Source: Nitrospirota bacterium (GTDB lineage Bacteria > UBA2233). Taken from it: 64,000 nucleotides of DNA. A program made the translations under genes and the position numbers. The notes beneath the pieces are model-generated. The model searched no databases. It was not told where the DNA came from and saw only the letters and a program-made list of their open reading frames with translations. The stretch's first letter is position 1, and each line of letters begins with the position of its first letter. Location of the stretch: NCBI GenBank assembly GCA_011620345.1, contig WOZJ01000015.1, positions 1-64,000 of the forward strand, read 5' to 3'. Shown in pieces: positions 1 to 64,000 of this stretch.

Positions 1-42
1 GGCGATGCTGGAACGATAAACTTGCATGCAAGGATCATCACC

Positions 43-231
43 ATGGCGGCTCGGTGCGACATTTGCGGGAAAGAAAAGCTCTACGGCCAGAACGTCTCGC
101 ATGCCAACAACAAGACAAAGCGGGTGTTCCGCGTGAATCTCAAGCTCGTGCGCGGAAGGGTACAAGGAAGGGTGGCCAACTACAAGGTTTGCACACGCTG
201 CATCAAGGCCTTCAAGATCGAAAAGCTGTAG
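43..231 (+). CDS. rpmB: 50S ribosomal protein L28
   Basis: This is a 62-residue ribosomal protein of the large subunit. The N-terminus (MAARCDICGK) and the VRGRV...VCTRC region match the bacterial L28 family. Four cysteines (C5, C8, C50, C53) form two CxxC pairs, so this is the zinc-ribbon form of L28 rather than the cysteine-free form. An in-frame TTG lies 21 bases upstream, but the ATG at 43 is preceded by AAGGA at 30-34 with good spacing, so I chose the ATG. Length is normal for the family. It stands alone on this strand and faces gltX across a 315-base gap. Confidence 0.95.
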   Translation: MAARCDICGKEKLYGQNVSHANNKTKRVFRVNLKLVRGRVQGRVANYKVCTRCIKAFKIEKL

Positions 232-546
232 CCCTTAAAAAACGACTACCTCCAAGGGGCGTCTCTGGGCTCCGAGGTATAAGAATCTTCGAGCAGTCGG
301 CCGCCCAAGCTCTTGAGCATGCAGCCTGGACCACGCTTTAGCCTTGCGTCCCCGCCATTATCGAACAGAGTTATTGCCGACGGATGACACCCCCCTTGGC
401 TCGATGTGGGGATGGCGTTGGACCAAGGGTCTTGAGCGATTGCGCGTAGTAATAATGGGCAATCGCAAGCATCCCGCTACAGCTACTAGGCTACAGCTAT
501 GAGATTAGCCCTAAAGCCCTGTTGGCCTTAAGGCCCCTTTCTTGAC
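232..546. other. Gene-free region with stem-loops between rpmB and gltX
   Basis: No credible gene is seen in this 315-base gap between convergent genes. It holds two clear inverted repeats: CCCTTGG (393-399) with CCAAGGG (423-429), and GCGATTGC (436-443) with GCAATCGC (459-466), the latter extendable by CTT/AAG. There is also a 9-base direct repeat CTACAGCTA (477-485 and 491-499) and a 12-base palindrome GGCCTTAAGGCC (524-535) just past the gltX stop. None is followed by a convincing T tract. It could hold terminators or a small RNA; I do not recognise tmRNA, RNase P, 6S or SRP RNA. Confidence 0.45.
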
Positions 547-1980
547 CTAATCAAGCGGCCCGCTGCCTTTTGCGCGGATGAAGGCGATCGCTTCTTGAAG
601 CCGCTTAAGAGCTCTTGACTTGCCCATGGCCGCGATTACCTCGAAGATGCCAGGGGATACGGTGCCGCCTGTCAACGCCACGCGCGCAGGCTGAGCAAGC
701 TCCCCTAAAGAAAGCCCGTAGGCCTCTAGCACCCCAGAAAACGCACGCTTGGCAGCCTCCTCATCGAGCTTTTCTATCTGCTGCAGATTTTCCTTCAGAG
801 CTTCCAGGGCGGACAAGATTTCCGGCCTCAAGTAGCGCTCGGACGCCCTCGGCTCGTACTCCACGTTTTGCGCGTAGTAAAAGCCTATCCAGTCCGCCAT
901 CTCGACGAGCGTTTTGGAGCGTTCCCTGAGCGTGTCGATCCTCCCCCAGAGCTCAGGCCCGTTGTCGGCCTCGATCCCTCTTTCCTTCATGAAGGGCAAC
1001 AGCCTACCCGCGATTTCTTGAACTGGGATGGACTTCATGTAGACATGGTTCAACCAAAGGAGCTTTTGCGGGTTGAACACAGCAGGGGATTTGCCCACGT
1101 CTTCGAGCCGGAACTTCTGGACAAGCTCTTCAAAGCTGAACACCTCCTGGTCGCCGTGCGACCATCCGAGCCTGGCCAGGTAATTGACGAGCGCCTGCGG
1201 AAAATACCCCGTCTCCTTGTAGGCCTGAACGCTTGTCGCCCCGTGGCGCTTGGACAGGCGCTGACGGTCGGCGCCAAGAATCATGGGCACATGGGCGAAC
1301 TTTGGGGTTGCAAGCCCGAGCGCTCCGTAGAGTAAGACCTGCTTGGAGGTGTTGACGAAATGGTCGTCTCCCCGGACGACGTGGGTAATCCCCATCTCGT
1401 AATCGTCCACGACGACACAGAGGTTGTAGGTGGGACTTCCATCCGAGCGGAGCAAGACAAAATCTTCGAGCTCTTCGTTTGCAAACCTAGCAGGCCCCTT
1501 GACGATGTCCTCAAACGTCGTCTCGCCTTCCTTGGGCGTCTTGAACCTCAAGGCATAGGGTGCACCCCCAAGCTCTCTTTCTGAACGCCCATCCCTGCAG
1601 GTGCCAGGGTATTTTGGGGGCTTTCTAGCCTTCATCTGCGCCTTCCTGGCGGCTTCGAGCTCTTCTTGGCTACAATAACACCTATAGGCTTTGCCCTCCT
1701 CAAAGAGCCTTAGGGCATACTCTCGATATATTTCGATGCGCTTCGACTGGTGGGCGATTGTCTCTCCGTAGTAGTCTAGCCCGAGCCAGTTGAGCGCTTC
1801 CAGAATGTTCTGGGTATACACCTCGCTCGAGCGCTCGAGGTCGGTGTCCTCGATCCTTAAAAGGAACTCCCCTTTGTGTTGTAGCGTAAAAAGGACGTTG
1901 AACAACGCCGTCCTCGCCCCCCCGATGTGTAGGTAACCCGTGGGCGAAGGGGCAAAACGTGTCCGTACTGGGCTTTTCAT
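547..1980 (-). CDS. gltX: Glutamyl-tRNA synthetase
   Basis: This cytoplasmic class I aminoacyl-tRNA synthetase charges glutamate onto tRNA(Glu), and in many bacteria also onto tRNA(Gln). The HIGH signature is HIGG at residues 18-21 in FAPSPTGYLHIGG. The KMSKS-equivalent is LSKRHG near residue 248. Cysteines in CYCSQEE and GTCRD sit where zinc-binding GltX enzymes have their metal site. At 477 residues the length is normal. The ATG start is 6 bases after the upstream KaiC-like gene stop, so it is probably the last gene of a leftward unit with that ATPase and the flavoprotein. Confidence 0.97.
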   Translation of the reverse strand: MKSPVRTRFAPSPTGYLHIGGARTALFNVLFTLQHKGEFLLRIEDTDLERSSEVYTQNILEALNWLGLDYYGETIAHQSKRIEIYREYALRLFEEGKAYRCYCSQEELEAARKAQMKARKPPKYPGTCRDGRSERELGGAPYALRFKTPKEGETTFEDIVKGPARFANEELEDFVLLRSDGSPTYNLCVVVDDYEMGITHVVRGDDHFVNTSKQVLLYGALGLATPKFAHVPMILGADRQRLSKRHGATSVQAYKETGYFPQALVNYLARLGWSHGDQEVFSFEELVQKFRLEDVGKSPAVFNPQKLLWLNHVYMKSIPVQEIAGRLLPFMKERGIEADNGPELWGRIDTLRERSKTLVEMADWIGFYYAQNVEYEPRASERYLRPEILSALEALKENLQQIEKLDEEAAKRAFSGVLEAYGLSLGELAQPARVALTGGTVSPGIFEVIAAMGKSRALKRLQEAIAFIRAKGSGPLD

Positions 1981-1986
1981 GTTGGC

Positions 1987-2682
1987 CTATCGGGTCTTGA
2001 TTTTAATACCCGAGGGGGTAATGCCTATATTCAGCCAATCCATCGGATGGGCCATGCCTTCGACCTTGATGATCCGCATTTCGCGCTTTTCTTCGATTTG
2101 ACGGAAGGAGAGGACATTCTGTGCATATTTTTCGAGCGCTTGCCTGAATTTATCGAACTCCTGCGACCCTTCTTGGCCCGAGAGTAGGATTAGCACGTTC
2201 GTCCCGGCAAAAAACGCGAGGTTGTTCAGCCAGGCAAGCCACTCTCCAAGCTCACGCCCGGAAAATAGCCCCAGCGTGCTTGCACAAAGATCGCCCACAA
2301 CGAGCCTTTTGGGCGCCTTTTCTGCAAAATACTCCCGAATCTCTTGGAGCTGGGCGTAGGGGAAGTACGCCACCCCTTTTAGCTTGGGGAACGGAAAAAA
2401 GTGAGGGAAGGATTGCAGCGCCCAAAGGTGGCCCTCTTCGATGGCCGCCTCGGCATCCAAGCCGAGAACTTCCAAGTAACGGACCAGCCAGGGGTAGGGG
2501 CGGTCAAAAAGATGGTACGCGCAAGGCTCCCCGCTATCCAGCCCGGCCTTCAGAAATTGCATCCCAAACAGGCTCTTACCGACTCCAGGCCCGCCGTACG
2601 CCAGCGTCAGCGTGCCTTCGGGGATTCCACCCCCAAGCGTACGGTCAAGCTCAACGATTCCAGTTTGCGTCAAATTCGGCAT
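1987..2682 (-). CDS. KaiC/RAD55-like RecA-fold ATPase
   Basis: This 231-residue single-domain ATPase belongs to the KaiC/RadA/RAD55 group. Walker A is GGPGVGKS at 30-37 and the Walker B aspartate is probably D131 in RLVVGDL. The N-terminus (GIVELDRTLGGGIPEGTL) is the family's typical lead-in. Only one RecA domain is present, unlike two-domain circadian KaiC, and no kaiA or kaiB lies nearby. Two adjacent ATGs occur; the second (2682) sits about 7 bases after TAAGGA, so I prefer it over 2685. Cellular role is unknown. Such proteins are common in archaea, often as regulators. It lies between a flavoprotein and gltX. Confidence 0.8.
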   Translation of the reverse strand: MPNLTQTGIVELDRTLGGGIPEGTLTLAYGGPGVGKSLFGMQFLKAGLDSGEPCAYHLFDRPYPWLVRYLEVLGLDAEAAIEEGHLWALQSFPHFFPFPKLKGVAYFPYAQLQEIREYFAEKAPKRLVVGDLCASTLGLFSGRELGEWLAWLNNLAFFAGTNVLILLSGQEGSQEFDKFRQALEKYAQNVLSFRQIEEKREMRIIKVEGMAHPMDWLNIGITPSGIKIKTR

Positions 2683-2759
2683 CATGTCTTCCTTAAAGTT
2701 TGCCTTGTGTATTCTCCGCCTCATTATAGCGCCTGGCCAACGCCCGCTCAACGCCGGAC

Positions 2760-3827
2760 CTAGCCTACGAGAATGCGCCAAAACAACCCTTCGTCCTTCG
2801 CCCGGCTAAGCAAGAACGCCGCGGTAAGCCCAAAGGGCCGAAGAAAGCGCCTCCCTAGCCCGGCAAGCGGCACCTGGAGCGCAAGCAACCCGCGTTGGGC
2901 GCGCTTGAGCGAGACAAGCCATTTTACACTGTCCTCGGCCTCGGCGCGCGCACCAGCAATGGCCAAGGCGGCCGCCTCGCCCGAGATGACGGCGGGCCCG
3001 ATCCCCTCCCCTGTGAAATCGAGCGCCAACCCAGCCGCTTCGCCGGCCAGGAAGATGTTTTCGAAGGCAAACCCTCTGTAGCACAAATTGATCCCGCTCG
3101 AGCGAAACATCAAGGGCGTCGATGTTCCGAACGCAAGCGAAAGCTTACGCTGAAGGGCTTTCACATCCGGCCAGAAACGACGGCCCATAAGCGGGACGAA
3201 CCCAAACCCTACCTTAGCGTGAGCCTTTTGAGGGAAGAGGTAGGCATACCCAAAGGGAATCTCATCAAAGGCCCCGATCAACAATAGTGTACGGAATTCG
3301 CCCTGGACATCCGCCTGCCAAACGAGGCCCTCAAAGAACGGCATACCGAGGGATCGCCTAACCCTCGAGGTAAACCCGTCCGCTCCCACCAGGTACCGAA
3401 AACGAACCGCCTGGGGAGTGTTGCCAAGGTAGGCTACGCCTGTTTGCCTATCGACCCCCTTTAATGTGCAGCCCTCGTACAACCCGCCTCCCTTCTCCAA
3501 AAATTCCCTAAGCAACGCCTCGAGCCAGGCCCGCTTCGAAAAGGTCCGAACACTGGATGCCGGCAGGGGAAGCGTCTTTTCGAGCAACCGGCCATTTGAG
3601 GCTTGAACCCAAGCGATTCTAGACACCCGCCCATCGCCCGGCAGCGCCTCAAAAAGCGGATGATCCTGGAACCGGCGTGTAATTGCCTCCGCGCAGGGTT
3701 TGCATGCCAGCTCGACCGCTGTTTCCCTTTCCACGATAAGAGTTTTATAACCCTTTTTAATCAAAGTAAGCCCGCAGGCAAGGCCCGAAGGGCCAGCACC
3801 TACAATAACGGCATCCCACCGCTCCAA
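2760..3827 (-). CDS. FAD-dependent geranylgeranyl-reductase-family oxidoreductase
   Basis: This 355-residue flavoprotein has an N-terminal dinucleotide-binding motif VGAGPSG at 10-16 followed by a Glu (VERET) that would bind the FAD ribose. A second FAD-contact segment, LAGEAAG...TGEGIG, lies near 258-277. The arrangement matches the geranylgeranyl reductase/digeranylgeranylglycerophospholipid reductase family, which saturates isoprenoid chains; the real substrate cannot be read from sequence. A CxxC-like pair (CKPC) follows the nucleotide-binding fold, as in many members. The start is TTG, with AGGGG about 11 bases upstream. It heads a leftward group with the KaiC-like ATPase and gltX. Confidence 0.8.
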   Translation of the reverse strand: MERWDAVIVGAGPSGLACGLTLIKKGYKTLIVERETAVELACKPCAEAITRRFQDHPLFEALPGDGRVSRIAWVQASNGRLLEKTLPLPASSVRTFSKRAWLEALLREFLEKGGGLYEGCTLKGVDRQTGVAYLGNTPQAVRFRYLVGADGFTSRVRRSLGMPFFEGLVWQADVQGEFRTLLLIGAFDEIPFGYAYLFPQKAHAKVGFGFVPLMGRRFWPDVKALQRKLSLAFGTSTPLMFRSSGINLCYRGFAFENIFLAGEAAGLALDFTGEGIGPAVISGEAAALAIAGARAEAEDSVKWLVSLKRAQRGLLALQVPLAGLGRRFLRPFGLTAAFLLSRAKDEGLFWRILVG

Positions 3828-3873
3828 GGGACAAATACCCCTTTTAGGTTAAATATCGCGCTCCATCGATGAT

Positions 3874-3903
3874 TTGACACCCCATAATCCGCCTTATTAT
3901 AAT
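3874..3903 (+). promoter_or_regulatory. Consensus sigma70-type promoter upstream of dnaA
   Basis: TTGACA at 3874-3879 and TATAAT at 3898-3903 are both perfect consensus hexamers, separated by 18 bases. Transcription would start near 3909-3911, about 170 bases upstream of the dnaA ATG, at the beginning of the structured leader. A second TATAAT at 4016-4021 closer to dnaA has no clear -35 partner. Confidence 0.75.
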
Positions 3904-4001
3904 GGTTCCCTGCTGAAAAAGCGACGGCCGGTGGGTAAGCGCCAGTAAAGCAGGTTACCATCAACGGCGGATGCAGGAAACCCTAGCGGAAAGTTAGGGT
4001 T
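3904..4001 (+). promoter_or_regulatory. Candidate structured RNA leader upstream of dnaA
   Basis: The stretch has strong pairing potential. GGTTCCCTGC (3904-3913) pairs with GCAGGAAACC (3973-3982) with one mismatch, closing a 79-base element. Within it CCTGCT (3909-3914) can instead pair with AGCAGG (3949-3954). The right arm overlaps a third stem, AACCCTA (3979-3985) with TAGGGTT (3995-4001), around a 9-base loop. These pairings exclude each other, as in riboswitch or attenuator leaders. I do not recognise a known aptamer. If transcription starts at 3909-3911, the GGTT of the outer stem is not transcribed, which weakens that pairing. A role on the opposite strand, for the flavoprotein gene, is also possible. 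Confidence 0.45.
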
Positions 4002-4082
4002 CTACATGAGTTTTATATAATATTGTTATTATATACAGTATACCAAATCACCCCCCTGTAAACCAGCCGTGTTGGAAAAATC

Positions 4083-5414
4083 ATGAATCAGCCCGATACA
4101 TTGGATCACCTTTGGGAAGAAGTCCGCCAACATCTAGACCAAATCATCGGAGGGCCTAACGTCGAACGATGGTTCCAAGCGGTCCGCCTCTTGTCGGTCA
4201 AAGAGGGAGTTTATTTACTGGAGGCCTCGCACCCCTACGCAAGGGATTGGATTCAGGCCAATTACCTGGAAATCCTGGAAAAAACCCTTCGCTCCAGGCT
4301 CGGCCACGACATATCGATATCGATCACCGAGCCGTCCACGACACTCGAGGTGTTAGAATCCAGGAACGTTCAGGCCAAAGTAGCGAGCGGAAACCTGATC
4401 GACTGGTATCGGTTTGAGAGTTTTGTCGTCGGCCCTTCCAACCAACTCGCCCATGCCGCGGCCGTGGCCGTCTCGAACGCTCCAGGCAATCGGTACAACC
4501 CGCTGTTTTTCTATGGAGGAGTGGGCCTAGGAAAAACCCACCTAATCAACGCGATCGGCCATCGAATCCTTGAAAAATTCAGGAACTTCAAGGTGTATTT
4601 CATTTCTGCCGAACGGTTCATGAATGAGCTTGTGAACTCCATCCGAACTGACAGAATCGAGCAATTTCGTGAAAAATACCGCCAGGTTCACGTGCTCTTA
4701 TTGGACGACGTCCAGTTTCTCGTCGGGAAGGAAAGAACCCAAGAAGAGCTATTCCATACGTTCAACACGCTTTATGAAACGAAACGTCAGATCGTGCTCA
4801 CCTCAGATCGCTTCCCAAAGGATATTCAACAGCTCGACGAGCGCCTCCGTTCGAGGTTCGAATGGGGGCTTATCGCCGACATCAAGCTGCCGGACATGGA
4901 AACCCGCCTCGCCATCTTAAGGAAGAAGGCCCAAAGAGAGGGGATCGAGCTGCCGGACGATGTCGGGCTATACGTGGCAAAGCACATCAAGTCCAACATT
5001 CGAGAGCTCGAAGGCGCGCTCATCCGGGTGTATGCCCACAGCAACCTCACCGGAGAACGAATCACGCTCGAATCGGCAAGAGAAGCCTTGGCCGATACGA
5101 ACGGTGGACTCCTGGAGTCCCAAGACATTTCCCTCGAGGCGGTGATCGATGCCGTGTGCCGCCACTTCGGCATCCGGGTATCGGAGATCAAGTCTAAAAA
5201 AAGGTCTTCAAGCATCCTGAAGCCCCGACAAGCGGCCATGTATCTCGCCAGGAAGGTTACCCAGGCAAGTTTACCCGAAATCGGCAAGATTTTTGGGGGC
5301 AAAGATCATACGACCGTCATGCACGCCGTACGGGTCGTAGAGAAGATGATCGAAAAAGACGAAAAGCTCAAAGGAGCGATCGAGGCGATCGAGCGTGAGG
5401 TCCTTTCTCTCTAA
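4083..5414 (+). CDS. dnaA: Chromosomal replication initiator protein DnaA
   Basis: DnaA binds origin boxes and opens the origin in its ATP form. All domains are present: an N-terminal domain I (about 1-90), a AAA+ domain with Walker A GGVGLGKT at about 145-152 and Walker B LLLDDVQF near 204-211, and a C-terminal DNA-binding domain with the signature FGGKDHTTVMHA near 403-414. Length 443 is normal. The ATG has only a weak ribosome-binding site (GGAAAA), so translation may be modest despite the strong upstream promoter. The gene is followed directly by DnaA-box-like repeats and dnaN, the classic origin arrangement. Confidence 0.98.
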   Translation: MNQPDTLDHLWEEVRQHLDQIIGGPNVERWFQAVRLLSVKEGVYLLEASHPYARDWIQANYLEILEKTLRSRLGHDISISITEPSTTLEVLESRNVQAKVASGNLIDWYRFESFVVGPSNQLAHAAAVAVSNAPGNRYNPLFFYGGVGLGKTHLINAIGHRILEKFRNFKVYFISAERFMNELVNSIRTDRIEQFREKYRQVHVLLLDDVQFLVGKERTQEELFHTFNTLYETKRQIVLTSDRFPKDIQQLDERLRSRFEWGLIADIKLPDMETRLAILRKKAQREGIELPDDVGLYVAKHIKSNIRELEGALIRVYAHSNLTGERITLESAREALADTNGGLLESQDISLEAVIDAVCRHFGIRVSEIKSKKRSSSILKPRQAAMYLARKVTQASLPEIGKIFGGKDHTTVMHAVRVVEKMIEKDEKLKGAIEAIEREVLSL

Positions 5415-5645
5415 CTCCCTGTGGAAAACATGTGGAAAACCTGTGCATATCCTGTGAATCTCGAGTGCCCCTTCTGTGGAAAAAAAGATATCCACAAGAC
5501 ACCGAAGAGTTTTCCATAGCCTTTCCCCAGGCTCGAAACACCCAAAAGGGGGTCTGTCGAGCCCGTTTATCGATTTTTTCCCACTTTTCCACAGGCCCTT
5601 ATTCTTCTTAAATCTGTAATTATTTAAATACCTAAGAAGAAGAGA
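5411..5645. other. oriC: Probable replication origin (oriC) between dnaA and dnaN
   Basis: The dnaA-dnaN gap holds repeated DnaA-box-like 9-mers. TGTGGAAAA occurs at 5420-5428, 5431-5439 and 5475-5483. TGTGCATAT lies at 5442-5450, ATATCCACA at 5488-5496 and TTTTCCACA, on the other strand, at 5585-5593. They are followed by an AT-rich tract (5599-5643) that could be the unwinding element. Gene orientation changes around this point (leftward before, rightward after), which supports an origin. The boxes differ from the TTATCCACA consensus, mostly reading TTTTCCACA in reverse complement. Confidence 0.75.
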
Positions 5646-5697
5646 AGGGATCCGAAAAACGATAAAACAAGAAAAAATATTAGCCAAGGAACAAGCC

Positions 5698-6870
5698 ATG
5701 CAATTCGACATTTCCCGCAAAGAGCTCCTAGACAGTCTCGTACTCATCCAGCTCTCCGGCAAGGCCCGTCAGCCGAGCCCAATATCTCAGTTTCTCAAGA
5801 TCGAGGCCAGCACACCGGACTCCCTCACTCTATCTGCATGTGACCTTGAAATCTTCTTCAACGCCAGGGCAAACGCAGACATCGCCACAGAGGGAAGTTG
5901 CCTCTTGCCCGGGCGGAAGCTCTACGATCTCCTTCGGCACTTGCCCGAGGGACCAATTCGCTTTCTTCTCGAAGAGAACGCCTACGTCTCAATCCAATGC
6001 AAAAGCTGCCATATCCGCCTTGCCGGCTCCTCTACAGAGGAGTTTCCCTCGTTCCCAGAGCCGCACAAAGAGGCCCAAGCAAGCCTCTGTCTACCGCTTG
6101 AAGACCTCTCGGACATGCTCAAGACGGTTCTATTTTGCGTCAACGAAACGGACGCTAGAACTGCCCTCACGGGGGTTCTCGTACAAACCGTTGTCTCCAA
6201 AAAAGACCCGTCTATCTACTACCTTCGAGCCGTTTCTAGTGACGGCCATCGTCTAGCCCTGAGCCAGGTCCCGCTAAAAAACTCTCCAACGGGCCTATTC
6301 CCAGAAAAGGGGGTTCTCCTGCCAAAAAGGGCATGCCAAGAAATCGTAAGGCTTTCGCAAAACAAAGAAGACCGGCTGAGCCCTATTTCTGTCGAATTCC
6401 TACCGTCCCTTGTCCGAGTTTTCACGGATAGGCTAAGGTTCATATCGCGATATGTCGAGGCATCCTTTCCCCCCTACCAAGCCCTCCTAGATAGGCCATC
6501 GGCCACGACTCGTGTTAAACTGAAGCGTCAGGTACTTTTGGACTCGCTCAAGCGATTCCAGGCGTTCACCTCGCCGCTCTACCCAGACCTTTCCTTCCAG
6601 TTTTCCCCTGAATGCATCACTCTAAAAAGCTACAACCCGGAGGTGGGCGAGATGCGCGAAGAGATTCCCCTGAGCGAAAACCCTGGAGAGCCGCTTTTGA
6701 TTTCCTTCAACGCACGTTCCATGCTAGAATGTTTAATGGCTTTCCCAGGACAAGAAGTATGGATTTCGCTTTGGGGAAGAGAAGAGCCCACAATCCTTCG
6801 CTCTTTGCCGTTGAAGGAGCGGGGCGAGTTGCTTACGTTGATTATGCCCATGCAGGGCCCTGAGTCTTAA
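5698..6870 (+). CDS. dnaN: DNA polymerase III beta subunit (sliding clamp)
   Basis: The clamp encircles DNA and tethers the replicative polymerase. The N-terminus (MQFDISRKELLDSL), the SDGHRLAL motif in the middle and the C-terminal end (LIMPMQG, where LMPMR is usual) are typical of beta clamps. Length is 390 residues, slightly above the common 366-380. AAGGA precedes the ATG by about 7 bases. Position right after dnaA and the origin fits. The C-terminal motif departs slightly from the usual P-M-R ending. Confidence 0.95.
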   Translation: MQFDISRKELLDSLVLIQLSGKARQPSPISQFLKIEASTPDSLTLSACDLEIFFNARANADIATEGSCLLPGRKLYDLLRHLPEGPIRFLLEENAYVSIQCKSCHIRLAGSSTEEFPSFPEPHKEAQASLCLPLEDLSDMLKTVLFCVNETDARTALTGVLVQTVVSKKDPSIYYLRAVSSDGHRLALSQVPLKNSPTGLFPEKGVLLPKRACQEIVRLSQNKEDRLSPISVEFLPSLVRVFTDRLRFISRYVEASFPPYQALLDRPSATTRVKLKRQVLLDSLKRFQAFTSPLYPDLSFQFSPECITLKSYNPEVGEMREEIPLSENPGEPLLISFNARSMLECLMAFPGQEVWISLWGREEPTILRSLPLKERGELLTLIMPMQGPES

Positions 6871-6893
6871 CATGCAAGGATGCGCCTTTTCTC

Positions 6894-6968
6894 GGGCGGT
6901 TAACTCAGTGGTAGAGTGCCACCCTCACAAGGTGGAAGTGACTGGTTCGAACCCAGTACCGCCCACCA
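6894..6968 (+). tRNA. tRNA-Val (anticodon CAC), CCA encoded
   Basis: A full cloverleaf can be folded. The acceptor stem is GGGCGGT (6894-6900) with ACCGCCC (6958-6964). The D arm is ACTC/GAGT, the anticodon stem is CCACC/GGTGG around loop CTCACAA, and the T arm is ACTGG/CCAGT around TTCGAAC. The anticodon CAC reads valine GTG codons. The discriminator is A6965 and the 3' CCA (6966-6968) is encoded. It lies 23 bases after dnaN and 22 bases before mfd. Confidence 0.95.
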
Positions 6969-6990
6969 CGTCCTAAAAAAACCGGCTCAC

Positions 6991-9900
6991 ATGCCCTTGA
7001 TTCTCCAAAACCGTACCCAGATCTTAATCCAGGGGGCCATAGCAAAGGCCTTCTTTACGGCAAAGCTTATCAAGGAGGCACCCGGAAAGGTCTACTTCAT
7101 CGCCATCCAAAACGCCCAAAGCCTCCGAAACTTCCTTAACCTTCTGAAGGTCTTTTTAGGGCCAGGCACTCCCATTGCAGCTGAAGGTGCCTTTATGTGG
7201 TTTGAAGGGAAAAACGAAATTGCCCGTGCTTGGTTCTTAAACCGCCTAGCCACACCCTCCTTAGGCGTGCTCTTTCTTCCCGACGAGCTTTTGAAGCAAA
7301 AACTTCCCAGTCCAGCGGCCTACCGCAAGCTTGTCCTGTCGCTCGAAACCGGCGCCAAGATAGGCCAGGAGCACGTACTCGAACTGCTCAAGAGTTGGGG
7401 CTATGATATGGCCTTCCAAGCGGCCATGCCGGGGCAAATGGCCAAACGCGGGGGAATTCTGGATGTCTTTCCCCCGGGAGAGGAAGGACCCCTAAGGTTC
7501 GATTGGTTTGGGGGAACGCTCGATTCCATCAGGCAATTCGATGCCGAAACCCAAAGAACTGTGGCAAAGCTAGGGCGTGTAACCCTCAGGCCGGCCCTCG
7601 TCCCTGCGGAAGCACAGGGCAGTTTTTTGTCCCACCTTCCGGCAGAAAGTGTACTCGTTGTGGAAAATGTGGAAAACCTTGTGGATAATCGCGACGAACC
7701 CGCAAAAAACCCCCATCCATTTAATTGTTTTACTGGCCATGTGACAGCATTCGGTCCTGTCCACCGCCAAGAGGTGCTTGGAATATCCAGGACCATTCGA
7801 CCGAGAACCAAACCTTTCGCATCATTGGTAATTACAGCGCCAAACCATACAGAAGGAAGCCTTAAAGGACGGCTTGTCGAGTGGGTTTCCGCACTCACCT
7901 CACAGGGTCTGCGTGCCGTTTTGCTTTTAAGAACCCAACCACAAGCCGAGCGGGCCTCTTACCTCCTAGGACAGGCCAAGATCTCTTGCCGCATTCAACC
8001 CGCTCTCTGTGATGGGGCAAGCTCTCTCCGTGTGGATCAAGAGAAAGTCATCGCTCTCGTATGTCCGGTAGAAGAAACGGGCGAGGTTATCGAAGATGAA
8101 GGGTTGGCTTTTTTAACCGAGCAGGAGCTATTCGGGAAAAAGCGTGTCCAGGCAGCCCCAAAACACCGGGCCGATGGGCTCTTCTCGTTCAAAAATCTAA
8201 ATGTCGACGAGCCTTTGGTCCATATTGAACATGGCATCGGGCTTTACCGTGGGCTAAAGGCTCTTACGGTCCTAGGGGTCGAGAAAGAGTTTATAGAGCT
8301 TCTTTACGCCAAGGGAGACAAACTGTTCATCCCTGTCGAAAAATCCGGCGTTTTGATGCGCTATTTGGGAGGAAATGGCCAAACCCTAGAGCTCGCTACC
8401 TTGGGGAGCAAGGAGTTTGAGAGGGCGACAACCAAAGCCAAGAAGCGTATCCTCGAAATGGCCCAAGACCTCGTTAAGGTTCAGGCAGAGCGGGACCTTG
8501 CCAAAAAAGACCCCTACATCGTCGAAGAAGCGCTCCTTCGAGAGTTTGAATCGCTTTTTCCTTACGATGAAACCCCAGACCAATCCAAGGCCATCGAGGA
8601 GGTCTATAGAGATCTTGAGTCTGAACGTCTGATGGACCGGCTCATCTGCGGCGATGCAGGTTATGGAAAGACCGAAGTAGCCATGCGCGCCGCGTTCAAG
8701 ACCGTTCTTGCGGGAAAACAGGTTGCCATGCTTGCCCCCACAACAGTGCTTGCTTACCAACATCTCCAGACGTTTAAAGACCGCTTTCGCTCGTTTCCTG
8801 TACACATCGAAGGCCTGAGCCGCTTTAGCTCTCCAAAGGCCATACGCTCGGCAATCCGTGGGATCTCCGATGGAAAAGTGGACATCGTTATCGGAACTCA
8901 CCGCATGCTCGAAAAGGATGTTACCTTCAAAAACCTAGGTCTTTTGGTGATTGACGAGGAGCAGCGGTTTGGTGTAACCCACAAAGAACGCCTCAAGCAG
9001 TTAAAGACCGAGGTGAACATCCTTAGCCTCTCGGCCACTCCAATCCCTAGGACGTTATACATGAGCCTGTCGGGGCTCAAAGACCTCTCGATTCTTCAAA
9101 CGGCCCCCTCCGAGCGTCAGCTTATAGAAACAAGGCTCTTACCCTTTTCGGAAGGAGTCATCAAGGAAGCGATCGACAAAGAACTCCAGAGAAAAGGCCA
9201 GGTGTTCTTTGTGTATAACAGGATCGATGAGCTCGAAAAATTCGCCAAGTTCCTTTCTCTACGTTTTCCGAGTGCAAAAATCGGAGTTGGGCATGCTCGG
9301 ATGGACGAGGCAGAGCTTGAGGCAGTCATGGTAGATTTTTTCACAGGGAAGTTGGATATCCTCGTTTCAACCTCTATCGTAGAGTCCGGGCTGGACATCC
9401 CGACAGCAAACACGATGATCGTTCATAGGGCGGATCTTTTCGGCCTTTCGCAGCTCTATCAGCTCAAAGGGCGAGTTGGCAGGTCCAAGCAAAAAGGCTA
9501 TTTCTACCTGCTCGTCCCCCAAGAGTCTGCGTTGACCAAACATGCCCAGGATAGGATGGACGCCATCTTGGCACACGATACAATGGGATCGAGCTTCGAG
9601 CTTGCCGTCCGAGACCTCGAGGTTCGCGGGGCGGGCAATATCCTTGGCCGGGAGCAGTCCGGGGTAATCCAAGAAATTGGGCTCGAGATGTATTTTAAAC
9701 TCCTAAAGGATACGCTAGAGAATCTATCAAAAAAAGAAAGCGAGAAGCCCTTCTGTTCGTTTGAGCCAGAGCTTAAGCTCGAGGCCGAGGCGCTAATTCC
9801 TGCCCACTACATGCCAGAAGAAAGAGACAGGCTCTACCACTACAGGCAAATCGCCACGGCGCCAAGCGAGCAGACGCTCGAGCGTATCCTCGAAGAAATG

Positions 9901-10221
9901 AAAGACCTGTACGGAGACCCGCCTCCAAAAGTTTTAACCTTACTCGAGTTAAGACGTACCGGGCTTCTTGCGCAGCAATTGGGCGTCCAGAAGGTTTCTC
10001 AAACCAAGCATGAGCTTGTTTTTGAAGTCCATCCTGACTGCCAGAGCGCCTTCGGGGAGGCTTGCCTAGAGAGGCTTTCTATGGACAAGGATGTTCGTTT
10101 TTCTAAAGAAGGATGGATTTTTTTACGAAGGTATCCAGACGTTTCCGGGATTACTCAAGCTCGTCGAATGCTTGAACTCTGGATATCGTGGACAAACCAC
10201 AAGGAGGCCTGTGTATCATGA
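6991..10221 (+). CDS. mfd: Transcription-repair coupling factor Mfd
   Basis: Mfd displaces RNA polymerase stalled at DNA damage and recruits UvrA. The N-terminal third is UvrB-like (MAKRGGILDVFPPG). A CarD-like RNA-polymerase-interaction domain begins near residue 405 (HIEHGIGLYRG). The translocase has Walker A GDAGYGKTE at about 554-562 and DEEQRFG near 655. Length 1076 is a little short of the 1148-residue E. coli protein. An open frame extends back into the tRNA, but the ATG at 6991 is the first start clear of the tRNA. It overlaps the next gene by 4 bases (ATGA), and uvrA, its functional partner, lies two genes downstream. Confidence 0.97.
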   Translation: MPLILQNRTQILIQGAIAKAFFTAKLIKEAPGKVYFIAIQNAQSLRNFLNLLKVFLGPGTPIAAEGAFMWFEGKNEIARAWFLNRLATPSLGVLFLPDELLKQKLPSPAAYRKLVLSLETGAKIGQEHVLELLKSWGYDMAFQAAMPGQMAKRGGILDVFPPGEEGPLRFDWFGGTLDSIRQFDAETQRTVAKLGRVTLRPALVPAEAQGSFLSHLPAESVLVVENVENLVDNRDEPAKNPHPFNCFTGHVTAFGPVHRQEVLGISRTIRPRTKPFASLVITAPNHTEGSLKGRLVEWVSALTSQGLRAVLLLRTQPQAERASYLLGQAKISCRIQPALCDGASSLRVDQEKVIALVCPVEETGEVIEDEGLAFLTEQELFGKKRVQAAPKHRADGLFSFKNLNVDEPLVHIEHGIGLYRGLKALTVLGVEKEFIELLYAKGDKLFIPVEKSGVLMRYLGGNGQTLELATLGSKEFERATTKAKKRILEMAQDLVKVQAERDLAKKDPYIVEEALLREFESLFPYDETPDQSKAIEEVYRDLESERLMDRLICGDAGYGKTEVAMRAAFKTVLAGKQVAMLAPTTVLAYQHLQTFKDRFRSFPVHIEGLSRFSSPKAIRSAIRGISDGKVDIVIGTHRMLEKDVTFKNLGLLVIDEEQRFGVTHKERLKQLKTEVNILSLSATPIPRTLYMSLSGLKDLSILQTAPSERQLIETRLLPFSEGVIKEAIDKELQRKGQVFFVYNRIDELEKFAKFLSLRFPSAKIGVGHARMDEAELEAVMVDFFTGKLDILVSTSIVESGLDIPTANTMIVHRADLFGLSQLYQLKGRVGRSKQKGYFYLLVPQESALTKHAQDRMDAILAHDTMGSSFELAVRDLEVRGAGNILGREQSGVIQEIGLEMYFKLLKDTLENLSKKESEKPFCSFEPELKLEAEALIPAHYMPEERDRLYHYRQIATAPSEQTLERILEEMKDLYGDPPPKVLTLLELRRTGLLAQQLGVQKVSQTKHELVFEVHPDCQSAFGEACLERLSMDKDVRFSKEGWIFLRRYPDVSGITQARRMLELWISWTNHKEACVS

Positions 10222-11168
10222 AACGGACGTTGGCGCACCTAGTCGTGCTTTTTTTATTGATCCAAGGCGCATCGTTTGGTACAGAAGGAGTCCTTTACGA
10301 CAGGATCGTTGCCAAGGTGGGTCCAGAAATAATTACCGAAGCAGAAATCAACAGAGTGCTCACCGAGGGGTTGCCCGACGAAAGAAGCGGTCTAAGCGAC
10401 GAGGAGCTTCAAAAAAAGGCGCTTGAAAAGGCGATCGAGGAAAAGCTCATACTCTTGCGCGCTAGAGAGTTTGGGATCGAACCTACAGAAAAGGATATCG
10501 AGGCCAGCATCTCCTCGGTTATGGAGCGGACAGGGATGGACCAAAGAGAGTTCGAGGCCCTTTTGGCGAAGGAGGGCCTAACCCAAGAGGCTTATAGGCG
10601 TCAAATCAAGCTCCAAATCCTTCAAAACAGGATCCTGAACAGAGAGACGGCATCCGAGGGGACGCCAGATGACCATAGGCTTAAAGAGTACTACGAAACG
10701 CACAAAGAAGAGTTCCTGGAGCCTCCAAAAGTCCATTTGCGGCAGATCGTTCTTTTCACACCCAAAAGACTCTCGAAGGAAGATCTAGAGCAAAAGGCCG
10801 CTCTCATCCTGGAGATCAAAAAGAAGGTCCAGCAAGGGGAGGACTTTGCCGAGCTTGCGAAGCGTTATTCCGAGGACCCAACTGCTCAAAAAGGGGGGGA
10901 TATCGGAGCATTCGGCTCAGGCGAGCTCATGCCAGAGCTTGAAAAAGAGGTCGAGAATAGGTCGGCCGGAGAGTTGGTCGGCCCGTTCCGATCGAACCTA
11001 GGGTTCCACCTCGTCAAGGTTGAAAAAAAACTTCCTTCCTCCGTTTTGCCGTTCGAAGAAGTGAAGGATGCCGTAAAAAACAAGCTGTTGGCCGATACTC
11101 AGCAAGAAAGGTTCGATGATTGGCTTGCGAAGGCCAAGCAAGAAATTTACATCGAGGTGCTCAAGTAG
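10218..11168 (+). CDS. SurA/PpiC-type periplasmic peptidyl-prolyl isomerase
   Basis: This exported foldase probably helps outer-membrane protein assembly. The ATG at 10218 is preceded by AAGGAGG (10201-10207) and overlaps the mfd stop as ATGA, so translation is likely coupled. Residues 1-22 form a signal peptide (basic start, LVVLFLLIQGA core). A SurA-like N-terminal helical region follows. One parvulin domain occupies about 170-270 (HLRQIVLF, RYSEDPTAQKGGDIG, GFHLVKV). Length is 316. E. coli SurA has two parvulin domains; only one is present here. The mfd-PpiC order is one I associate with deltaproteobacteria. Confidence 0.88.
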   Translation: MKRTLAHLVVLFLLIQGASFGTEGVLYDRIVAKVGPEIITEAEINRVLTEGLPDERSGLSDEELQKKALEKAIEEKLILLRAREFGIEPTEKDIEASISSVMERTGMDQREFEALLAKEGLTQEAYRRQIKLQILQNRILNRETASEGTPDDHRLKEYYETHKEEFLEPPKVHLRQIVLFTPKRLSKEDLEQKAALILEIKKKVQQGEDFAELAKRYSEDPTAQKGGDIGAFGSGELMPELEKEVENRSAGELVGPFRSNLGFHLVKVEKKLPSSVLPFEEVKDAVKNKLLADTQQERFDDWLAKAKQEIYIEVLK

Positions 11169-11175
11169 CGTACGA

Positions 11176-13949
<2,774 letters not shown>

Positions 13950-13953
<4 letters not shown>

Positions 13954-14267
13954 ATTTTTCCTTGCAGCATGAACGCGATGATCAACGCGTAAATCACGAG
14001 CGATTCGATCAAAGCCAGCGCGATGATCATGGGCACTTGAATACGTCCCGATGCCGAAGGGTTGCGAGCAATGCCGTCCAGCGCAGCCGTTGCGGCCCTG
14101 CCTTGGGCGATGGCACCCCCAAACGCGGCGATGGCGATCCCGAACCCGGATGCCAAAGCAAGCGCCATTTTTGTCTGGCTCCCTTCTGCTCCTGCTTCTT
14201 GGGCGAAGGCGGGGGCCGCCGAGAACACGAGAATCGTCAAACCGAGCATGACAAGAAAACGAGCCAT
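13950..14267 (-). CDS. atpE: ATP synthase F0 subunit c, with N-terminal presequence
   Basis: Subunit c forms the ion-driven rotor ring in the inner membrane. Two membrane helices are evident: GFGIAIAAFGGAIAQG and a second with the ion-binding Glu in ALIESLVIYAL. The loop carries the conserved R-NP motif (GIARNPSASG). The first 22 residues look like a cleavable presequence (LVMLGLTILVFSAAPAFAQ), so the 105-residue product would mature to about 83. The ATG at 14267 has GGAGG 8 bases upstream. The helix-1 Gln and the ES pair resemble sodium-type rings, but the Thr after Ser is Leu, so ion choice is open. Confidence 0.95.
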
Positions 14268-14304
14268 AGCGACAACCTCCGGGTTGTTGTTGGTAGAGGA
14301 CCTT

Positions 14305-15000
14305 TTAATGATCATGGGTCGTGGATAGGGCGATGTAGATCGTCGAAAGCAGCGTGAAAACGAGCGCCTGGATAACGGCCACGAACGCCCCGAGCGCTAT
14401 GAAAATCACGGGAATGCCGATGGGGATCAACCCCGAGAAAATCGATAGCACCATGTGGTCGCCGAACATGTTCCCCATCAAACGGACGGCGAGAGAAACG
14501 GGACGAACGAGGTGAGATAGGACTTCGATCGGAAACATAAGCCAAGAAAGAACCAAGATAGGGCCCATGAAGTGTTTCAGGTACGAGACCCCATTCTCCT
14601 TGAACCCGTAGGCGTTGTACATGACGAATACCACGAGGCTCATGCCGAAGTTGGTTGAGATGTTCGATGTGGGCGGGATGAACCCTGGAATCAGCCCGAT
14701 CAGGTTTGAAAAGAGGATGTATAAAAACAGCGTCCCTAAAAGCGGGAGGTAATGCCTTGTCCTTTCCCCGATTATCTGCTCGGCCAGGCCGTCTACGAGC
14801 CCGACAAGCGCATCGAACGTCTCTTCGAGACGAGGGGAACCTTTTGGTAAGGCGCGCGCTTCGAGGTTGCGCGTCCTTAGGTAATAGGCCAAGCTTAAGG
14901 ACGAAAGAATAAGGAGCACGACCACCGAGCCGGCTACGTGCTCGGGTAGGGCGTTCAGCCCGGGGATCAAATGAACCCAAAGGATGCCGTGCTCTTCCAT
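14305..15000 (-). CDS. atpB: ATP synthase F0 subunit a
   Basis: Subunit a forms the half-channels that let ions reach the c-ring. The essential arginine lies in SLAVRLMGNMFGDH, and the C-terminal helices carry the conserved Gln-rich segment VIQALVFTLLS. About five to six membrane helices are visible. Length is 231 residues, normal for bacteria. It sits between atpI and atpE in a leftward operon. F1 genes and subunits b are absent from the window, so the ATP synthase genes are split between loci, as in several deltaproteobacteria. Confidence 0.96.
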   Translation of the reverse strand: MEEHGILWVHLIPGLNALPEHVAGSVVVLLILSSLSLAYYLRTRNLEARALPKGSPRLEETFDALVGLVDGLAEQIIGERTRHYLPLLGTLFLYILFSNLIGLIPGFIPPTSNISTNFGMSLVVFVMYNAYGFKENGVSYLKHFMGPILVLSWLMFPIEVLSHLVRPVSLAVRLMGNMFGDHMVLSIFSGLIPIGIPVIFIALGAFVAVIQALVFTLLSTIYIALSTTHDH

Positions 15001-15005
15001 GAGGA

Positions 15006-15275
15006 TTACTCCTTCTTAAGCCCTTCTAAGAGCCCGTAAAAAACCCCTCCTGCCACAGGAAGGCTGAAACCAACGAGAAACCCTGCCGGATTGAGCCCCA
15101 GCTTCAAAAGGGCAACCCCCACGCAGCCCATGACTCCTACCTCCTTGAGTAAGAAGCCAAAGGCGACAAACCTGCTGACCTGGGCTTCCCCCCTCATAAG
15201 CCTAACGACAAAGCCCCTAAGAAGGGCAAGGTTTAAAAGACTAAGAAGGCTTCCGCAAAAAGCGGCCAGGATCAT
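15006..15275 (-). CDS. atpI: ATP synthase subunit I (AtpI-like)
   Basis: This 89-residue hydrophobic protein has about three to four predicted membrane helices and lies directly upstream of atpB. Position, size and hydropathy fit the AtpI family, which assists c-ring assembly and magnesium handling; sequence conservation in this family is low, so context carries most of the weight. Its ATG overlaps the stop of the preceding atpZ-like gene by 4 bases (15272-15275). Confidence 0.75.
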   Translation of the reverse strand: MILAAFCGSLLSLLNLALLRGFVVRLMRGEAQVSRFVAFGFLLKEVGVMGCVGVALLKLGLNPAGFLVGFSLPVAGGVFYGLLEGLKKE

Positions 15276-15493
15276 CCGTTCCCGTTATCCTCTTTCTGGA
15301 CGAGCTTTGCGAGCGCGACGAAATCTCGAACGGCTGCGATAAGCCCCGCAATCAAGCCCAAAATAAAAAAAAGAGGGGCTTTGCCCGTCTTCATATCCAA
15401 AAAAGCACCAAACAGAAGCCCTGCAATCAACTCCAAGGCCGCCTGTATGCTAAGCCCCCATGCAATCATAGCTTTCCTCGAAAGGAACGCCAC
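15272..15493 (-). CDS. atpZ: AtpZ/AtpI-type F0F1-ATPase accessory membrane protein
   Basis: This is a 73-residue protein with two membrane helices (SIQAALELIAGLLFGAFLD and APLFFILGLIAGLIAA), the hallmark of the small F0F1-ATPase gene 1/AtpZ family. The polar Asp and Gln residues within and next to the helices fit that family. The start is GTG at 15493 after AAGGGG; an internal ATG at 15469 with GAGGAAA upstream is an alternative. It is the first gene of the leftward atpZ-atpI-atpB-atpE operon. A possible weak promoter (TTGTAA at 15538-15543, TATAAA at 15517-15522, on the minus strand) lies just upstream. Confidence 0.75.
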   Translation of the reverse strand: MAFLSRKAMIAWGLSIQAALELIAGLLFGAFLDMKTGKAPLFFILGLIAGLIAAVRDFVALAKLVQKEDNGNG

Positions 15494-15644
15494 GGCAGCC
15501 CCTTTGGAGGTGTATATTTATAAAAGCAACGCCGTCTTTACAAGGTGAGCCTATACCCCTAGCGTATTCACGTTACCATAGCCTCTCTTTTTGCGTCAAC
15601 AGATGCCAACAATTAATTGCCCTTAGGCTTTACACGGGGATAAA

Positions 15645-16277
15645 ATGGCTGCTGGAGATATAAAGGAACTGGGAAGGAAAGTGGGGATCCGAATTACGAA
15701 AGTGTACACCCGCTACGGGGATAAGGGTTGGACTAGGCTGGCGGGAGGAAAGAAGGTATTTAAAGACCACAAAAGGGTGGCCGCCTACGGGACGCTCGAC
15801 GAGCTCAACGGAATTTTGGGCATCGTTCTGGCGGTTTGTTCTGGTCAGGATGAAGGCTCGCAGGCCGAGCTCGTCGAACTGGTGGTATGGCTTCAAAACG
15901 AGCTGTTCGACTTTGGCTCGGACATCGCAACTCCCCCCAAAGTGGCCGAAAATAGAGGCGTAAGGATCTTGGAGTTTCACGTTGAACGGCTCGAAGCCTC
16001 GATAGACAGGCTGAATGCCGAGCTAAAGCCCTTGGATTCGTTCGTGCTTCCTGGCGGGAGCCTGGCGGGAGCCTTTTTGCATCAGGCGAGGACGGTGGCG
16101 AGAAGGGCCGAAAGGATTCTAGTCGGGCTTTCAAAGGAGGAGCCCGTGAACGAGACGCACCTTAAATACATCAACCGGATGAGCGACCTTCTGTTTGTGA
16201 TGGCTAGGTGGGCAAACAAAAGGCTTGGCGTTGCGGACGTTCTATGGCAACGAAAAGAAGGCCGTTCGTCTTTTTAA
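15645..16277 (+). CDS. ATP:cob(I)alamin adenosyltransferase, PduO type
   Basis: The enzyme transfers adenosyl from ATP to cob(I)alamin to make adenosylcobalamin. Family motifs are in order: YTRYGDKGWTRL (normally TRTGDxGxT), AAYGTLDELNG, FVLPGGS, HQARTVARRAER and YINRMSDLLFVMAR. These match the PduO type rather than CobA or EutT. Length is 210 residues, slightly long because of an N-terminal extension. The product is the cofactor of the methylmalonyl-CoA mutase encoded at 30850-32514. The stop abuts the mreB stop on the opposite strand with no bases between them. Confidence 0.93.
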   Translation: MAAGDIKELGRKVGIRITKVYTRYGDKGWTRLAGGKKVFKDHKRVAAYGTLDELNGILGIVLAVCSGQDEGSQAELVELVVWLQNELFDFGSDIATPPKVAENRGVRILEFHVERLEASIDRLNAELKPLDSFVLPGGSLAGAFLHQARTVARRAERILVGLSKEEPVNETHLKYINRMSDLLFVMARWANKRLGVADVLWQRKEGRSSF

Positions 16278-17300
16278 TTAGACGATGCAGGTTTGCTTGT
16301 AGAGCCCGAAGTTCTCGAGGACGGCACCGGCGCCCAGGACAACGACAATAAGTGGCGATTTCACTCTTGCCACCTTCAGCCCTGTCGCTTTGTGGATGCG
16401 AAGATGCAGGTTCCTAAGGAGCGAACCTCCTCCAGCCAGGACGACGCCGTTCTCCATGATGTCGCCCGCTATCTCGGGCGAGGCGTAGGAGAGCCCCTTC
16501 AGCACCGATTCGACTATGGCGTTGACCGGGTCTTGGAGCGCCTCGAAAATATCCTTGTCCGTAATGCGGAACTCTCTAGGGACCCCCTCGATGACGTCTC
16601 TGCCGATGGTTGGCATCTCGACGGTATTAGGCAGCTGCACGGCAGAACCCAGCAGGATCTTGAGTTTCTCAGCCTCGAAAATGCCGATTTGAAGGCCGTA
16701 GCGCTTTCGGATGTAGCGGGCGATCGCTTCGTCCATCTCGTCACCCGCAACCCTGAGTGATTCACTGTAAACCGTTGAGAACATCGAAATGACGGCGATC
16801 TCTGTCGTTCCGCCCCCGATGTCGACGATCATATGGCCCTTGGGCGTATGGACCGGGAGTTTCGCTCCGATCGCTGCGGCCATTGGCTCCTCGATCAGGT
16901 GGACCTCTTTGGCGGAAGCCTGTATTGCGGCGTCGATGACGGCCTTCTTTTCGACCTGCGTCGTGCCGGAAGGCACGCCGATCACCAGCGTGGGGCGAGT
17001 CAAGTGAAACCCGTGATTGACCATTTTAATGAAAGTGCGGACCATGAGGTTGGTCTTGTTAAAGTCCGCGATGACGCCGTCTTTCATGGGCCGGGCCGTC
17101 TCGACGTTTGGATGGCTCTTTCCATAGAGCTTCTTGGCCTCGTTCCCTACGGCAAGAAGCCGAGGGGGTCTTACCTGAACGGCCACGATGGAAGGTTCGT
17201 TCAGCACGATCCCCGAACCTGGTGTGTAGATGAGGGTGTTCGCTGTCCCAAGGTCGATGGCATAGCCATGACGAAAGATTCTACGTAGAGAGCCTAGCAT
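16278..17300 (-). CDS. mreB: Rod-shape determining protein MreB
   Basis: MreB is the bacterial actin that organises cell-wall synthesis along the cylinder. The actin-fold motifs are clear: AIDLGTANTLIY near the N-terminus (phosphate 1), VDIGGGTTEIAVIS (phosphate 2) and VLAGGGSLL (adenosine). Length is 340 residues, as expected. I chose the ATG at 17300; a TTG 27 bases upstream has no ribosome-binding site. No mreC or mreD follows; the partner gene instead is an upstream GAF/degenerate-GGDEF protein 20 bases away on the same strand, which suggests co-transcription. Confidence 0.96.
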   Translation of the reverse strand: MLGSLRRIFRHGYAIDLGTANTLIYTPGSGIVLNEPSIVAVQVRPPRLLAVGNEAKKLYGKSHPNVETARPMKDGVIADFNKTNLMVRTFIKMVNHGFHLTRPTLVIGVPSGTTQVEKKAVIDAAIQASAKEVHLIEEPMAAAIGAKLPVHTPKGHMIVDIGGGTTEIAVISMFSTVYSESLRVAGDEMDEAIARYIRKRYGLQIGIFEAEKLKILLGSAVQLPNTVEMPTIGRDVIEGVPREFRITDKDIFEALQDPVNAIVESVLKGLSYASPEIAGDIMENGVVLAGGGSLLRNLHLRIHKATGLKVARVKSPLIVVVLGAGAVLENFGLYKQTCIV

Positions 17301-17320
17301 ATTCCTTCTGTACGCTTTGA

Positions 17321-18790
17321 TTAGCAATACTTTTTTTCATCATACACGACTTTGAACATGAGCGTGGGGGTGTTGGCCTCTCTTGGGCACTCAAATACTC
17401 TGCTTTGCCAAAAAATCTCAATCGCAAGCCTTTTTTCGAGCGTGTCTTTAAGTGAGGCCAAAAGGGGGAGGATCCGTTGACGGTAGAGCTTATCGAGATT
17501 GTCCCTTCCATTCCTAGAAACGAACGCGAGCTCTTCAAGGCCTAAGCTGAACACGGCCGTTTCTTTGGATTGCAAGGTTCGGACCGTCTGAAAGAAGGCC
17601 CTCGTGAACGCAATGACCCGATAGTAGCCGTAAACCCTTACCAATTCCTTAAGCCCGGTAAGTCGAAGAGTAAGGATTTCAAACGGCCAGCCTTTTTGGA
17701 ACATGTGCGTTACAAAGGCCTCGAAGGCGAGGGTGTTCAATAGTTCCGTATAGGGATCTTTGAGGTGCAACGTTTGCACAAGGTGCATGTCGAGCAGCCT
17801 CCTTAAGAACTCCTTGCCTAAATGAACGGCAAGAAACATTTCTTTTGGCGGCAGAGGAGATGCCGAGAAAACACCGAGAATACCTTTCGTCTCCAAAGGG
17901 CCAGAAAGAGGAAGAAAGAGCGCATACCCGTTTGAGGGCGTGGAAACGTCCTCGGCAATGGCTGAGGTTTGGGATTGTGATAGGTTCACGTTGACGGGGC
18001 AGCCCTTTGAAAGTGCCATGCCTACAAGGGAATGCTCCATGTCAACCGATTCCGGCGGAAACGGGTTTAGCCCTCCAAACGTGTACACGTCCGAGTCTAA
18101 CTCGGCCAAGGCTTTCGAAGGAAGCGTAAGGATGAATCCCATCCCATTAGGAAGGAAGCCGTCAAACCCGGCCTTGAGCGCGGCTAAGAGTGCAGCCTCG
18201 CCGGAGGCCTCTTCGAGCTTTTTTTGAATGTTCGCTAGCAGCTCCAAGTCTACGAGCGTGGATCCGTCCGGCTCGCTTGGCCCCTTGGCAGGTTTGGCCT
18301 GCAAGAGTTTTGGCAAAAACCGTGTCGCCTGGATGAGGAGCTTTTCTTTGGTCTTATGGATGTCGTACGCCTTGAGCGAGTCTAAGTAGAGTAACCAAAA
18401 CGGCTCTTTGGCGTTGATGGGGGCAAGCAGGGCCGATTTAATCGTGGGCGCATACTTGTAGAGGCGGGTAAACCGCATCAACGTCTCGTCGCCGGCCGTA
18501 AAAAATACCGGCTTGCCCTGTTGCAAGGCAGCGAGGGAAGACGAAGGAAAGCCTTCAACAACGGCCTTCATGTTGAAATGCGGGGATAGGCTATGGGCGA
18601 CAAACGGGGAGAAGCGCGACCCCTCAACCTTCAGGAGAGCAAGCGTATGTCCGTCCAGGGCGGAGTTAAAAAGCTCCAGGAAGGATTCGAGCGTCCTGGA
18701 CAAGGTTATCCTCATCCGATGGTGTTCTTCCTTGCAACGAAGTTTTTCGTCTTTAATCGGCCTCAAAGAGGACTCCGTTCCCTTTTGCAT
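17321..18790 (-). CDS. GAF-GAF protein with degenerate GGDEF domain
   Basis: This 489-residue cytoplasmic protein has two GAF-like regions (about 45-170 and 190-335) and a C-terminal region with GGDEF-domain layout. The DxLTGLxNR entry motif becomes DPYTELLNTLAF near 345-356, and the catalytic GGDEF loop becomes LGLEE near 410. The metal-binding and catalytic residues are therefore lost, and I expect no diguanylate cyclase activity; a c-di-GMP or protein-binding role is possible. A minus-strand -10 like TATTAT (18814-18819) lies just upstream. Another start, at residue 26, has AAGGA upstream. The co-oriented neighbour mreB suggests a link to cell shape. Confidence 0.7.
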   Translation of the reverse strand: MQKGTESSLRPIKDEKLRCKEEHHRMRITLSRTLESFLELFNSALDGHTLALLKVEGSRFSPFVAHSLSPHFNMKAVVEGFPSSSLAALQQGKPVFFTAGDETLMRFTRLYKYAPTIKSALLAPINAKEPFWLLYLDSLKAYDIHKTKEKLLIQATRFLPKLLQAKPAKGPSEPDGSTLVDLELLANIQKKLEEASGEAALLAALKAGFDGFLPNGMGFILTLPSKALAELDSDVYTFGGLNPFPPESVDMEHSLVGMALSKGCPVNVNLSQSQTSAIAEDVSTPSNGYALFLPLSGPLETKGILGVFSASPLPPKEMFLAVHLGKEFLRRLLDMHLVQTLHLKDPYTELLNTLAFEAFVTHMFQKGWPFEILTLRLTGLKELVRVYGYYRVIAFTRAFFQTVRTLQSKETAVFSLGLEELAFVSRNGRDNLDKLYRQRILPLLASLKDTLEKRLAIEIFWQSRVFECPREANTPTLMFKVVYDEKKYC

Positions 18791-18968
18791 TCCACAAGGC
18801 CGGTCGTATTGTTATAATAGCATGCGGTCGGGGAAGCCAACCTACCCGTCGGCATTCCTGGCTCGCTTTTGGGCGTAGCGGCCGCCCTTAAGCCAAGCAG
18901 CCCACTATCCTCACCCAGCGTTGTTTGGCGTTGAATCTCCAAGATGAAATTCAAACCGGTGTGGCGCA

Positions 18969-20675
18969 ATGATCAAGACATGGGGAAGTTTGGCACTCAA
19001 GGGAGGCTTGCTCCCGTTCGTGGTTTTTACCCTCGCGTTTATTCTGTACTTTCCGTTCTTGGGACAAAGAGACCTATGGGCTCCAGACGAGCCTAGGTAC
19101 GCAAGGGTTGCGGCCGAAATGCTCGAGCGTAAAGACTTCGTTCTTCCTCGTTGGAATGGCCAGGTATACACCCAAAAGCCCCCGTTGTTCTTTTGGAGCA
19201 TCGCCTCGAGCGCGCGCGTCCTTGGCGGGCTGAACGAGTTTTCGGCAAGGGTACCCGTCGCTCTTTCGGCCTGCTTGCTTGCCGTAATCGTCTTCTTCCT
19301 GACGTTCGAGCTCGGCCAGCCCCCAAGAGTTGGGATTTTGGCCGCCGTTTGCTTTTTTAGTGTCCAAAAAATATTTTGGCAGGCACGGTTTGGCCAGATC
19401 GAGATGGTTTTGAACATGCTGATGTTTGGAGCCTTTTTGTGCCTTTTGAAGGGCTTGCGAACGAAAAACATGGCGCTTTGGGTTTCAGGAGGCGTGCTTT
19501 GCGGCCTAGCGACGCTCACCAAAGGCCCGATCGGGCTCGTGTTTCCAGGGATATTCACGCTATTTGCGCTGCTCATCCTCGAAGGTAGGGCGTTTCCACG
19601 CATTCATTGGTGGCTGATAGCGGCTGTCGCCTACCTTGTTCCTATGTTGCCATGGATGATTTCCGTGCTCGCCGTTGCAGGTCCGGATTACTTGAGCCTT
19701 GTATTCCTAAAGCAGAGCTTTGGGAGGTATTTGGATCCATGGCACCACTACAAGCCTTTTTATTACTACCTGCTCGTGTTTATCCCCGGGTTTTTCCCGG
19801 CGACAGTCCTGCTTATACCCGGGCTGTTTCGAGGGTTTTGGGGCTCGCTCAAGGAGCACAAAAGGGCGCTGTGGGCTTCTGGTGGGATTGCGCTGTTCGT
19901 CCTGCTCTTCTTTTCGTTGAGCAAGGGCAAAAGGGATATTTACATCCTCCCCGCCTACATCGCCCTATGCCCCTTCGTTGCGATCCTCATGGATCAGGCG
20001 GCCAAAGAAGCCGACCGTTTTCGGGGGTTCTGGAGGGTCGTCTTTTTCTTCCAAACGCTCATGGCATGGCTCCTCGGCCTTGCGGGGGTTGTATTGTTGG
20101 TCGATGGCCTCCTTGGGCGGATCCCAAAAAACCCGTACGGGTCTTTTGAGGGCATCGTGTTGCTTTTGGCGGGCGTCTTGTTTGGGCTAAGCTCGAGGCT
20201 CAAAACTAGCCCCCCTGTACGCTTTTTGGCCCCCTACATCGCCTTTTCTTTCCTGCTGCACGGCTTTCTCCTTCCGCCGATCGACCGCTACAAGTCTGCC
20301 AAGCCCTTCGTCTTCATGCTAAAAAACCGCTTTGGGGACGATGTGGAACTTGCAAGCTTTGGGCCTCCAAACGTAGGGCTATTGTTCTACTTTGGCAAGA
20401 ACATCCCCGTCTTTCGTGATGTCGATGGCCTTGGGGCGGTGGCCAAAAAAGACGGGCCAACCCGTCACCTTGTAGTCTGTTATGCCTCGGACTTCGAGAA
20501 GTTGCCCAAGAAGGAAGCCTTTATCCCAATCCTGAAAGGACGTATCGGGTCAAAAACCCTCATTGTCGGCAGCTATAGCCTCGAGGACGGCGCAAACGAC
20601 CTCGTCTACGCCGATCCCGGCCATCAGCGCGTTTTTCTGGGCGGAGGAAAGGTGCTTCATGCGGGAGCCCTTTAG
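18969..20675 (+). CDS. ArnT/PMT-like membrane glycosyltransferase
   Basis: This 568-residue inner-membrane protein belongs to the dolichyl-phosphate mannosyltransferase/ArnT superfamily (GT-C fold). The first periplasmic loop has the family's acidic motif in DLWAPDEPRYA, followed by about ten to twelve hydrophobic helices and a soluble C-terminal tail. Such enzymes move a sugar from polyprenyl phosphate to lipid A or another envelope acceptor. The opposite strand carries three LPS-core-type genes, which fits an envelope role. The last 126 bases overlap the 3' end of the convergent glycosyltransferase gene. No ribosome-binding site is obvious. Confidence 0.85.
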   Translation: MIKTWGSLALKGGLLPFVVFTLAFILYFPFLGQRDLWAPDEPRYARVAAEMLERKDFVLPRWNGQVYTQKPPLFFWSIASSARVLGGLNEFSARVPVALSACLLAVIVFFLTFELGQPPRVGILAAVCFFSVQKIFWQARFGQIEMVLNMLMFGAFLCLLKGLRTKNMALWVSGGVLCGLATLTKGPIGLVFPGIFTLFALLILEGRAFPRIHWWLIAAVAYLVPMLPWMISVLAVAGPDYLSLVFLKQSFGRYLDPWHHYKPFYYYLLVFIPGFFPATVLLIPGLFRGFWGSLKEHKRALWASGGIALFVLLFFSLSKGKRDIYILPAYIALCPFVAILMDQAAKEADRFRGFWRVVFFFQTLMAWLLGLAGVVLLVDGLLGRIPKNPYGSFEGIVLLLAGVLFGLSSRLKTSPPVRFLAPYIAFSFLLHGFLLPPIDRYKSAKPFVFMLKNRFGDDVELASFGPPNVGLLFYFGKNIPVFRDVDGLGAVAKKDGPTRHLVVCYASDFEKLPKKEAFIPILKGRIGSKTLIVGSYSLEDGANDLVYADPGHQRVFLGGGKVLHAGAL

Positions 20676-21605
20676 GGCCTCGTGGATGGGCGGAACGAGT
20701 ACCCTTCCCTTGCCCAAAGGGGCCCATTTTAGGGGAGAATGGGCCTTGAGCGGGGAGAAGAGCCCGACGGTTTTCACGCCGAGCAGGCTCGCTAGGTGAA
20801 GAACCCCCGTTGAGGGGGCGACAAGAACACGGAAGCGCTTCAATACCGCGGCAAACTCTGACAGCTCCAGGCCGACGACTTTTATTGTGCGCGTGTCGGA
20901 CTCACGCAGAATCGTATCGAGCAGCCCCTCTTCAAGGGCCGAACCGGTCAGGACGGGCACGACCCTCCCTGTCGCCGTCAGGCGCTTCAGGAGCTTTACG
21001 TAGTTTGCAAGCGGCCAGTTGAGGGCGGACCCGCCAAAGCCCGGATGGATTCCGACCACGGGGCGGGAGGCCAAGATGGGGGCGAGTGTTTCAAAAAAGG
21101 AATCCGCGCCGTTCTTCTGAGATTCCGAGAAAGCTGCAGGAAGGGCATCGAACAGCTCTTTTGGGGAGGCTTCCTGGTGGCCCCCAAGCCTTTCTAAAAA
21201 GGCAAGAGCGAATCTGCTTTCGTGGACTGGCGGATGAGAGCGGCGAAGAGAAACCTTTTTGTTGAACAACAGCCCGCTTGGCTTGTAGGCATAGCCCACC
21301 CGTACGGGGATTTGAAGGAAGAACGAGGCAAGGGCGGCTTGAAAGGGCGCATAGACCGCCATGAGCGTATGCAGCCGCATTGACCGGAGGCCTTTGAGGG
21401 ACTCCGAAAAGGGGCTGTTTCGCTCCATAGGAACCCACGAAACCCCTTCGATCGGTACAATCTTTGAAAGCCCTGCAACCTTCGGGTTTACGATCAAAAT
21501 GACCCTACGGCTAGGAAAAGCGCGGCGGGTCGCTAAAACAAGAGGAAGCGTGAGGATCAAGTCTCCCAGCCCGTCGTTTCTAAGGATGCCTATCGCATTA
21601 GACAT
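20550..21605 (-). CDS. Glycosyltransferase family 9 (heptosyltransferase-like)
   Basis: This is a predicted cytoplasmic GT-B enzyme of family 9, which adds heptose to the LPS inner core. The N-terminal motif RNDGLGDLILTLPL and the C-terminal donor-binding region (APSTGVLHLASLLGVKTVGLFSP) are typical, as is VGIHPGFGGS in the middle. The ATG at 21605 overlaps the stop of the kinase gene by 8 bases; a TTG 21 bases upstream is less likely. It is 351 residues and last in a three-gene leftward set. The 3' end lies antisense to the ArnT-like gene for 126 bases. Confidence 0.87.
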   Translation of the reverse strand: MSNAIGILRNDGLGDLILTLPLVLATRRAFPSRRVILIVNPKVAGLSKIVPIEGVSWVPMERNSPFSESLKGLRSMRLHTLMAVYAPFQAALASFFLQIPVRVGYAYKPSGLLFNKKVSLRRSHPPVHESRFALAFLERLGGHQEASPKELFDALPAAFSESQKNGADSFFETLAPILASRPVVGIHPGFGGSALNWPLANYVKLLKRLTATGRVVPVLTGSALEEGLLDTILRESDTRTIKVVGLELSEFAAVLKRFRVLVAPSTGVLHLASLLGVKTVGLFSPLKAHSPLKWAPLGKGRVLVPPIHEALKGSRMKHLSSAQKNALMAGIGVDEVVCAVLEAIAADNEGF

Positions 21606-22374
21606 GTAGCAAGTCGGCGAGGGCATACCTTACCTTGAGGACGGGCCGAAGGGTCCGTATGCTCCAAAGAAGCCGCCTTTTTTGGGGAAACTCGTTTAAG
21701 TAGGCTTGGGAGAGCTTTGCAAAGAAAGACAAGGAGAACTCTTTTCCAAGGATCTTATTGGCCGACCTTTCCATCCGAATCAGCCCGTACGCTCTCTTGA
21801 GGCTGCGAATCGGCCTTTTGCGGGCTTTTGCCTTGTCGAAATCGACGACGATCAGAAAAACGACGCTCTTTTCCGTTTCCGTGCGAACGAGGAAATTGTT
21901 TAAGTTGAGGTCTTTGTGCTCTATGCCGGCATCATGGAGGCGAACGAGGGCGTTGGCAATTGCCCGCAAGATTGGGCCCTCTTGGATGGAGGCGTAGGCT
22001 TGGGGTAGGGGAACGAAGCCGTTGGCGTAGCGTGTAAGCAGCGCGCCCTTATATAGCGGGCCAAAAACGCGCTTTGTCGCCACTCCGAGGGGTTCAGGAA
22101 CGCCAAACCCGAGACGCCTAAGGGTCTTGAGTACGTTGAATTCGTTGTGAAATCGGCTCTTGCCAAAGTAGAGGTCTTGAACGAGCCTCCCAAGTAGCCC
22201 TCCCCGTTTGTAAATCTTGATGAATACGGGTCCTTTTTGGCCCGATTCTTCCGCCAAAAAAAACCGCCCCTTTCCTTTTGTAGGGAAAGGGCGAATACCC
22301 GCCGGACAAGGCAATGAAGGCCGATCGAGCAATGCTTCCACCTTGGCGTAAAGCGAAGTCAGATTATTTCGCAA
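21598..22374 (-). CDS. LPS core kinase-like protein (WaaP/KdkA fold)
   Basis: This protein-kinase-fold enzyme probably phosphorylates a sugar of the LPS core. The catalytic loop is HKDLNLNNFLV near residue 152 and the metal-binding DFD follows in VVDFDKAKA, matching the lipopolysaccharide kinase (Kdo/WaaP) family. An N-terminal VFIKIYK segment could supply the ATP-binding lysine. The start is uncertain: no ATG is available, and I chose TTG at 22374, which overlaps the upstream stop by 11 bases; a TTG at 22452 would overlap by 89. It sits between two family-9 glycosyltransferases. Confidence 0.8.
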   Translation of the reverse strand: MRNNLTSLYAKVEALLDRPSLPCPAGIRPFPTKGKGRFFLAEESGQKGPVFIKIYKRGGLLGRLVQDLYFGKSRFHNEFNVLKTLRRLGFGVPEPLGVATKRVFGPLYKGALLTRYANGFVPLPQAYASIQEGPILRAIANALVRLHDAGIEHKDLNLNNFLVRTETEKSVVFLIVVDFDKAKARKRPIRSLKRAYGLIRMERSANKILGKEFSLSFFAKLSQAYLNEFPQKRRLLWSIRTLRPVLKVRYALADLLHV

Positions 22375-23476
22375 TGGCGTCTTCTTGAAGGAGGGCACGT
22401 ATCCTTTCGAACACCTCTTCCGGAGAAATGGATCGCATGCAGACGCGGGCAATGCATCCGCGATTCCTACAAGGAGCGCACGGCACTTTTTTGTATACTA
22501 CCACCGAATCCTTGCCCATGGGGGCGTTGAGCAGAGGCTCGGATGGGCCAAACAGTGCTATAATGCGAACGGCCGTAAGACCAGCCAGGTGCATCGGCCC
22601 CGTGTCAGCCGTAACGAACACGTGGGCGAGCGAAAGCAGCGCCATAAGGCCCTTGAGCGATGTTTGGGGTGCGAGCACGGCCGAACCATTCGATGCTCTT
22701 TCGAGTTCGGCGGCCCCTTTAGCCTCCCCAGGCCCGTATACAATGCCGACGTACGCGCCTAGGTTCTTGTGCAGCATGGCCGCAAGCTTGGCGTAATACC
22801 CCAAAGGCCAAGCTTTGTAACGGCCTCGTTTTGAGACGAACGGGTTGAGGAGAATGACGGGGATATGCGCGGCCTTTCGATCGGCAAGCCCACGAAGAAA
22901 GGGCGCGAGGCGATTTCGCTCGCTTGCGTCCAAATCGAGCGAAATAGGCATAGCGGGGCGATCGAGATGTGGTAAGAAAGAAGGGGCGAGGCCTAAAGCT
23001 AAGTCCAGGTTCCTTTCGACCCTGGTCTGGCTGCTTGGAGAGGGGGCAATTTGGAGGTTCAAAAAAAGGTGGTTGAGTTCTCTTGTGAACTCCTTGGCGA
23101 ACCCTGCCCTTAAAGGTGCCCCGGAGAGCCGTGCAATCAGCCCTGACTTAAGAATCCCGTGCATGTCGATGACAATCTCAAAGCGCTTTTTTCTTAGGTT
23201 TTTTATAAAAGCGAGCGTTTCCAAGAAGGTACGAACAGCCCAGAACGGACGTTTTGCAAGCGATGAAAGCCGCCTTCTCGGAAAGAGCAGCACTTCGTCC
23301 AAAATAGGACTTTTTTCGAGCAGCTTAAGCGAGTCCTCCTCGGTCATGTAGCAGAGCCTGGCTTCGGGCATGGAGGCTTTTAGAAGGGCTAGGGCTGGAA
23401 ATGTCCGGACGACGTCTCCGACAGCGCCAAGCCGGATGACCAGAATGCCGCCCCCCGACGCCTTCTTGTCTCTCAT
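22364..23476 (-). CDS. Lipopolysaccharide heptosyltransferase (WaaC/WaaF-like, GT9)
   Basis: A 370-residue GT-B enzyme of family 9. The N-terminal ILVIRLGAVGDVVRTFPAL is the classic nucleotide-sugar-fold entry; the C-terminal half holds TADTGPMHLAGL and ALFGPSEP, the ADP-heptose-binding signature. The end carries four cysteines (CAPC, GC, VC) as seen in many heptosyltransferases. It heads the leftward LPS-core set (this gene, kinase, second GT9). Which heptose position it fills cannot be read from the sequence. The first residues (MRDKKASGGG) are a short polar lead. Confidence 0.9.
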   Translation of the reverse strand: MRDKKASGGGILVIRLGAVGDVVRTFPALALLKASMPEARLCYMTEEDSLKLLEKSPILDEVLLFPRRRLSSLAKRPFWAVRTFLETLAFIKNLRKKRFEIVIDMHGILKSGLIARLSGAPLRAGFAKEFTRELNHLFLNLQIAPSPSSQTRVERNLDLALGLAPSFLPHLDRPAMPISLDLDASERNRLAPFLRGLADRKAAHIPVILLNPFVSKRGRYKAWPLGYYAKLAAMLHKNLGAYVGIVYGPGEAKGAAELERASNGSAVLAPQTSLKGLMALLSLAHVFVTADTGPMHLAGLTAVRIIALFGPSEPLLNAPMGKDSVVVYKKVPCAPCRNRGCIARVCMRSISPEEVFERIRALLQEDAIAK

Positions 23477-23605
23477 AGCGAACGCCCCATGTTGCGGAGC
23501 TATTTTACTATCTGTTAAGATCCATTTAGGCGGGTTGTAGGTTTTTCCCCAATAGGCCTGCCTTTATTGTACGTTGATTCGTGCAGCATTTAAAAGGAGG
23601 AACCA

Positions 23606-24136
23606 ATTAGTCAGGCTGTGCCCCAAGATTCGGATTACCTATGGGTCAACGTAGCCAAGGAGCACGATGTCTACAGAGCAAGGTTCAAGGCGAAGCAGGC
23701 CTGCGAAAGCCTTGGGATGGGGTCGTACGAGGTTGCCATTGTCGAAACCAGCGTTTCGGAGCTTGGCTGGAACCTCGTGGTGCATGCTAAAGGCGGTATG
23801 CTCGGGTTCCGCTCCTTCAAAGATAGTTACCGTGTGGGGGGTATCAAAGATCGGGATTTTATTCGCACGCTTCGTTACAAGAACCGAAGCTTGATTCTCC
23901 ATGAAGACAGCGAGATTCAAATCGAGGGGGTCGAGATTGTCAGCGTCGATAATGGCCCTGGAATCCTGGATATCGAGGTTGTTTTTTCAGAATCCTACGT
24001 CTCCAAAACCGGGCTTGGCCGTGGACTAAAAAGCGTCAAGGGCATGATGGACGAGTTCGCCATCCTATCGTCCCAGGGCAAAGGGGCGCTCATTTGGTGC
24101 AGAAAATGGGCCCGGATAAATCAGGTCTCTCCTTAA
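23606..24136 (+). CDS. RsbT-like serine kinase/anti-sigma-type ATPase, probable ATT start
   Basis: The protein has a GHKL-type ATPase fold of the RsbT/RsbW group. The N box is SELGWNLVVHA (SELARN in relatives), the G1 box is VDNGPGI and the G2 region is TGLGRGLKSVKGMMDEF. RsbT-type kinases phosphorylate STAS partners and act in partner-switching. The first ordinary start is GTG at 23618, but that lies 17 bases past a perfect AAAAGGAGG (23592-23600). In frame, ATT at 23606 lies exactly 5 bases after it, and the only other codons back to the TAA at 23591 cannot start. I therefore annotate ATT (176 residues). The RsbX-like gene follows 4 bases later. Confidence 0.8.
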   Translation: MSQAVPQDSDYLWVNVAKEHDVYRARFKAKQACESLGMGSYEVAIVETSVSELGWNLVVHAKGGMLGFRSFKDSYRVGGIKDRDFIRTLRYKNRSLILHEDSEIQIEGVEIVSVDNGPGILDIEVVFSESYVSKTGLGRGLKSVKGMMDEFAILSSQGKGALIWCRKWARINQVSP

Positions 24137-24140
24137 CGTC

Positions 24141-24749
24141 GTGGCGCAAGAATCGGTACATACGAGAGATATCGGGGTTGTCCACCGCGCAAAGAAAGGA
24201 GAGCTCAAGAGTGGGGATGACTACCTCATCCATGACTTGGGCGAGAAACTCTTCGTTGCCGTCATAGACGGCTTGGGCCATGGCCCCAAGGCCAACGAGG
24301 CTGCCGTGACGATAAAATCCGTCTTTAAAGAACAAATCGAGAAGGGCAACCTAGCCCTACCTATGCTGTTCGATCTTGCCCACAAGCGGGCCGCGGCGAC
24401 ACGCGGGGGAGTGGTGGGAGCGGCGCTCGTCGATTATGCGAGGAAGCGCATTTCGTTTTTGGGGGTGGGCAATATCGCGATGAAATGCGTCGGAAAGAAT
24501 GGCAACGAAAGCCCTTTAAGCGTGGATGGGATTGTCGGCTACACGATGGACCGGAAAAAACTTCAAGACCTCCCGTTCGAAGAGGGACAAGTTCTTATCA
24601 TGCATTCGGACGGCGTCTCGGAACGCTACGGAACGGCGTTTGTCCGAGAGAACTCCAGCCTTCCCATGCAGGAACTGGTCGAAAAAGTTGTGGATGGCTT
24701 CGGCAGGGCCGATAGGGACGACGTGACGTTCCTCGCCATCAAACTCTAG
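24141..24749 (+). CDS. RsbX-like PP2C-family serine phosphatase
   Basis: A 202-residue SpoIIE/RsbX-type phosphatase, predicted to dephosphorylate a STAS-domain protein. Metal-binding and family motifs appear in order: SGDDYLI, VIDGLGHGPKANEAA, RGGVVGAALVDY, GVGNIAM, IMHSDGVSER and the terminal [10 protein letters not shown]. The start is GTG with no good ribosome-binding site, 4 bases after the RsbT-like gene, so translation is likely coupled. The pair would set opposite phosphorylation states of one partner. No STAS protein or sigma factor is within the window. Its TAG stop shares a CTAG tetramer with the lolA stop on the other strand. Confidence 0.88.
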   Translation: MAQESVHTRDIGVVHRAKKGELKSGDDYLIHDLGEKLFVAVIDGLGHGPKANEAAVTIKSVFKEQIEKGNLALPMLFDLAHKRAAATRGGVVGAALVDYARKRISFLGVGNIAMKCVGKNGNESPLSVDGIVGYTMDRKKLQDLPFEEGQVLIMHSDGVSERYGTAFVRENSSLPMQELVEKVVDGFGRADRDDVTFLAIKL

Positions 24750-25429
24750 CGCTCGATCACCTCTGCCCCTTTGGGCGGCCGAAAACGAAACAGGCCGGCG
24801 GAAAGTTTTTCGTTCCATTTTAGGTTTGAGAAGCGAAGGGCCGTTTGATTCCCAAAATAATCCAGCATGACGATGCCTTGAATCGTATCCCCGCTGGAGG
24901 AGAGGTACAAGGTCAGCTTCTTTAGTGGCATGTCCGTAGCGCGTTTTGGGGCAAGCCCAAGCTTGAGCTCGTTTGGCCCCTCATCGAGCGATACGACCTC
25001 GAAAGAGTTTCTTAGGCTCCCAGCGCCTAAAAGCAATGCGAGGGGGGTTTTGTAAAGCGTATCCTCGCTTAGGCTAGTTTTAAGCACCTGCGTTCCGGAT
25101 TCGGCGGGCTCGAGCATCCATAGCGTGGCTCCATCGCTGACGATGACCTTTTTGGGGTCCGAGTCATACTCCCATCGCATCTTTCCGGGCAGGTAGAAGA
25201 AGAATCTTCCATTCTCTCGGAAATCCCTTTTGCCTTGACTTACTCTTTTCGTGACCTGCAAAAAGTTTCCTTGAATTGTCCGTATGGTCTTATAGCGCTG
25301 TTCCAGCCGTCCGAGCGCACTCTCGAGGCGGTCGATGTCCACTTCCGCCCTTGAAGGGGCATGCAACCCGGGCATAAGTAGGATCAGGAACGATGCAACG
25401 ACAAAAAAGAAAGCCTTACCCCGTTTCAT
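24746..25429 (-). CDS. lolA: Outer-membrane lipoprotein carrier protein LolA
   Basis: LolA ferries lipoproteins across the periplasm to the outer membrane. A signal peptide spans about residues 1-27 ([16 protein letters not shown]...SRA). The mature part has the family pattern: [10 protein letters not shown], a hydrophobic [27 protein letters not shown] and [15 protein letters not shown]. Length is 227. The start overlaps ftsK by 14 bases, giving an rnj-ftsK-lolA order that I associate with several deltaproteobacteria. It is supporting evidence for a two-membrane envelope. Confidence 0.92.
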
Positions 25430-27542
25430 GGTCTACCCCGGCCTTTGCAATCAGAACTTCTCTAGGTTTTCCAGGTTCGGATTCTTTGGAGACGATCCCG
25501 TCCAACTCCATCCGCTCGAGCATTCTTGCCGCGCGGTTGTACCCGACACGCAAATGCCGCTGAATGAGCGACACCGAGGCTTTTCTGAGCCTTGTCACCA
25601 GCTCGAGGGCCTCGTCGTAGCGTTCCTCGTGAAGGCCGTTCGTGGACGTGTCCGAATCGTCTGGCCCTTCTAGGAGGGTTCTCCGCTTGATTCGATCAAA
25701 CAGGTGAAAATCGCAAGGGAGCTGATCTTTCCAGTGAACTACCACCCGTTCGATGTCGTTTTCTGGAATATAGCAGCCATGGAGCCGAAAGAGGCTCGAG
25801 GCATCCGGCGGAAGGAAGAGCATATCGCCTTTGCCCAAGAGCGCTTCTGCGCCGATCTGATCGAGAATCGTGCGGGAATCGGGCCTACTCGCCACCTGCA
25901 GCGCTACCCTGCAAGGAAAATTGGCCTTGATGAGTCCCGTGATGATGTCCACGCTCGGCCTCTGCGTAGCGACGATCAAGTGGATCCCGGAGGCCCGGGC
26001 CATTTGAGCGAGCCGGATAAGTGGTTCTTCAACGTGTTTGCCCTCGGACATGATCAGGTCGGCAAGCTCATCGATCACGACGACGAGTCTTGGCAAGGGT
26101 GCGAATTCGCGCTCTTGCCGGGAAAACTCCCGGGCGATGTCGGAATCAGGAGCGGCACTGCCAAGCCTAAGGACAGACTGGTTGAACGCATGCAGGTGTT
26201 TTGCCTTAAGCAGCTTCAGGAGCTGGTAGCGCTCATCCATTTCCATCAACAATGCCTTGAGCATGAACACGGCTTCTTTGGGCTCGATAACGACCGGGCT
26301 GAACAGGTGCGGCAGCTCCTCGAAATGGGAAAACTCTAGGCGCTTCGGGTCGATCAGGACGAGCCTCAGCTCGGCCGGGGAAAGGCGAATCATGAGGCTC
26401 ACGATCATCGTGTTGAGCGCGACAGACTTGCCGGAGCCGGTAGCCCCGGCTACGAGCAGGTGTGGTGCCTTGGCCAAATCTACGACTACGGGGCGGCCCT
26501 GGACGTCTTGGCCGAGTGCCAAGGCTAGGTCGCAGGATGCGTTCAGGAAGGCTTTCGTCATGGCAACGGCCCCGAAATACACGGTTTGCCTTTCGGGGTT
26601 TGGGACTTCGATCCCGATCGTCGCCTTTCCCGCCTCCGGCCCTCGGACACGGATCGACCCAACTCTTAGGATTCTCGCGATGTCTGGAGCAAGCCCGGTG
26701 ATTCTGCTGATTTTCACCCCGGAGGGGATTTCCAGCTCGAACACCGTAATGACGGGGCCGACCGTAAAGCCGGACACCCTTGCAGAGATTCCGAAACTCT
26801 CGAGCGCGTCTTCGGTAGCGCGGGCGAAGATTTCCATCGTTTCTCGATCCTGGGCCGTCTGCCTCTCTTCTGCGTCTCCAGACGTGAGCAGAAAAGGCGA
26901 GGGAGGTTTGGCCTTGGAGGGCGCCGGGGTTTTCGGGGCCGAACCTTCCTCATGGTTCGAAGCCTTATCGAGGTCTGGTTCCTTGGAGGATTTGACGAGC
27001 TTGAGCTTGGGCGATGGGGCAGGTTCTTGATCTTCCTTAAGCTTAAGCTTCTGGTCGAGGAGTCTTGCCTCAACAAGGCTTGCATTGGGTTGGCCTTGCG
27101 CAAGCACGATTTTCTCCTGCTCCATGGGCGCAGATGGGAGGTCTTCGGGTTCTTTCGGGGCTGCCTTTTTGAGCGCCACGGCAAGGAATGCGTATCCCCA
27201 GGCCAGGCAAGAGAAAAACGCGGCGGCCCCGACAAAGGATCTTGGCGCCAACGAGCCAAGAAACTCTCCAAGGGTAAGGCCGAGCCGGCCGACCGCCGGC
27301 TCCTTAAGCCCTATCGTGCTTAAGGCAATCAGCAGGCTGATCGATGTCGAAAGGGCGGAAAGCAAGAGGGTTGGGGACGCAAACGGCAACCCAAGCGCCA
27401 GGACAAGCAGGGCGATCGGGCCGCCCATCCATCCGAACATTTCCTTCCAAAGCCCGCTCAAGGGCAAAGAAAGGCCGGGGAAGGCCCAGCCAAGGAACGC
27501 ATAGGCCCCGATCGAGAGGGCGACCGCTTTGATGTGGCGCAT
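25416..27542 (-). CDS. ftsK: DNA translocase FtsK/SpoIIIE family
   Basis: FtsK pumps chromosome ends through the closing septum. The N-terminus holds about four membrane helices within residues 1-150, followed by a charged, proline-rich linker (about 160-240). The motor has Walker A GATGSGKS near 364-371 and Walker [14 protein letters not shown] near 490. The C-terminal winged-helix gamma domain ([20 protein letters not shown]) would read polar DNA motifs. At 708 residues it has a short linker compared with E. coli FtsK (1329). It begins 6 bases after the RNase J stop and overlaps lolA. Confidence 0.95.
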
Positions 27543-27548
27543 TTCAAA

Positions 27549-29186
27549 TCAACCGTTCAGGATAACGGGAAGGATGAGAGGCCTCTTGTTGAGCGTTTTT
27601 TGGAAGAAGCGCTTAAGCTTCTTTCGTACGCTTTCCTTTAAGGCGTCGGGGTCTTTGAAGGCTTGAGGGCCGAGAGATTCTACGGTTTCTTCGAGGATTT
27701 TTCTGGCCTTGAAGAGGTGGTCACCGCTGCTTCCGTTCAGAAAACCGCTGGAAACGAGCTCGAAGAGCGTCTCCACTTCCCTCGTTTTGTCGTTGAGGTT
27801 GATCAAGACGACCACAATCCCTTCGTTCGAGAGAATCCGCCTTTCTTTGAGCGTCTGCGGGTCGATGTCGGCAAGAAGCTTGCCTACGGCCGGAATCCTG
27901 CCTACCGGTACGGTGCCCAGCTGCTCGGTTCCTTCTTTGCTGACCGCGAAGCGCTCGCCGTCGAGCGCATAGATCAACCGTTCCTTGGGGACTCCCGTCT
28001 CGAGCGCAAGTTCCAAGTGCTGCTTGAGGTGGCGGATCTCGCCGTGGATAGGCATAAAGTACCGCGGCTTAACGAGTTCGAGCATCAGCCGTTGATCTTC
28101 CCTGGCTCCATGTCCGGAGGCGTGAACTTTTGCGTCGCGTCCGTAGACCGCGTTTGCACCCTGAGCGTAAAGGCCGTTGATGACCTCGTACACCTGGCGC
28201 TCGTTGCCGGGGATGATCCTGGAGGAGAATACAACCGTATCGCCTTCCTCGATAACGATCGAGCGGTGGGCCTTGTTTGTGATGGCCCTTAGCACGGCCT
28301 GAAACTCCCCTTGAGAACCAGTCACGAGGGCGACTACCTCTTGGGGCTTGAGGGATCGAATCGCGCTTTCATGGACCCATAGGCCTACCGGGAGGCGCAA
28401 ATATCCAAGCTCTACGGCCGTTTGCAGGTTGTTCAGCATGCTTCTTCCGCAAACGGCCACTTTTCTGCCGAAACGCTCTGCAAGCTCGAACACCTGTTGA
28501 ATTCTCGGAATGTGCGAGGAGAACGTCGTAAAGACGATCTTGCCCGTTGCCTTTTCGAAAATCGGCTCGAGGGCGGGCAAAACCTCCGCTTCGGACGGAG
28601 TGAACCCCTCTACTTCTATGTTTGTCGAGTCGCTGAGCATCAAAAGCACCCCTTCCTCACCAAGCGCTGCAAACCGCTCCTTGTCGAAAGGGGGCCCTTG
28701 TGTTTTAAAGTCAGACGTATGAACGACCATGCCGGCCGGGGTTTTGATGGCCAGCGCAAGCGAACCAACGATCGAGTGGGCGACAGAGACAAACTCGATA
28801 TCGAACGGGCCGACTTGGACCTTGTCTCCGGCGTTCACTCTTTTTAAGAGCCCTTGAGGACTCGCGTTATGCTCTTTGAGCCTGCTTGTGATCAAGGCCA
28901 GCGTGAAGTCCGTCCCGTAGACAGGGACGCCAAGCTCCCTGAAAAAATAAGGGATTGCCCCTATATGGTCTTCGTGCCCGTGCGTGGCCACGATCGCCAA
29001 CAGCTTCGGGCCGTCTTCGAACAGGTATTGCGGGTCTGGCAAGTAGGCATCGATCCCGTAGCAGGGTTCGCTCGAGAACATCTGGCCGAAATCGATCAGC
29101 ACGGCCTCCCCTTTGTACTCGAGTACCAAGGCGTTGATTCCGATCTCGCCCAACCCCCCCAACGGGGTAACGATGACACGTTCCAT
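27549..29186 (-). CDS. rnj: Ribonuclease J
   Basis: RNase J is a metallo-beta-lactamase/beta-CASP nuclease with 5' exo- and endonuclease activity in mRNA and rRNA processing. The zinc motif HxHxDH is H69-G-H-E-D-H74. Other markers are VHTSDFK, LMLSDSTN, the beta-CASP segment (TTFSSHIPRIQQV), ASGHG and HGEIRHLKQH. Length 545 is typical. It heads the rnj-ftsK-lolA unit. No obvious ribosome-binding site precedes the ATG. Its presence in a Gram-negative genome is compatible with deltaproteobacteria-like lineages. Confidence 0.95.
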   Translation of the reverse strand: MERVIVTPLGGLGEIGINALVLEYKGEAVLIDFGQMFSSEPCYGIDAYLPDPQYLFEDGPKLLAIVATHGHEDHIGAIPYFFRELGVPVYGTDFTLALITSRLKEHNASPQGLLKRVNAGDKVQVGPFDIEFVSVAHSIVGSLALAIKTPAGMVVHTSDFKTQGPPFDKERFAALGEEGVLLMLSDSTNIEVEGFTPSEAEVLPALEPIFEKATGKIVFTTFSSHIPRIQQVFELAERFGRKVAVCGRSMLNNLQTAVELGYLRLPVGLWVHESAIRSLKPQEVVALVTGSQGEFQAVLRAITNKAHRSIVIEEGDTVVFSSRIIPGNERQVYEVINGLYAQGANAVYGRDAKVHASGHGAREDQRLMLELVKPRYFMPIHGEIRHLKQHLELALETGVPKERLIYALDGERFAVSKEGTEQLGTVPVGRIPAVGKLLADIDPQTLKERRILSNEGIVVVLINLNDKTREVETLFELVSSGFLNGSSGDHLFKARKILEETVESLGPQAFKDPDALKESVRKKLKRFFQKTLNKRPLILPVILNG

Positions 29187-29347
29187 AATGCGCTAGGGCG
29201 GTTCTCCTACGGAAGTTCTAATATAGGTTTTATAGTACCAACGAACACGGGTGCTAGGCAACAACGGCGTTGTCCGTCCCGCGACCGGACGGCAATGTCG
29301 ACCGCTTTGCTGTAGGCAATGGGACAATTTCCTGGCATTTGTCTTGA

Positions 29348-29356
29348 TGGTATAAT
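29348..29356 (+). promoter_or_regulatory. Extended -10 promoter for the sugar transporter gene
   Basis: TGG immediately followed by TATAAT (29351-29356) forms an extended -10 element. The -35 region 17 bases upstream (TTTCCT) is weak, as often in extended -10 promoters. Transcription would start near 29363, about 48 bases upstream of the transporter ATG. Confidence 0.55.
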
Positions 29357-29410
29357 CAGGTTCCCCTGCATGTTTTAATGATTAAGCCGACTTGTCAAAA
29401 GGGAGTACGC

Positions 29411-30757
29411 ATGCAAAAGAAAAAACACGCGCAGACAAGCTTTCTTCTGGCCGCACTGGCCGGGCTCCTTTTTGGCTACGATACGGGCGTGATTTCCGGG
29501 GCGCTGTTGTTCATCAAGCGGGAGTTCGTTGTAAGTCCGCTCCTTGAAGGGGTGATCGTTGCCGCGGTTTTACTCGGCTGCCTTATAGGCGTCTCCGTTG
29601 GAATGCCGTTGGCGCAGAGGTTCGGCAGGAGGGCCACGCTGTTTCTTAGCGCCGTCGTCTTCATCGTGGGGACGATTGCTTGCACGTTTGCCCTGGATAT
29701 TGCCTGGCTGATTGCCGCTCGCTTGATTTTAGGGCTTGCAATCGGGATATCTTCAATGTGTGCCCCCGTTTACCTGGCCGAGCTTGCGCCTGCGGGTGTC
29801 AGGGGAAGGCTCGTCACGCTCTTTCAGCTTTGCATTACCTTGGGAATCCTTACTGCGTACCTCGTCGACTTGCTGCTAGCACCCCATTGGCGGGGCATGT
29901 TCTTTGTGGGCGTTGTTCCCGCCATGATCTTGCTGATTGGCATTTTGCCCAGCCCAGAAAGCCCTAGATGGCTTCTGTCCAAAGGGAGGGAGGACAAGGC
30001 TTGGGAGGTGTTGCTGCGCGTCCGGAGCACAAAGAAAGAGGCGAAAAGGGAGCTGGTCGACATCAAAGAAAGCCTGGCGCACCAGCAAGGGGGGCTTGGA
30101 ACGCTCCTTAAGACCCATCTTCGGGTGGCGCTGGCGATCGGCGTCCTTTTGGCCTTTTTCCAGCAAGTGACCGGGATTAACGCCGTGATTTACTTTGCAC
30201 CATCGATTTTCAAGGCCGCCGGGTTTGGATCGGACCTTGGCGCGCTTCTTGCGACCGTCGGGGTGGGGGTAATCAACGTCCTGGCCACGATCGCCGCGCT
30301 TTACGCCATCGACCGGCTGGGTCGGCGTTACCTTTTGCTACTCGGTCTTTCTGGGATGATCGTTACGTTGAGCGCGCTTGCCGTAGGGTTTTGGATAGGC
30401 CAGGGAGGGTTTCTCGCCCCGCTGACGGTTGCAAGCGTTCTTATGTACATCATGTTCTTCGCGATTGGCCTAGGGCCGGGCTTTTGGCTTCTGGCCGCAG
30501 AAATATTCCCTTTGGAAGTGCGCTCGCTAGGCATGGGCTTAGCTACGCTGGCCAACTGGGGCTCGAACCTCGTGGTGTCGCTTACCTTCCCGATGCTGCT
30601 CCATTCCTTAGGCGGAGCGGGTGTCTTTTCTCTCTACGCGTTTTTCTCTGTCATTGCCTGGGTGTTCATTAAGGGCTACGTTCCGGAGACGAAAGGAAAG
30701 ACGCTCGAAGAAATCGAGGCTTACTGGCTGGGGTTCAATCGACAGACGAAGCTTTAG
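29411..30757 (+). CDS. Sugar:proton symporter, major facilitator superfamily
   Basis: A 448-residue inner-membrane transporter with about twelve hydrophobic helices. Sugar-porter signatures are present: GYDTGVISGAL in helix 1, RFGRRATL (loop 2-3), PESPRWLLSKGR, QQVTGINAVIYFAP in helix 7, DRLGRRYLL (loop 8-9) and PETKGKTLEEIE at the end. These match the XylE/GalP/AraE branch; the sugar is not readable. I chose ATG 29411 because AAAAGGGAG lies 7 bases upstream; an ATG at 29378 has no such site. It stands alone with its own promoter. It could import glucose released by the exported GH31 enzyme at 53245, but that link is inference. Confidence 0.9.
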   Translation: MQKKKHAQTSFLLAALAGLLFGYDTGVISGALLFIKREFVVSPLLEGVIVAAVLLGCLIGVSVGMPLAQRFGRRATLFLSAVVFIVGTIACTFALDIAWLIAARLILGLAIGISSMCAPVYLAELAPAGVRGRLVTLFQLCITLGILTAYLVDLLLAPHWRGMFFVGVVPAMILLIGILPSPESPRWLLSKGREDKAWEVLLRVRSTKKEAKRELVDIKESLAHQQGGLGTLLKTHLRVALAIGVLLAFFQQVTGINAVIYFAPSIFKAAGFGSDLGALLATVGVGVINVLATIAALYAIDRLGRRYLLLLGLSGMIVTLSALAVGFWIGQGGFLAPLTVASVLMYIMFFAIGLGPGFWLLAAEIFPLEVRSLGMGLATLANWGSNLVVSLTFPMLLHSLGGAGVFSLYAFFSVIAWVFIKGYVPETKGKTLEEIEAYWLGFNRQTKL

Positions 30758-30849
30758 GATGAAGGGACGGTTTAGACCCCTCTTGGAGCGATACCGGCGC
30801 GAGGTTCGTCGTTGAGGGCTGGCAAGGCTTAGGCGCGGCAGTGTCCCGT

Positions 30850-32514
30850 CTAAGCGCCCTGCTCTCTGTAAGTGCCGAATACGGCCCTTAGGGTATCCGA
30901 AATCTCGCCCACGGAGGCATAGGCCTCTACCGCCTCGAGGATCGAAGGCATAATGTTTTCGCCCGCCCTAGCCGTCTTGGAGAGCCTCTCTAGGGCCTCC
31001 AAAGCCTTACTGTCCCCTCTTGATGCCTTGATTTGTGAAAGTCTTTCGATTTGTCCGCGTTCGAGCTCGGGGTCTACCCGAAAGACGGCGATTTTGAGGT
31101 CTTCCTCTTCCTCAAAGGCGTTCATGCCCACGACGATCTCGCGTTTTTCTTCGAGGGCCCTTTGGTAGGCATACGCGCTTTCCTCGATTTTTCGCTTGAT
31201 GAACCCGGATTCGATGCACTCGAGGACCGAGCCCCTATCTTCGACCTCCCTCATCAACTTCCTTGTCTTGCGCTCGAGCGCATCCGTGAGCGCTTCGATG
31301 GCGAAGCTTCCGCCAAAGGGGTCGATCGTGTCCGTCAGGTGGGTTTCGTTCGCGATCACCTGCTGGGTACGTAGCGCAAGCTTGACGGAAGCTTCGCTTG
31401 GCAGCCCTAGCGCTTCGTCCATGGAGTTCGTATGGAGCGACTGACACCCCCCCAATACGGCCGCGAGCGCCTGGATCGTGATGCGGACGACGTTGTTCTC
31501 GATCTGCTTGGCCGTAAGCGTGGAACCCGCCGTCTGCACATGGAAGCGCATCATGAGCGAACGGGGGTCTTTGGGGGCGTAGCGCTCCTTTATGAGCCTC
31601 GCCCATAGACGCCTTGCAGCCCGGAACTTGGCAATTTCCTCCAAGAGGGCGTTGTGCGCGTTGAAGAAGAACGAAAGCCTCGGGGCGAACGAGTCGATCG
31701 TAAGGCCCGCCTGGATCGCCGCCTCGACGTAGGCCAGGCCGTTTAAGAGCGTGTAGGCGATTTCCTGCGCGGCCGTGGAACCGGCCTCCCTGATGTGGTA
31801 ACCGGAAATGGAGATCGTGTTGAATTTTGGGCAGGTGTCTCTGGCGAACGCGAAGATGTCCGTGATGATTTTAAGCGAGGGCTTGGGCGGGAAGATGTAG
31901 GTCCCGCGCGCGATATACTCCTTGAGGATGTCGTTTTGAATCGTGCCCTGAAGGCGCTCGGTCGCAATCCCCTGCTTCTTGCCGACGGCGATGTACATGG
32001 CGAGCAGGATGGCCGCCGTGGCGTTGATCGTCATGGAAGTCGAGACCTCCCCCAAGGGGATGCCATCGAAGAGTACCTCCATGTCAAAGAGCGTGTCGAT
32101 CGCCACGCCGACCTTCCCGACCTCTCCTTTGGCGAGCGGATGGTCGGAATCGTAGCCCATCTGCGTGGGCAGGTCAAACGCCACGCTGAGCCCAGTCTGG
32201 CCCTTGGAGAGCAGGTAGCGGTAGCGAGCGTTCGTTTCCTTGGCCGTCCCGAACCCGGCGTACTGGCGCATTGTCCAGGGCCTTCCCCTGTACATCGTGG
32301 GGTATACCCCCCTAGAGAACGGGAACTCGCCCGGGAAGCCGATGTCTTCGAGGTAGGGCTTGTTCAGCGTATCGAGCGGAGTGTAGAGCGGCTCGATGGG
32401 CAAAGAGCTTGCCTCGAAGCGCGCCTGGCGCTCCTTGAGCGCCCTTGCGGTGGTTTCGTAACGATCCTTGGCCTCTTGGAGCTTACTTGGGTCTTCTTTC
32501 CAGTATCCTGCCAT
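30850..32514 (-). CDS. mcmA1: Methylmalonyl-CoA mutase, large (substrate-binding) subunit
   Basis: This adenosylcobalamin-dependent isomerase interconverts methylmalonyl-CoA and succinyl-CoA. The barrel motifs are typical: [54 protein letters not shown] and [18 protein letters not shown]. The Tyr in RQYAG and the Arg in IARGTY match the residues I recall as distinguishing methylmalonyl-CoA from isobutyryl-CoA mutases (Phe and Gln there). At 554 residues it lacks the C-terminal B12-binding domain, which must be a separate gene; none is in the window. It ends the propionyl-CoA operon, 14 bases after the biotin carrier. Confidence 0.93.
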
Positions 32515-32528
32515 CGTGTTGCTGCCTT

Positions 32529-33062
32529 TTAGGGTAAGGCGGTTGCCTGGCCGATTGTGATGAGGGGGGCCTTGCCCTCGAGGGCCTGGCCTTCCTGGGC
32601 AAAAATCTTTAAAACTACCCCCTCGATCGGGCTCTTGAGCTCGTTTTCCATCTTCATCGCCTCGATGACGGCGAGCCCTTGGCCTTTTTCCACCTTCTCA
32701 CCCTTGGCGACCAAGACGGCAACGACCTTTCCGGGCATGGGGGCCGTAACCGTAACCTCCCCCCCCTGTGCGGCCGCTCCTTCTTTGGCTTGCTGTAACA
32801 GCGCTTCTCGCTCGTCCAGGACGGAGACAATCAAGGGCTCATTCCCGAAATGCAGTTCAATATCGCCGTTTTGAATATCGCAGTCGAACTCGTAGACCCT
32901 CGTTCCCACGATCACGCTGAAGCAGTTGGGCTCTACTCTGTGGGCATCGAGCTCGATTGTTCGTCCGTCTTCGAACCGGACGAGAACCCTGGCCAGCCCC
33001 AACCCGGGCTTTTCGACCTCCAGGCGTTGTTTAAGCGCGTTGAGCCGAACGATGTACCCCAT
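32529..33062 (-). CDS. Biotin carboxyl carrier subunit of acyl-CoA carboxylase
   Basis: This 177-residue protein ends with a biotinyl domain: [17 protein letters not shown] then the biotinylation motif EAMKMENEL, whose central lysine is modified. The N-terminal half (about 1-95) resembles the BT-like linker of propionyl-CoA carboxylase alpha subunits, here on a separate polypeptide. An Ala/Gln-rich linker joins the two. The ATG at 33062 lies 2 bases after the biotin carboxylase stop; an upstream TTG is possible but unnecessary. It serves the carboxylase of this operon. Confidence 0.88.
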
Positions 33063-33064
33063 GG

Positions 33065-34576
33065 CTAGCGTAGAGCCTTCCAGGGGGTGTAGCGCCAAAA
33101 CGAGGCCTGGGCGCCAGCGGCTCGGCGTTGTCCAAGCCCTCTTTGGATCTGTTCTTGACGAAACCTTACCGTGGCCGCCGTGGCCAGGATCACGTCCTCG
33201 GGAGGTAGCTCTTTCTCGGACTCCTCTTTGAGCTCAGGCCAGTGGGTATCCAGGAAGCGGGTATCGTAATCGCCCGTTTGAAAGGCTTTGGATTGGATGA
33301 CGTCCAAAAGAAACGAGACGTTCGAGCGGATTCCACGGATTTTGAGTTCGCCAAGCGCGCGCACCATTCGTTTTATCGCTAGCGGCCGAGTTTCGTCCCA
33401 GACAATGAGCTTGGCGATGATTGGATCGTAATAGATGGGCACTTTGGCGCCCTCGAACACGCCGGAGTCCAGCCGGACGAACGGGCCTCCGGGTACACGG
33501 AACGAGCGGATGAGCCCGGGCGAGGGCAGAAAGCCGTTGTCCGGGTCCTCGGCGTAGATACGGCACTCGATCGCGTGGCCCTTGCCCTTGATATTAGGCT
33601 GGTCGAGGCTCAAGCGCTCCCCCCTGGCGATTGCGACCTGCATACGGACAAGGTCAACCCCGAGGATCGCTTCGGTGATGGGGTGCTCGACCTGAAGCCG
33701 GGTGTTCATCTCGAGGAAGTAGAAGTTGCGGTTTTCGTCCACGAGGCACTCGATCGTACCAGCGCCCTCGTAGCCCACGGCCTTGGCCGCGCGCACGGCC
33801 ATCTCGCCCATCCTCTCGCGCATCGTATCATCGAGCACTACGCTCGGGGTTTCTTCGATGACCTTCTGGTGGCGGCGTTGCATCGAGCACTCTCTCTCGA
33901 GCAAGTGGAACGTGTTGCCGAACGTGTCTGCAATGACTTGGATTTCAATATGTCTCGGCTTGGAAACGAGCTTTTCAAGGTAGACATCGCCATCGCCGAA
34001 GGCCTGCAAGGCCTCCGAGGCGGCAGACCGAAACGCCGAGGCCAGGTCATTCATGCCTTCGGCGATGCGCATGCCTTTTCCGCCCCCGCCTGCCTTAGCC
34101 TTGATGAGCAGAGGGTATCCCGTCTTCTCTGCGAGGCGCTGAACCTCTTCAAGCGTCCGGACGGGCTCGAGCGTCCCGGGAATGACGGGTACCCCGGCCT
34201 CCGTCATTAACTGCCTGGCCGTCGTTTTATGGCCCATCTTGCGGATTGCCTCTGGCTTTGGGCCGATAAATACGATTCCTTCTTCTTCTAAGCGTTCCGC
34301 GAACTCCGGATTTTCTGCCAAGAACCCGTAGCCCGGGTGAATGGCCTGCGCTTTTGTTTTTCTGGCCGCCGCCAGTATCTTTTCGACGTCTAGGTAGGTT
34401 TCCCTAGAGGTCGTTCCTTCAAGCCCTACCGCCTCATCGGCCATGCGCACGTGCAGGCTGTGCCTGTCGGGCTCGGAGAAGACGGCTACGGAGGCGACTC
34501 CCATCTCTTTGAGCGTTCGGATGATTCGCGCGGCGACTTCGCCACGGTTGGCGATCAGGACTTTTTTTATGTTCAT
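33065..34576 (-). CDS. pccA: Acyl-CoA (propionyl-CoA) carboxylase, biotin carboxylase subunit
   Basis: This ATP-grasp enzyme carboxylates biotin using bicarbonate and ATP. Motifs include KVLIANRGEVAARIIRT at the N-terminus, IHPGYGFLAENPEF, the glycine-rich KAGGGGKGMR loop, the ERECSMQRRHQK segment and FLEMNTRLQVEHPITE. Length 503 covers biotin carboxylase only; the biotinyl domain is the next gene. It follows the carboxyltransferase gene by 13 bases. Substrate assignment to propionyl-CoA is inferred from the mutase in the same operon. A second biotin carboxylase (46416) lies in an acetyl-CoA carboxylase setting. Confidence 0.92.
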   Translation of the reverse strand: MNIKKVLIANRGEVAARIIRTLKEMGVASVAVFSEPDRHSLHVRMADEAVGLEGTTSRETYLDVEKILAAARKTKAQAIHPGYGFLAENPEFAERLEEEGIVFIGPKPEAIRKMGHKTTARQLMTEAGVPVIPGTLEPVRTLEEVQRLAEKTGYPLLIKAKAGGGGKGMRIAEGMNDLASAFRSAASEALQAFGDGDVYLEKLVSKPRHIEIQVIADTFGNTFHLLERECSMQRRHQKVIEETPSVVLDDTMRERMGEMAVRAAKAVGYEGAGTIECLVDENRNFYFLEMNTRLQVEHPITEAILGVDLVRMQVAIARGERLSLDQPNIKGKGHAIECRIYAEDPDNGFLPSPGLIRSFRVPGGPFVRLDSGVFEGAKVPIYYDPIIAKLIVWDETRPLAIKRMVRALGELKIRGIRSNVSFLLDVIQSKAFQTGDYDTRFLDTHWPELKEESEKELPPEDVILATAATVRFRQEQIQRGLGQRRAAGAQASFWRYTPWKALR

Positions 34577-34589
34577 CGGCCTGTCCGGG

Positions 34590-36155
<1,566 letters not shown>

Positions 36156-36202
36156 ACGCGGGCACCTTTTGATTGATTTAGGGTCGATTTCTTCTTGAAC
36201 TC

Positions 36203-36231
36203 ATAATAAACGTTTTGTAAAGGCGTGTCAA
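36203..36231 (-). promoter_or_regulatory. Sigma70-type promoter for the propionyl-CoA operon
   Basis: Read on the minus strand, TTGACA (36226-36231) and TATTAT (36203-36208) are spaced by 17 bases, the optimal distance. Transcription would start near 36196, about 40 bases upstream of the pccB ATG at 36155. Confidence 0.7.
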
Positions 36232-36443
36232 AACGCCATACCATTTGATTGGGTTGCCGGCTTATGGAGCAAAAATACCAACGGCTCGGGCTCAAAGAGC
36301 TAGGCCTTTCTTGGCTGGGATAGAAAACGGAAATTCTTTCGAGATAGGCTTAGGTTGGCCAAAGCGGCGGGCTTCAAGCGTAACTTTTGGAATGGTATGA
36401 TACGGATGCTGCATCGTCCTTCAAAAAAAGTGGGGTGCGTTTT

Positions 36444-37226
36444 ATGGGCATACGCAGGTGGTGCGTGGCATTTTTGGCGTCGCTTACCTTTCTTTTGGGC
36501 ATAGGCCCTGCAACCGCTCAGGACGTTGGGGTCTATGCGGCCGCAGATCTGCAGCTTGCCATGCGCTCGCTGATCCAAGCGTTCGAACAAGAAAACCCGC
36601 AAGCCCACGTCAAGGTAACTTTCGGTTCGTCTGGCAAGGGCTACGCCCAGCTTGCCTCTGGAGCGCCCCACGATTTGTTTTTCTCGGCCGACATGGATTA
36701 CGCAGAAAGGCTCGCACAAAAAGGCCTTACGCTTACCAAACCGAAACCCTACGGCCTAGGAAGGCTCGTCGTTTGGAGCCTGAGCGGCTCACAGGTTGAT
36801 GTTTCCAAGGGGCTCGACGTGCTCCTTGCGCCAACAATCAAAAAGATCGCGATCGCCAACCCCGAGCACGCCCCCTACGGAAGGGCGGCCAAGGAAGCGC
36901 TGGAGAAAGCCGGGATGTGGGAGAGGGTTAAAAATAAGCTGGTCATCGCCGAGAACATCTCCCAGGCCGCCCACTACGCGCTAAGCGGGGCGGCAGAGGT
37001 GGGCCTTATTGCCCTGCCGCTCGCCTTGGAGGGTGAGCTTGCCCAAAAGGGGCGCTACGCCTTGGTTCCAGAGGAGCTTCACCGGCCGCTTATCCAAGGG
37101 TTCGTCGTCATGAAACGGGCCGGAAACAACCCGGCGGCACTTCACTTTGCCGAGTTCATCGGATCGTCAAAGGCAAGGGAAGTTTTTTCTCGCTATGGGT
37201 TTGTGCTGCCCCCACTGGTTCCATGA
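36444..37226 (+). CDS. modA: Molybdate ABC transporter, periplasmic binding protein
   Basis: ModA captures molybdate (or tungstate) in the periplasm. The signal peptide spans about residues 1-25 (CVAFLASLTFLLGIGPATAQ). The mature protein starts DVGVYAAADLQLAM, close to the family's typical start, and includes FGSSGKGYAQLASGAPHDLFFSAD and AVEV-like AAEVGLIAL. Length is 260. The ATG at 36444 follows GGGGTG. A possible -10 (TATGAT, 36396-36401) lies upstream. It heads a nine-gene rightward chain in which each of the first four junctions overlaps or abuts. Confidence 0.93.
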   Translation: MGIRRWCVAFLASLTFLLGIGPATAQDVGVYAAADLQLAMRSLIQAFEQENPQAHVKVTFGSSGKGYAQLASGAPHDLFFSADMDYAERLAQKGLTLTKPKPYGLGRLVVWSLSGSQVDVSKGLDVLLAPTIKKIAIANPEHAPYGRAAKEALEKAGMWERVKNKLVIAENISQAAHYALSGAAEVGLIALPLALEGELAQKGRYALVPEELHRPLIQGFVVMKRAGNNPAALHFAEFIGSSKAREVFSRYGFVLPPLVP

Positions 37227-37633
37227 ACCGAGTCCAAGGCCGCATCCTTGGGATCGAAGCGAGCGATGGCGTGTCGCTCGTGGACATCGAAACGGGCGGT
37301 GGAGCGATTTCTGCCGTTATTTTGGAAACGCCGGAAAGCTCGGAGTATATGAGACTTGGCGCCGAGGTGTACGTTTTGTTTAAAGAGACAGAGGTGGCGC
37401 TAGGCCTGGATGCGGGCAAGATGAGCTACCTGAACGTGTTCGACGGGAAGGTCTCTGGCATGAGGTGTGGGCGGGTTCTTGCAGAAGTTGTCGTTTGGAC
37501 GGCGGCGGGAGAAATCGTTTCCATCATTACGAAGCGCTCGTTCGAGAGGCTTGGCTTGAAAGAAGGGGCCAGGGTGAAGGCGGTCATCAAATCGACCGAG
37601 GTCGCGCTGCAGGGCCTTGGGGTACCATCATGA
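37223..37633 (+). CDS. Molybdopterin-binding (Mop/TOBE) protein with two domains
   Basis: This 136-residue cytoplasmic protein has two tandem Mop-like halves: about 1-65, ending TEVALGL, and about 70-136, ending TEVALQGLG. The repeat suggests a di-Mop molybdate-binding protein. Such proteins store oxyanions or sense them when fused to DNA-binding domains; no DNA-binding part is seen here. The ATG overlaps the modA stop as ATGA, and its own stop overlaps the modB ATG. Placement between modA and modB is unusual but keeps it in the transport operon. Confidence 0.85.
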   Translation: MNRVQGRILGIEASDGVSLVDIETGGGAISAVILETPESSEYMRLGAEVYVLFKETEVALGLDAGKMSYLNVFDGKVSGMRCGRVLAEVVVWTAAGEIVSIITKRSFERLGLKEGARVKAVIKSTEVALQGLGVPS

Positions 37634-38292
37634 ACCTTACCCCGTTTTTTTTGACGTTCAAGCTGGCACTTTGTGCGACCGTCATTTTGACCGCAATAGG
37701 AATACCTGCCGCCCTTTGGCTGGCAAACAGGCGCTCGTTGCTCGCAAGCGGGCTCGAGGCCTCCGTTGCCCTGCCGCTCGTTTTGCCCCCTAGCGTGCTA
37801 GGGTTCTACCTCTTGCTCATGTTCCGCGCCGACGGGCCTTTCGGTGCAGTCTGGGAACGGTTTTTCGGGCATCCGCTCGTGTTTAACTTTGAAGGGCTTG
37901 TCCTTGCCTCGGTCGTGTTCGGGCTTCCTTTTATGGTCCAGCCGCTGGTTGCCGGCGTTCGCTCCATCCCGAAAGAGCTTATCGAGGCGAGCACCACGCT
38001 TGGCAAGCCTTGGTGGACGACGCTCGTCCGTGTCGTGTTGCCCAACATGAAGGCTTCGATCCTGACGGGCTGCGTGCTGGCGTTTGCCCATGCCGTAGGC
38101 GAGTTCGGCGTCGTCCTTATGGTCGGCGGGAACATCGAGGGAGAGACCCGCGTGGTGTCGCTTGCCATCTACGACGCCGTCGAAGCGCTCGATTACCGAT
38201 CGGCCCATGTCTACGCCTCGGTGTTGTTCGCATTTTCGTTCTTGACGCTGCTTGCCGTGTACCGGGTCAACAGGAGGTTTTTTTCGGCATGA
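37630..38292 (+). CDS. modB: Molybdate ABC transporter permease
   Basis: A 220-residue inner-membrane protein with about five helices. The conserved ABC-permease EAA-type loop reads IEASTTLGKPWWTTLVRVVLPNM, the docking site for ModC, and LPLVLPPSVLGFYLL and HAVGEFGVVLMVGG are typical of ModB/CysT-type permeases. The start at 37630 overlaps the preceding stop (ATGA) and the stop overlaps the modC ATG in the same way. Together these overlaps point to tight translational coupling of the transporter genes. Confidence 0.93.
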   Translation: MNLTPFFLTFKLALCATVILTAIGIPAALWLANRRSLLASGLEASVALPLVLPPSVLGFYLLLMFRADGPFGAVWERFFGHPLVFNFEGLVLASVVFGLPFMVQPLVAGVRSIPKELIEASTTLGKPWWTTLVRVVLPNMKASILTGCVLAFAHAVGEFGVVLMVGGNIEGETRVVSLAIYDAVEALDYRSAHVYASVLFAFSFLTLLAVYRVNRRFFSA

Positions 38293-39221
38293 TCGAAGCC
38301 CACCTCGAAAAAGACCTGTTCGGGGCTTCCGGCCCATTCCGTCTGAGTGTGAATTTTCGCGTTGATGACGGCCAATGTGTCACGTTCTACGGGCCGTCTG
38401 GTGCTGGCAAAACGACCATTCTTCGGATGCTCGCAGGCCTGGAGACGCCGCAGGAAGGCTTTATTAGCGTAAACGGCGAATTATGGTTCGATGCAAGAAA
38501 GCGAGTCCTCCTTCCTTCCCGCAAGCGAAGAGTCGGGTTTGTGTTTCAATCTTACGCCCTGTTCCCGAACATGACGGTTGGTGAGAACGTCGCTTATGCG
38601 ATGCAGAAAACGTCAGCAGTAAAACTTGAGGACTTGTTGGATTTGGCAGGCATCCTCGAGCTAAAAGACCGTTACCCGAGCACGCTCTCCGGAGGCCAGC
38701 AGCAGCGCGTCGCGCTTATTCGGGCGATCTCCAGGGAGCCCATGATTCTTTTGCTGGACGAGCCGCTCAGCGCGCTAGATGTCTCAACGCGACTCGAGCT
38801 TCAAGACGAAATTCTTAGAATCCACAGGCTTCTTGGTGCCGCAACGATTCTCGTAAGCCACGACAAGCAAGAGGTGTTCCGGATGGCGGACATGGTCCTT
38901 AGCATCAAAGAGGGCCGCATTCATGCGGAGGGCAGTCCAAGGGAGGTCTTCTTCAAGCGGCGCTTCTCCCCCAAGTTTGCCGTAACAGGCAGGGTGCTGG
39001 CGATCGAAAGGGCCGATATTGTCTTCCGTGCGTTTGTGTCGACCGGTACGGAAATGTTGCAGGTCATCCTTGGAGAACGCGATGCCAAACGTTTCAAACC
39101 GGGCGATGAGGTGCTCGTCGCCTCGAAGGCGTTCAACCCGATGCTTTTACCGCTCTTTGAACCTTTCGAGACGAAAGAGCTCCGGCAGGTATGCCAGGCT
39201 GGGGTTGGGTACATAGATTAA
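38289..39221 (+). CDS. modC: Molybdate ABC transporter ATP-binding protein
   Basis: This ATPase energises ModAB. Walker A is GPSGAGKT at 35-42, signature LSGGQQQRVAL near 134, Walker B ILLLDEPLSALD near 153, and the switch histidine follows in LVSHDKQE. A C-terminal TOBE region (about 240-305) is expected to sense oxyanion. Length is 310. Its ATG overlaps the modB stop. The stop codon is directly followed by the cofC ATG with no spacer, so the molybdate genes are joined to F420 biosynthesis in one transcript. Confidence 0.93.
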   Translation: MIEAHLEKDLFGASGPFRLSVNFRVDDGQCVTFYGPSGAGKTTILRMLAGLETPQEGFISVNGELWFDARKRVLLPSRKRRVGFVFQSYALFPNMTVGENVAYAMQKTSAVKLEDLLDLAGILELKDRYPSTLSGGQQQRVALIRAISREPMILLLDEPLSALDVSTRLELQDEILRIHRLLGAATILVSHDKQEVFRMADMVLSIKEGRIHAEGSPREVFFKRRFSPKFAVTGRVLAIERADIVFRAFVSTGTEMLQVILGERDAKRFKPGDEVLVASKAFNPMLLPLFEPFETKELRQVCQAGVGYID

Positions 39222-39851
39222 ATGGGCTACTTGAAAAGAATCGCGCTTATACCCGTCAAAAACTTCCGTACTGCCAAAAGCAGGCTTGCTGGCGTGCTTT
39301 CGCTTGGAGAGCGCCAAACGCTCGCTAACTGGATGTTTTGGAGGGTCCTTGGCCAGATTCGGCGCTCCGGGCTGTTCTCGGAAGCCGTGGTCCTCTCTAA
39401 GGGTTCCTTGCTTCAGGACTCCAAAGAGGGCTTTCCCGTGCACGTCGTCGAGCAAGACCCAAAGCTAGGGCTCGAAGAGGCGCTGAATGCCTACTTTTTA
39501 GAGAGCCCTTGGGCGGGGTTCGAGCATTTCCTTTTGCCCGCCGATTTGCCACTTCTCTCCCAAAGAGATTTTTGGGGTTTGATGCTTTGCCTTAAGAAAG
39601 AAGGCGCCGAGGGGCTCTTGGTCCCCTCGATGGACGGCAGGGGGACGAACGGGGTTTATCTAAAGAACCCCTCCGGCCAAAGGTTGGCCTTTGGCACGGA
39701 CAACAGCCTTTCTGTTAACCGGGCAAGGCTCGAGCGTTCCGGGGTTCATCCTGGAACTTACTACAGCCTTGGGTTTGCCCTCGATGTGGATACAGAAGAA
39801 GACCTCCTGTGGGCCTTACACAACGGCCTTCCTTTCAGGGGGCTGGTGTAG
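39222..39851 (+). CDS. cofC: CofC/FbiD-like guanylyltransferase of coenzyme F420 synthesis
   Basis: This MobA-like nucleotidyltransferase activates 2-phospholactate, phosphoenolpyruvate or 3-phosphoglycerate with GTP to start the F420 side chain; which substrate is used varies by lineage and is not readable. Family features are IPVKNFRTAKSRLAGVL at the N-terminus (nucleotide-binding, replacing the GGxxxR of MobA), LPADLPLL (metal-binding Asp), GRGTNGVYL and ALDVDTEEDL. Length is 209. It abuts modC and is followed after 6 bases by cofE, the next side-chain enzyme, which strengthens the call. Confidence 0.88.
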   Translation: MGYLKRIALIPVKNFRTAKSRLAGVLSLGERQTLANWMFWRVLGQIRRSGLFSEAVVLSKGSLLQDSKEGFPVHVVEQDPKLGLEEALNAYFLESPWAGFEHFLLPADLPLLSQRDFWGLMLCLKKEGAEGLLVPSMDGRGTNGVYLKNPSGQRLAFGTDNSLSVNRARLERSGVHPGTYYSLGFALDVDTEEDLLWALHNGLPFRGLV

Positions 39852-39857
39852 GGACGT

Positions 39858-40613
39858 ATGGAAGTCCGTTTTATCGGCATTCCCCATCCATCCGATATCG
39901 AGGCTGGCGTTTCGTTGGTCAAGGAAGCCCTCGAGGCCTCGAGGCAGCAAGGGTATGAACCCAAAAAAGGGGCGATCATTGTCGTCAAGCTCAAGGCAAT
40001 CTCCAAGGCGTTGGGCCTTTGGCTGGACACAAGCTCACTCGTGCCCTCGGCGTTTGCCCTTGCCCTTGCTGACCTCACGGGCAAAGACCCGGGGCTTACC
40101 GAGGCGATCCTAATGCACGCAAAGCGCCTCGTTCGCGCCAAGGAAGGGGTTCTCCTAGTGGAGACAAAATCGGGCATTGTTTGCGCCAACGCCATGCTTG
40201 ACCGCTCAAACACGGGCCGGGGGCCAGAGTGGGTCCTGTGCCCGCCAGAAGACATCGATGCCGAGGCCAAGCGCTTTGGGGTCGCGCTTTCAGGGCTATT
40301 GGGCTTCCATATTCCAGTGATTGTTTCGGATACGCTTGGCAGGCCCTTTCGGCTCGGCCAAACGGACGTTGCCGTGGGCCTTTGGGGGCTTGATCCTTTC
40401 TTTGATATGCGCGGGCGAAAGGACGACTACGGCTACCTCCTTAAAGACACCTGTATCGCGCTCGCCGATGAGCTCGCCGCAGGCGCGGAGCTGGCCTGCG
40501 GAAAGACAAAGGGAGTGCCTTTTGTTTGGGTAGAAGGGGTAACGTACGAAGAAAACCAGGAGGGTTCGGCAAGGCAGCTTGAACGTCCCTCCCATAAAAA
40601 TCTTTTCCCATGA
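39858..40613 (+). CDS. cofE: Coenzyme F420-0:L-glutamate ligase
   Basis: CofE uses GTP to add glutamate to F420-0. The motifs GIVCANAMLDRSN, IVSDTLGRPFRLGQTDVAVGL, the DDYGYLLKDTCIALADELAAGAEL stretch (split here for reading) and CGKTKGVPFVWV agree with the family. Length 251 is the stand-alone archaeal-type form, not the mycobacterial FbiB fusion to a nitroreductase domain. The gene lies 6 bases after cofC and overlaps the M16 peptidase start by 4. The core F420 genes cofD and cofG/H are not in the window. Presence of cofC-cofE implies an F420-making bacterium. Confidence 0.9.
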   Translation: MEVRFIGIPHPSDIEAGVSLVKEALEASRQQGYEPKKGAIIVVKLKAISKALGLWLDTSSLVPSAFALALADLTGKDPGLTEAILMHAKRLVRAKEGVLLVETKSGIVCANAMLDRSNTGRGPEWVLCPPEDIDAEAKRFGVALSGLLGFHIPVIVSDTLGRPFRLGQTDVAVGLWGLDPFFDMRGRKDDYGYLLKDTCIALADELAAGAELACGKTKGVPFVWVEGVTYEENQEGSARQLERPSHKNLFP

Positions 40614-41977
40614 CGGCAGTGAACACTGAAGCGCTCCCTTGGCCGCCCGAGAAACTTTTCAAAGAGCTAGAGCCTACCTTTGATGTTTCTTTGAAGCGGC
40701 TACAAAGCGGGCTTACGCTCGCCCATATCCACGACAACAAGAACGTTCGCGCCTGGGTGCGCGTCCAGTTTGCCCACGGCTCGTGTTCGGAGACGCCCGA
40801 GAACAACGGCGTGACACACCTGCTCGAGCACATGCTGTTTCGGGGCTGCGAACGTTACAAGGAGCCCTCCGACCTCGAAGCCGCATTCGAGGCGATCGGC
40901 GGGATGGCGAACGCCTTCGTGGACGCGGAGCGTACGTGCTTCCATGCCCACTGCCATCCAAAGTTCCTCTTGGAGGCCCTCGGCATCTTCCAGGCCATGT
41001 TCGAAGCTCCGCTCTTTAAGGGCCTCGAGACCGAAAAACGGGTTATTCTCCAGGAGATTCTCGAGGACAAGAACGAGCAGGGCGAAGAGATTGACCCCGA
41101 GAATCTCCTGTACGGGTTGATGTTTCCGGGTTCAAGCCTTGCCCTTCCGATTGCAGGAAGCCAGGCCAACATTGAACGGTTTACCAAAAAAGATTTGACT
41201 GCCAGGCTTAAAGAGCTCCTCGTCCCGGAAGGCACGCTCGTGACGGTGAGCGGAGACATAGGCTTCGAGGCGCTCGAGGCGTTCCTAAGCGATGGCTTCC
41301 CATTGCCCACTGCCAGGGCACGAGGCCCGTATGTCCTTGGCGACATGCCCACATCCGAGGGCTCGAAGCTCCTTATCCGCCACAACCCCCAAAGCCAGTT
41401 CGAGGTATGCATGGGCTTTCAAGCTCCTGGCCCAAAATGTCAGGACGTGCTCAAGCTCCCGATCGTGCAACGCCTGCTCGCGGGTATGGGCAAGTCTATC
41501 CTCACAAGGCGGCTTAGGGAGGAAAAGGGGCTTGTCTACAGCTTGGATGCTTCCTTCAGCCTCCACAAAGGCGTAGGCGTCTTTCTCATCGAGTTTGCTA
41601 CCTCGAAAGAGACGCTCTTGGAAGCTATAGATACGCTGCTTTGCGAGCTGGCCCAATTCAAGGCGCAAGAAGTTCCCTGCGAGCTCTCGGATATGGCCAA
41701 GTTAAGCTGCCTCTATGACCTTTACTTCGAGCAGGACAGCCCGGAGAACGTGCTTGAGCACGTTTCCAGGGCCGTTCTGTTTGGAGTCCCGTGGCAGCCA
41801 AATACGTTTTATCGTGCACTGCTCGAAACGACCCGTATGGATATCCAATCGCTTGCCAAGCGCCTTTTTTCCAAAAAAAACCTTCATCTCGTCATGGTCG
41901 GCCCATCGCTTACTGGCTCGGACGACCTCAAAAGGGCTATACTAGAAAAAATTGACCAAGCCTTCCAGAATGAGTAG
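40610..41977 (+). CDS. M16-family zinc metallopeptidase (processing-peptidase-like)
   Basis: A 455-residue peptidase of the pitrilysin/processing-peptidase family. The inverted zinc motif HxxEH is intact (H70-L-L-E-H74 in GVTHLLEHMLF), and the third ligand Glu follows in RVILQEILEDKNE about 75 residues later, so the enzyme is probably active. The second, inactive half (from about 240) has the typical YSLDAS region. No signal peptide is seen, so it is likely cytoplasmic. The ATG overlaps the cofE stop (ATGA). Why a peptidase sits in a mod-cof operon is unknown. Confidence 0.9.
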   Translation: MTAVNTEALPWPPEKLFKELEPTFDVSLKRLQSGLTLAHIHDNKNVRAWVRVQFAHGSCSETPENNGVTHLLEHMLFRGCERYKEPSDLEAAFEAIGGMANAFVDAERTCFHAHCHPKFLLEALGIFQAMFEAPLFKGLETEKRVILQEILEDKNEQGEEIDPENLLYGLMFPGSSLALPIAGSQANIERFTKKDLTARLKELLVPEGTLVTVSGDIGFEALEAFLSDGFPLPTARARGPYVLGDMPTSEGSKLLIRHNPQSQFEVCMGFQAPGPKCQDVLKLPIVQRLLAGMGKSILTRRLREEKGLVYSLDASFSLHKGVGVFLIEFATSKETLLEAIDTLLCELAQFKAQEVPCELSDMAKLSCLYDLYFEQDSPENVLEHVSRAVLFGVPWQPNTFYRALLETTRMDIQSLAKRLFSKKNLHLVMVGPSLTGSDDLKRAILEKIDQAFQNE

Positions 41978-41980
41978 CGT

Positions 41981-42688
41981 ATGATCGCCGTTGGTGTCAG
42001 TCTTTTGGCCTACGTGGCCTTCGTTGTTTTGCTGCATGCCGTACTGGGCTGGGGGACCGTCGTTAGCCTGCTTGCTTCGCTTCTTCCTGCGCTTGCAGCC
42101 TTTGCGCTTATCGGCCGCGTCGCTTCAAAGAGGCTCAAAACGCTGATCGATGCCGCCACAAACCAGGTCAAGAAAGGCAGCCTCGACAGGGCCGTGCAAA
42201 CGCTAAAAGCGGACCAGGGGCTCAAAAGGCTTCACCCGCTCGTTGCAGGCCAAATCAACGCCTACCTAGGCATGCTGCTCTACATGCGAAGGGACTACGA
42301 CGAGGCTGCACAATACCTCAAGAAGGTACGGGTAGCCCACTGGAGCCCGAAGGTCATGCTGGCGATGGTCTACTTCAGAAGGCGTCAGACGGCCAAGATG
42401 GAGCAATCGCTCAAACGTACGCTTCGGTTCTACCGAAAAGAGCCGTTCATCTACGCCATCTATGCCTGGGCGCTCCAGAAGGCGGGCCAACGCGAGAAGG
42501 CCGTCTTGGTGCTCGAAAGGGGAATAAAGGCGCTTGGGAAGGACGAGCGGCTTTCAAGGGCTCTCGAGAACGTCAAGCAAGGAAAGCCAATCAAGATGTC
42601 TCGTTACGGTGAGCTTTGGTACCAGTTCGGGTTTGAGAGGCCCCCGGCCCAGCCTCATCATTCCTTCCGAAGAAAACCGAACGCCTGA
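41981..42688 (+). CDS. Membrane-anchored TPR protein
   Basis: This 235-residue protein starts with two hydrophobic helices (about 3-22 and 26-46, AYVAFVVLLHAVLGW and VSLLASLLPALAAF) and continues with a helical region containing TPR-like repeats (NAYLGMLLYMRRDYDEAAQY, YAIYAWALQKAGQREKAVLV). No catalytic motif is visible. The C-terminus is basic and proline-rich. It follows the M16 gene after 3 bases and precedes a GspC-like gene after 10 bases, so a scaffold role with its neighbours is possible but unproven. Confidence 0.75.
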   Translation: MIAVGVSLLAYVAFVVLLHAVLGWGTVVSLLASLLPALAAFALIGRVASKRLKTLIDAATNQVKKGSLDRAVQTLKADQGLKRLHPLVAGQINAYLGMLLYMRRDYDEAAQYLKKVRVAHWSPKVMLAMVYFRRRQTAKMEQSLKRTLRFYRKEPFIYAIYAWALQKAGQREKAVLVLERGIKALGKDERLSRALENVKQGKPIKMSRYGELWYQFGFERPPAQPHHSFRRKPNA

Positions 42689-42698
42689 GGGTTATCCA

Positions 42699-43628
42699 TT
42701 GTTTCCAACGCCCGGCATTTCCCTGGCCAGGCTTTTTCTCTGGGCACGCCTCACGCTCGTCGCGCTCGGGATCGTCGGCTTCCTGGTGCTTGGCGTTCGG
42801 CTCGTTCGGACCATTTTGGCCCCCATTCCCAGGGTTGATGTTCGGGCCTCTGGGCTCTCCGGCGCAACCCCGCTGCCTTCCTTGCCCAACGCTCCGCTCC
42901 TGGGTGCTAGAAAGCCCGTAGAAGACCTTGCCAAAGTCTTTTTGGTATCCAAGAGCCTGGATGTAGCCCTTGAAACGAGGGGACATTCCCCAGGGCAGGG
43001 TTTAAGCACATCGTCTGAGCCCGGAGGGATCGGCGAAAAGCTGGGAATCAAGCTGTCGGGGACGGTTTCAGGGCCTCAAGCGCTTTCCTATGCCGTCATC
43101 CTGGATGAGTCTAAGGCCGAAGAAGCGCCTTACAGGGTAGGGGATACAATCAAGGGGGCCAAAGTCGTAGCGATCGAACCGCTCCAGGTCATCTTAGAGC
43201 ACGAAGGGAGAAGGCAGGCGCTAAAAATGGAGTTCGATTTCGAGCAGTCGTGGGTTTTCAAAGAAGCGCCCCCGAAAATGCAGGATGAAAGGAAGCAGGA
43301 AGGTTCCGGCAGCGCGCTTACGATTCCACGGCAGGAAATCGAGAAGGAACTGGCCAGCCCGGATCGTGTCGCTCGTGAGGCAACCATGTTGCCAGCGTTC
43401 AAATCCGGAAGGCCGAACGGCTTCATGATCCTTAACGTTTCCAGGGGCTCCGTTTTTTCTAAGCTTGGGCTTTTAGACGGCGATATCCTTCAATCGGTCA
43501 ACGGCCAGCCCGTAAATGAGGGCTTTACGCTTGCATCCTTGCTAGCGGACCTCAACCAGAAGGGTGAGGCTATGCTTGCGATTGAGCGGAACCTTTCTCC
43601 CCTGCGGTTGAACGTGAAGCTCCGCTAG
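42699..43628 (+). CDS. GspC-like type II secretion protein with PDZ domain
   Basis: A single helix near the N-terminus (ARLTLVALGIVGFLVLGV) is followed by a GspC-like homology region (about 105-185: LGIKLSGTVSGP...YRVGDTIKGAKVVAIEP) and a C-terminal PDZ domain (about 230-309: GFMILNVSRGSVFSKLGL, DGDILQSVNG). This is the GspC layout, linking inner-membrane and outer-membrane parts of a type II secretion system. No other gsp gene is near. The start is uncertain: I chose TTG 42699 with TGAGGG 7 bases upstream. A far-upstream start would lie inside the TPR gene. The last 59 bases overlap the convergent ATPase gene. Confidence 0.75.
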   Translation: MFPTPGISLARLFLWARLTLVALGIVGFLVLGVRLVRTILAPIPRVDVRASGLSGATPLPSLPNAPLLGARKPVEDLAKVFLVSKSLDVALETRGHSPGQGLSTSSEPGGIGEKLGIKLSGTVSGPQALSYAVILDESKAEEAPYRVGDTIKGAKVVAIEPLQVILEHEGRRQALKMEFDFEQSWVFKEAPPKMQDERKQEGSGSALTIPRQEIEKELASPDRVAREATMLPAFKSGRPNGFMILNVSRGSVFSKLGLLDGDILQSVNGQPVNEGFTLASLLADLNQKGEAMLAIERNLSPLRLNVKLR

Positions 43629-44493
43629 GGTTGGAGTTTGAATAGAACAGCCACTTCAAGAAGGCCCGTGCCTGCTTAAGCGTTACAGGAACCTCTGGCC
43701 ATGAAAGGCCCTTTTGCCGCTTGAGGCTTGAAAACGGCTTGCCCACATAAGGAAGCCTGAGGTTGGCCTTCTTTAGCAGGCCTTCATCCCGAAGCAGGCT
43801 ATCCGACGGGCCCTCTGCCAGCACTTGTCCCTTGTCCAAAAGATAAACCCTATCGAGGAAGGACGCGGCAAGGTCCAAGTTGTGGGTCGTAACGACTACG
43901 GCAATATTGGAGCTCTTGGCAAGCTTTTTCAAAATTCTCATGACAGCTACTTCGCCCGCCGGGTCGAGCCCCTGGGTCGGCTCGTCTAGGATCAGCACGC
44001 TCGGGTCCATGACAAGGAGTCCCGCGATGGAGAGCCGCTTCATCTCTCCAAAGCTTAGCGTGCGAACAAGCCTTTCTTCGAAACCTTCGAGCCCTACACG
44101 CTTGAGCGCGTTGAGCGCGCGCCCTTTGGCTTTTAGGGGGTCTACCCCAAGGTTTTTGGGGCCAAACAGTACGTCCTCTAGCACGCGGAACTCGACGACC
44201 TGATCGTTGGGGTTCTGGAAAACGAGACCCAACGTCCTGTAGAGCTCGCTATTTTTGTAGTTTTGGAGCGGCCTATCTTTGAGCCAAACCTCCCCTTGGT
44301 TTGGAGTCAAAAGACCCGAAAGGGCCCGAATGAGCGTCGTCTTTCCAGCGCCGTTCTTTCCGAGAATGCCTACGGCCTCCCCCGCACGAACGAAAAAATT
44401 GACTCCGCGAAGGGCGAAGCCCTTGGAAGTGTAGGCGTAGCCTAGATTGATGGCCGACAGCACGGGGCCTGGCGTTTCCTCTACAAGAGCCAC
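43570..44493 (-). CDS. CbiO/EcfA-type ABC transporter ATPase
   Basis: This is the energising subunit of an energy-coupling-factor transporter. Walker A is GKNGAGKT at 45-52, the signature is LSFGEMKRLSIAG (a CbiO-type variant), and Walker B is VLILDEPTQGLDP followed by a switch His in VTTHN. The open frame extends far upstream, but that part lies inside the T-component gene; I chose GTG at 44493, overlapping that stop by 13 bases. The C-terminal tail after about residue 245 is longer than usual and its last 59 bases overlap the gspC-like gene. Only one ATPase gene is present. Confidence 0.85.
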   Translation of the reverse strand: MALVEETPGPVLSAINLGYAYTSKGFALRGVNFFVRAGEAVGILGKNGAGKTTLIRALSGLLTPNQGEVWLKDRPLQNYKNSELYRTLGLVFQNPNDQVVEFRVLEDVLFGPKNLGVDPLKAKGRALNALKRVGLEGFEERLVRTLSFGEMKRLSIAGLLVMDPSVLILDEPTQGLDPAGEVAVMRILKKLAKSSNIAVVVTTHNLDLAASFLDRVYLLDKGQVLAEGPSDSLLRDEGLLKKANLRLPYVGKPFSSLKRQKGLSWPEVPVTLKQARAFLKWLFYSNSNPSGASRSTAGEKGSAQSQA

Positions 44494-45179
44494 GAAAGCG
44501 TCCACATTCCGAAGAACATGAAAAAAGCTACGGCCGCTGCGCCTATTGAAGGTGCGGGCGGCTCTTGGGGGTACAATTTGCCGCCTACGCAACGGACCTT
44601 CATGGTATCCTCGAGGGCGAGTGCTCTGTCGAACGCGTAGGATAAAACCTGCCCTCCAAGCGCCCCCAAGGAATGAGCCCATCCTGAAAGCCCCCGGTAG
44701 CCGAGCCGGACACGTTGCGCTTGTCCAACTTCATGGCCCTTGGTTCTCAAATCGTGAGCAAAGCGTGAGGCAAGCAGTAGCGTATCGAGCAAAAAAACGG
44801 GCAACCGAAAGGGGGCGAGCGCCTGCAAAGTCTCTTGAAGCTGGCCATTAGCCATAAGGGGCATTGCCCAAGTGCAGATCGCAAGCACACGGCCTGCAAG
44901 GACGGTCCCATCGGCGATGCCGCCGTTTCCAGGAGAAAGCCAAACCCGGACCGCGACAAGGCCGAGGGCAACGAATGCAGGGCCGGCAAGCCTTATGCCG
45001 ATATGTCGAACGTTCATGCCAGAAACCAAACAAAGCCCTAGCCCTATCACGAAGGCGACCCCCAAAAACGCGGGATTCGAGCTCAAAAGGAACAGGCATG
45101 CGAGCGCAAAGAACAACAGCACCCGAAACCTCCCCCCTTTGTCAAGGAAGAAAAAGGGCATCATTAAGGCGGGTTCCAT
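44481..45179 (-). CDS. CbiQ/EcfT-type transmembrane component
   Basis: A 232-residue inner-membrane protein with about four to five helices. The cytoplasmic coupling region holds the two short Arg motifs typical of T components: LLASRFAHDLRTKGHEV (ASR) and AFDRALALEDTMKVRC, close to the A-R-G type. It pairs with the following CbiO-like ATPase. No substrate-binding S component is seen, so the cargo (cobalt, nickel, biotin or another vitamin) is unknown. The start is uncertain: ATG 45179 follows GGAAAGG too closely, and ATGs at 45227 and 45167 are alternatives. A -10-like TATAAA lies within 85 bases upstream. Confidence 0.78.
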   Translation of the reverse strand: MEPALMMPFFFLDKGGRFRVLLFFALACLFLLSSNPAFLGVAFVIGLGLCLVSGMNVRHIGIRLAGPAFVALGLVAVRVWLSPGNGGIADGTVLAGRVLAICTWAMPLMANGQLQETLQALAPFRLPVFLLDTLLLASRFAHDLRTKGHEVGQAQRVRLGYRGLSGWAHSLGALGGQVLSYAFDRALALEDTMKVRCVGGKLYPQEPPAPSIGAAAVAFFMFFGMWTLSWLL

Positions 45180-45264
45180 CCTTTCCGTATCGCTTTTATA
45201 ATGTGTCCATATTTTGGGGGGAAGCATAGCGTTGGCCCGGGATCGAATCGTTCTAGAGCGGAGA

Positions 45265-46419
45265 TCAAAGGGATCCTTCCCCTTTGGGAAAAGAGCGGTC
45301 AAGGCCTATTGAGCTCCGAAGCCTGGCAAGTCTGTCCGCCGCTTCGCCGAACGTTGGGTCGAGCATGACAACCTTCTCTAGCTCGGCGATGGCTTGGTCT
45401 GTTTCAGAGAGCGCCTCATGAGCGAGGGCAAGCTCGTAGTGAGTGCCTATGAATTGACTTATCGTCAAGCTGGAAAGCGCGGCAAGCGCAGAAAGAACCC
45501 CTTTCGACTTGTCGTAGTCTTCCTTAGCCTTGTATACCATGGCCTTCAGATAAAGCATCTCGAAGCGGTTTTGGGCGTTGTCTTCGCAGCGCTCGAGCGT
45601 TGCGAGCGCTGCATCAAAAAGTCCCATGTCATGGTAGGCCGTAGCGAGCGCGTAGGCGGCGCTTTGGTCTTGGGCGATTCGTGGTGAGGTATATTGTTTG
45701 AATTGCTCGAAAATCTGCTCAAAGCTGACCGGCTGACCGCACGCTAAGCCCTCAAAACCCGGCTTTCCTTGAAGGGCTTGGATGAAAGATTGGCAATCCG
45801 GATGGTCGGAGGACGCAATCGCCTCAAAAGCCCTGCCCTTTAGCGTTTCGTCCAGCGAGAAATCCGTTCCGAGCCCTCTGAGTAAATGAGCGATCCAGTC
45901 CGGTTTGTTCTTGAGCAGCGCCTGAGCAATGAATAGGCCTGCGTAGTGCTCCGCCTTTCCATGATCTCCAAGCTCAAGGCACAGGCGAACGAGCTGAAAG
46001 GCCGCCTGTCCTGGCTTGTCTGCCAAGAAGGTCATTTTCCAGAGGACTTCGGGCATATGCCTTCGTTCCGAGGCCGCATCTAAAAGCTCCAACGCTCGGC
46101 GGAAGTAGGGCTGGGCTTCGAAGCCAAACCCTTTCTCTTGAAGGTAGGTTCCGGCCATCGAAAGATAACGCCATTCGTTAGGGGCAAGCCTTGCCGCCTT
46201 CTTGATGTAGGCGATGGCCTCGGAAAGGAACCCCCTGCCGTGGTGAATGTCCGCGATCTGAGCGAATAGGCTGGCGGCCGAGTTGAACTTTTTCCGCTCT
46301 TCGTAAAGCTCGGCCAATTCTTTGAGCACGGCTATGTTCTTGGGGTCTTCATGAAGACGCCTGTTGAGCGTCTTTTCTTTGGAGCCCGAGCCAGCGTACC
46401 CTATCAGCCTAAAAATCAT
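45265..46419 (-). CDS. Tetratricopeptide-repeat protein
   Basis: A 384-residue protein made largely of TPR helices, with clear repeats near 26-60 (AVLKELAELYEERKKFNSAA), 62-95 and again at 250-370 (YHDMGLFDAALATLERC, YELALAHEALSETDQAI). There is no signal peptide or enzymatic motif. It overlaps the accC stop by 4 bases (ATGA), so it is translated with the acetyl-CoA carboxylase genes. TPR proteins scaffold complexes; a partner cannot be named. It is the last gene before the ECF transporter pair. Confidence 0.8.
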   Translation of the reverse strand: MIFRLIGYAGSGSKEKTLNRRLHEDPKNIAVLKELAELYEERKKFNSAASLFAQIADIHHGRGFLSEAIAYIKKAARLAPNEWRYLSMAGTYLQEKGFGFEAQPYFRRALELLDAASERRHMPEVLWKMTFLADKPGQAAFQLVRLCLELGDHGKAEHYAGLFIAQALLKNKPDWIAHLLRGLGTDFSLDETLKGRAFEAIASSDHPDCQSFIQALQGKPGFEGLACGQPVSFEQIFEQFKQYTSPRIAQDQSAAYALATAYHDMGLFDAALATLERCEDNAQNRFEMLYLKAMVYKAKEDYDKSKGVLSALAALSSLTISQFIGTHYELALAHEALSETDQAIAELEKVVMLDPTFGEAADRLARLRSSIGLDRSFPKGEGSL

Positions 46420-47774
46420 CGCTCAATCGCACTCCAGAGACGGTGGAATTCTTTGAAGAAGCCTGTATGATAAGAGCCTTCGGCAAAAGCTTCCCCATTG
46501 AGGATCGCCTGGCATAGCTCTTTGTTAGTGCAAATGCCCTGGATATCGAGCTCTTCGAGCGCCACAAGGAGTTTGATGCGTGCATCCTCACGGGTGGGTC
46601 CGTGCACGATCAGCTTGCCGATCATGCTGTCGTAATAGGATGGCACATCTAGCCCGGCCCGAAGGTAGGTATCGAAACGAACGCCGATCCCTCCCGGTAC
46701 GAAGAGCCCCGCAATCTTACCCGGCGAAGGGGTTAGCTTTTTAGGGTCGACGGCGTTGATGCGCGCCTCGATGGCATGGCCGCTTAGGGATACGGAATGC
46801 TGGTTGATGGAAAGGGGCATGCCCATCGCCACGCGGACCTGCTCCTTGACCAAGTCGAGACCCGTGACCATTTCGGTCACTGGGTGCTCCACCTGGATGC
46901 GCGTGTTCATCTCCATAAAATAAAAGCGGTCTTGCTTGTCTACAAGGAACTCGACCGTGCCGAGGCTTGCATACCGAAGCGCTTCCCCAGCCCGTATGGC
47001 CGTTTTGCACAGGGCTTTTCGCGTCTTGTCGGACAATCCGGGGGAGGGTGCCTCTTCGAGCAATTTCTGATAGTTGTTTTGAATAGAGCAGTTCCGCTCG
47101 AAGAGATGGACGAGGTTCCCGAAATGATCTCCTACGATTTGAACCTCGACATGCCTTGCGTCCTCGATCAAACGCTCTACGTAAAGCTCGTTGTCGCCGA
47201 AGGCGGCCTTTACCTCGGCCTGGGCGCTCAAGAAGGCGTTGGTGAACGCAAGCGGGTCCTCGACCCGCTTCATTCCTTTTCCCCCCCCGCCTAGCGCCGC
47301 CTTCAAGATGACAGGAAACCCTATCCGGCTGGCCTCTTCGAAGGCTTGCCTTGGGTCCTTGATGCCCCTTTCGCTGCCTTCGACCACAGGGATGCCCCTT
47401 CGTTTCATGATGGCCCGCGCGCGAATCTTGTTCCCCATCAATCGGATGGCCCTCAAGGAAGGCCCGATAAAATGGATTCCGGCGCTTTGGCAGATCTCTC
47501 GAAAATGCGCGTTTTCCGCGAAGAACCCGTAGCCAGGATGAATTGCGTCGGCATGCGTGATCTCTGCCGCCGCTATGATGGCCTTTTCGTTTAGGTAGCT
47601 GTCCTTGGCGGGCCCGGGGCCGATGCACACGGCCTCGTCGGCTAAGCGTACATGGGGGGCGTCCTTGTCGGGCTCGGAGAACACGGCCACGCTTTGGAGT
47701 CCCATCTCCTTGAGTGTACGGATGATTCTGAGCGCAATCTCGCCACGGTTTGCAACGAGGACTTTTTGGAACAC
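46416..47774 (-). CDS. accC: Acetyl-CoA carboxylase, biotin carboxylase subunit
   Basis: AccC carboxylates the biotin of AccB as the first step of fatty acid synthesis. Motifs are KVLVANRGEIALRIIRT, IHPGYGFFAENAHF, the glycine-rich AALGGGGKGMK loop, FERNCSIQNNYQK and FMEMNTRIQVEHPVTE. Length 452 is exactly the stand-alone AccC size. It follows accB by 18 bases. This is the second biotin carboxylase of the window; linkage to accB and to general housekeeping genes (efp, aro) marks this one as the fatty-acid enzyme. accA and accD are not here. Confidence 0.94.
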   Translation of the reverse strand: MFQKVLVANRGEIALRIIRTLKEMGLQSVAVFSEPDKDAPHVRLADEAVCIGPGPAKDSYLNEKAIIAAAEITHADAIHPGYGFFAENAHFREICQSAGIHFIGPSLRAIRLMGNKIRARAIMKRRGIPVVEGSERGIKDPRQAFEEASRIGFPVILKAALGGGGKGMKRVEDPLAFTNAFLSAQAEVKAAFGDNELYVERLIEDARHVEVQIVGDHFGNLVHLFERNCSIQNNYQKLLEEAPSPGLSDKTRKALCKTAIRAGEALRYASLGTVEFLVDKQDRFYFMEMNTRIQVEHPVTEMVTGLDLVKEQVRVAMGMPLSINQHSVSLSGHAIEARINAVDPKKLTPSPGKIAGLFVPGGIGVRFDTYLRAGLDVPSYYDSMIGKLIVHGPTREDARIKLLVALEELDIQGICTNKELCQAILNGEAFAEGSYHTGFFKEFHRLWSAIER

Positions 47775-47792
47775 GCCTTTCTTCCCGGGTTT

Positions 47793-48278
47793 TTATGCTG
47801 GGATCGGCTCTAGCTCGAACAACGGCGTACCAAAACCCACGGGCTTTCTGTCATCTACGAGCACCTTGAATACCCTTCCTGTCACGTCCGATTCGATCTC
47901 GTTCATGATTTTCATCGCCTCGATAATGCACACAACCTGCCCTTTATGGATGATCTCGCCTACTTCTACGTAAGGCTTTGCCTCCGGGGCGGGAGAGCGG
48001 TAAAACGTCCCTACCATCGGCGAGGTGATCGTAAGCGCCTTAGGTTTTTCCTGGGCGGGAAGTTGCCCGGCTTGCGCCTCGGACGAGGGCGTTTCCGGCC
48101 GGATTCGCTCGATTCGTCTTTCCGGATGGGGCAATGCCTCAAAACCGGATCGCTTCAAGGATACCTTTTCCCCTTCCCGTTCGAGCGAAAACTCGACGAT
48201 GTCCGTAGACAGAACCCATTCTAGAAGCTCCCGGAGGCGATCAAAGGGGCAGGGTGTCGTCGGCGTCGGCGTATCCAT
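47793..48278 (-). CDS. accB: Acetyl-CoA carboxylase biotin carboxyl carrier protein
   Basis: A 161-residue BCCP. The N-terminal helix-like segment (LRELLEWVLSTDIVEFSLEREG) is followed by a proline- and alanine-rich linker (about 60-85) and a biotinyl domain with ITSPMVGTFYRSPAPEAKPYVEVG. Biotin attaches at the lysine of EAMKIMNEI. The thumb-like PAPEAKP insertion is typical of AccB, unlike the carrier at 32529. It begins 8 bases after the efp stop and leads into accC. Confidence 0.94.
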   Translation of the reverse strand: MDTPTPTTPCPFDRLRELLEWVLSTDIVEFSLEREGEKVSLKRSGFEALPHPERRIERIRPETPSSEAQAGQLPAQEKPKALTITSPMVGTFYRSPAPEAKPYVEVGEIIHKGQVVCIIEAMKIMNEIESDVTGRVFKVLVDDRKPVGFGTPLFELEPIPA

Positions 48279-48286
48279 AGCGATCC

Positions 48287-48850
48287 CTACTTTGCCCGTT
48301 CGATGTACATGCCGGTTCTCGTGTCCACCCGAAGCACTTCGCCCTGCTCGATGAACAAAGGAACCTGGACGACGAGCCCCCCTTCGAGCGTTGCGGGCTT
48401 TGTGCCGCCCTGGGCCGTGTCTCCCCGAACGCCCGGCTCGGCCTCTACCACCTTAAGCTCGACGAAGGTGGGAATCTCGATCGTCAACGGGTCTGTCCCC
48501 AAGAATAACGCGCGGACTTCCATGCCTTCTTTCAGGTAGAAGCGCTTATTCCCCAGCACGGAAAAAGGGATACTGAACTGCTCGTAGGTCTCCATATCCA
48601 TGAACATTGCGCTTTCGCCCTCTAAATACAAGCATTGTAGTGGCTTCTCGGAGAAATCCCCCCCCTCGAAACGCTCACCAGAACGGAATGTTTTGTCCAG
48701 AACATTATCGCTTTTTAAGCCTCTTAATTTTGTTCGGACGAACGCGCCTCCCTTGCCGGGTTTGACGTGCTGGAAGTCGATTATTTCGAAGGGCTGCCCC
48801 TCGATCAGGAGCTTCAGCCCCTTCCGGAAGTCGCTGGTCGCTAGGCTCAT
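48287..48850 (-). CDS. efp: Translation elongation factor P
   Basis: EF-P rescues ribosomes stalled at proline runs. The tip loop HVKPGKGGAFVRTKL carries the lysine (K33) that is modified in many bacteria. The rest follows the three-domain pattern, with GLVVQVPLFIEQGEVLRVDTRTG at the C-terminus. Length 187. The ATG at 48850 has AGAGGA 7 bases upstream and overlaps the aroQ stop by 4 bases. No lysine-modifying epmA/epmB gene is nearby. It may help translate the proline-rich repeat peptide at 51413, though this is speculative. Confidence 0.96.
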   Translation of the reverse strand: MSLATSDFRKGLKLLIEGQPFEIIDFQHVKPGKGGAFVRTKLRGLKSDNVLDKTFRSGERFEGGDFSEKPLQCLYLEGESAMFMDMETYEQFSIPFSVLGNKRFYLKEGMEVRALFLGTDPLTIEIPTFVELKVVEAEPGVRGDTAQGGTKPATLEGGLVVQVPLFIEQGEVLRVDTRTGMYIERAK

Positions 48851-49326
48851 GACATGTCCTCTTTCTTTTTCTTGTTTTGAATCTTGCACGCTATGTACTC
48901 GAGCGCAAGGATGTATCCCCAAACGCCAAGTCCCATGATCCGTCCCTTGACGACATCGGAGATCGTAGAGACATGCCGGAAAGACTCCCTGGCGTAGGGG
49001 TTGCTTAAATGGACCTCGATAGCTGGGGTTTGGGCGGCCAACAGGGCATCCCGGATCGCGATGGAGGTATGCGTGTAGGCGCCGGGGTTAATGACCAACC
49101 ATGCCACCCCTTCCGCGGGAAGGGCTTGGATACGCGCTATGATCTCTCCTTCATGGTTGGACTGAGCGTGCGAAAGCTCCAGTCCCAAGCTTTTGGCCCT
49201 TTCTTGCAGCTCGGCCTTCATTTGTGCGTAAGTTTGGGTGCCATACACCCGAACCTCCCGGTTGCCGAGGAGGTTCAAGTTCGGGCCGTCGATTACGGCA
49301 ATCCTTCGGTCCGCAGCGTTTTCCAT
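48847..49326 (-). CDS. aroQ: 3-dehydroquinate dehydratase, type II
   Basis: This enzyme performs the third step of the shikimate pathway. Type II motifs are intact: DGPNLNLLGNREVRVYG with the catalytic Tyr in the flexible loop, SNHEGEIIARI, NPGAYTHTSIAIRDAL and EVHLSNPYARE with the catalytic His and Arg. Length is 159, normal for the small dodecameric type. The start overlaps aroB by 34 bases; no later in-frame ATG exists before the first conserved motif. AGGAG lies about 10 bases upstream. The C-terminus ends in a lysine-rich tail. Confidence 0.94.
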   Translation of the reverse strand: MENAADRRIAVIDGPNLNLLGNREVRVYGTQTYAQMKAELQERAKSLGLELSHAQSNHEGEIIARIQALPAEGVAWLVINPGAYTHTSIAIRDALLAAQTPAIEVHLSNPYARESFRHVSTISDVVKGRIMGLGVWGYILALEYIACKIQNKKKKEDMS

Positions 49327-50396
49327 AGGTCAACAAGCTCCTCGATGGCGATAGGTTCAATCCGGACGGACCCGATACGGTCGAGCAGGACGAACCGGAC
49401 CTTCGCGCCTTGCTTTTTCTTGTCGAGCGAAAGCAGCCTTTTCATCCGGTCGGGGTGAATGCTTGGCGGTTTCGTAGGCAAGCCAAGCGCCTTGAGCGAT
49501 TCTTTGACCCTAGCGTACGCATCTTTCGTTGTACTGCCTATCCGGTAGGCCACCGCGGCTTCTACGAGCATTCCAAGACCAACGGCCTCCCCATGCAGAA
49601 AGGTCTTGTAGTGCGCATGTGCCTCGAAGGCATGGCCGAAGGTGTGGCCGAAGTTTAGTACGGCACGCAGGTTCGCCTCTCTTTCGTCTTGCTCCACGAT
49701 GGCCTTTTTATGCAGGATGCTGGCCTGGATTACCTTTGCCATCGCATCAGGGTCCATCCTGAGCAAGGCTTGTGCGTTCGAGACGATGAACTCAAAGAAC
49801 GGCTCGTCTTGAATCATACCGTATTTTAGGACCTCTGCAAGCCCTGCGATGTACTCTCTTTTAGGGAGAGTGGAAAGATACTCCGTATCGATCAGTACGC
49901 CGCTCGGCTGCCAGAAGGCCCCTAGGGCGTTTTTCGCCTGCTTGAGGTCTATCGCCACCTTTCCCCCGATGCTTGCATCTACCCCGGCCAAGAGGGTCGT
50001 AGGAATCATGACAAACGGAACCCCCCTTTGGTAGGTGGCCGCGACGAACCCGGCCAAGTCTCCCACAACTCCGCCCCCGAACGCGACGAGCGCCCAGCCG
50101 CGGTCTGCACCGAAATAGAGCAGCTTTTGGGCCACGCTTGCGTACACATCGAGCGTCTTGGCCCTTTCTCCTGCGGGGACGACGATGAGCTTTGGTTTCT
50201 TGGATAAATCTTTGATTAATTGGGCGTATAAGGGCTCTAACCATAGCTTGGCCAGGTGGCGGTCGGTCACGATGGCCAAGGGCCTTTGCTCGAGGCATTC
50301 CTCGAGGAACGCGGCAATTTTGTCCCTCACCCCTTGCCCTAAGACAATAGGATAGGTGCCGCCCTTTGTGGTTACGTCAATGCGCGTGATTTCCAT
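49293..50396 (-). CDS. aroB: 3-dehydroquinate synthase
   Basis: AroB converts DAHP to 3-dehydroquinate using NAD and a divalent metal. Typical segments are AFGGGVVGDLAGFVAATYQRG, VMIPTTLLAGVDASIGGKVA, NALGAFWQPSGVLID and the metal-binding NFGHTFGHAFE. Length 367 is normal. It lies between aroK, which it overlaps by 20 bases, and aroQ. The three genes supply steps two, three and five of chorismate synthesis in one transcript. Confidence 0.95.
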   Translation of the reverse strand: MEITRIDVTTKGGTYPIVLGQGVRDKIAAFLEECLEQRPLAIVTDRHLAKLWLEPLYAQLIKDLSKKPKLIVVPAGERAKTLDVYASVAQKLLYFGADRGWALVAFGGGVVGDLAGFVAATYQRGVPFVMIPTTLLAGVDASIGGKVAIDLKQAKNALGAFWQPSGVLIDTEYLSTLPKREYIAGLAEVLKYGMIQDEPFFEFIVSNAQALLRMDPDAMAKVIQASILHKKAIVEQDEREANLRAVLNFGHTFGHAFEAHAHYKTFLHGEAVGLGMLVEAAVAYRIGSTTKDAYARVKESLKALGLPTKPPSIHPDRMKRLLSLDKKKQGAKVRFVLLDRIGSVRIEPIAIEELVDLWKTLRTEGLP

Positions 50397-50898
50397 TTTT
50401 TCTCGTCAGGCCGATGATGTTAAGGATTTCCAAGGCCACCTCACGGGGAACTCGCCCGTCCGTGGTTACCCGGTACTTCGCGAGTGCTTCGTAAAGGGGC
50501 GTTCTTTGTAGGTACAGCTCGTTTGCACGCGCATGGCTTCTCCAAAGTGGACGTTTCGTGTCGTTTAAGAGCCGAGCCTTGATCGTGTCGAACGAAGCCT
50601 CCAGGTATACGGTGTAGGGCAAGGGTTCGATCAGCGCGCGGGCTTCTTCGCTCGTAACCACCCCACCGCCGGAGGCGATCACAACGCCGTCTTCTTGAAG
50701 CGCGGCTTGAAGCGCCCTGACCTCTTTTTTCCGAAAGTAAGGCTCGCCGTGTTCTTGAAAGATCGCTTGGATATTAAGCCCCTCTTTGGCCTCGATTCGC
50801 GCATCCAGGTCGACAAACCTGAACCCCGACAGCCTGGCAAGGATTCGGCCGACGGAGCTCTTTCCGGCCCCCATGAACCCGAGGAGAAGGATGCGCAT
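50377..50898 (-). CDS. aroK: Shikimate kinase
   Basis: Shikimate kinase phosphorylates shikimate with ATP. Walker A is GFMGAGKSS (7-15), the shikimate-binding DLDARIE follows, FRKKEV supplies a conserved Arg, and IASGGGVV is the second substrate loop. Lid residues are in KRPLWR. Length 172. I chose the ATG directly before the P-loop fold; an ATG 39 bases upstream would add 13 residues. It heads the long leftward run aroK-aroB-aroQ-efp-accB-accC-TPR. A 17-base palindrome lies about 125 bases upstream. Confidence 0.92.
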   Translation of the reverse strand: MRILLLGFMGAGKSSVGRILARLSGFRFVDLDARIEAKEGLNIQAIFQEHGEPYFRKKEVRALQAALQEDGVVIASGGGVVTSEEARALIEPLPYTVYLEASFDTIKARLLNDTKRPLWRSHARANELYLQRTPLYEALAKYRVTTDGRVPREVALEILNIIGLTRKNGNHAH

Positions 50899-51023
50899 AC
50901 CTTGCCCTGGTTTTTGACCTATCAGTTTACCATACACCGAAAGAAGAAACCGGCGCTATCCCTGAAGGGCAAGAACCTAGGCTTTCTTGGGTAGGCTTAA
51001 GGAAACAAAAAAAAGTGATTCTT

Positions 51024-51040
51024 TTGGCATGGCATGCCAA
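51024..51040. promoter_or_regulatory. Perfect 17-base palindrome, candidate operator
   Basis: TTGGCATG (51024-51031), a central G, and CATGCCAA (51033-51040) form a perfect inverted repeat with a 1-base centre. The spacing is too tight for an RNA hairpin and suits a dimeric DNA-binding protein. It lies about 125 bases upstream of the aroK start and beyond the stop of the small exported-peptide gene. The rest of 50899-51147 shows no gene I can support. Confidence 0.4.
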
Positions 51041-51147
51041 GACCTTAGTCAGTGCAGCTTCTTCGTCCCTGGCTTACTCTTTGGCGGGTGTATCGAAAAA
51101 ACAGCAGGTTCTTCGTACCGAACTAAGGAAGGGGCTTGAGCGTCAGA

Positions 51148-51175
51148 AGGGGACGGCGGACCTGCGCCGTCCCCT
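51148..51175 (-). terminator. Strong hairpin after the exported-peptide gene
   Basis: AGGGGACGGCG (51148-51158) and CGCCGTCCCCT (51165-51175) form a perfect 11-base-pair stem around a 6-base loop. It lies 15 bases past the stop of the 40-residue peptide gene on the minus strand, where an intrinsic terminator would be expected. The T tract after it is poor (TTCTGACG), so it may act as an RNA-stabilising hairpin or a factor-assisted terminator. Confidence 0.55.
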
Positions 51176-51189
51176 CGGATCGAAAAGGG

Positions 51190-51312
51190 CTAGAAAGGCT
51201 GAACCATAGGCTGCGACGGGCTCTTGCCGCCGGCCGGGCAAGCTTGGCCGGTACCCATGGTAGAAACAATCCCAAGGAAACCCAGGGCTAAGGCTACAAG
51301 CGTTTTCTTCAT
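51190..51312 (-). CDS. Small exported peptide, 40 residues
   Basis: This short gene encodes a basic start (MKK), a hydrophobic core (TLVALALGFLGIVSTMG) and a 16-residue polar tail (CPAGGKSPSQPMVQPF). It looks like a signal peptide plus a tiny mature peptide; cleavage after GQA is plausible, leaving a tail that starts with Cys. The ATG at 51312 has AAGGAG 6 bases upstream. A separate promoter lies at 51361-51390 and a strong hairpin follows the stop. I do not recognise a family. It is the third member of a leftward ferritin-like/PPGQGI-peptide/exported-peptide group. Confidence 0.65.
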   Translation of the reverse strand: MKKTLVALALGFLGIVSTMGTGQACPAGGKSPSQPMVQPF

Positions 51313-51397
51313 GGCTCTCTCCTTGAAGGGGGCGTTTAAGGACAATTTATACCTACTTAAGTTCTATCCCTCTACACCCCAACGTGTCAAGAGAGCC
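51313..51397 (-). promoter_or_regulatory. Inverted repeat that could hide the peptide ribosome-binding site
   Basis: Read on the minus strand, GGCTCTC-TTGA (51397-51387) is complementary to TCAA...GAGAGCC (51326-51313), giving 7 plus 4 base pairs with a 3-base bulge. The right arm contains the AAGGAG ribosome-binding site of the 40-residue peptide gene. A transcript arriving from the upstream genes would include both arms and could mask that site; one starting from the promoter at 51361-51390 would lack the left arm. Confidence 0.4.
51361..51390 (-). promoter_or_regulatory. Promoter for the small exported-peptide gene
   Basis: On the minus strand TTGACA (51385-51390) is a perfect -35 and TAGAAC (51361-51366) a moderate -10, spaced by 18 bases. 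Transcription would start near 51354, 42 bases upstream of the peptide ATG. The -35 overlaps the left arm of the inverted repeat. Confidence 0.5.
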
Positions 51398-51412
51398 AGT
51401 ATGCCGCTTTTT

Positions 51413-51556
51413 TTACAAGCCGAAAGGCCCCTGTGGCCCGCCCTTTTTTTGTCCTGGCGGGATACCTTGCCCCGGCGGAATGCCCTGTCCGGGCGGAATG
51501 CCTTGGCCTGGCGGGCCGAAAGCGACGCTAGGACCTTTCTTCGTAAGCTTAAGCAT
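51413..51556 (-). CDS. Small peptide with PPGQGI repeats, 47 residues
   Basis: The product starts MLKLTKKGPSVAFG, continues with three exact PPGQGI repeats (15-32) and a partial fourth (PPGQ, 33-36), and ends KKGGPQGPFGL. The ATG at 51556 is preceded by AAAAGGAGG 6 bases upstream, among the best ribosome-binding sites in the window. Repeat codons differ synonymously (for example Gly as GGC, GGA, GGG, GGT), which suggests selection on the peptide. No signal peptide or cysteine is present. The glycine period is six, so it is not collagen-like. I do not recognise a family. It follows the ferritin-like gene by 39 bases. Confidence 0.65.
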   Translation of the reverse strand: MLKLTKKGPSVAFGPPGQGIPPGQGIPPGQGIPPGQKKGGPQGPFGL

Positions 51557-51595
51557 GGCGTGCCTCCTTTTGTTTTTGGGTGAAACCCATTAAGG

Positions 51596-52030
51596 CTAAC
51601 TTAACTTCTCAAGCGCCTTCAAAAAGGACCCATGGTGCTCTTTTTCGTCCGATAAGATGTCTTCAAAAATCTCCTGGATCTTGGAAAGCCCCTCTTTCCC
51701 GGCTGTCTCTGCGATCCGGGGGTAGAGCTCCAAGGCGCCTTCCTCGGCTTTGACATCCAGCTCGATCATTTCTTTGATTGTCTTGCCCACGATGACGGGC
51801 GGGTCCGGCTGTGTGGGTAACTCGCCTCCAAGCTTGCGGAACGCCTCGGCGATCTCCTCGGCATGCTCCATCTCTGCCATGGCAATCTTTCGGAACAGCT
51901 TGCGGGCCTCTGGCCCCTCTTCCTTTGGGGTGGCAATGTGGTGCCACATGTACTGGATAGAGCCCTGAAGCTCGCTTGCCAGGGCTTGATAAACCATGTC
52001 CATTAGTTCTTTCGAGGCTTGTTGCGTCAT
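51596..52030 (-). CDS. Ferritin-like di-iron protein
   Basis: A 144-residue four-helix protein of the ferritin/bacterioferritin/rubrerythrin group. Candidate iron ligands are E20 (ASELQGSIQYMW), E53 and H56 (AEMEHAEE), E86-region acids (IELDVKAEEGALEL) and the ExxH in SDEKEHHGSF, so both halves of a di-iron site appear intact. No rubredoxin domain is present. The ATG at 52030 follows AAGGGGA. Likely roles are iron storage or peroxide/oxygen protection. The PPGQGI-peptide gene follows on the same strand. Confidence 0.85.
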   Translation of the reverse strand: MTQQASKELMDMVYQALASELQGSIQYMWHHIATPKEEGPEARKLFRKIAMAEMEHAEEIAEAFRKLGGELPTQPDPPVIVGKTIKEMIELDVKAEEGALELYPRIAETAGKEGLSKIQEIFEDILSDEKEHHGSFLKALEKLS

Positions 52031-52144
52031 GGCTTCCCCTTTTTGTTCAACGACCGGCACAATCTAAGTTTATCCCAAAAAAAGAGATGAAGTCCAAGCC
52101 GAACCCTCTTAGCCCCGGAGGGGCGGCGGCCTCGTTGGAATGCC

Positions 52145-53212
52145 TCATAGAAAATCGGACGCGATGGCGTCTTGCTCTTTGAGGAGCCTTTGTTTTTCCG
52201 AATCAGGAAGGAAGGCGGCAAGGATAGAGTTTTTAGCGAGCGTGGACACGTCCCATGCGCTCATGTCTAAAGCCTCGGCGCTTTGGAGGTAGTTTTCCAG
52301 CAAATAGCCGCCAAAATAGGCCGGGTCGTCCGAGTTGACCGTGACCAAGATCCCAAAATCCAAAAGCCGCTTTAGGTTGTGCTCCGTAAGCGACGGGAAC
52401 ACCCTTAACCTTACGTTGGAAAGCGGACAGACGCTCAAAGGGATCCGGCGGGCCTTGATCTCTTCCATTAGCTCCGGGTCTTCTTCCGAGCGCACGCCGT
52501 GGTCAACCCTAAGCACCTTGAGCTCGCTTAGCGCCTCTCTGACGTAGCCCGCCGGCCCTTCCTCGCCCGCGTGCGCGACAGGCAGAAACCCTTCTTCCCT
52601 GGCCTTGGCAAACACCCGGCGGAACTTGGACGGCGGGTTGCCCGCCTCGCTCGAATCGAGGCCAACGCCAAGAATTGCCTTTTTGTAGGGAAGGGCCTGT
52701 TTTAGCGCTTCAAAGGCCTCCTGCTCGCTCAAATGGCGCAAAAAGCAAAGGATGAGCGCAACCGAGAGGCCAAGCTTGTTCTCGGCATCTTTGGCCGCCT
52801 CGAGAAGCCCTTCGATTACGGACGCGAAGGGAACCCCGCGGGAGGTATGCGCCTGGGGGTCGAAGAAGACCTCGGCCCGGACAATGTTCTCTTCGCTGGC
52901 CTTTTGAAAGTAGGCCATAGCCAGCTCGTAGAAGTCTTGCTTGGTCTTCAGGACCGCAAGCCCTTGGTAGTAAAGCTTAAGGAAGTCCTCCAGGTTGGAG
53001 AAGTTGTACGCCTCCTTCAGGGCCTCTGGCGTTTTGTAGCCAAGCGCTACGGCGTTCTTTTTGGCCAACCTAAAGACCATCTCTGGCTCGAGCGTTCCTT
53101 CGATGTGCAGGTGGATCTCGGCCTTGGGCATGGCCTTAAGGAAGTTTTGCATGACATCGCGGTCCATCCGCTTGGAAAGGGGGCTTTCTTTTGGTGTCGC
53201 CTTGGGTTCCAT
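52145..53212 (-). CDS. Adenine deaminase-like protein (adenosine deaminase family)
   Basis: A 355-residue amidohydrolase-fold deaminase. The zinc-binding start AEIHLHIEGTLEP, the FFDPQAHTSRG segment, HAGEEG with the catalytic His-Glu pair, CPLSNVRLRVFPS and the zinc-binding VNSDDPAYFGGY are present. FDPQAHT and the SNVRL motif fit the adenine deaminase branch (EC 3.5.4.2) better than adenosine deaminase; I cannot exclude the latter. AAAGGA precedes the ATG. It follows the GH31 gene by 32 bases and probably feeds purine salvage. Confidence 0.85.
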   Translation of the reverse strand: MEPKATPKESPLSKRMDRDVMQNFLKAMPKAEIHLHIEGTLEPEMVFRLAKKNAVALGYKTPEALKEAYNFSNLEDFLKLYYQGLAVLKTKQDFYELAMAYFQKASEENIVRAEVFFDPQAHTSRGVPFASVIEGLLEAAKDAENKLGLSVALILCFLRHLSEQEAFEALKQALPYKKAILGVGLDSSEAGNPPSKFRRVFAKAREEGFLPVAHAGEEGPAGYVREALSELKVLRVDHGVRSEEDPELMEEIKARRIPLSVCPLSNVRLRVFPSLTEHNLKRLLDFGILVTVNSDDPAYFGGYLLENYLQSAEALDMSAWDVSTLAKNSILAAFLPDSEKQRLLKEQDAIASDFL

Positions 53213-53244
53213 GGTTTCCTTTGGTGTGTTGTGGGTGTTCCTGC

Positions 53245-55743
53245 TTACAAGAAAAGCTCAAGCGTCCCTGCTTGAGCGGGAATCTCCAGATCGCTCGATC
53301 CCTCTGACCTCGAAACCGGGACGGGCCTACCTTGAAAATGTGCGGACGAAAGCGCTTTGCCGTATACTTTCAGGTGGAAGCGCTTTGGCAGGGCATACGA
53401 CCCAGATTGTGTAATCGCTACCGAAAGCCCGCCTGGTGTCCGCGCGAGCTGAAAATCGAACGCGTTGTAGGGGCTTTTCGTTGTCTGGCCATCGTCTATG
53501 TAAAAAAAAGAGTGCCCATCGGAGGCCTCGACGGGGGGATAAACCTCAAGCGTTGCCGTCTCGCCCGCGATTACCGAGACGTGCTGACCCTCTTGCATCG
53601 TGGGGATGACGCTTCCTTCCTTGATGAACAAGGGTAGTGTCCCAAGCGGCGCGCTCACGTAGTGCAGCGCCTGCCCCGAGAAGGTTCCCTTGGTTGCATG
53701 ATCGTACCACACGCCCTTGGGCAGGTACACGTAGCGGCCCTGGGCTCCCGGTTCGAGCACGGGCGCCACGAGCAGCGAATCGCCTACAAGGAATGCATCG
53801 TCCATGCTGTACGTGGCGGGGTCGTCCTGGTAGGCGTACACGAGAGGGCGAAGGATAGGCTCGCCCGTCGTGGAAGCCTTAAAAAAGGCGCTGTAGAGGT
53901 AGGGCAGAAGCCTGTAGCGCAACCCGATCGCTTTGCGGATGAGTTCGGTATAGGGCTCGCCGAATACCCAAGGCTCTTGATCGTAGCTGCCCCGGTTCGT
54001 GTGGTTACGCATGAGCGGGATGAGTGCGCTCGCTTCGTACCAGCGAACGAGCAGCTCGGGGGTAGGCGATCCCTCGAACCCCCCGATGTCCGACCCGACA
54101 AAAGGAACTCCAGACAGACCCATATTGAGGAACATTGGGTTTTGAAGCCTCAGATGAGGAAAGCTGGAGGTGTTGTCCCCTGTCCAAACGGCCGCGTAGC
54201 GTTGCACACCGCTGAAGCCGGCCCTAGAGAGTAAAAAGGGCCTTTTGGGGGACTGAAGAGCTTGAACGCCCTCGTAGCTCGCCTTTACCATAAGCAGCCC
54301 AAAAACGTTGTGCATCTTCTTGTGGCTGGAAATCAGCCCGGAATCGTCGAACATCACCCCGTCGTCCATCGTCTTGCCTGGGACGTCGAACACGGCGGGC
54401 TCGTTCATGTCGTTCCAGAACCCGTCAATGCCGGCATCCACAAGCCCTCGATAAAGCCCGCCCCACCATTCGCGCACGTCCTTTCGCGAAAAATCAGGGA
54501 AAACGCAGTTGCCAGGCCAGACCTTGCCGATGTAGAGCCCCCCATCCGGGTACTTAAGGAACGCATCCCGCTCGATCCCTTCCTTGAACACGCTGTATCC
54601 TGGGTCCACTTTCACTCCCGGGTCGATCATGCTTACCGCTTTCATGTCCATGGCATGAAGCGATTGTGTAAGCCCGGGAAGGTCTGAAAAGCGGGATTTG
54701 TCCCAGGTAAAAACCCGGTAGCCGTCCATGTAGTGGATGTCGAGCCAAACGACGTCCGTCGGAATGCGTTCTTGCCTTGCCCTTTTGGCGATGTCCAATA
54801 CCTCGTTGTCGGGGTAGTAGCTGTAGCGGCACAACATGTGCCCCAGGGCCCAGGAGGGCGGCATGGGCATCGTGCCCGTCAGTGTCGCGTACCTACGGGC
54901 CACGTCGGGCACCTTTGGGCCTGCAAGGAGGTACAAGTCTAGCTCGCCCCCTTCGGTCTGCACCCTATAGCGGTCTTCGAACTCCTTTCCAAGGTCGAAG
55001 TGGGTACGGTAGGAGTTGTCCAAAAACATTCCGAACGCAACGCCTTTTTTGAGTCCGATCAGGAATGGATGGGATTGGTAGAGTGGGTCATCGCCCGGTC
55101 CATAGCCAAACGCGTCCGTGTTCCACATTTGGGTGTAGGTATGGCGCAAGTCGAGCCCGAGCGCCTTCTCGCCCAGCCCGTAAAAATGCTCGTCGTAGCC
55201 TAGCTTGAGCGTCAAAAGCACCGAATGGCCTTCCTCGGGTTCCAAAGGGGGCAAGGCTTCGGTGGAGGGCGCGTTTGGTAACGAGGCTTGTTTTTGCACG
55301 ACGCTGCCAATAGGCTTTAGGACGGCGTCTTCCCAGCTCAAGGGGGCAAACTCTTCGATCAGGACGTTGCCTTTTTGGTCTTCCACCCTAAGGCCCGGCT
55401 TGTGCCTTGTGAAGACAACGGCGAGGCTTTCGACGGCTAGCCGGACCTCCGAGGCGTTCTGCTCGATTCGGTAAGGGGCGCCTTTTGGCTTGAACCCCTC
55501 CTTTAGCGAGTAGGATGTATTTTTCAAAAAATTTCCACCTACGCCTAGCCGGACCCTGAGAATGCCCGGCTCGATCGCCTCCACCCAAACCGTTGCGTTG
55601 CTTAATGCCACCTCCATCCCCACGCCCGTGTCCCGAACGCCCGTTACAGGTCCAAGCTCGTAGGCGTTCAGGTCAAAAGGCAAGAAGGCGCAGCAGACAG
55701 CCAACGCAAGCGTCAGAGCGGCGGATTTTTGCAACCAAGGCAC
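53245..55743 (-). CDS. Exported GH31 alpha-glucosidase-like glycoside hydrolase
   Basis: This 832-residue enzyme is predicted to be secreted to the periplasm or beyond by a signal peptide (SAALTLALAVCCAFLPF, cleaved near 27). The catalytic nucleophile is D445 in GFWNDMNEPAVF, and the acid/base is likely the Asp of WTGDNTSSF near 521; FVGSDIGGFEG follows. N-terminal and C-terminal beta domains complete the GH31 layout. It would release glucose or xylose from oligosaccharides. The start is GTG with AGGAG 8 bases upstream. It is first in a leftward group with the deaminase. Exact substrate is unknown. Confidence 0.92.
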   Translation of the reverse strand: MPWLQKSAALTLALAVCCAFLPFDLNAYELGPVTGVRDTGVGMEVALSNATVWVEAIEPGILRVRLGVGGNFLKNTSYSLKEGFKPKGAPYRIEQNASEVRLAVESLAVVFTRHKPGLRVEDQKGNVLIEEFAPLSWEDAVLKPIGSVVQKQASLPNAPSTEALPPLEPEEGHSVLLTLKLGYDEHFYGLGEKALGLDLRHTYTQMWNTDAFGYGPGDDPLYQSHPFLIGLKKGVAFGMFLDNSYRTHFDLGKEFEDRYRVQTEGGELDLYLLAGPKVPDVARRYATLTGTMPMPPSWALGHMLCRYSYYPDNEVLDIAKRARQERIPTDVVWLDIHYMDGYRVFTWDKSRFSDLPGLTQSLHAMDMKAVSMIDPGVKVDPGYSVFKEGIERDAFLKYPDGGLYIGKVWPGNCVFPDFSRKDVREWWGGLYRGLVDAGIDGFWNDMNEPAVFDVPGKTMDDGVMFDDSGLISSHKKMHNVFGLLMVKASYEGVQALQSPKRPFLLSRAGFSGVQRYAAVWTGDNTSSFPHLRLQNPMFLNMGLSGVPFVGSDIGGFEGSPTPELLVRWYEASALIPLMRNHTNRGSYDQEPWVFGEPYTELIRKAIGLRYRLLPYLYSAFFKASTTGEPILRPLVYAYQDDPATYSMDDAFLVGDSLLVAPVLEPGAQGRYVYLPKGVWYDHATKGTFSGQALHYVSAPLGTLPLFIKEGSVIPTMQEGQHVSVIAGETATLEVYPPVEASDGHSFFYIDDGQTTKSPYNAFDFQLARTPGGLSVAITQSGSYALPKRFHLKVYGKALSSAHFQGRPVPVSRSEGSSDLEIPAQAGTLELFL

Positions 55744-55826
55744 CCGGTTTTGCTCCTATTGTATGGTAACGTGGTTTTTACTCAATTCTACCGAACAATG
55801 CAGACATCCCGTCAAGGAGCTTCTCT

Positions 55827-57305
55827 ATGGAAGTGTTCCACGGCCTCGTCGAGCGCTTCGATATCAGGGCGCTGAACACGCTTTTTGGTTATTTCTGCAT
55901 CTTGAGCGTTTTGCTGCTCCTTGGCAAGCTCTTGCGGGGAAGCTCCAAACTTCTTCAGGCCGGGCTCATTCCGGCCAGCATGATCGGGGGGTTCCTCGGG
56001 CTCGCGCTCGGGCCCTACGGCCTTGGCAAGGCGCTAGGGGCGGTTTGGCCAGGCATCGAAGGGGGGCTTGCCCAAGTCACTCTAGGGATCTCCAAGCTGC
56101 CCGTTCGGCTGATCGACGTGGTATTCGCCACGATGTTTTTAGGGGTTGCGATTCCGAGCCCTAGGGCCATCGTGAGGGCTTCGGCAGGGCAGCTCGCGTT
56201 TGCCATGCTGATCGGCGGGCCGATGCAGTACGTGGTCGGCGCGCTCATCACGGCGGGTATCTTGATCCCCTTGTTTCACGTAGACCCGACGTTTGCCGTG
56301 TTCATCGAGGTGGGCTTCTGCGGGGGGCCTGGAACGGCCGCCGGAATGGCGCAGGCATTCAAGGAAGGCTACGGGGAGCTTGGATGGGCATTCCCCGACG
56401 GCGCCGATTTGTTGTTCGCCACGGCAACGATCGGAATTTTGACGGCTACAATTGTCGGGATGGCGCTGGTTCGCCTAGCCATAAAAAGGGGCTTCGTCAA
56501 GAACCCCGCAGGCGGCCTTGATGGAGAGACAGACCCTTTGGCGCACCCATGGATTCTCCCAAAGGAATCCAGGTACTCGATCGCTAGCGCAACCGTCTCG
56601 CCCGTTTCGATCGAGCCGCTCGCGCTGCACATGGCGCTCGTGTTCGTGGCGATGCTTTTTGGCTACGCGCTCGATGCCGGGCTTTCGTTGGTTGGGAGCG
56701 GCCTTGCTTTACTTACAGGAAAGACGCTCGTTGGCGTCGCGTTCGATGCCGTCCCCACGTTTCCTTTGACGATGCTTGGCGGGCTCTTCTTGCAGCTTGG
56801 GCTGACGAAAGCGGGTATGGCCGAAATCGTGGACAAGGACACGCTAGAGCGCATCCAGGGCGCTTCGCTCGAGTTTCTGGTCGTCGCGGCGATCGCGAGC
56901 ATCAACCTGCCCGTTCTCGCCAAGTATTTTTTGCCGCTTTTGGTGCTCATTACGCTGAGTGTAGCGTTCATTACCCTCGGAACGCTTTATTTTGGCCCTA
57001 GGATTTTTAAACAGGCCTGGTTTGAGCGTTCGATCGTGGAGTTCGGGATGCAAACGGGCGTAGCGGCAATGGGGTTGATGCTGCTTCGTGTCGTCGACCC
57101 CAGGTTCAAATCGGGAGCCATCGAGAGCTTCGGCTTGAAGCAGATAATCTACGAGCCGTTCTTCGGCGGCGGGTTTGTTACTGCCATGGCCCCGCTGTTG
57201 GTCCTCGTTTTGGGCCTTCCTTGCTTTGCGGCCGTGATGTTTGGCCTAAGCGCCCTCGTCGTCGGCCTATGGTGGCTTTTTGAAGGGCGAAAGCTCGCTA
57301 GGTGA
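55827..57305 (+). CDS. Sodium:glutamate symporter family (GltS-like) transporter
   Basis: A 492-residue inner-membrane protein with about ten to twelve helices. Repeats of the GltS family appear as two half-structures, with pore-like GFCGGPGTAAGMAQAFKEGY in the first half and EFGMQTGVAAMGLMLLRVVDP in the second. A cytoplasmic loop (DPLAHPWILPKESRYS) separates them. It is longer than E. coli GltS (401). AAGGAG precedes the ATG. The substrate is likely a dicarboxylate amino acid but is unproven. Its stop overlaps the convergent pyruvate-oxidase-like gene by 8 bases. Confidence 0.85.
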   Translation: MEVFHGLVERFDIRALNTLFGYFCILSVLLLLGKLLRGSSKLLQAGLIPASMIGGFLGLALGPYGLGKALGAVWPGIEGGLAQVTLGISKLPVRLIDVVFATMFLGVAIPSPRAIVRASAGQLAFAMLIGGPMQYVVGALITAGILIPLFHVDPTFAVFIEVGFCGGPGTAAGMAQAFKEGYGELGWAFPDGADLLFATATIGILTATIVGMALVRLAIKRGFVKNPAGGLDGETDPLAHPWILPKESRYSIASATVSPVSIEPLALHMALVFVAMLFGYALDAGLSLVGSGLALLTGKTLVGVAFDAVPTFPLTMLGGLFLQLGLTKAGMAEIVDKDTLERIQGASLEFLVVAAIASINLPVLAKYFLPLLVLITLSVAFITLGTLYFGPRIFKQAWFERSIVEFGMQTGVAAMGLMLLRVVDPRFKSGAIESFGLKQIIYEPFFGGGFVTAMAPLLVLVLGLPCFAAVMFGLSALVVGLWWLFEGRKLAR

Positions 57306-59043
57306 GCTTTCGTACCCTGTCCGCGATCACTGTCATGACGATCTTCTCACGGTTGGGTTCACCCTTGATGATCGAAGAGGCAAACTTGCGTGCCTGCTCG
57401 AACGTGATTTTTGGCGGCATTGGGGGCTCGAAGGGGTCTATCTTGGCCTCCAAGAGGGCGGGGCCAGGGCATCCTAGGAACTCATCGAGCGTGCTCTCGA
57501 GCTTTTCCGAGGCCTCGAGCTTCATCCCTACGGCACCGCAGGCGATGGCGAACATCGAGAAATCCATCGTCTCTAATTCGCAGCCATACTCTGGGTTGCC
57601 CAAAAAGGCCATTTGCTCCCACTTGATCATCCCGAGCGTGTCGTTTTTAAACACCACCACCTTGATGGGCAGCTTGTATTTCACGGCCGTGACGAACTCC
57701 CCCATGAGCATACTGAACCCCCCATCCCCGACGATCGCCAAAGAGAGCCGGTCCGGATGGGCGATTTGTGCCGCAAGCGCGTAGGGCAGCGCGTTGGCCA
57801 TGGATGCGAGCGTCCCCGAGACAGAGTGCATCTGGCCTTGCTTGACAGGCATATGCCTGGCCCACCATGTCGTGATCGTTCCCGAATCGCATGAGACGAT
57901 GGAGGTTTCAGGCAAGCGTTTGGCAAGCTCGTGCGCAAGGGCCTGGGGTTTGACCGGGTTGACCCGCCACTTTCCCTCGTCTTCGATGGACTTTCTCCAG
58001 TGCGCCATCTTCTTTTGCGCCTCTTTTAGAAACTTTCCGTCCGTATCGGGCTCGGCTAGCTCCGTAAGCGCGGCAAGAATGGGCTTCGAGTCCCCTACAA
58101 GGCCCACCTCGATGGGGTAGCGAAGCCCGATCCTTGCGGGGTCTCGGTCGATTTGGATTGCCTTGGCCTGTCCTGGCCTGGGCAAGAACTCCATGTAGGG
58201 AAACGAAGAGCCGACGATCAAAAGCGTATCGCACGCTTCCATGATTTCTTGAGACGGCCTCGTCCCTAATAGCCCTAGCTGGCCTGTCGTATATGGGCTA
58301 TCGTCCGGCAACACGGCCTTGCCCAAAAGCGCCTTGGCCACGGGGGCTTGCCGCTTCCTAGCGAACGCCTCCAGCTCGTAAGCTGCGTGCAACGCCCCCT
58401 GTCCAGCCAAAATGGCCGTTTTCTTGCCGGCATTGATAATGGCGGCGGCATCCTTGAGCGCCTCCGCTTGGGGCATGGTCGCCGCATGCCCAAGCCCTGG
58501 AAGCGAATGGTTCGGGACATTCCGGAAAGAACGCAGAAGCTTTACGTTTGCTTCCTGGATATCTACCGGAATGGTGATATGGGCCGGCCCCTTTCGGCTG
58601 AGCGCCGTCCGGATTGCTAAATCCAGGACGTTCTCGAGGTGTGCAGGCCCCATGACTCGTTCGTTGTACACGCACGCATCCTCGAACACCCGGTCAAGGG
58701 CAACGTCTTGCTGGACGCGCATGCTGATCAAGTCGTGGAACTGAAGGCCCGTGATGGCGAGTACAGGCTGGGAATCAAGCCTGGCATCGTAGACGCCGTT
58801 GAGCAAATGGATACCGCCTGGTCCCGAAGTAGCCAAACAAACCCCGATCCGCCCGGTATACTTTGCGTAAGCGCACGCCATGAACCCGGCCGATTCCTCG
58901 TGGCGGACCTGGATGAAGCGAATCTTATCTTTCCTGCCCCTCAAGGCCTCCATGATCGGGTTAATTCCGTCTCCTGGAAGCCCGAAGAGCGTATCCACGC
59001 CCCAGGCAATCAGGCCTTCTACAAGGACATCCGCCGTGTTCAT
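57298..59043 (-). CDS. Thiamine-diphosphate enzyme, pyruvate oxidase (PoxB)-like
   Basis: A 581-residue ThDP enzyme. The cofactor-activating Glu lies in VRHEESAGFMACAYAK near residue 50, and the ThDP motif begins IVGDGGFSML near 433 and ends VVFKND. FGLPGDGINPIMEAL and the middle FAD-type domain place it with PoxB-type pyruvate oxidases rather than biosynthetic acetolactate synthase, though the two are hard to separate by eye. It would convert pyruvate to acetate and CO2, passing electrons to quinone. It follows the DsrE-like gene by 26 bases. The C-terminal membrane-binding helix of PoxB is not obvious. Confidence 0.85.
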   Translation of the reverse strand: MNTADVLVEGLIAWGVDTLFGLPGDGINPIMEALRGRKDKIRFIQVRHEESAGFMACAYAKYTGRIGVCLATSGPGGIHLLNGVYDARLDSQPVLAITGLQFHDLISMRVQQDVALDRVFEDACVYNERVMGPAHLENVLDLAIRTALSRKGPAHITIPVDIQEANVKLLRSFRNVPNHSLPGLGHAATMPQAEALKDAAAIINAGKKTAILAGQGALHAAYELEAFARKRQAPVAKALLGKAVLPDDSPYTTGQLGLLGTRPSQEIMEACDTLLIVGSSFPYMEFLPRPGQAKAIQIDRDPARIGLRYPIEVGLVGDSKPILAALTELAEPDTDGKFLKEAQKKMAHWRKSIEDEGKWRVNPVKPQALAHELAKRLPETSIVSCDSGTITTWWARHMPVKQGQMHSVSGTLASMANALPYALAAQIAHPDRLSLAIVGDGGFSMLMGEFVTAVKYKLPIKVVVFKNDTLGMIKWEQMAFLGNPEYGCELETMDFSMFAIACGAVGMKLEASEKLESTLDEFLGCPGPALLEAKIDPFEPPMPPKITFEQARKFASSIIKGEPNREKIVMTVIADRVRKLT

Positions 59044-59069
59044 AGGCTTTTGTTTTCCTCCGAAGTTTT

Positions 59070-59543
59070 TTATGGCCTTACGTAGGCGTATCCCTCGCTT
59101 TGTTTCCGGATCACCTCGACGACCCCAGCCGGCACGACCTGGATAAACCCAGGCAGCGACGCCTGCTCCACATGGAAGGCATTCAGCGCGTTTCGGCAGG
59201 CCACGAACCGGACACCGCGGGAGTTGAGAGCCTCCATCCTTGATGTCAGCGATGGATCAAGAAAGCCCTTGACCGCTTCTGCGTTGCCGACGATCTCCAG
59301 CTTGGCTTTTTCCTCGCCTACCTCGTACAGGATATTCTCAAGGTTGGTGAGCGCAAGGCTCCATTTTGCCGCCTCGTCGACGTGGAACACCGCCATGAGG
59401 CCTTCTTGCTGCTTCAAAGCCCCTTCCTCGGCATTTCCCTTTGAGGACTTAGGGCCGTACAGCAGGCAAAAGGTTGCCACAATGCCCAGCACGCGGGCCA
59501 GCCTTCTTATGACCCGGGCACCTTGCCCGACTCGCCTAAACAT
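59070..59543 (-). CDS. Exported DsrE-like protein
   Basis: This 157-residue protein has a basic N-terminus followed by a hydrophobic helix ([16 protein letters not shown]), so it is exported or membrane-anchored. The remaining part resembles the DsrE/YchN fold: [20 protein letters not shown], ...[26 protein letters not shown] with a cysteine where many members have the active one, and a [15 protein letters not shown] end. The ATG at 59543 overlaps the glnA stop by 8 bases. Its role is unknown; cousins act in sulfur relay. Its partner genes glnA and the pyruvate-oxidase-like gene give no obvious sulfur link. Confidence 0.75.
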
Positions 59544-60948
59544 CGTAGTACAGAGCGAATTCGTAAGGGTGCGGGCGTAGCCTGATTTGGTCCACTTCAA
59601 TCTTGCGCTTGTAGTCAAGCCAGGTTTCGATCACGTCCTGGGTGAAGACGTTACCTTTCAAAAGGAACGCATGATCGGCCTCGAGCGCGTCGAGGGCCTC
59701 TTCGAGCGAGGCGGGCATTTTAGGAACGCCTTCGAGCTCCTCAGGGGAAAGGGCGTAGATGTCCTTGTCTAAAGGGCTACCGGGCTCGATCCGGCTCTGG
59801 ATGCCGTCAAGTCCCGCCATGAGCAGTGCGGCGAAGGCGAGGTAGCCGTTGCACGACGGGTCCGGGAATCGCACCTCAATCCGCTTGCTCTTGGGGGAGG
59901 TGGAATACATCGGGATGCGGATCGAGGCCGAGCGGTTGCGTGAGGAATACGCCAAATTGACGGGCGCCTCGAACCCCGGGACGAGCCGCTTAAAGCTGTT
60001 GGTGGTCGGGTTGGTGAGCGCAGCCAGCGCGGCCGCGTGCTTTAATATTCCGCCGATGTAGAACATGGCGATTTCGGAGAGCCCTCCGTACCCATCGCCC
60101 GAGAACAAGTTCTTTCCTCCCGCCCAGATGCTCTGGTGACAGTGCATTCCAGAGCCGTTATCGCCGAACAGCGGCTTTGGCATGAACGTTACGGTTTTGT
60201 TGTGCCTCGCGGCCACGTTCTTAATGACATACTTAAACCACATGAGCATGTCGCCCATCTCTACGATGGGGGAAAAGCGCATGTCGATCTCGCATTGCCC
60301 GCCGGTGGCCACCTCGTGGTGCTGCGCTTCGATCCGGATGCCGACCTGCTCCATAATCCTGCACATTTCGGTCCGTATGTCCTGGGTCTTGTCGGACGGC
60401 GGGACGGGAAAGTATCCCTCTTTGTAGCGGGGCTTGTAGCCAAGGTTGGGGCGCTCTTCACGGCCCGTGTTCCATCGACCCTCAATAGAATCCAGGGAGT
60501 AGAAGCCGAAGTTCGGCCCCTGGTCGAAGCGGACGTCATCAAAGAGGAAAAATTCCGGCTCCGGACCGAAGTAGGCCGTATCGCCGATCCCGATCGACTT
60601 TAAGTAGGCCGCCGCCTTCTTGGCGATGTTCCTTGGGTCGCGGCTGTAGGGCTCGTGGGTAATTGGATCGACGATGTCGCAGATCAGGCTCAAGGCAGGG
60701 CCCGCCAGGAAAGGGTCCATGACGGCCGTGTTGGGGTCGGGGATGACGAGCATGTCGGAGGCATGGATGGGCTGCCAGCCGCGGATAGAAGAGCCGTCAA
60801 ACCCGAACCCTTCTTCAAAGGTACTCTCTTCGAGCTCGTAGATGGGGACGCTGAAATGTTGCCACATTCCGACGAAATCGAGGAATTTGAGGTCCACCAT
60901 CATGGCGGAATGCTTTTTTGCGTACTCGAGTACCTCTTTTGGCTCCAT
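59536..60948 (-). CDS. glnA: Glutamine synthetase, type I
   Basis: GlnA assimilates ammonia into glutamine. The beta-grasp region begins with [16 protein letters not shown], and active-site motifs follow: [12 protein letters not shown], the GTVHCHQS-like [24 protein letters not shown] and [30 protein letters not shown] contains a Tyr at the adenylylation position (K-x-LYDLPPEE in E. coli), so covalent control is possible. Length 470 is standard. AAAGGAGT precedes the ATG. It lies 76 bases after glnB, the common pairing. Confidence 0.97.
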
Positions 60949-61024
60949 GCGGACTCCTTTCTGGGGATCTTATCTGGGGATTTTAGGCTATGGTTACAAC
61001 CTCCAAAGAAACGACCTTGTAGGG

Positions 61025-61372
<348 letters not shown>

Positions 61373-61397
61373 TCATCCCGTTTTTAGGGCGTTTCTG

Positions 61398-62153
61398 TTA
61401 ATGCGAAAGGCGCTTTTTGGCAATATATATTGCCACAAACACGCTTATTCCACAAACGGATAAAAAAAGCAAGAATGCAGCCACAGGGAAGCCTAAGCGT
61501 TGTCCCATGGCGAACCTAGCCACTTCGATCGCCTGGAACAACGGGGAGAGAAAAACGACACGTCTAAACCGCTCGCCGAACGCGTCCGCAGGGAAGAATA
61601 CGCCCGAGAACAAAAAAAGCGGGGCGACGATCAGGCTGAAGAAGTACGAAAAGAAATCGTAGCTCTTGGCCATCATGGACGTAAGGAACGACAGCGAGGC
61701 GATGAACAACCCGAAGAGAAAATTTACGGAGAGCTGCAAAACCAAGCTTTTGAGCGATGGAACGAGCCCGATCACGAAGAACACACCGAGCATGCATCCG
61801 GCCGCGAGTAGCCCCTTGAATGCCCCCCAAAAGATTTCTCCAAGCGCAAGCTCCCAGGCAAGAACGGGCGTGTATAGGATGGCATCGAAGGTTCCTTGCC
61901 TAGCCAGCCTGGTGTAGGTCGAGAAGGTGCACTCGTATGCGCTCGTGTACAAGCAGGCCGATAAGGCCAACCCCGGCGCCACGAATTCAAGGTAGGAGAG
62001 CTCGCCGATCTTAGGCATGAATCGTCCCAGCCCATAGCCGAAGGCAAAGATGTACAGCACTGGCTCGCCGACGTTTCCTACGAGCGAGGCGAACCAATAC
62101 CTTTTCCAAACCCTGAAATGACGAAGAAAAACCTTTAGGAACCCCAACGGCAC
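61398..62153 (-). CDS. ABC-2 type transporter permease (NodJ-like)
   Basis: A 251-residue inner-membrane protein with six predicted helices of the ABC-2 family. The start is GTG, overlapping the ATPase stop by 1 base. A cytoplasmic elbow (LRHFRVWKRYWFASLVGN) precedes helix 1, and SGVFFPADAFGERFRRVVFLSPLF near the C-terminus is the family's typical region. It would pair with the upstream ATPase to export a lipid, polysaccharide or drug; the cargo is unknown. Confidence 0.88.
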   Translation of the reverse strand: MPLGFLKVFLRHFRVWKRYWFASLVGNVGEPVLYIFAFGYGLGRFMPKIGELSYLEFVAPGLALSACLYTSAYECTFSTYTRLARQGTFDAILYTPVLAWELALGEIFWGAFKGLLAAGCMLGVFFVIGLVPSLKSLVLQLSVNFLFGLFIASLSFLTSMMAKSYDFFSYFFSLIVAPLFLFSGVFFPADAFGERFRRVVFLSPLFQAIEVARFAMGQRLGFPVAAFLLFLSVCGISVFVAIYIAKKRLSH

Positions 62154-63109
62154 TACATTACCCTCTCTTGGCCGTTTCCAAGCAACTTGAAGTAGACATC
62201 TTCAAGCGTGGGCTCACGCTTAAAGATGCGGACAGATTTTAACCCCTCGAGCCACCCCTTTAGCCCGTCCTTGAGGCCTTCCTTGAGGTAAAGTCTTACG
62301 GTGTCTGCGACGATCTCTTTTTGTCCTTTAGGAAGTGGGACGCCATCGAACAACTCTTTGATTCGTCCTTTTGGGGCGACCAGTTCGATCACCAGCTCGC
62401 CAGTATAGTGCATCACGAGCGTTTCAGGGGAGCCTTCGGCGATCTTTAGGCCCTTGTCCAGGATGATCGCCCGGTCGGCCAGGATGTTCGCCTCTTCCAG
62501 ATAATGGGTCGTAAGAAGGATGCACACGCCCAGGGCCTTGATTCGCGATATGGCCTCCCAGATGTCCCTCCTCGAAAACGGGTCGAGCCCCGTGGTCGGC
62601 TCGTCCAAGATGAGCACCTTGGGGTTGTGAACGAGCGCCCGCGCGATTAAAAGCCGCCTTCGCATTCCCCCCGAAAGCGCATCGATGGGCTCTTTGGCGT
62701 AGGCCTTAAGCCCTAGAAACTCGAGCCATTCAAGGGCGCTTGAGAGCGCCTCTTTCCTGGGAATGCCGTAATAAGAGGCGTAAGTGATGAGGTTTTCCAA
62801 AACGCCCAGCTCGGTATCGAGAGAATCCGCTTGGGGGGCGACACCTAGGCTAGCCTTGGCAAGCCTAGGATTCCGTTGAAGGTCCATTCCAAGGATGGAA
62901 ACATTCCCTTCGGTGGGCCTTACGAACCCGCAGAGCACATGAAGGGCAGTCGTCTTGCCCGCCCCGTTCGGGCCAAGCAGGGCGACACACTCTGAAGCCT
63001 CGATAAGAAGGTGAAAATTTTCGAGCGCAAGCCTCGCGCCGTAAACCTTTGTTATGCGCTCCATCCGGACGATTGGAGCCTTGGAGTGGGAAGCTCTCTC
63101 GGAATACAT
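62153..63109 (-). CDS. ABC-2 type transporter ATPase (NodI-like)
   Basis: The 318-residue ATPase has Walker A GPNGAGKT at 46-53, signature LSGGMRRRLLIARA near 144, Walker B VLILDEPTTGLD near 164 and the switch His in LTTHYLEE. A C-terminal regulatory extension (about 230-318) is typical of ABC-2 exporters. The next gene encodes the permease. Start at 63109 lacks a clear ribosome-binding site; ATG 63064 is possible. NodI/DrrA-type is the nearest group I can name. Confidence 0.9.
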   Translation of the reverse strand: MYSERASHSKAPIVRMERITKVYGARLALENFHLLIEASECVALLGPNGAGKTTALHVLCGFVRPTEGNVSILGMDLQRNPRLAKASLGVAPQADSLDTELGVLENLITYASYYGIPRKEALSSALEWLEFLGLKAYAKEPIDALSGGMRRRLLIARALVHNPKVLILDEPTTGLDPFSRRDIWEAISRIKALGVCILLTTHYLEEANILADRAIILDKGLKIAEGSPETLVMHYTGELVIELVAPKGRIKELFDGVPLPKGQKEIVADTVRLYLKEGLKDGLKGWLEGLKSVRIFKREPTLEDVYFKLLGNGQERVM

Positions 63110-63419
63110 AAAATACGCAAGGTCTGCCAGTGGATGATTTCTACCTTAACACAAACCAAAGACGCTTGGAAACGCACGGGGCTTTCCTGCCGGATAGCGC
63201 GCACCGGCAAGCTTCTCATTTTCCCGTCTTGCAAAATGGTATGCGAGGCATGCCTTGTCCAAGGGGGGATTGTTGGTATCGGCCAAGGGTGTTGCGCAAG
63301 CGTTCAAGCGTATAAACGTTGGATTGATACAACGCGATGATGCTAAGCTAGTTTTCGTCCAAACGACAGAAATCAAGCCGATTCTGCAAAAACGGCATCC
63401 ACGACCAAAGAGGAACGGG
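63110..63419. other. Gene-free divergent region between the ABC exporter and hydrolase genes
   Basis: This 310-base gap separates two divergent genes. I see no credible gene. It holds a hairpin TGCCGG (63188-63193) with CCGGCA (63204-63209) and a 10-base palindrome AGGCATGCCT around 63246-63255. No strong -35/-10 pair is obvious on either strand. It should contain the promoters of both flanking genes. Confidence 0.35.
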
Positions 63420-64000
63420 ATGGCTCAAGAAAAGAACGTGGGCTTGGGCTTACACGGCTCAGAAAAGGCTCAAGGGCCAGATGGGGTCCTGACAGAACAG
63501 AAGGTTGAGGGCATGAGTTTTCTTGCAGGGCGATGGCCCCTTGAGCCTGCCAAGCCTACCTTGATCTTCCTACACGGCGCGGCCTTGAGCGGCGGCATAT
63601 GGGAAGGCCAGCTCGTGGCGCTTACGGATATCGCCAACACGTTGGCCCTCGACCTTCCTGGCCACGGGAAGAGTGCAGGACCTGGCAAGGAAACGATCGA
63701 AGACTACTCCCGTTCGGTCGTGGGGTTTCTTGATCGCTTGCAAGTGCCAAGGCCCGTACCTTGCGGCTTGAGCATGGGCGGCGCTATCGTTCAGCATCTT
63801 CTTTTGAGCCACCCCGGCCGCTTCCTTGCGGGCATCCTCGTCAACACGGGAGCGAAGCTCAAGGTGGCACCCTTGGTCTTCGAGGCGATCCAGAAAGACT
63901 TTGCTCGGTTCCCCTTGATGATCTGCAAAACTGGCCTGTCCCAAAAAAGCGGCCCGGAGGTATTTAAGAGGGTTCGGGCTTGCGTGCAATGCGTCCCCGA
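63420..64000 (+). CDS. Alpha/beta hydrolase, cut by the window end
   Basis: An open frame starts at ATG 63420 after GAGGA and runs without a stop to the window end (193 codons seen). The oxyanion turn LHGAALSGGIW, DLPGHGKS and the nucleophile elbow GLSMGGAI, with Ser as nucleophile, are typical of alpha/beta hydrolases. The first 30 residues are polar and may be a linker. The His and Asp of the triad would lie beyond the window. Substrate is unknown. It is divergent from the ABC exporter genes. Confidence 0.85.
   Translation, partial: MAQEKNVGLGLHGSEKAQGPDGVLTEQKVEGMSFLAGRWPLEPAKPTLIFLHGAALSGGIWEGQLVALTDIANTLALDLPGHGKSAGPGKETIEDYSRSVVGFLDRLQVPRPVPCGLSMGGAIVQHLLLSHPGRFLAGILVNTGAKLKVAPLVFEAIQKDFARFPLMICKTGLSQKSGPEVFKRVRACVQCVP

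Follow-up and report, generated by a model that had tools for sequence, protein, structure and literature searches.

A divergent mini-bacterioferritin gene beside two small peptide genes in a genome of the UBA2233 lineage

Does a ferritin-like gene followed by two very short genes in a Nitrospirota bacterium form a new system, or is a ferritin of a known kind here merely accompanied by small neighbors? The question was raised by a preliminary description of the window, that is, of the whole stretch of 64,000 nucleotides analyzed (GC content, 55.8%), which belongs to a genome of 1.80 Mb (72 contigs, 97% complete). In a 2024 review (PMC11382960), the lineage UBA2233 is listed as the candidate phylum Ca. 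Cutipiota; the two genomes counted there measure 1.8 to 1.89 Mb, come from oil-contaminated soil and a tailings pond, and have GC contents of 55.75 to 56.11%, with which that of the window agrees. The open reading frames (ORFs), a PF00962 match (E 3e-88) and the fold of the hairpin confirmed the arrangement described initially, in which three leftward genes lie between an adenosine deaminase (ADA) gene (52145 to 53212), upstream of the ferritin gene, and a hairpin; the shikimate kinase gene forms the other flank of the three-ORF block. Downstream of the peptide genes, EF-P, AroQ (class II dehydroquinase), AroB, and AroK are encoded in one direction at 48287 to 50937. Searches for plasmid and viral contigs returned nothing, and an Rfam search gave no match worth keeping (best, RF01687 with 16 bits versus a gathering score of 37).

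The first gene (51596 to 52030, minus strand) is an ORF for a protein of 144 amino acids that matches PF00210 (E 1e-20). In a profile search of solved structures, the top match was the mini-bacterioferritin (mBfr) of Ca. Methanoperedens (9qq4, E 2e-37), and the next were 9viw and the D. desulfuricans Bfr. The mBfrs, described in 2026 in Ca. Methanoperedens, are 12-mers with inter-subunit heme that lack helix E and bear the heme-ligand methionine, with His29, Gly34, Met52, and the absence of extensions as the proposed signature (PMC13168243). Like the mBfr of Ca. Methanoperedens carboxydivorans (Mper-mBfr; PDB 9QQ4/9QQ5, PMC13168243), for which iron uptake has been shown in vitro, the window ferritin is a short four-helix bundle without the E-helix; the two proteins are 32% identical by structural alignment. 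All six di-iron ligands are kept (E20, E53, H56, E96, E129, and H132), as are the heme-ligand methionine (M54, mBfr Met52) and the signature histidine (H31, mBfr His29). There is no N- or C-terminal extension, and the chain ends 12 residues past H132.

Unlike Mper-mBfr, the window ferritin has K36 in place of Gly34 in the A-B loop, a position occupied by Gly in 16 of 16 close relatives. Both partners of the Arg61-Glu127 dimer-dimer salt bridge (PMC13168243) are lost, being replaced by Ala63, where 13 of the 16 relatives have Arg, and Lys130. Furthermore, at the positions of Arg13 and Tyr28, which contact coproheme in Mper-mBfr, the window ferritin has Leu17 and Ile32. Since the signature Gly34 is absent, we file the gene as a divergent relative rather than as a typical mBfr. 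By sequence, the protein belongs to the described mBfr family as a divergent member and is no new kind of ferritin. The ligands, profile matches and signature residues thus bear out its initial designation as di-iron ferritin-like and sharpen it to divergent mini-bacterioferritin.

Two other assignments were rejected. A 24-mer bacterioferritin is contradicted by the lack of a C-terminal helix E and a TIGR00754 score of 30.8 bits versus a cut-off of 125.6. Classical rubrerythrins carry a C-terminal rubredoxin domain; the 144-residue protein has none, and its NF045767 score was 48.7 bits versus a cut-off of 200.

An AlphaFold2 (AF2) model of the ferritin built from three aligned sequences had a pLDDT of 85, versus 53 for a single-sequence model. 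It comprises four helices only, with neither a B-C loop helix nor a helix E. Structures 9qq5 and 9qq4 were among its top matches (Z 18.7, 135 aligned residues, 2.0 A), but other ferritin types ranked equally: Dps, Bfr, and further structures came within 1 of this score, and the structural comparison does not discriminate the ferritin type. Substitution of the A-B loop glycine and loss of the dimer-dimer salt bridge suggest that the window ferritin assembles differently from the standard 12-mer.

A canonical mBfr paralog is encoded elsewhere in the same genome (G000:C43:2870-3307, L076). It is 47% identical to the window ferritin and has the same ligands but, unlike it, keeps the signature Gly and Arg and has no peptide genes at its locus. 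In a phylogenetic tree, the ferritins of the window and of Nitrospirae bacterium UBA2233 (hereafter UBA2233), the only other genome of the genus among those compared, fell near this paralog, inside a clade of 19 rows made up of short Bfr-like proteins. Their branch measured 1.41, versus 0.24 for the paralog. The window ferritin is thus most likely a genus-specific second copy that diverged from the canonical mBfr of its own genome, the duplication being likely but short of proof because local support was 85/86 and the branch is long. Searches of UBA2233 returned the peptide-flanked copy only; as this assembly is 93% complete, the canonical copy may be missing from it through incompleteness. 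As to its surroundings, the paralog lies between two ORFs; judged by eye, one, of 699 amino acids, is thioredoxin-domain-like and the other acyl-CoA-dehydrogenase-like. On a Bathyarchaeota contig (L074:5989-7634), the ORF that comes after an mBfr gene is, again by eye, likewise acyl-CoA-dehydrogenase-like, which may point to a recurring neighborhood of canonical mBfr genes.

The second gene (51413 to 51556, minus strand) encodes a 47-residue peptide with approximately 3.5 copies of PPGQGI, built from 18-nt tandem units. The peptide is rich in Gly, Pro, and Gln, has a net charge of +5 and contains no acidic residue. A collagen reading was rejected on inspection, as Gly occurs at spacings of 2 and 4 and not at every third residue. 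In the comparison with UBA2233, 13 of 14 substitutions fell at codon position 3 (binomial P of 6e-6). Only 2 amino acid changes were observed versus 9.3 expected, as few as in none of 20,000 neutral simulations, and a dN/dS of 0.043 indicates strong purifying selection. By this substitution pattern, the frame is real coding sequence. Its start lies 39 bp past the ferritin stop, behind AAAAGGAGG, with AGGAGG before the ATG, and a minus-strand scan of the gap between both genes found nothing terminator-like. Because of the short gap, the peptide's own ribosome-binding site and the lack of a terminator between them, we infer that this gene is probably cotranscribed with the ferritin gene. The peptide itself is probably genus specific, cytosolic, and disordered-looking.

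The third gene (51190 to 51312, minus strand) encodes 40 residues with a signal-peptide-like N terminus. On inspection, the predicted mature part is approximately CPAGGKSPSQPMVQPF, some 16 residues from the Cys, and the GQAC motif is not a canonical lipobox. Relative to UBA2233, synonymous and replacement changes numbered 5 each (dN/dS of 0.32), a pattern that alone is not significant versus neutral expectation (P of 0.19). A Shine-Dalgarno (SD)-like site combined with a signal-like ORF of such length arose once when the region was shuffled 20,000 times. Conservation and these shuffles indicate that the gene is probably real.

A gap of 100 bp (51313 to 51412, minus strand), 17% substituted and free of indels relative to UBA2233, separates the two peptide genes. 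By eye it holds TTGACA-N18-TAGAAC, an element that in UBA2233 reads TTGACG-N18-TAGAGT; a sigma-70 scan called no promoter, this candidate included. We regard the element as a weak promoter candidate, and the exported-peptide gene may be transcribed separately from the first two genes. Downstream, a GC-rich hairpin with a 12-bp stem (51145 to 51180, minus strand) folds with -24.8 kcal/mol (z -4.9); its stem is kept in UBA2233 and its loop changed. It has no U tract, and a pattern scan called no terminator there. As an exact pattern, it occurs at a single site in the genome, and a genome-wide repeat was therefore rejected.

We investigated how far the three genes are conserved together. All three are collinear in UBA2233, with lengths and frames kept and identities of 94% for the ferritin (dN/dS of 0.13), 96% for the PPGQGI peptide, and 90% for the exported peptide. 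Among 98 sampled genomes, strong matches to either peptide came from only two, both of this genus. Outside it, the PPGQGI peptide had only low-complexity matches in the 98 genomes, the best of which (G079, E 7e-5) crosses a stop codon. Neither peptide had an above-cut-off match in Pfam or NCBIfam. In a survey of approximately 50 other Bfr-like loci, covering as a rule 1.5 kb on each side, no ATG-started, SD-preceded small ORF rich in Gly, Pro, and Gln was found; ordinary neighbors surrounded the paralog in the same genome and the mBfr genes of two nearer relatives (G046 and the Bathyarchaeota contig). Co-conservation thus held within the genus and was not seen beyond it. The possible three-gene "new system" is drawn from two genomes and from gene order only: the genes are co-conserved within the genus, but the ferritin is close to a described family. 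Since the arrangement occurs in two genomes only, a linkage of peptide and ferritin is inseparable from the short-range synteny of close relatives. The gene order EF-P, AroQ, AroB, AroK, ADA, and GH31 is also common to the window and UBA2233; with the whole block collinear in both species, the adjacency of the three genes carries little information. Within this block, the ADA proteins differ in their C termini (355 versus 372 amino acids), the stop being at different positions in the two species.

The explanation we favor, and consider reasonably probable, is a diverged mBfr that still oxidizes and stores iron, together with a probably cotranscribed, genus-specific peptide. It builds on the observed genes, their conservation, the family resemblance, and the ligands. 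Because the di-iron ligands are kept, iron oxidation and storage are transferred from Mper-mBfr to the window ferritin, which, though duplicated and fast diverged, would still perform both in vivo. The PPGQGI peptide would be made from the ferritin transcript, in the cytosol, and this basic, acid-free peptide may bind the acidic ferritin shell (charge of -11) or the iron core; given the altered assembly residues and the opposite charges, an interaction between peptide and shell is conceivable. As for the exported peptide, it may be a small envelope peptide in its own right, with the locus in common but not the mechanism.

A less probable but still credible alternative is that the three genes, for a divergent mBfr and two orphan peptides (one cytosolic, one exported), are neighbors without a shared function, adjacent only through the kinship of the two species. 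It would account for the collinearity of the whole block from EF-P to GH31, for the absence of the peptides from other mBfr loci, that of the canonical paralog included, and for an exported-peptide gene set apart by its gap and possible own promoter. It is less easily reconciled with the close spacing of the ferritin and PPGQGI genes, with a ribosome-binding site and no terminator between them, with the strong constraint on the PPGQGI peptide, or with the confinement of both novelties, diverged ferritin and peptide, to one locus.

Relative to the favored reading of a diverged, iron-storing mBfr with its peptide, a more elaborate proposal appears unlikely: a genus-specific ferritin system in which the duplicated mBfr has changed assembly surfaces, a coevolved PPGQGI peptide would control shell assembly or the iron core, and the exported peptide would be a companion. 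Encapsulation, also considered in the preliminary description, found little support. The window ferritin resembles encapsulated ferritin-like proteins (EncFtn, EncB) weakly in profile searches (EncB_fam, 42.7 bits versus a cut-off of 90) but remains below the curated cut-offs and, unlike them, forms a full-length four-helix bundle in one chain. In the genome, 97% complete, no encapsulin gene (PF04454) was found, whereas control genomes gave matches, and encapsulation through an encapsulin is therefore unlikely. We consider least probable a dedicated iron-handling or oxidative-defense system, an idea raised in the preliminary description; here the basic peptide would organize the core or the assembly of the ferritin, with the exported peptide acting in the envelope. 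Co-conservation within the genus, the opposite charges, the altered assembly contacts, and the failure to find a catalase-related domain (PF06628) in the genome are in its favor, but the exported peptide would be in another compartment than the ferritin, the arrangement was not found beyond two genomes, and no encapsulin gene was found.

Taken together, these data extend the mBfr family, which received its name only in 2026, by a divergent paralogous member; the candidate phylum it comes from had two genomes in the 2024 listing. Its peptide genes are a feature that the description of Mper-mBfr (PMC13168243) does not mention. The natural changes at the proposed determinants of the 12-mer offer a case in which to test how ferritin assembly is set. 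If it were shown to bind the ferritin, the well-conserved micropeptide encoded beside it would be of interest as well.
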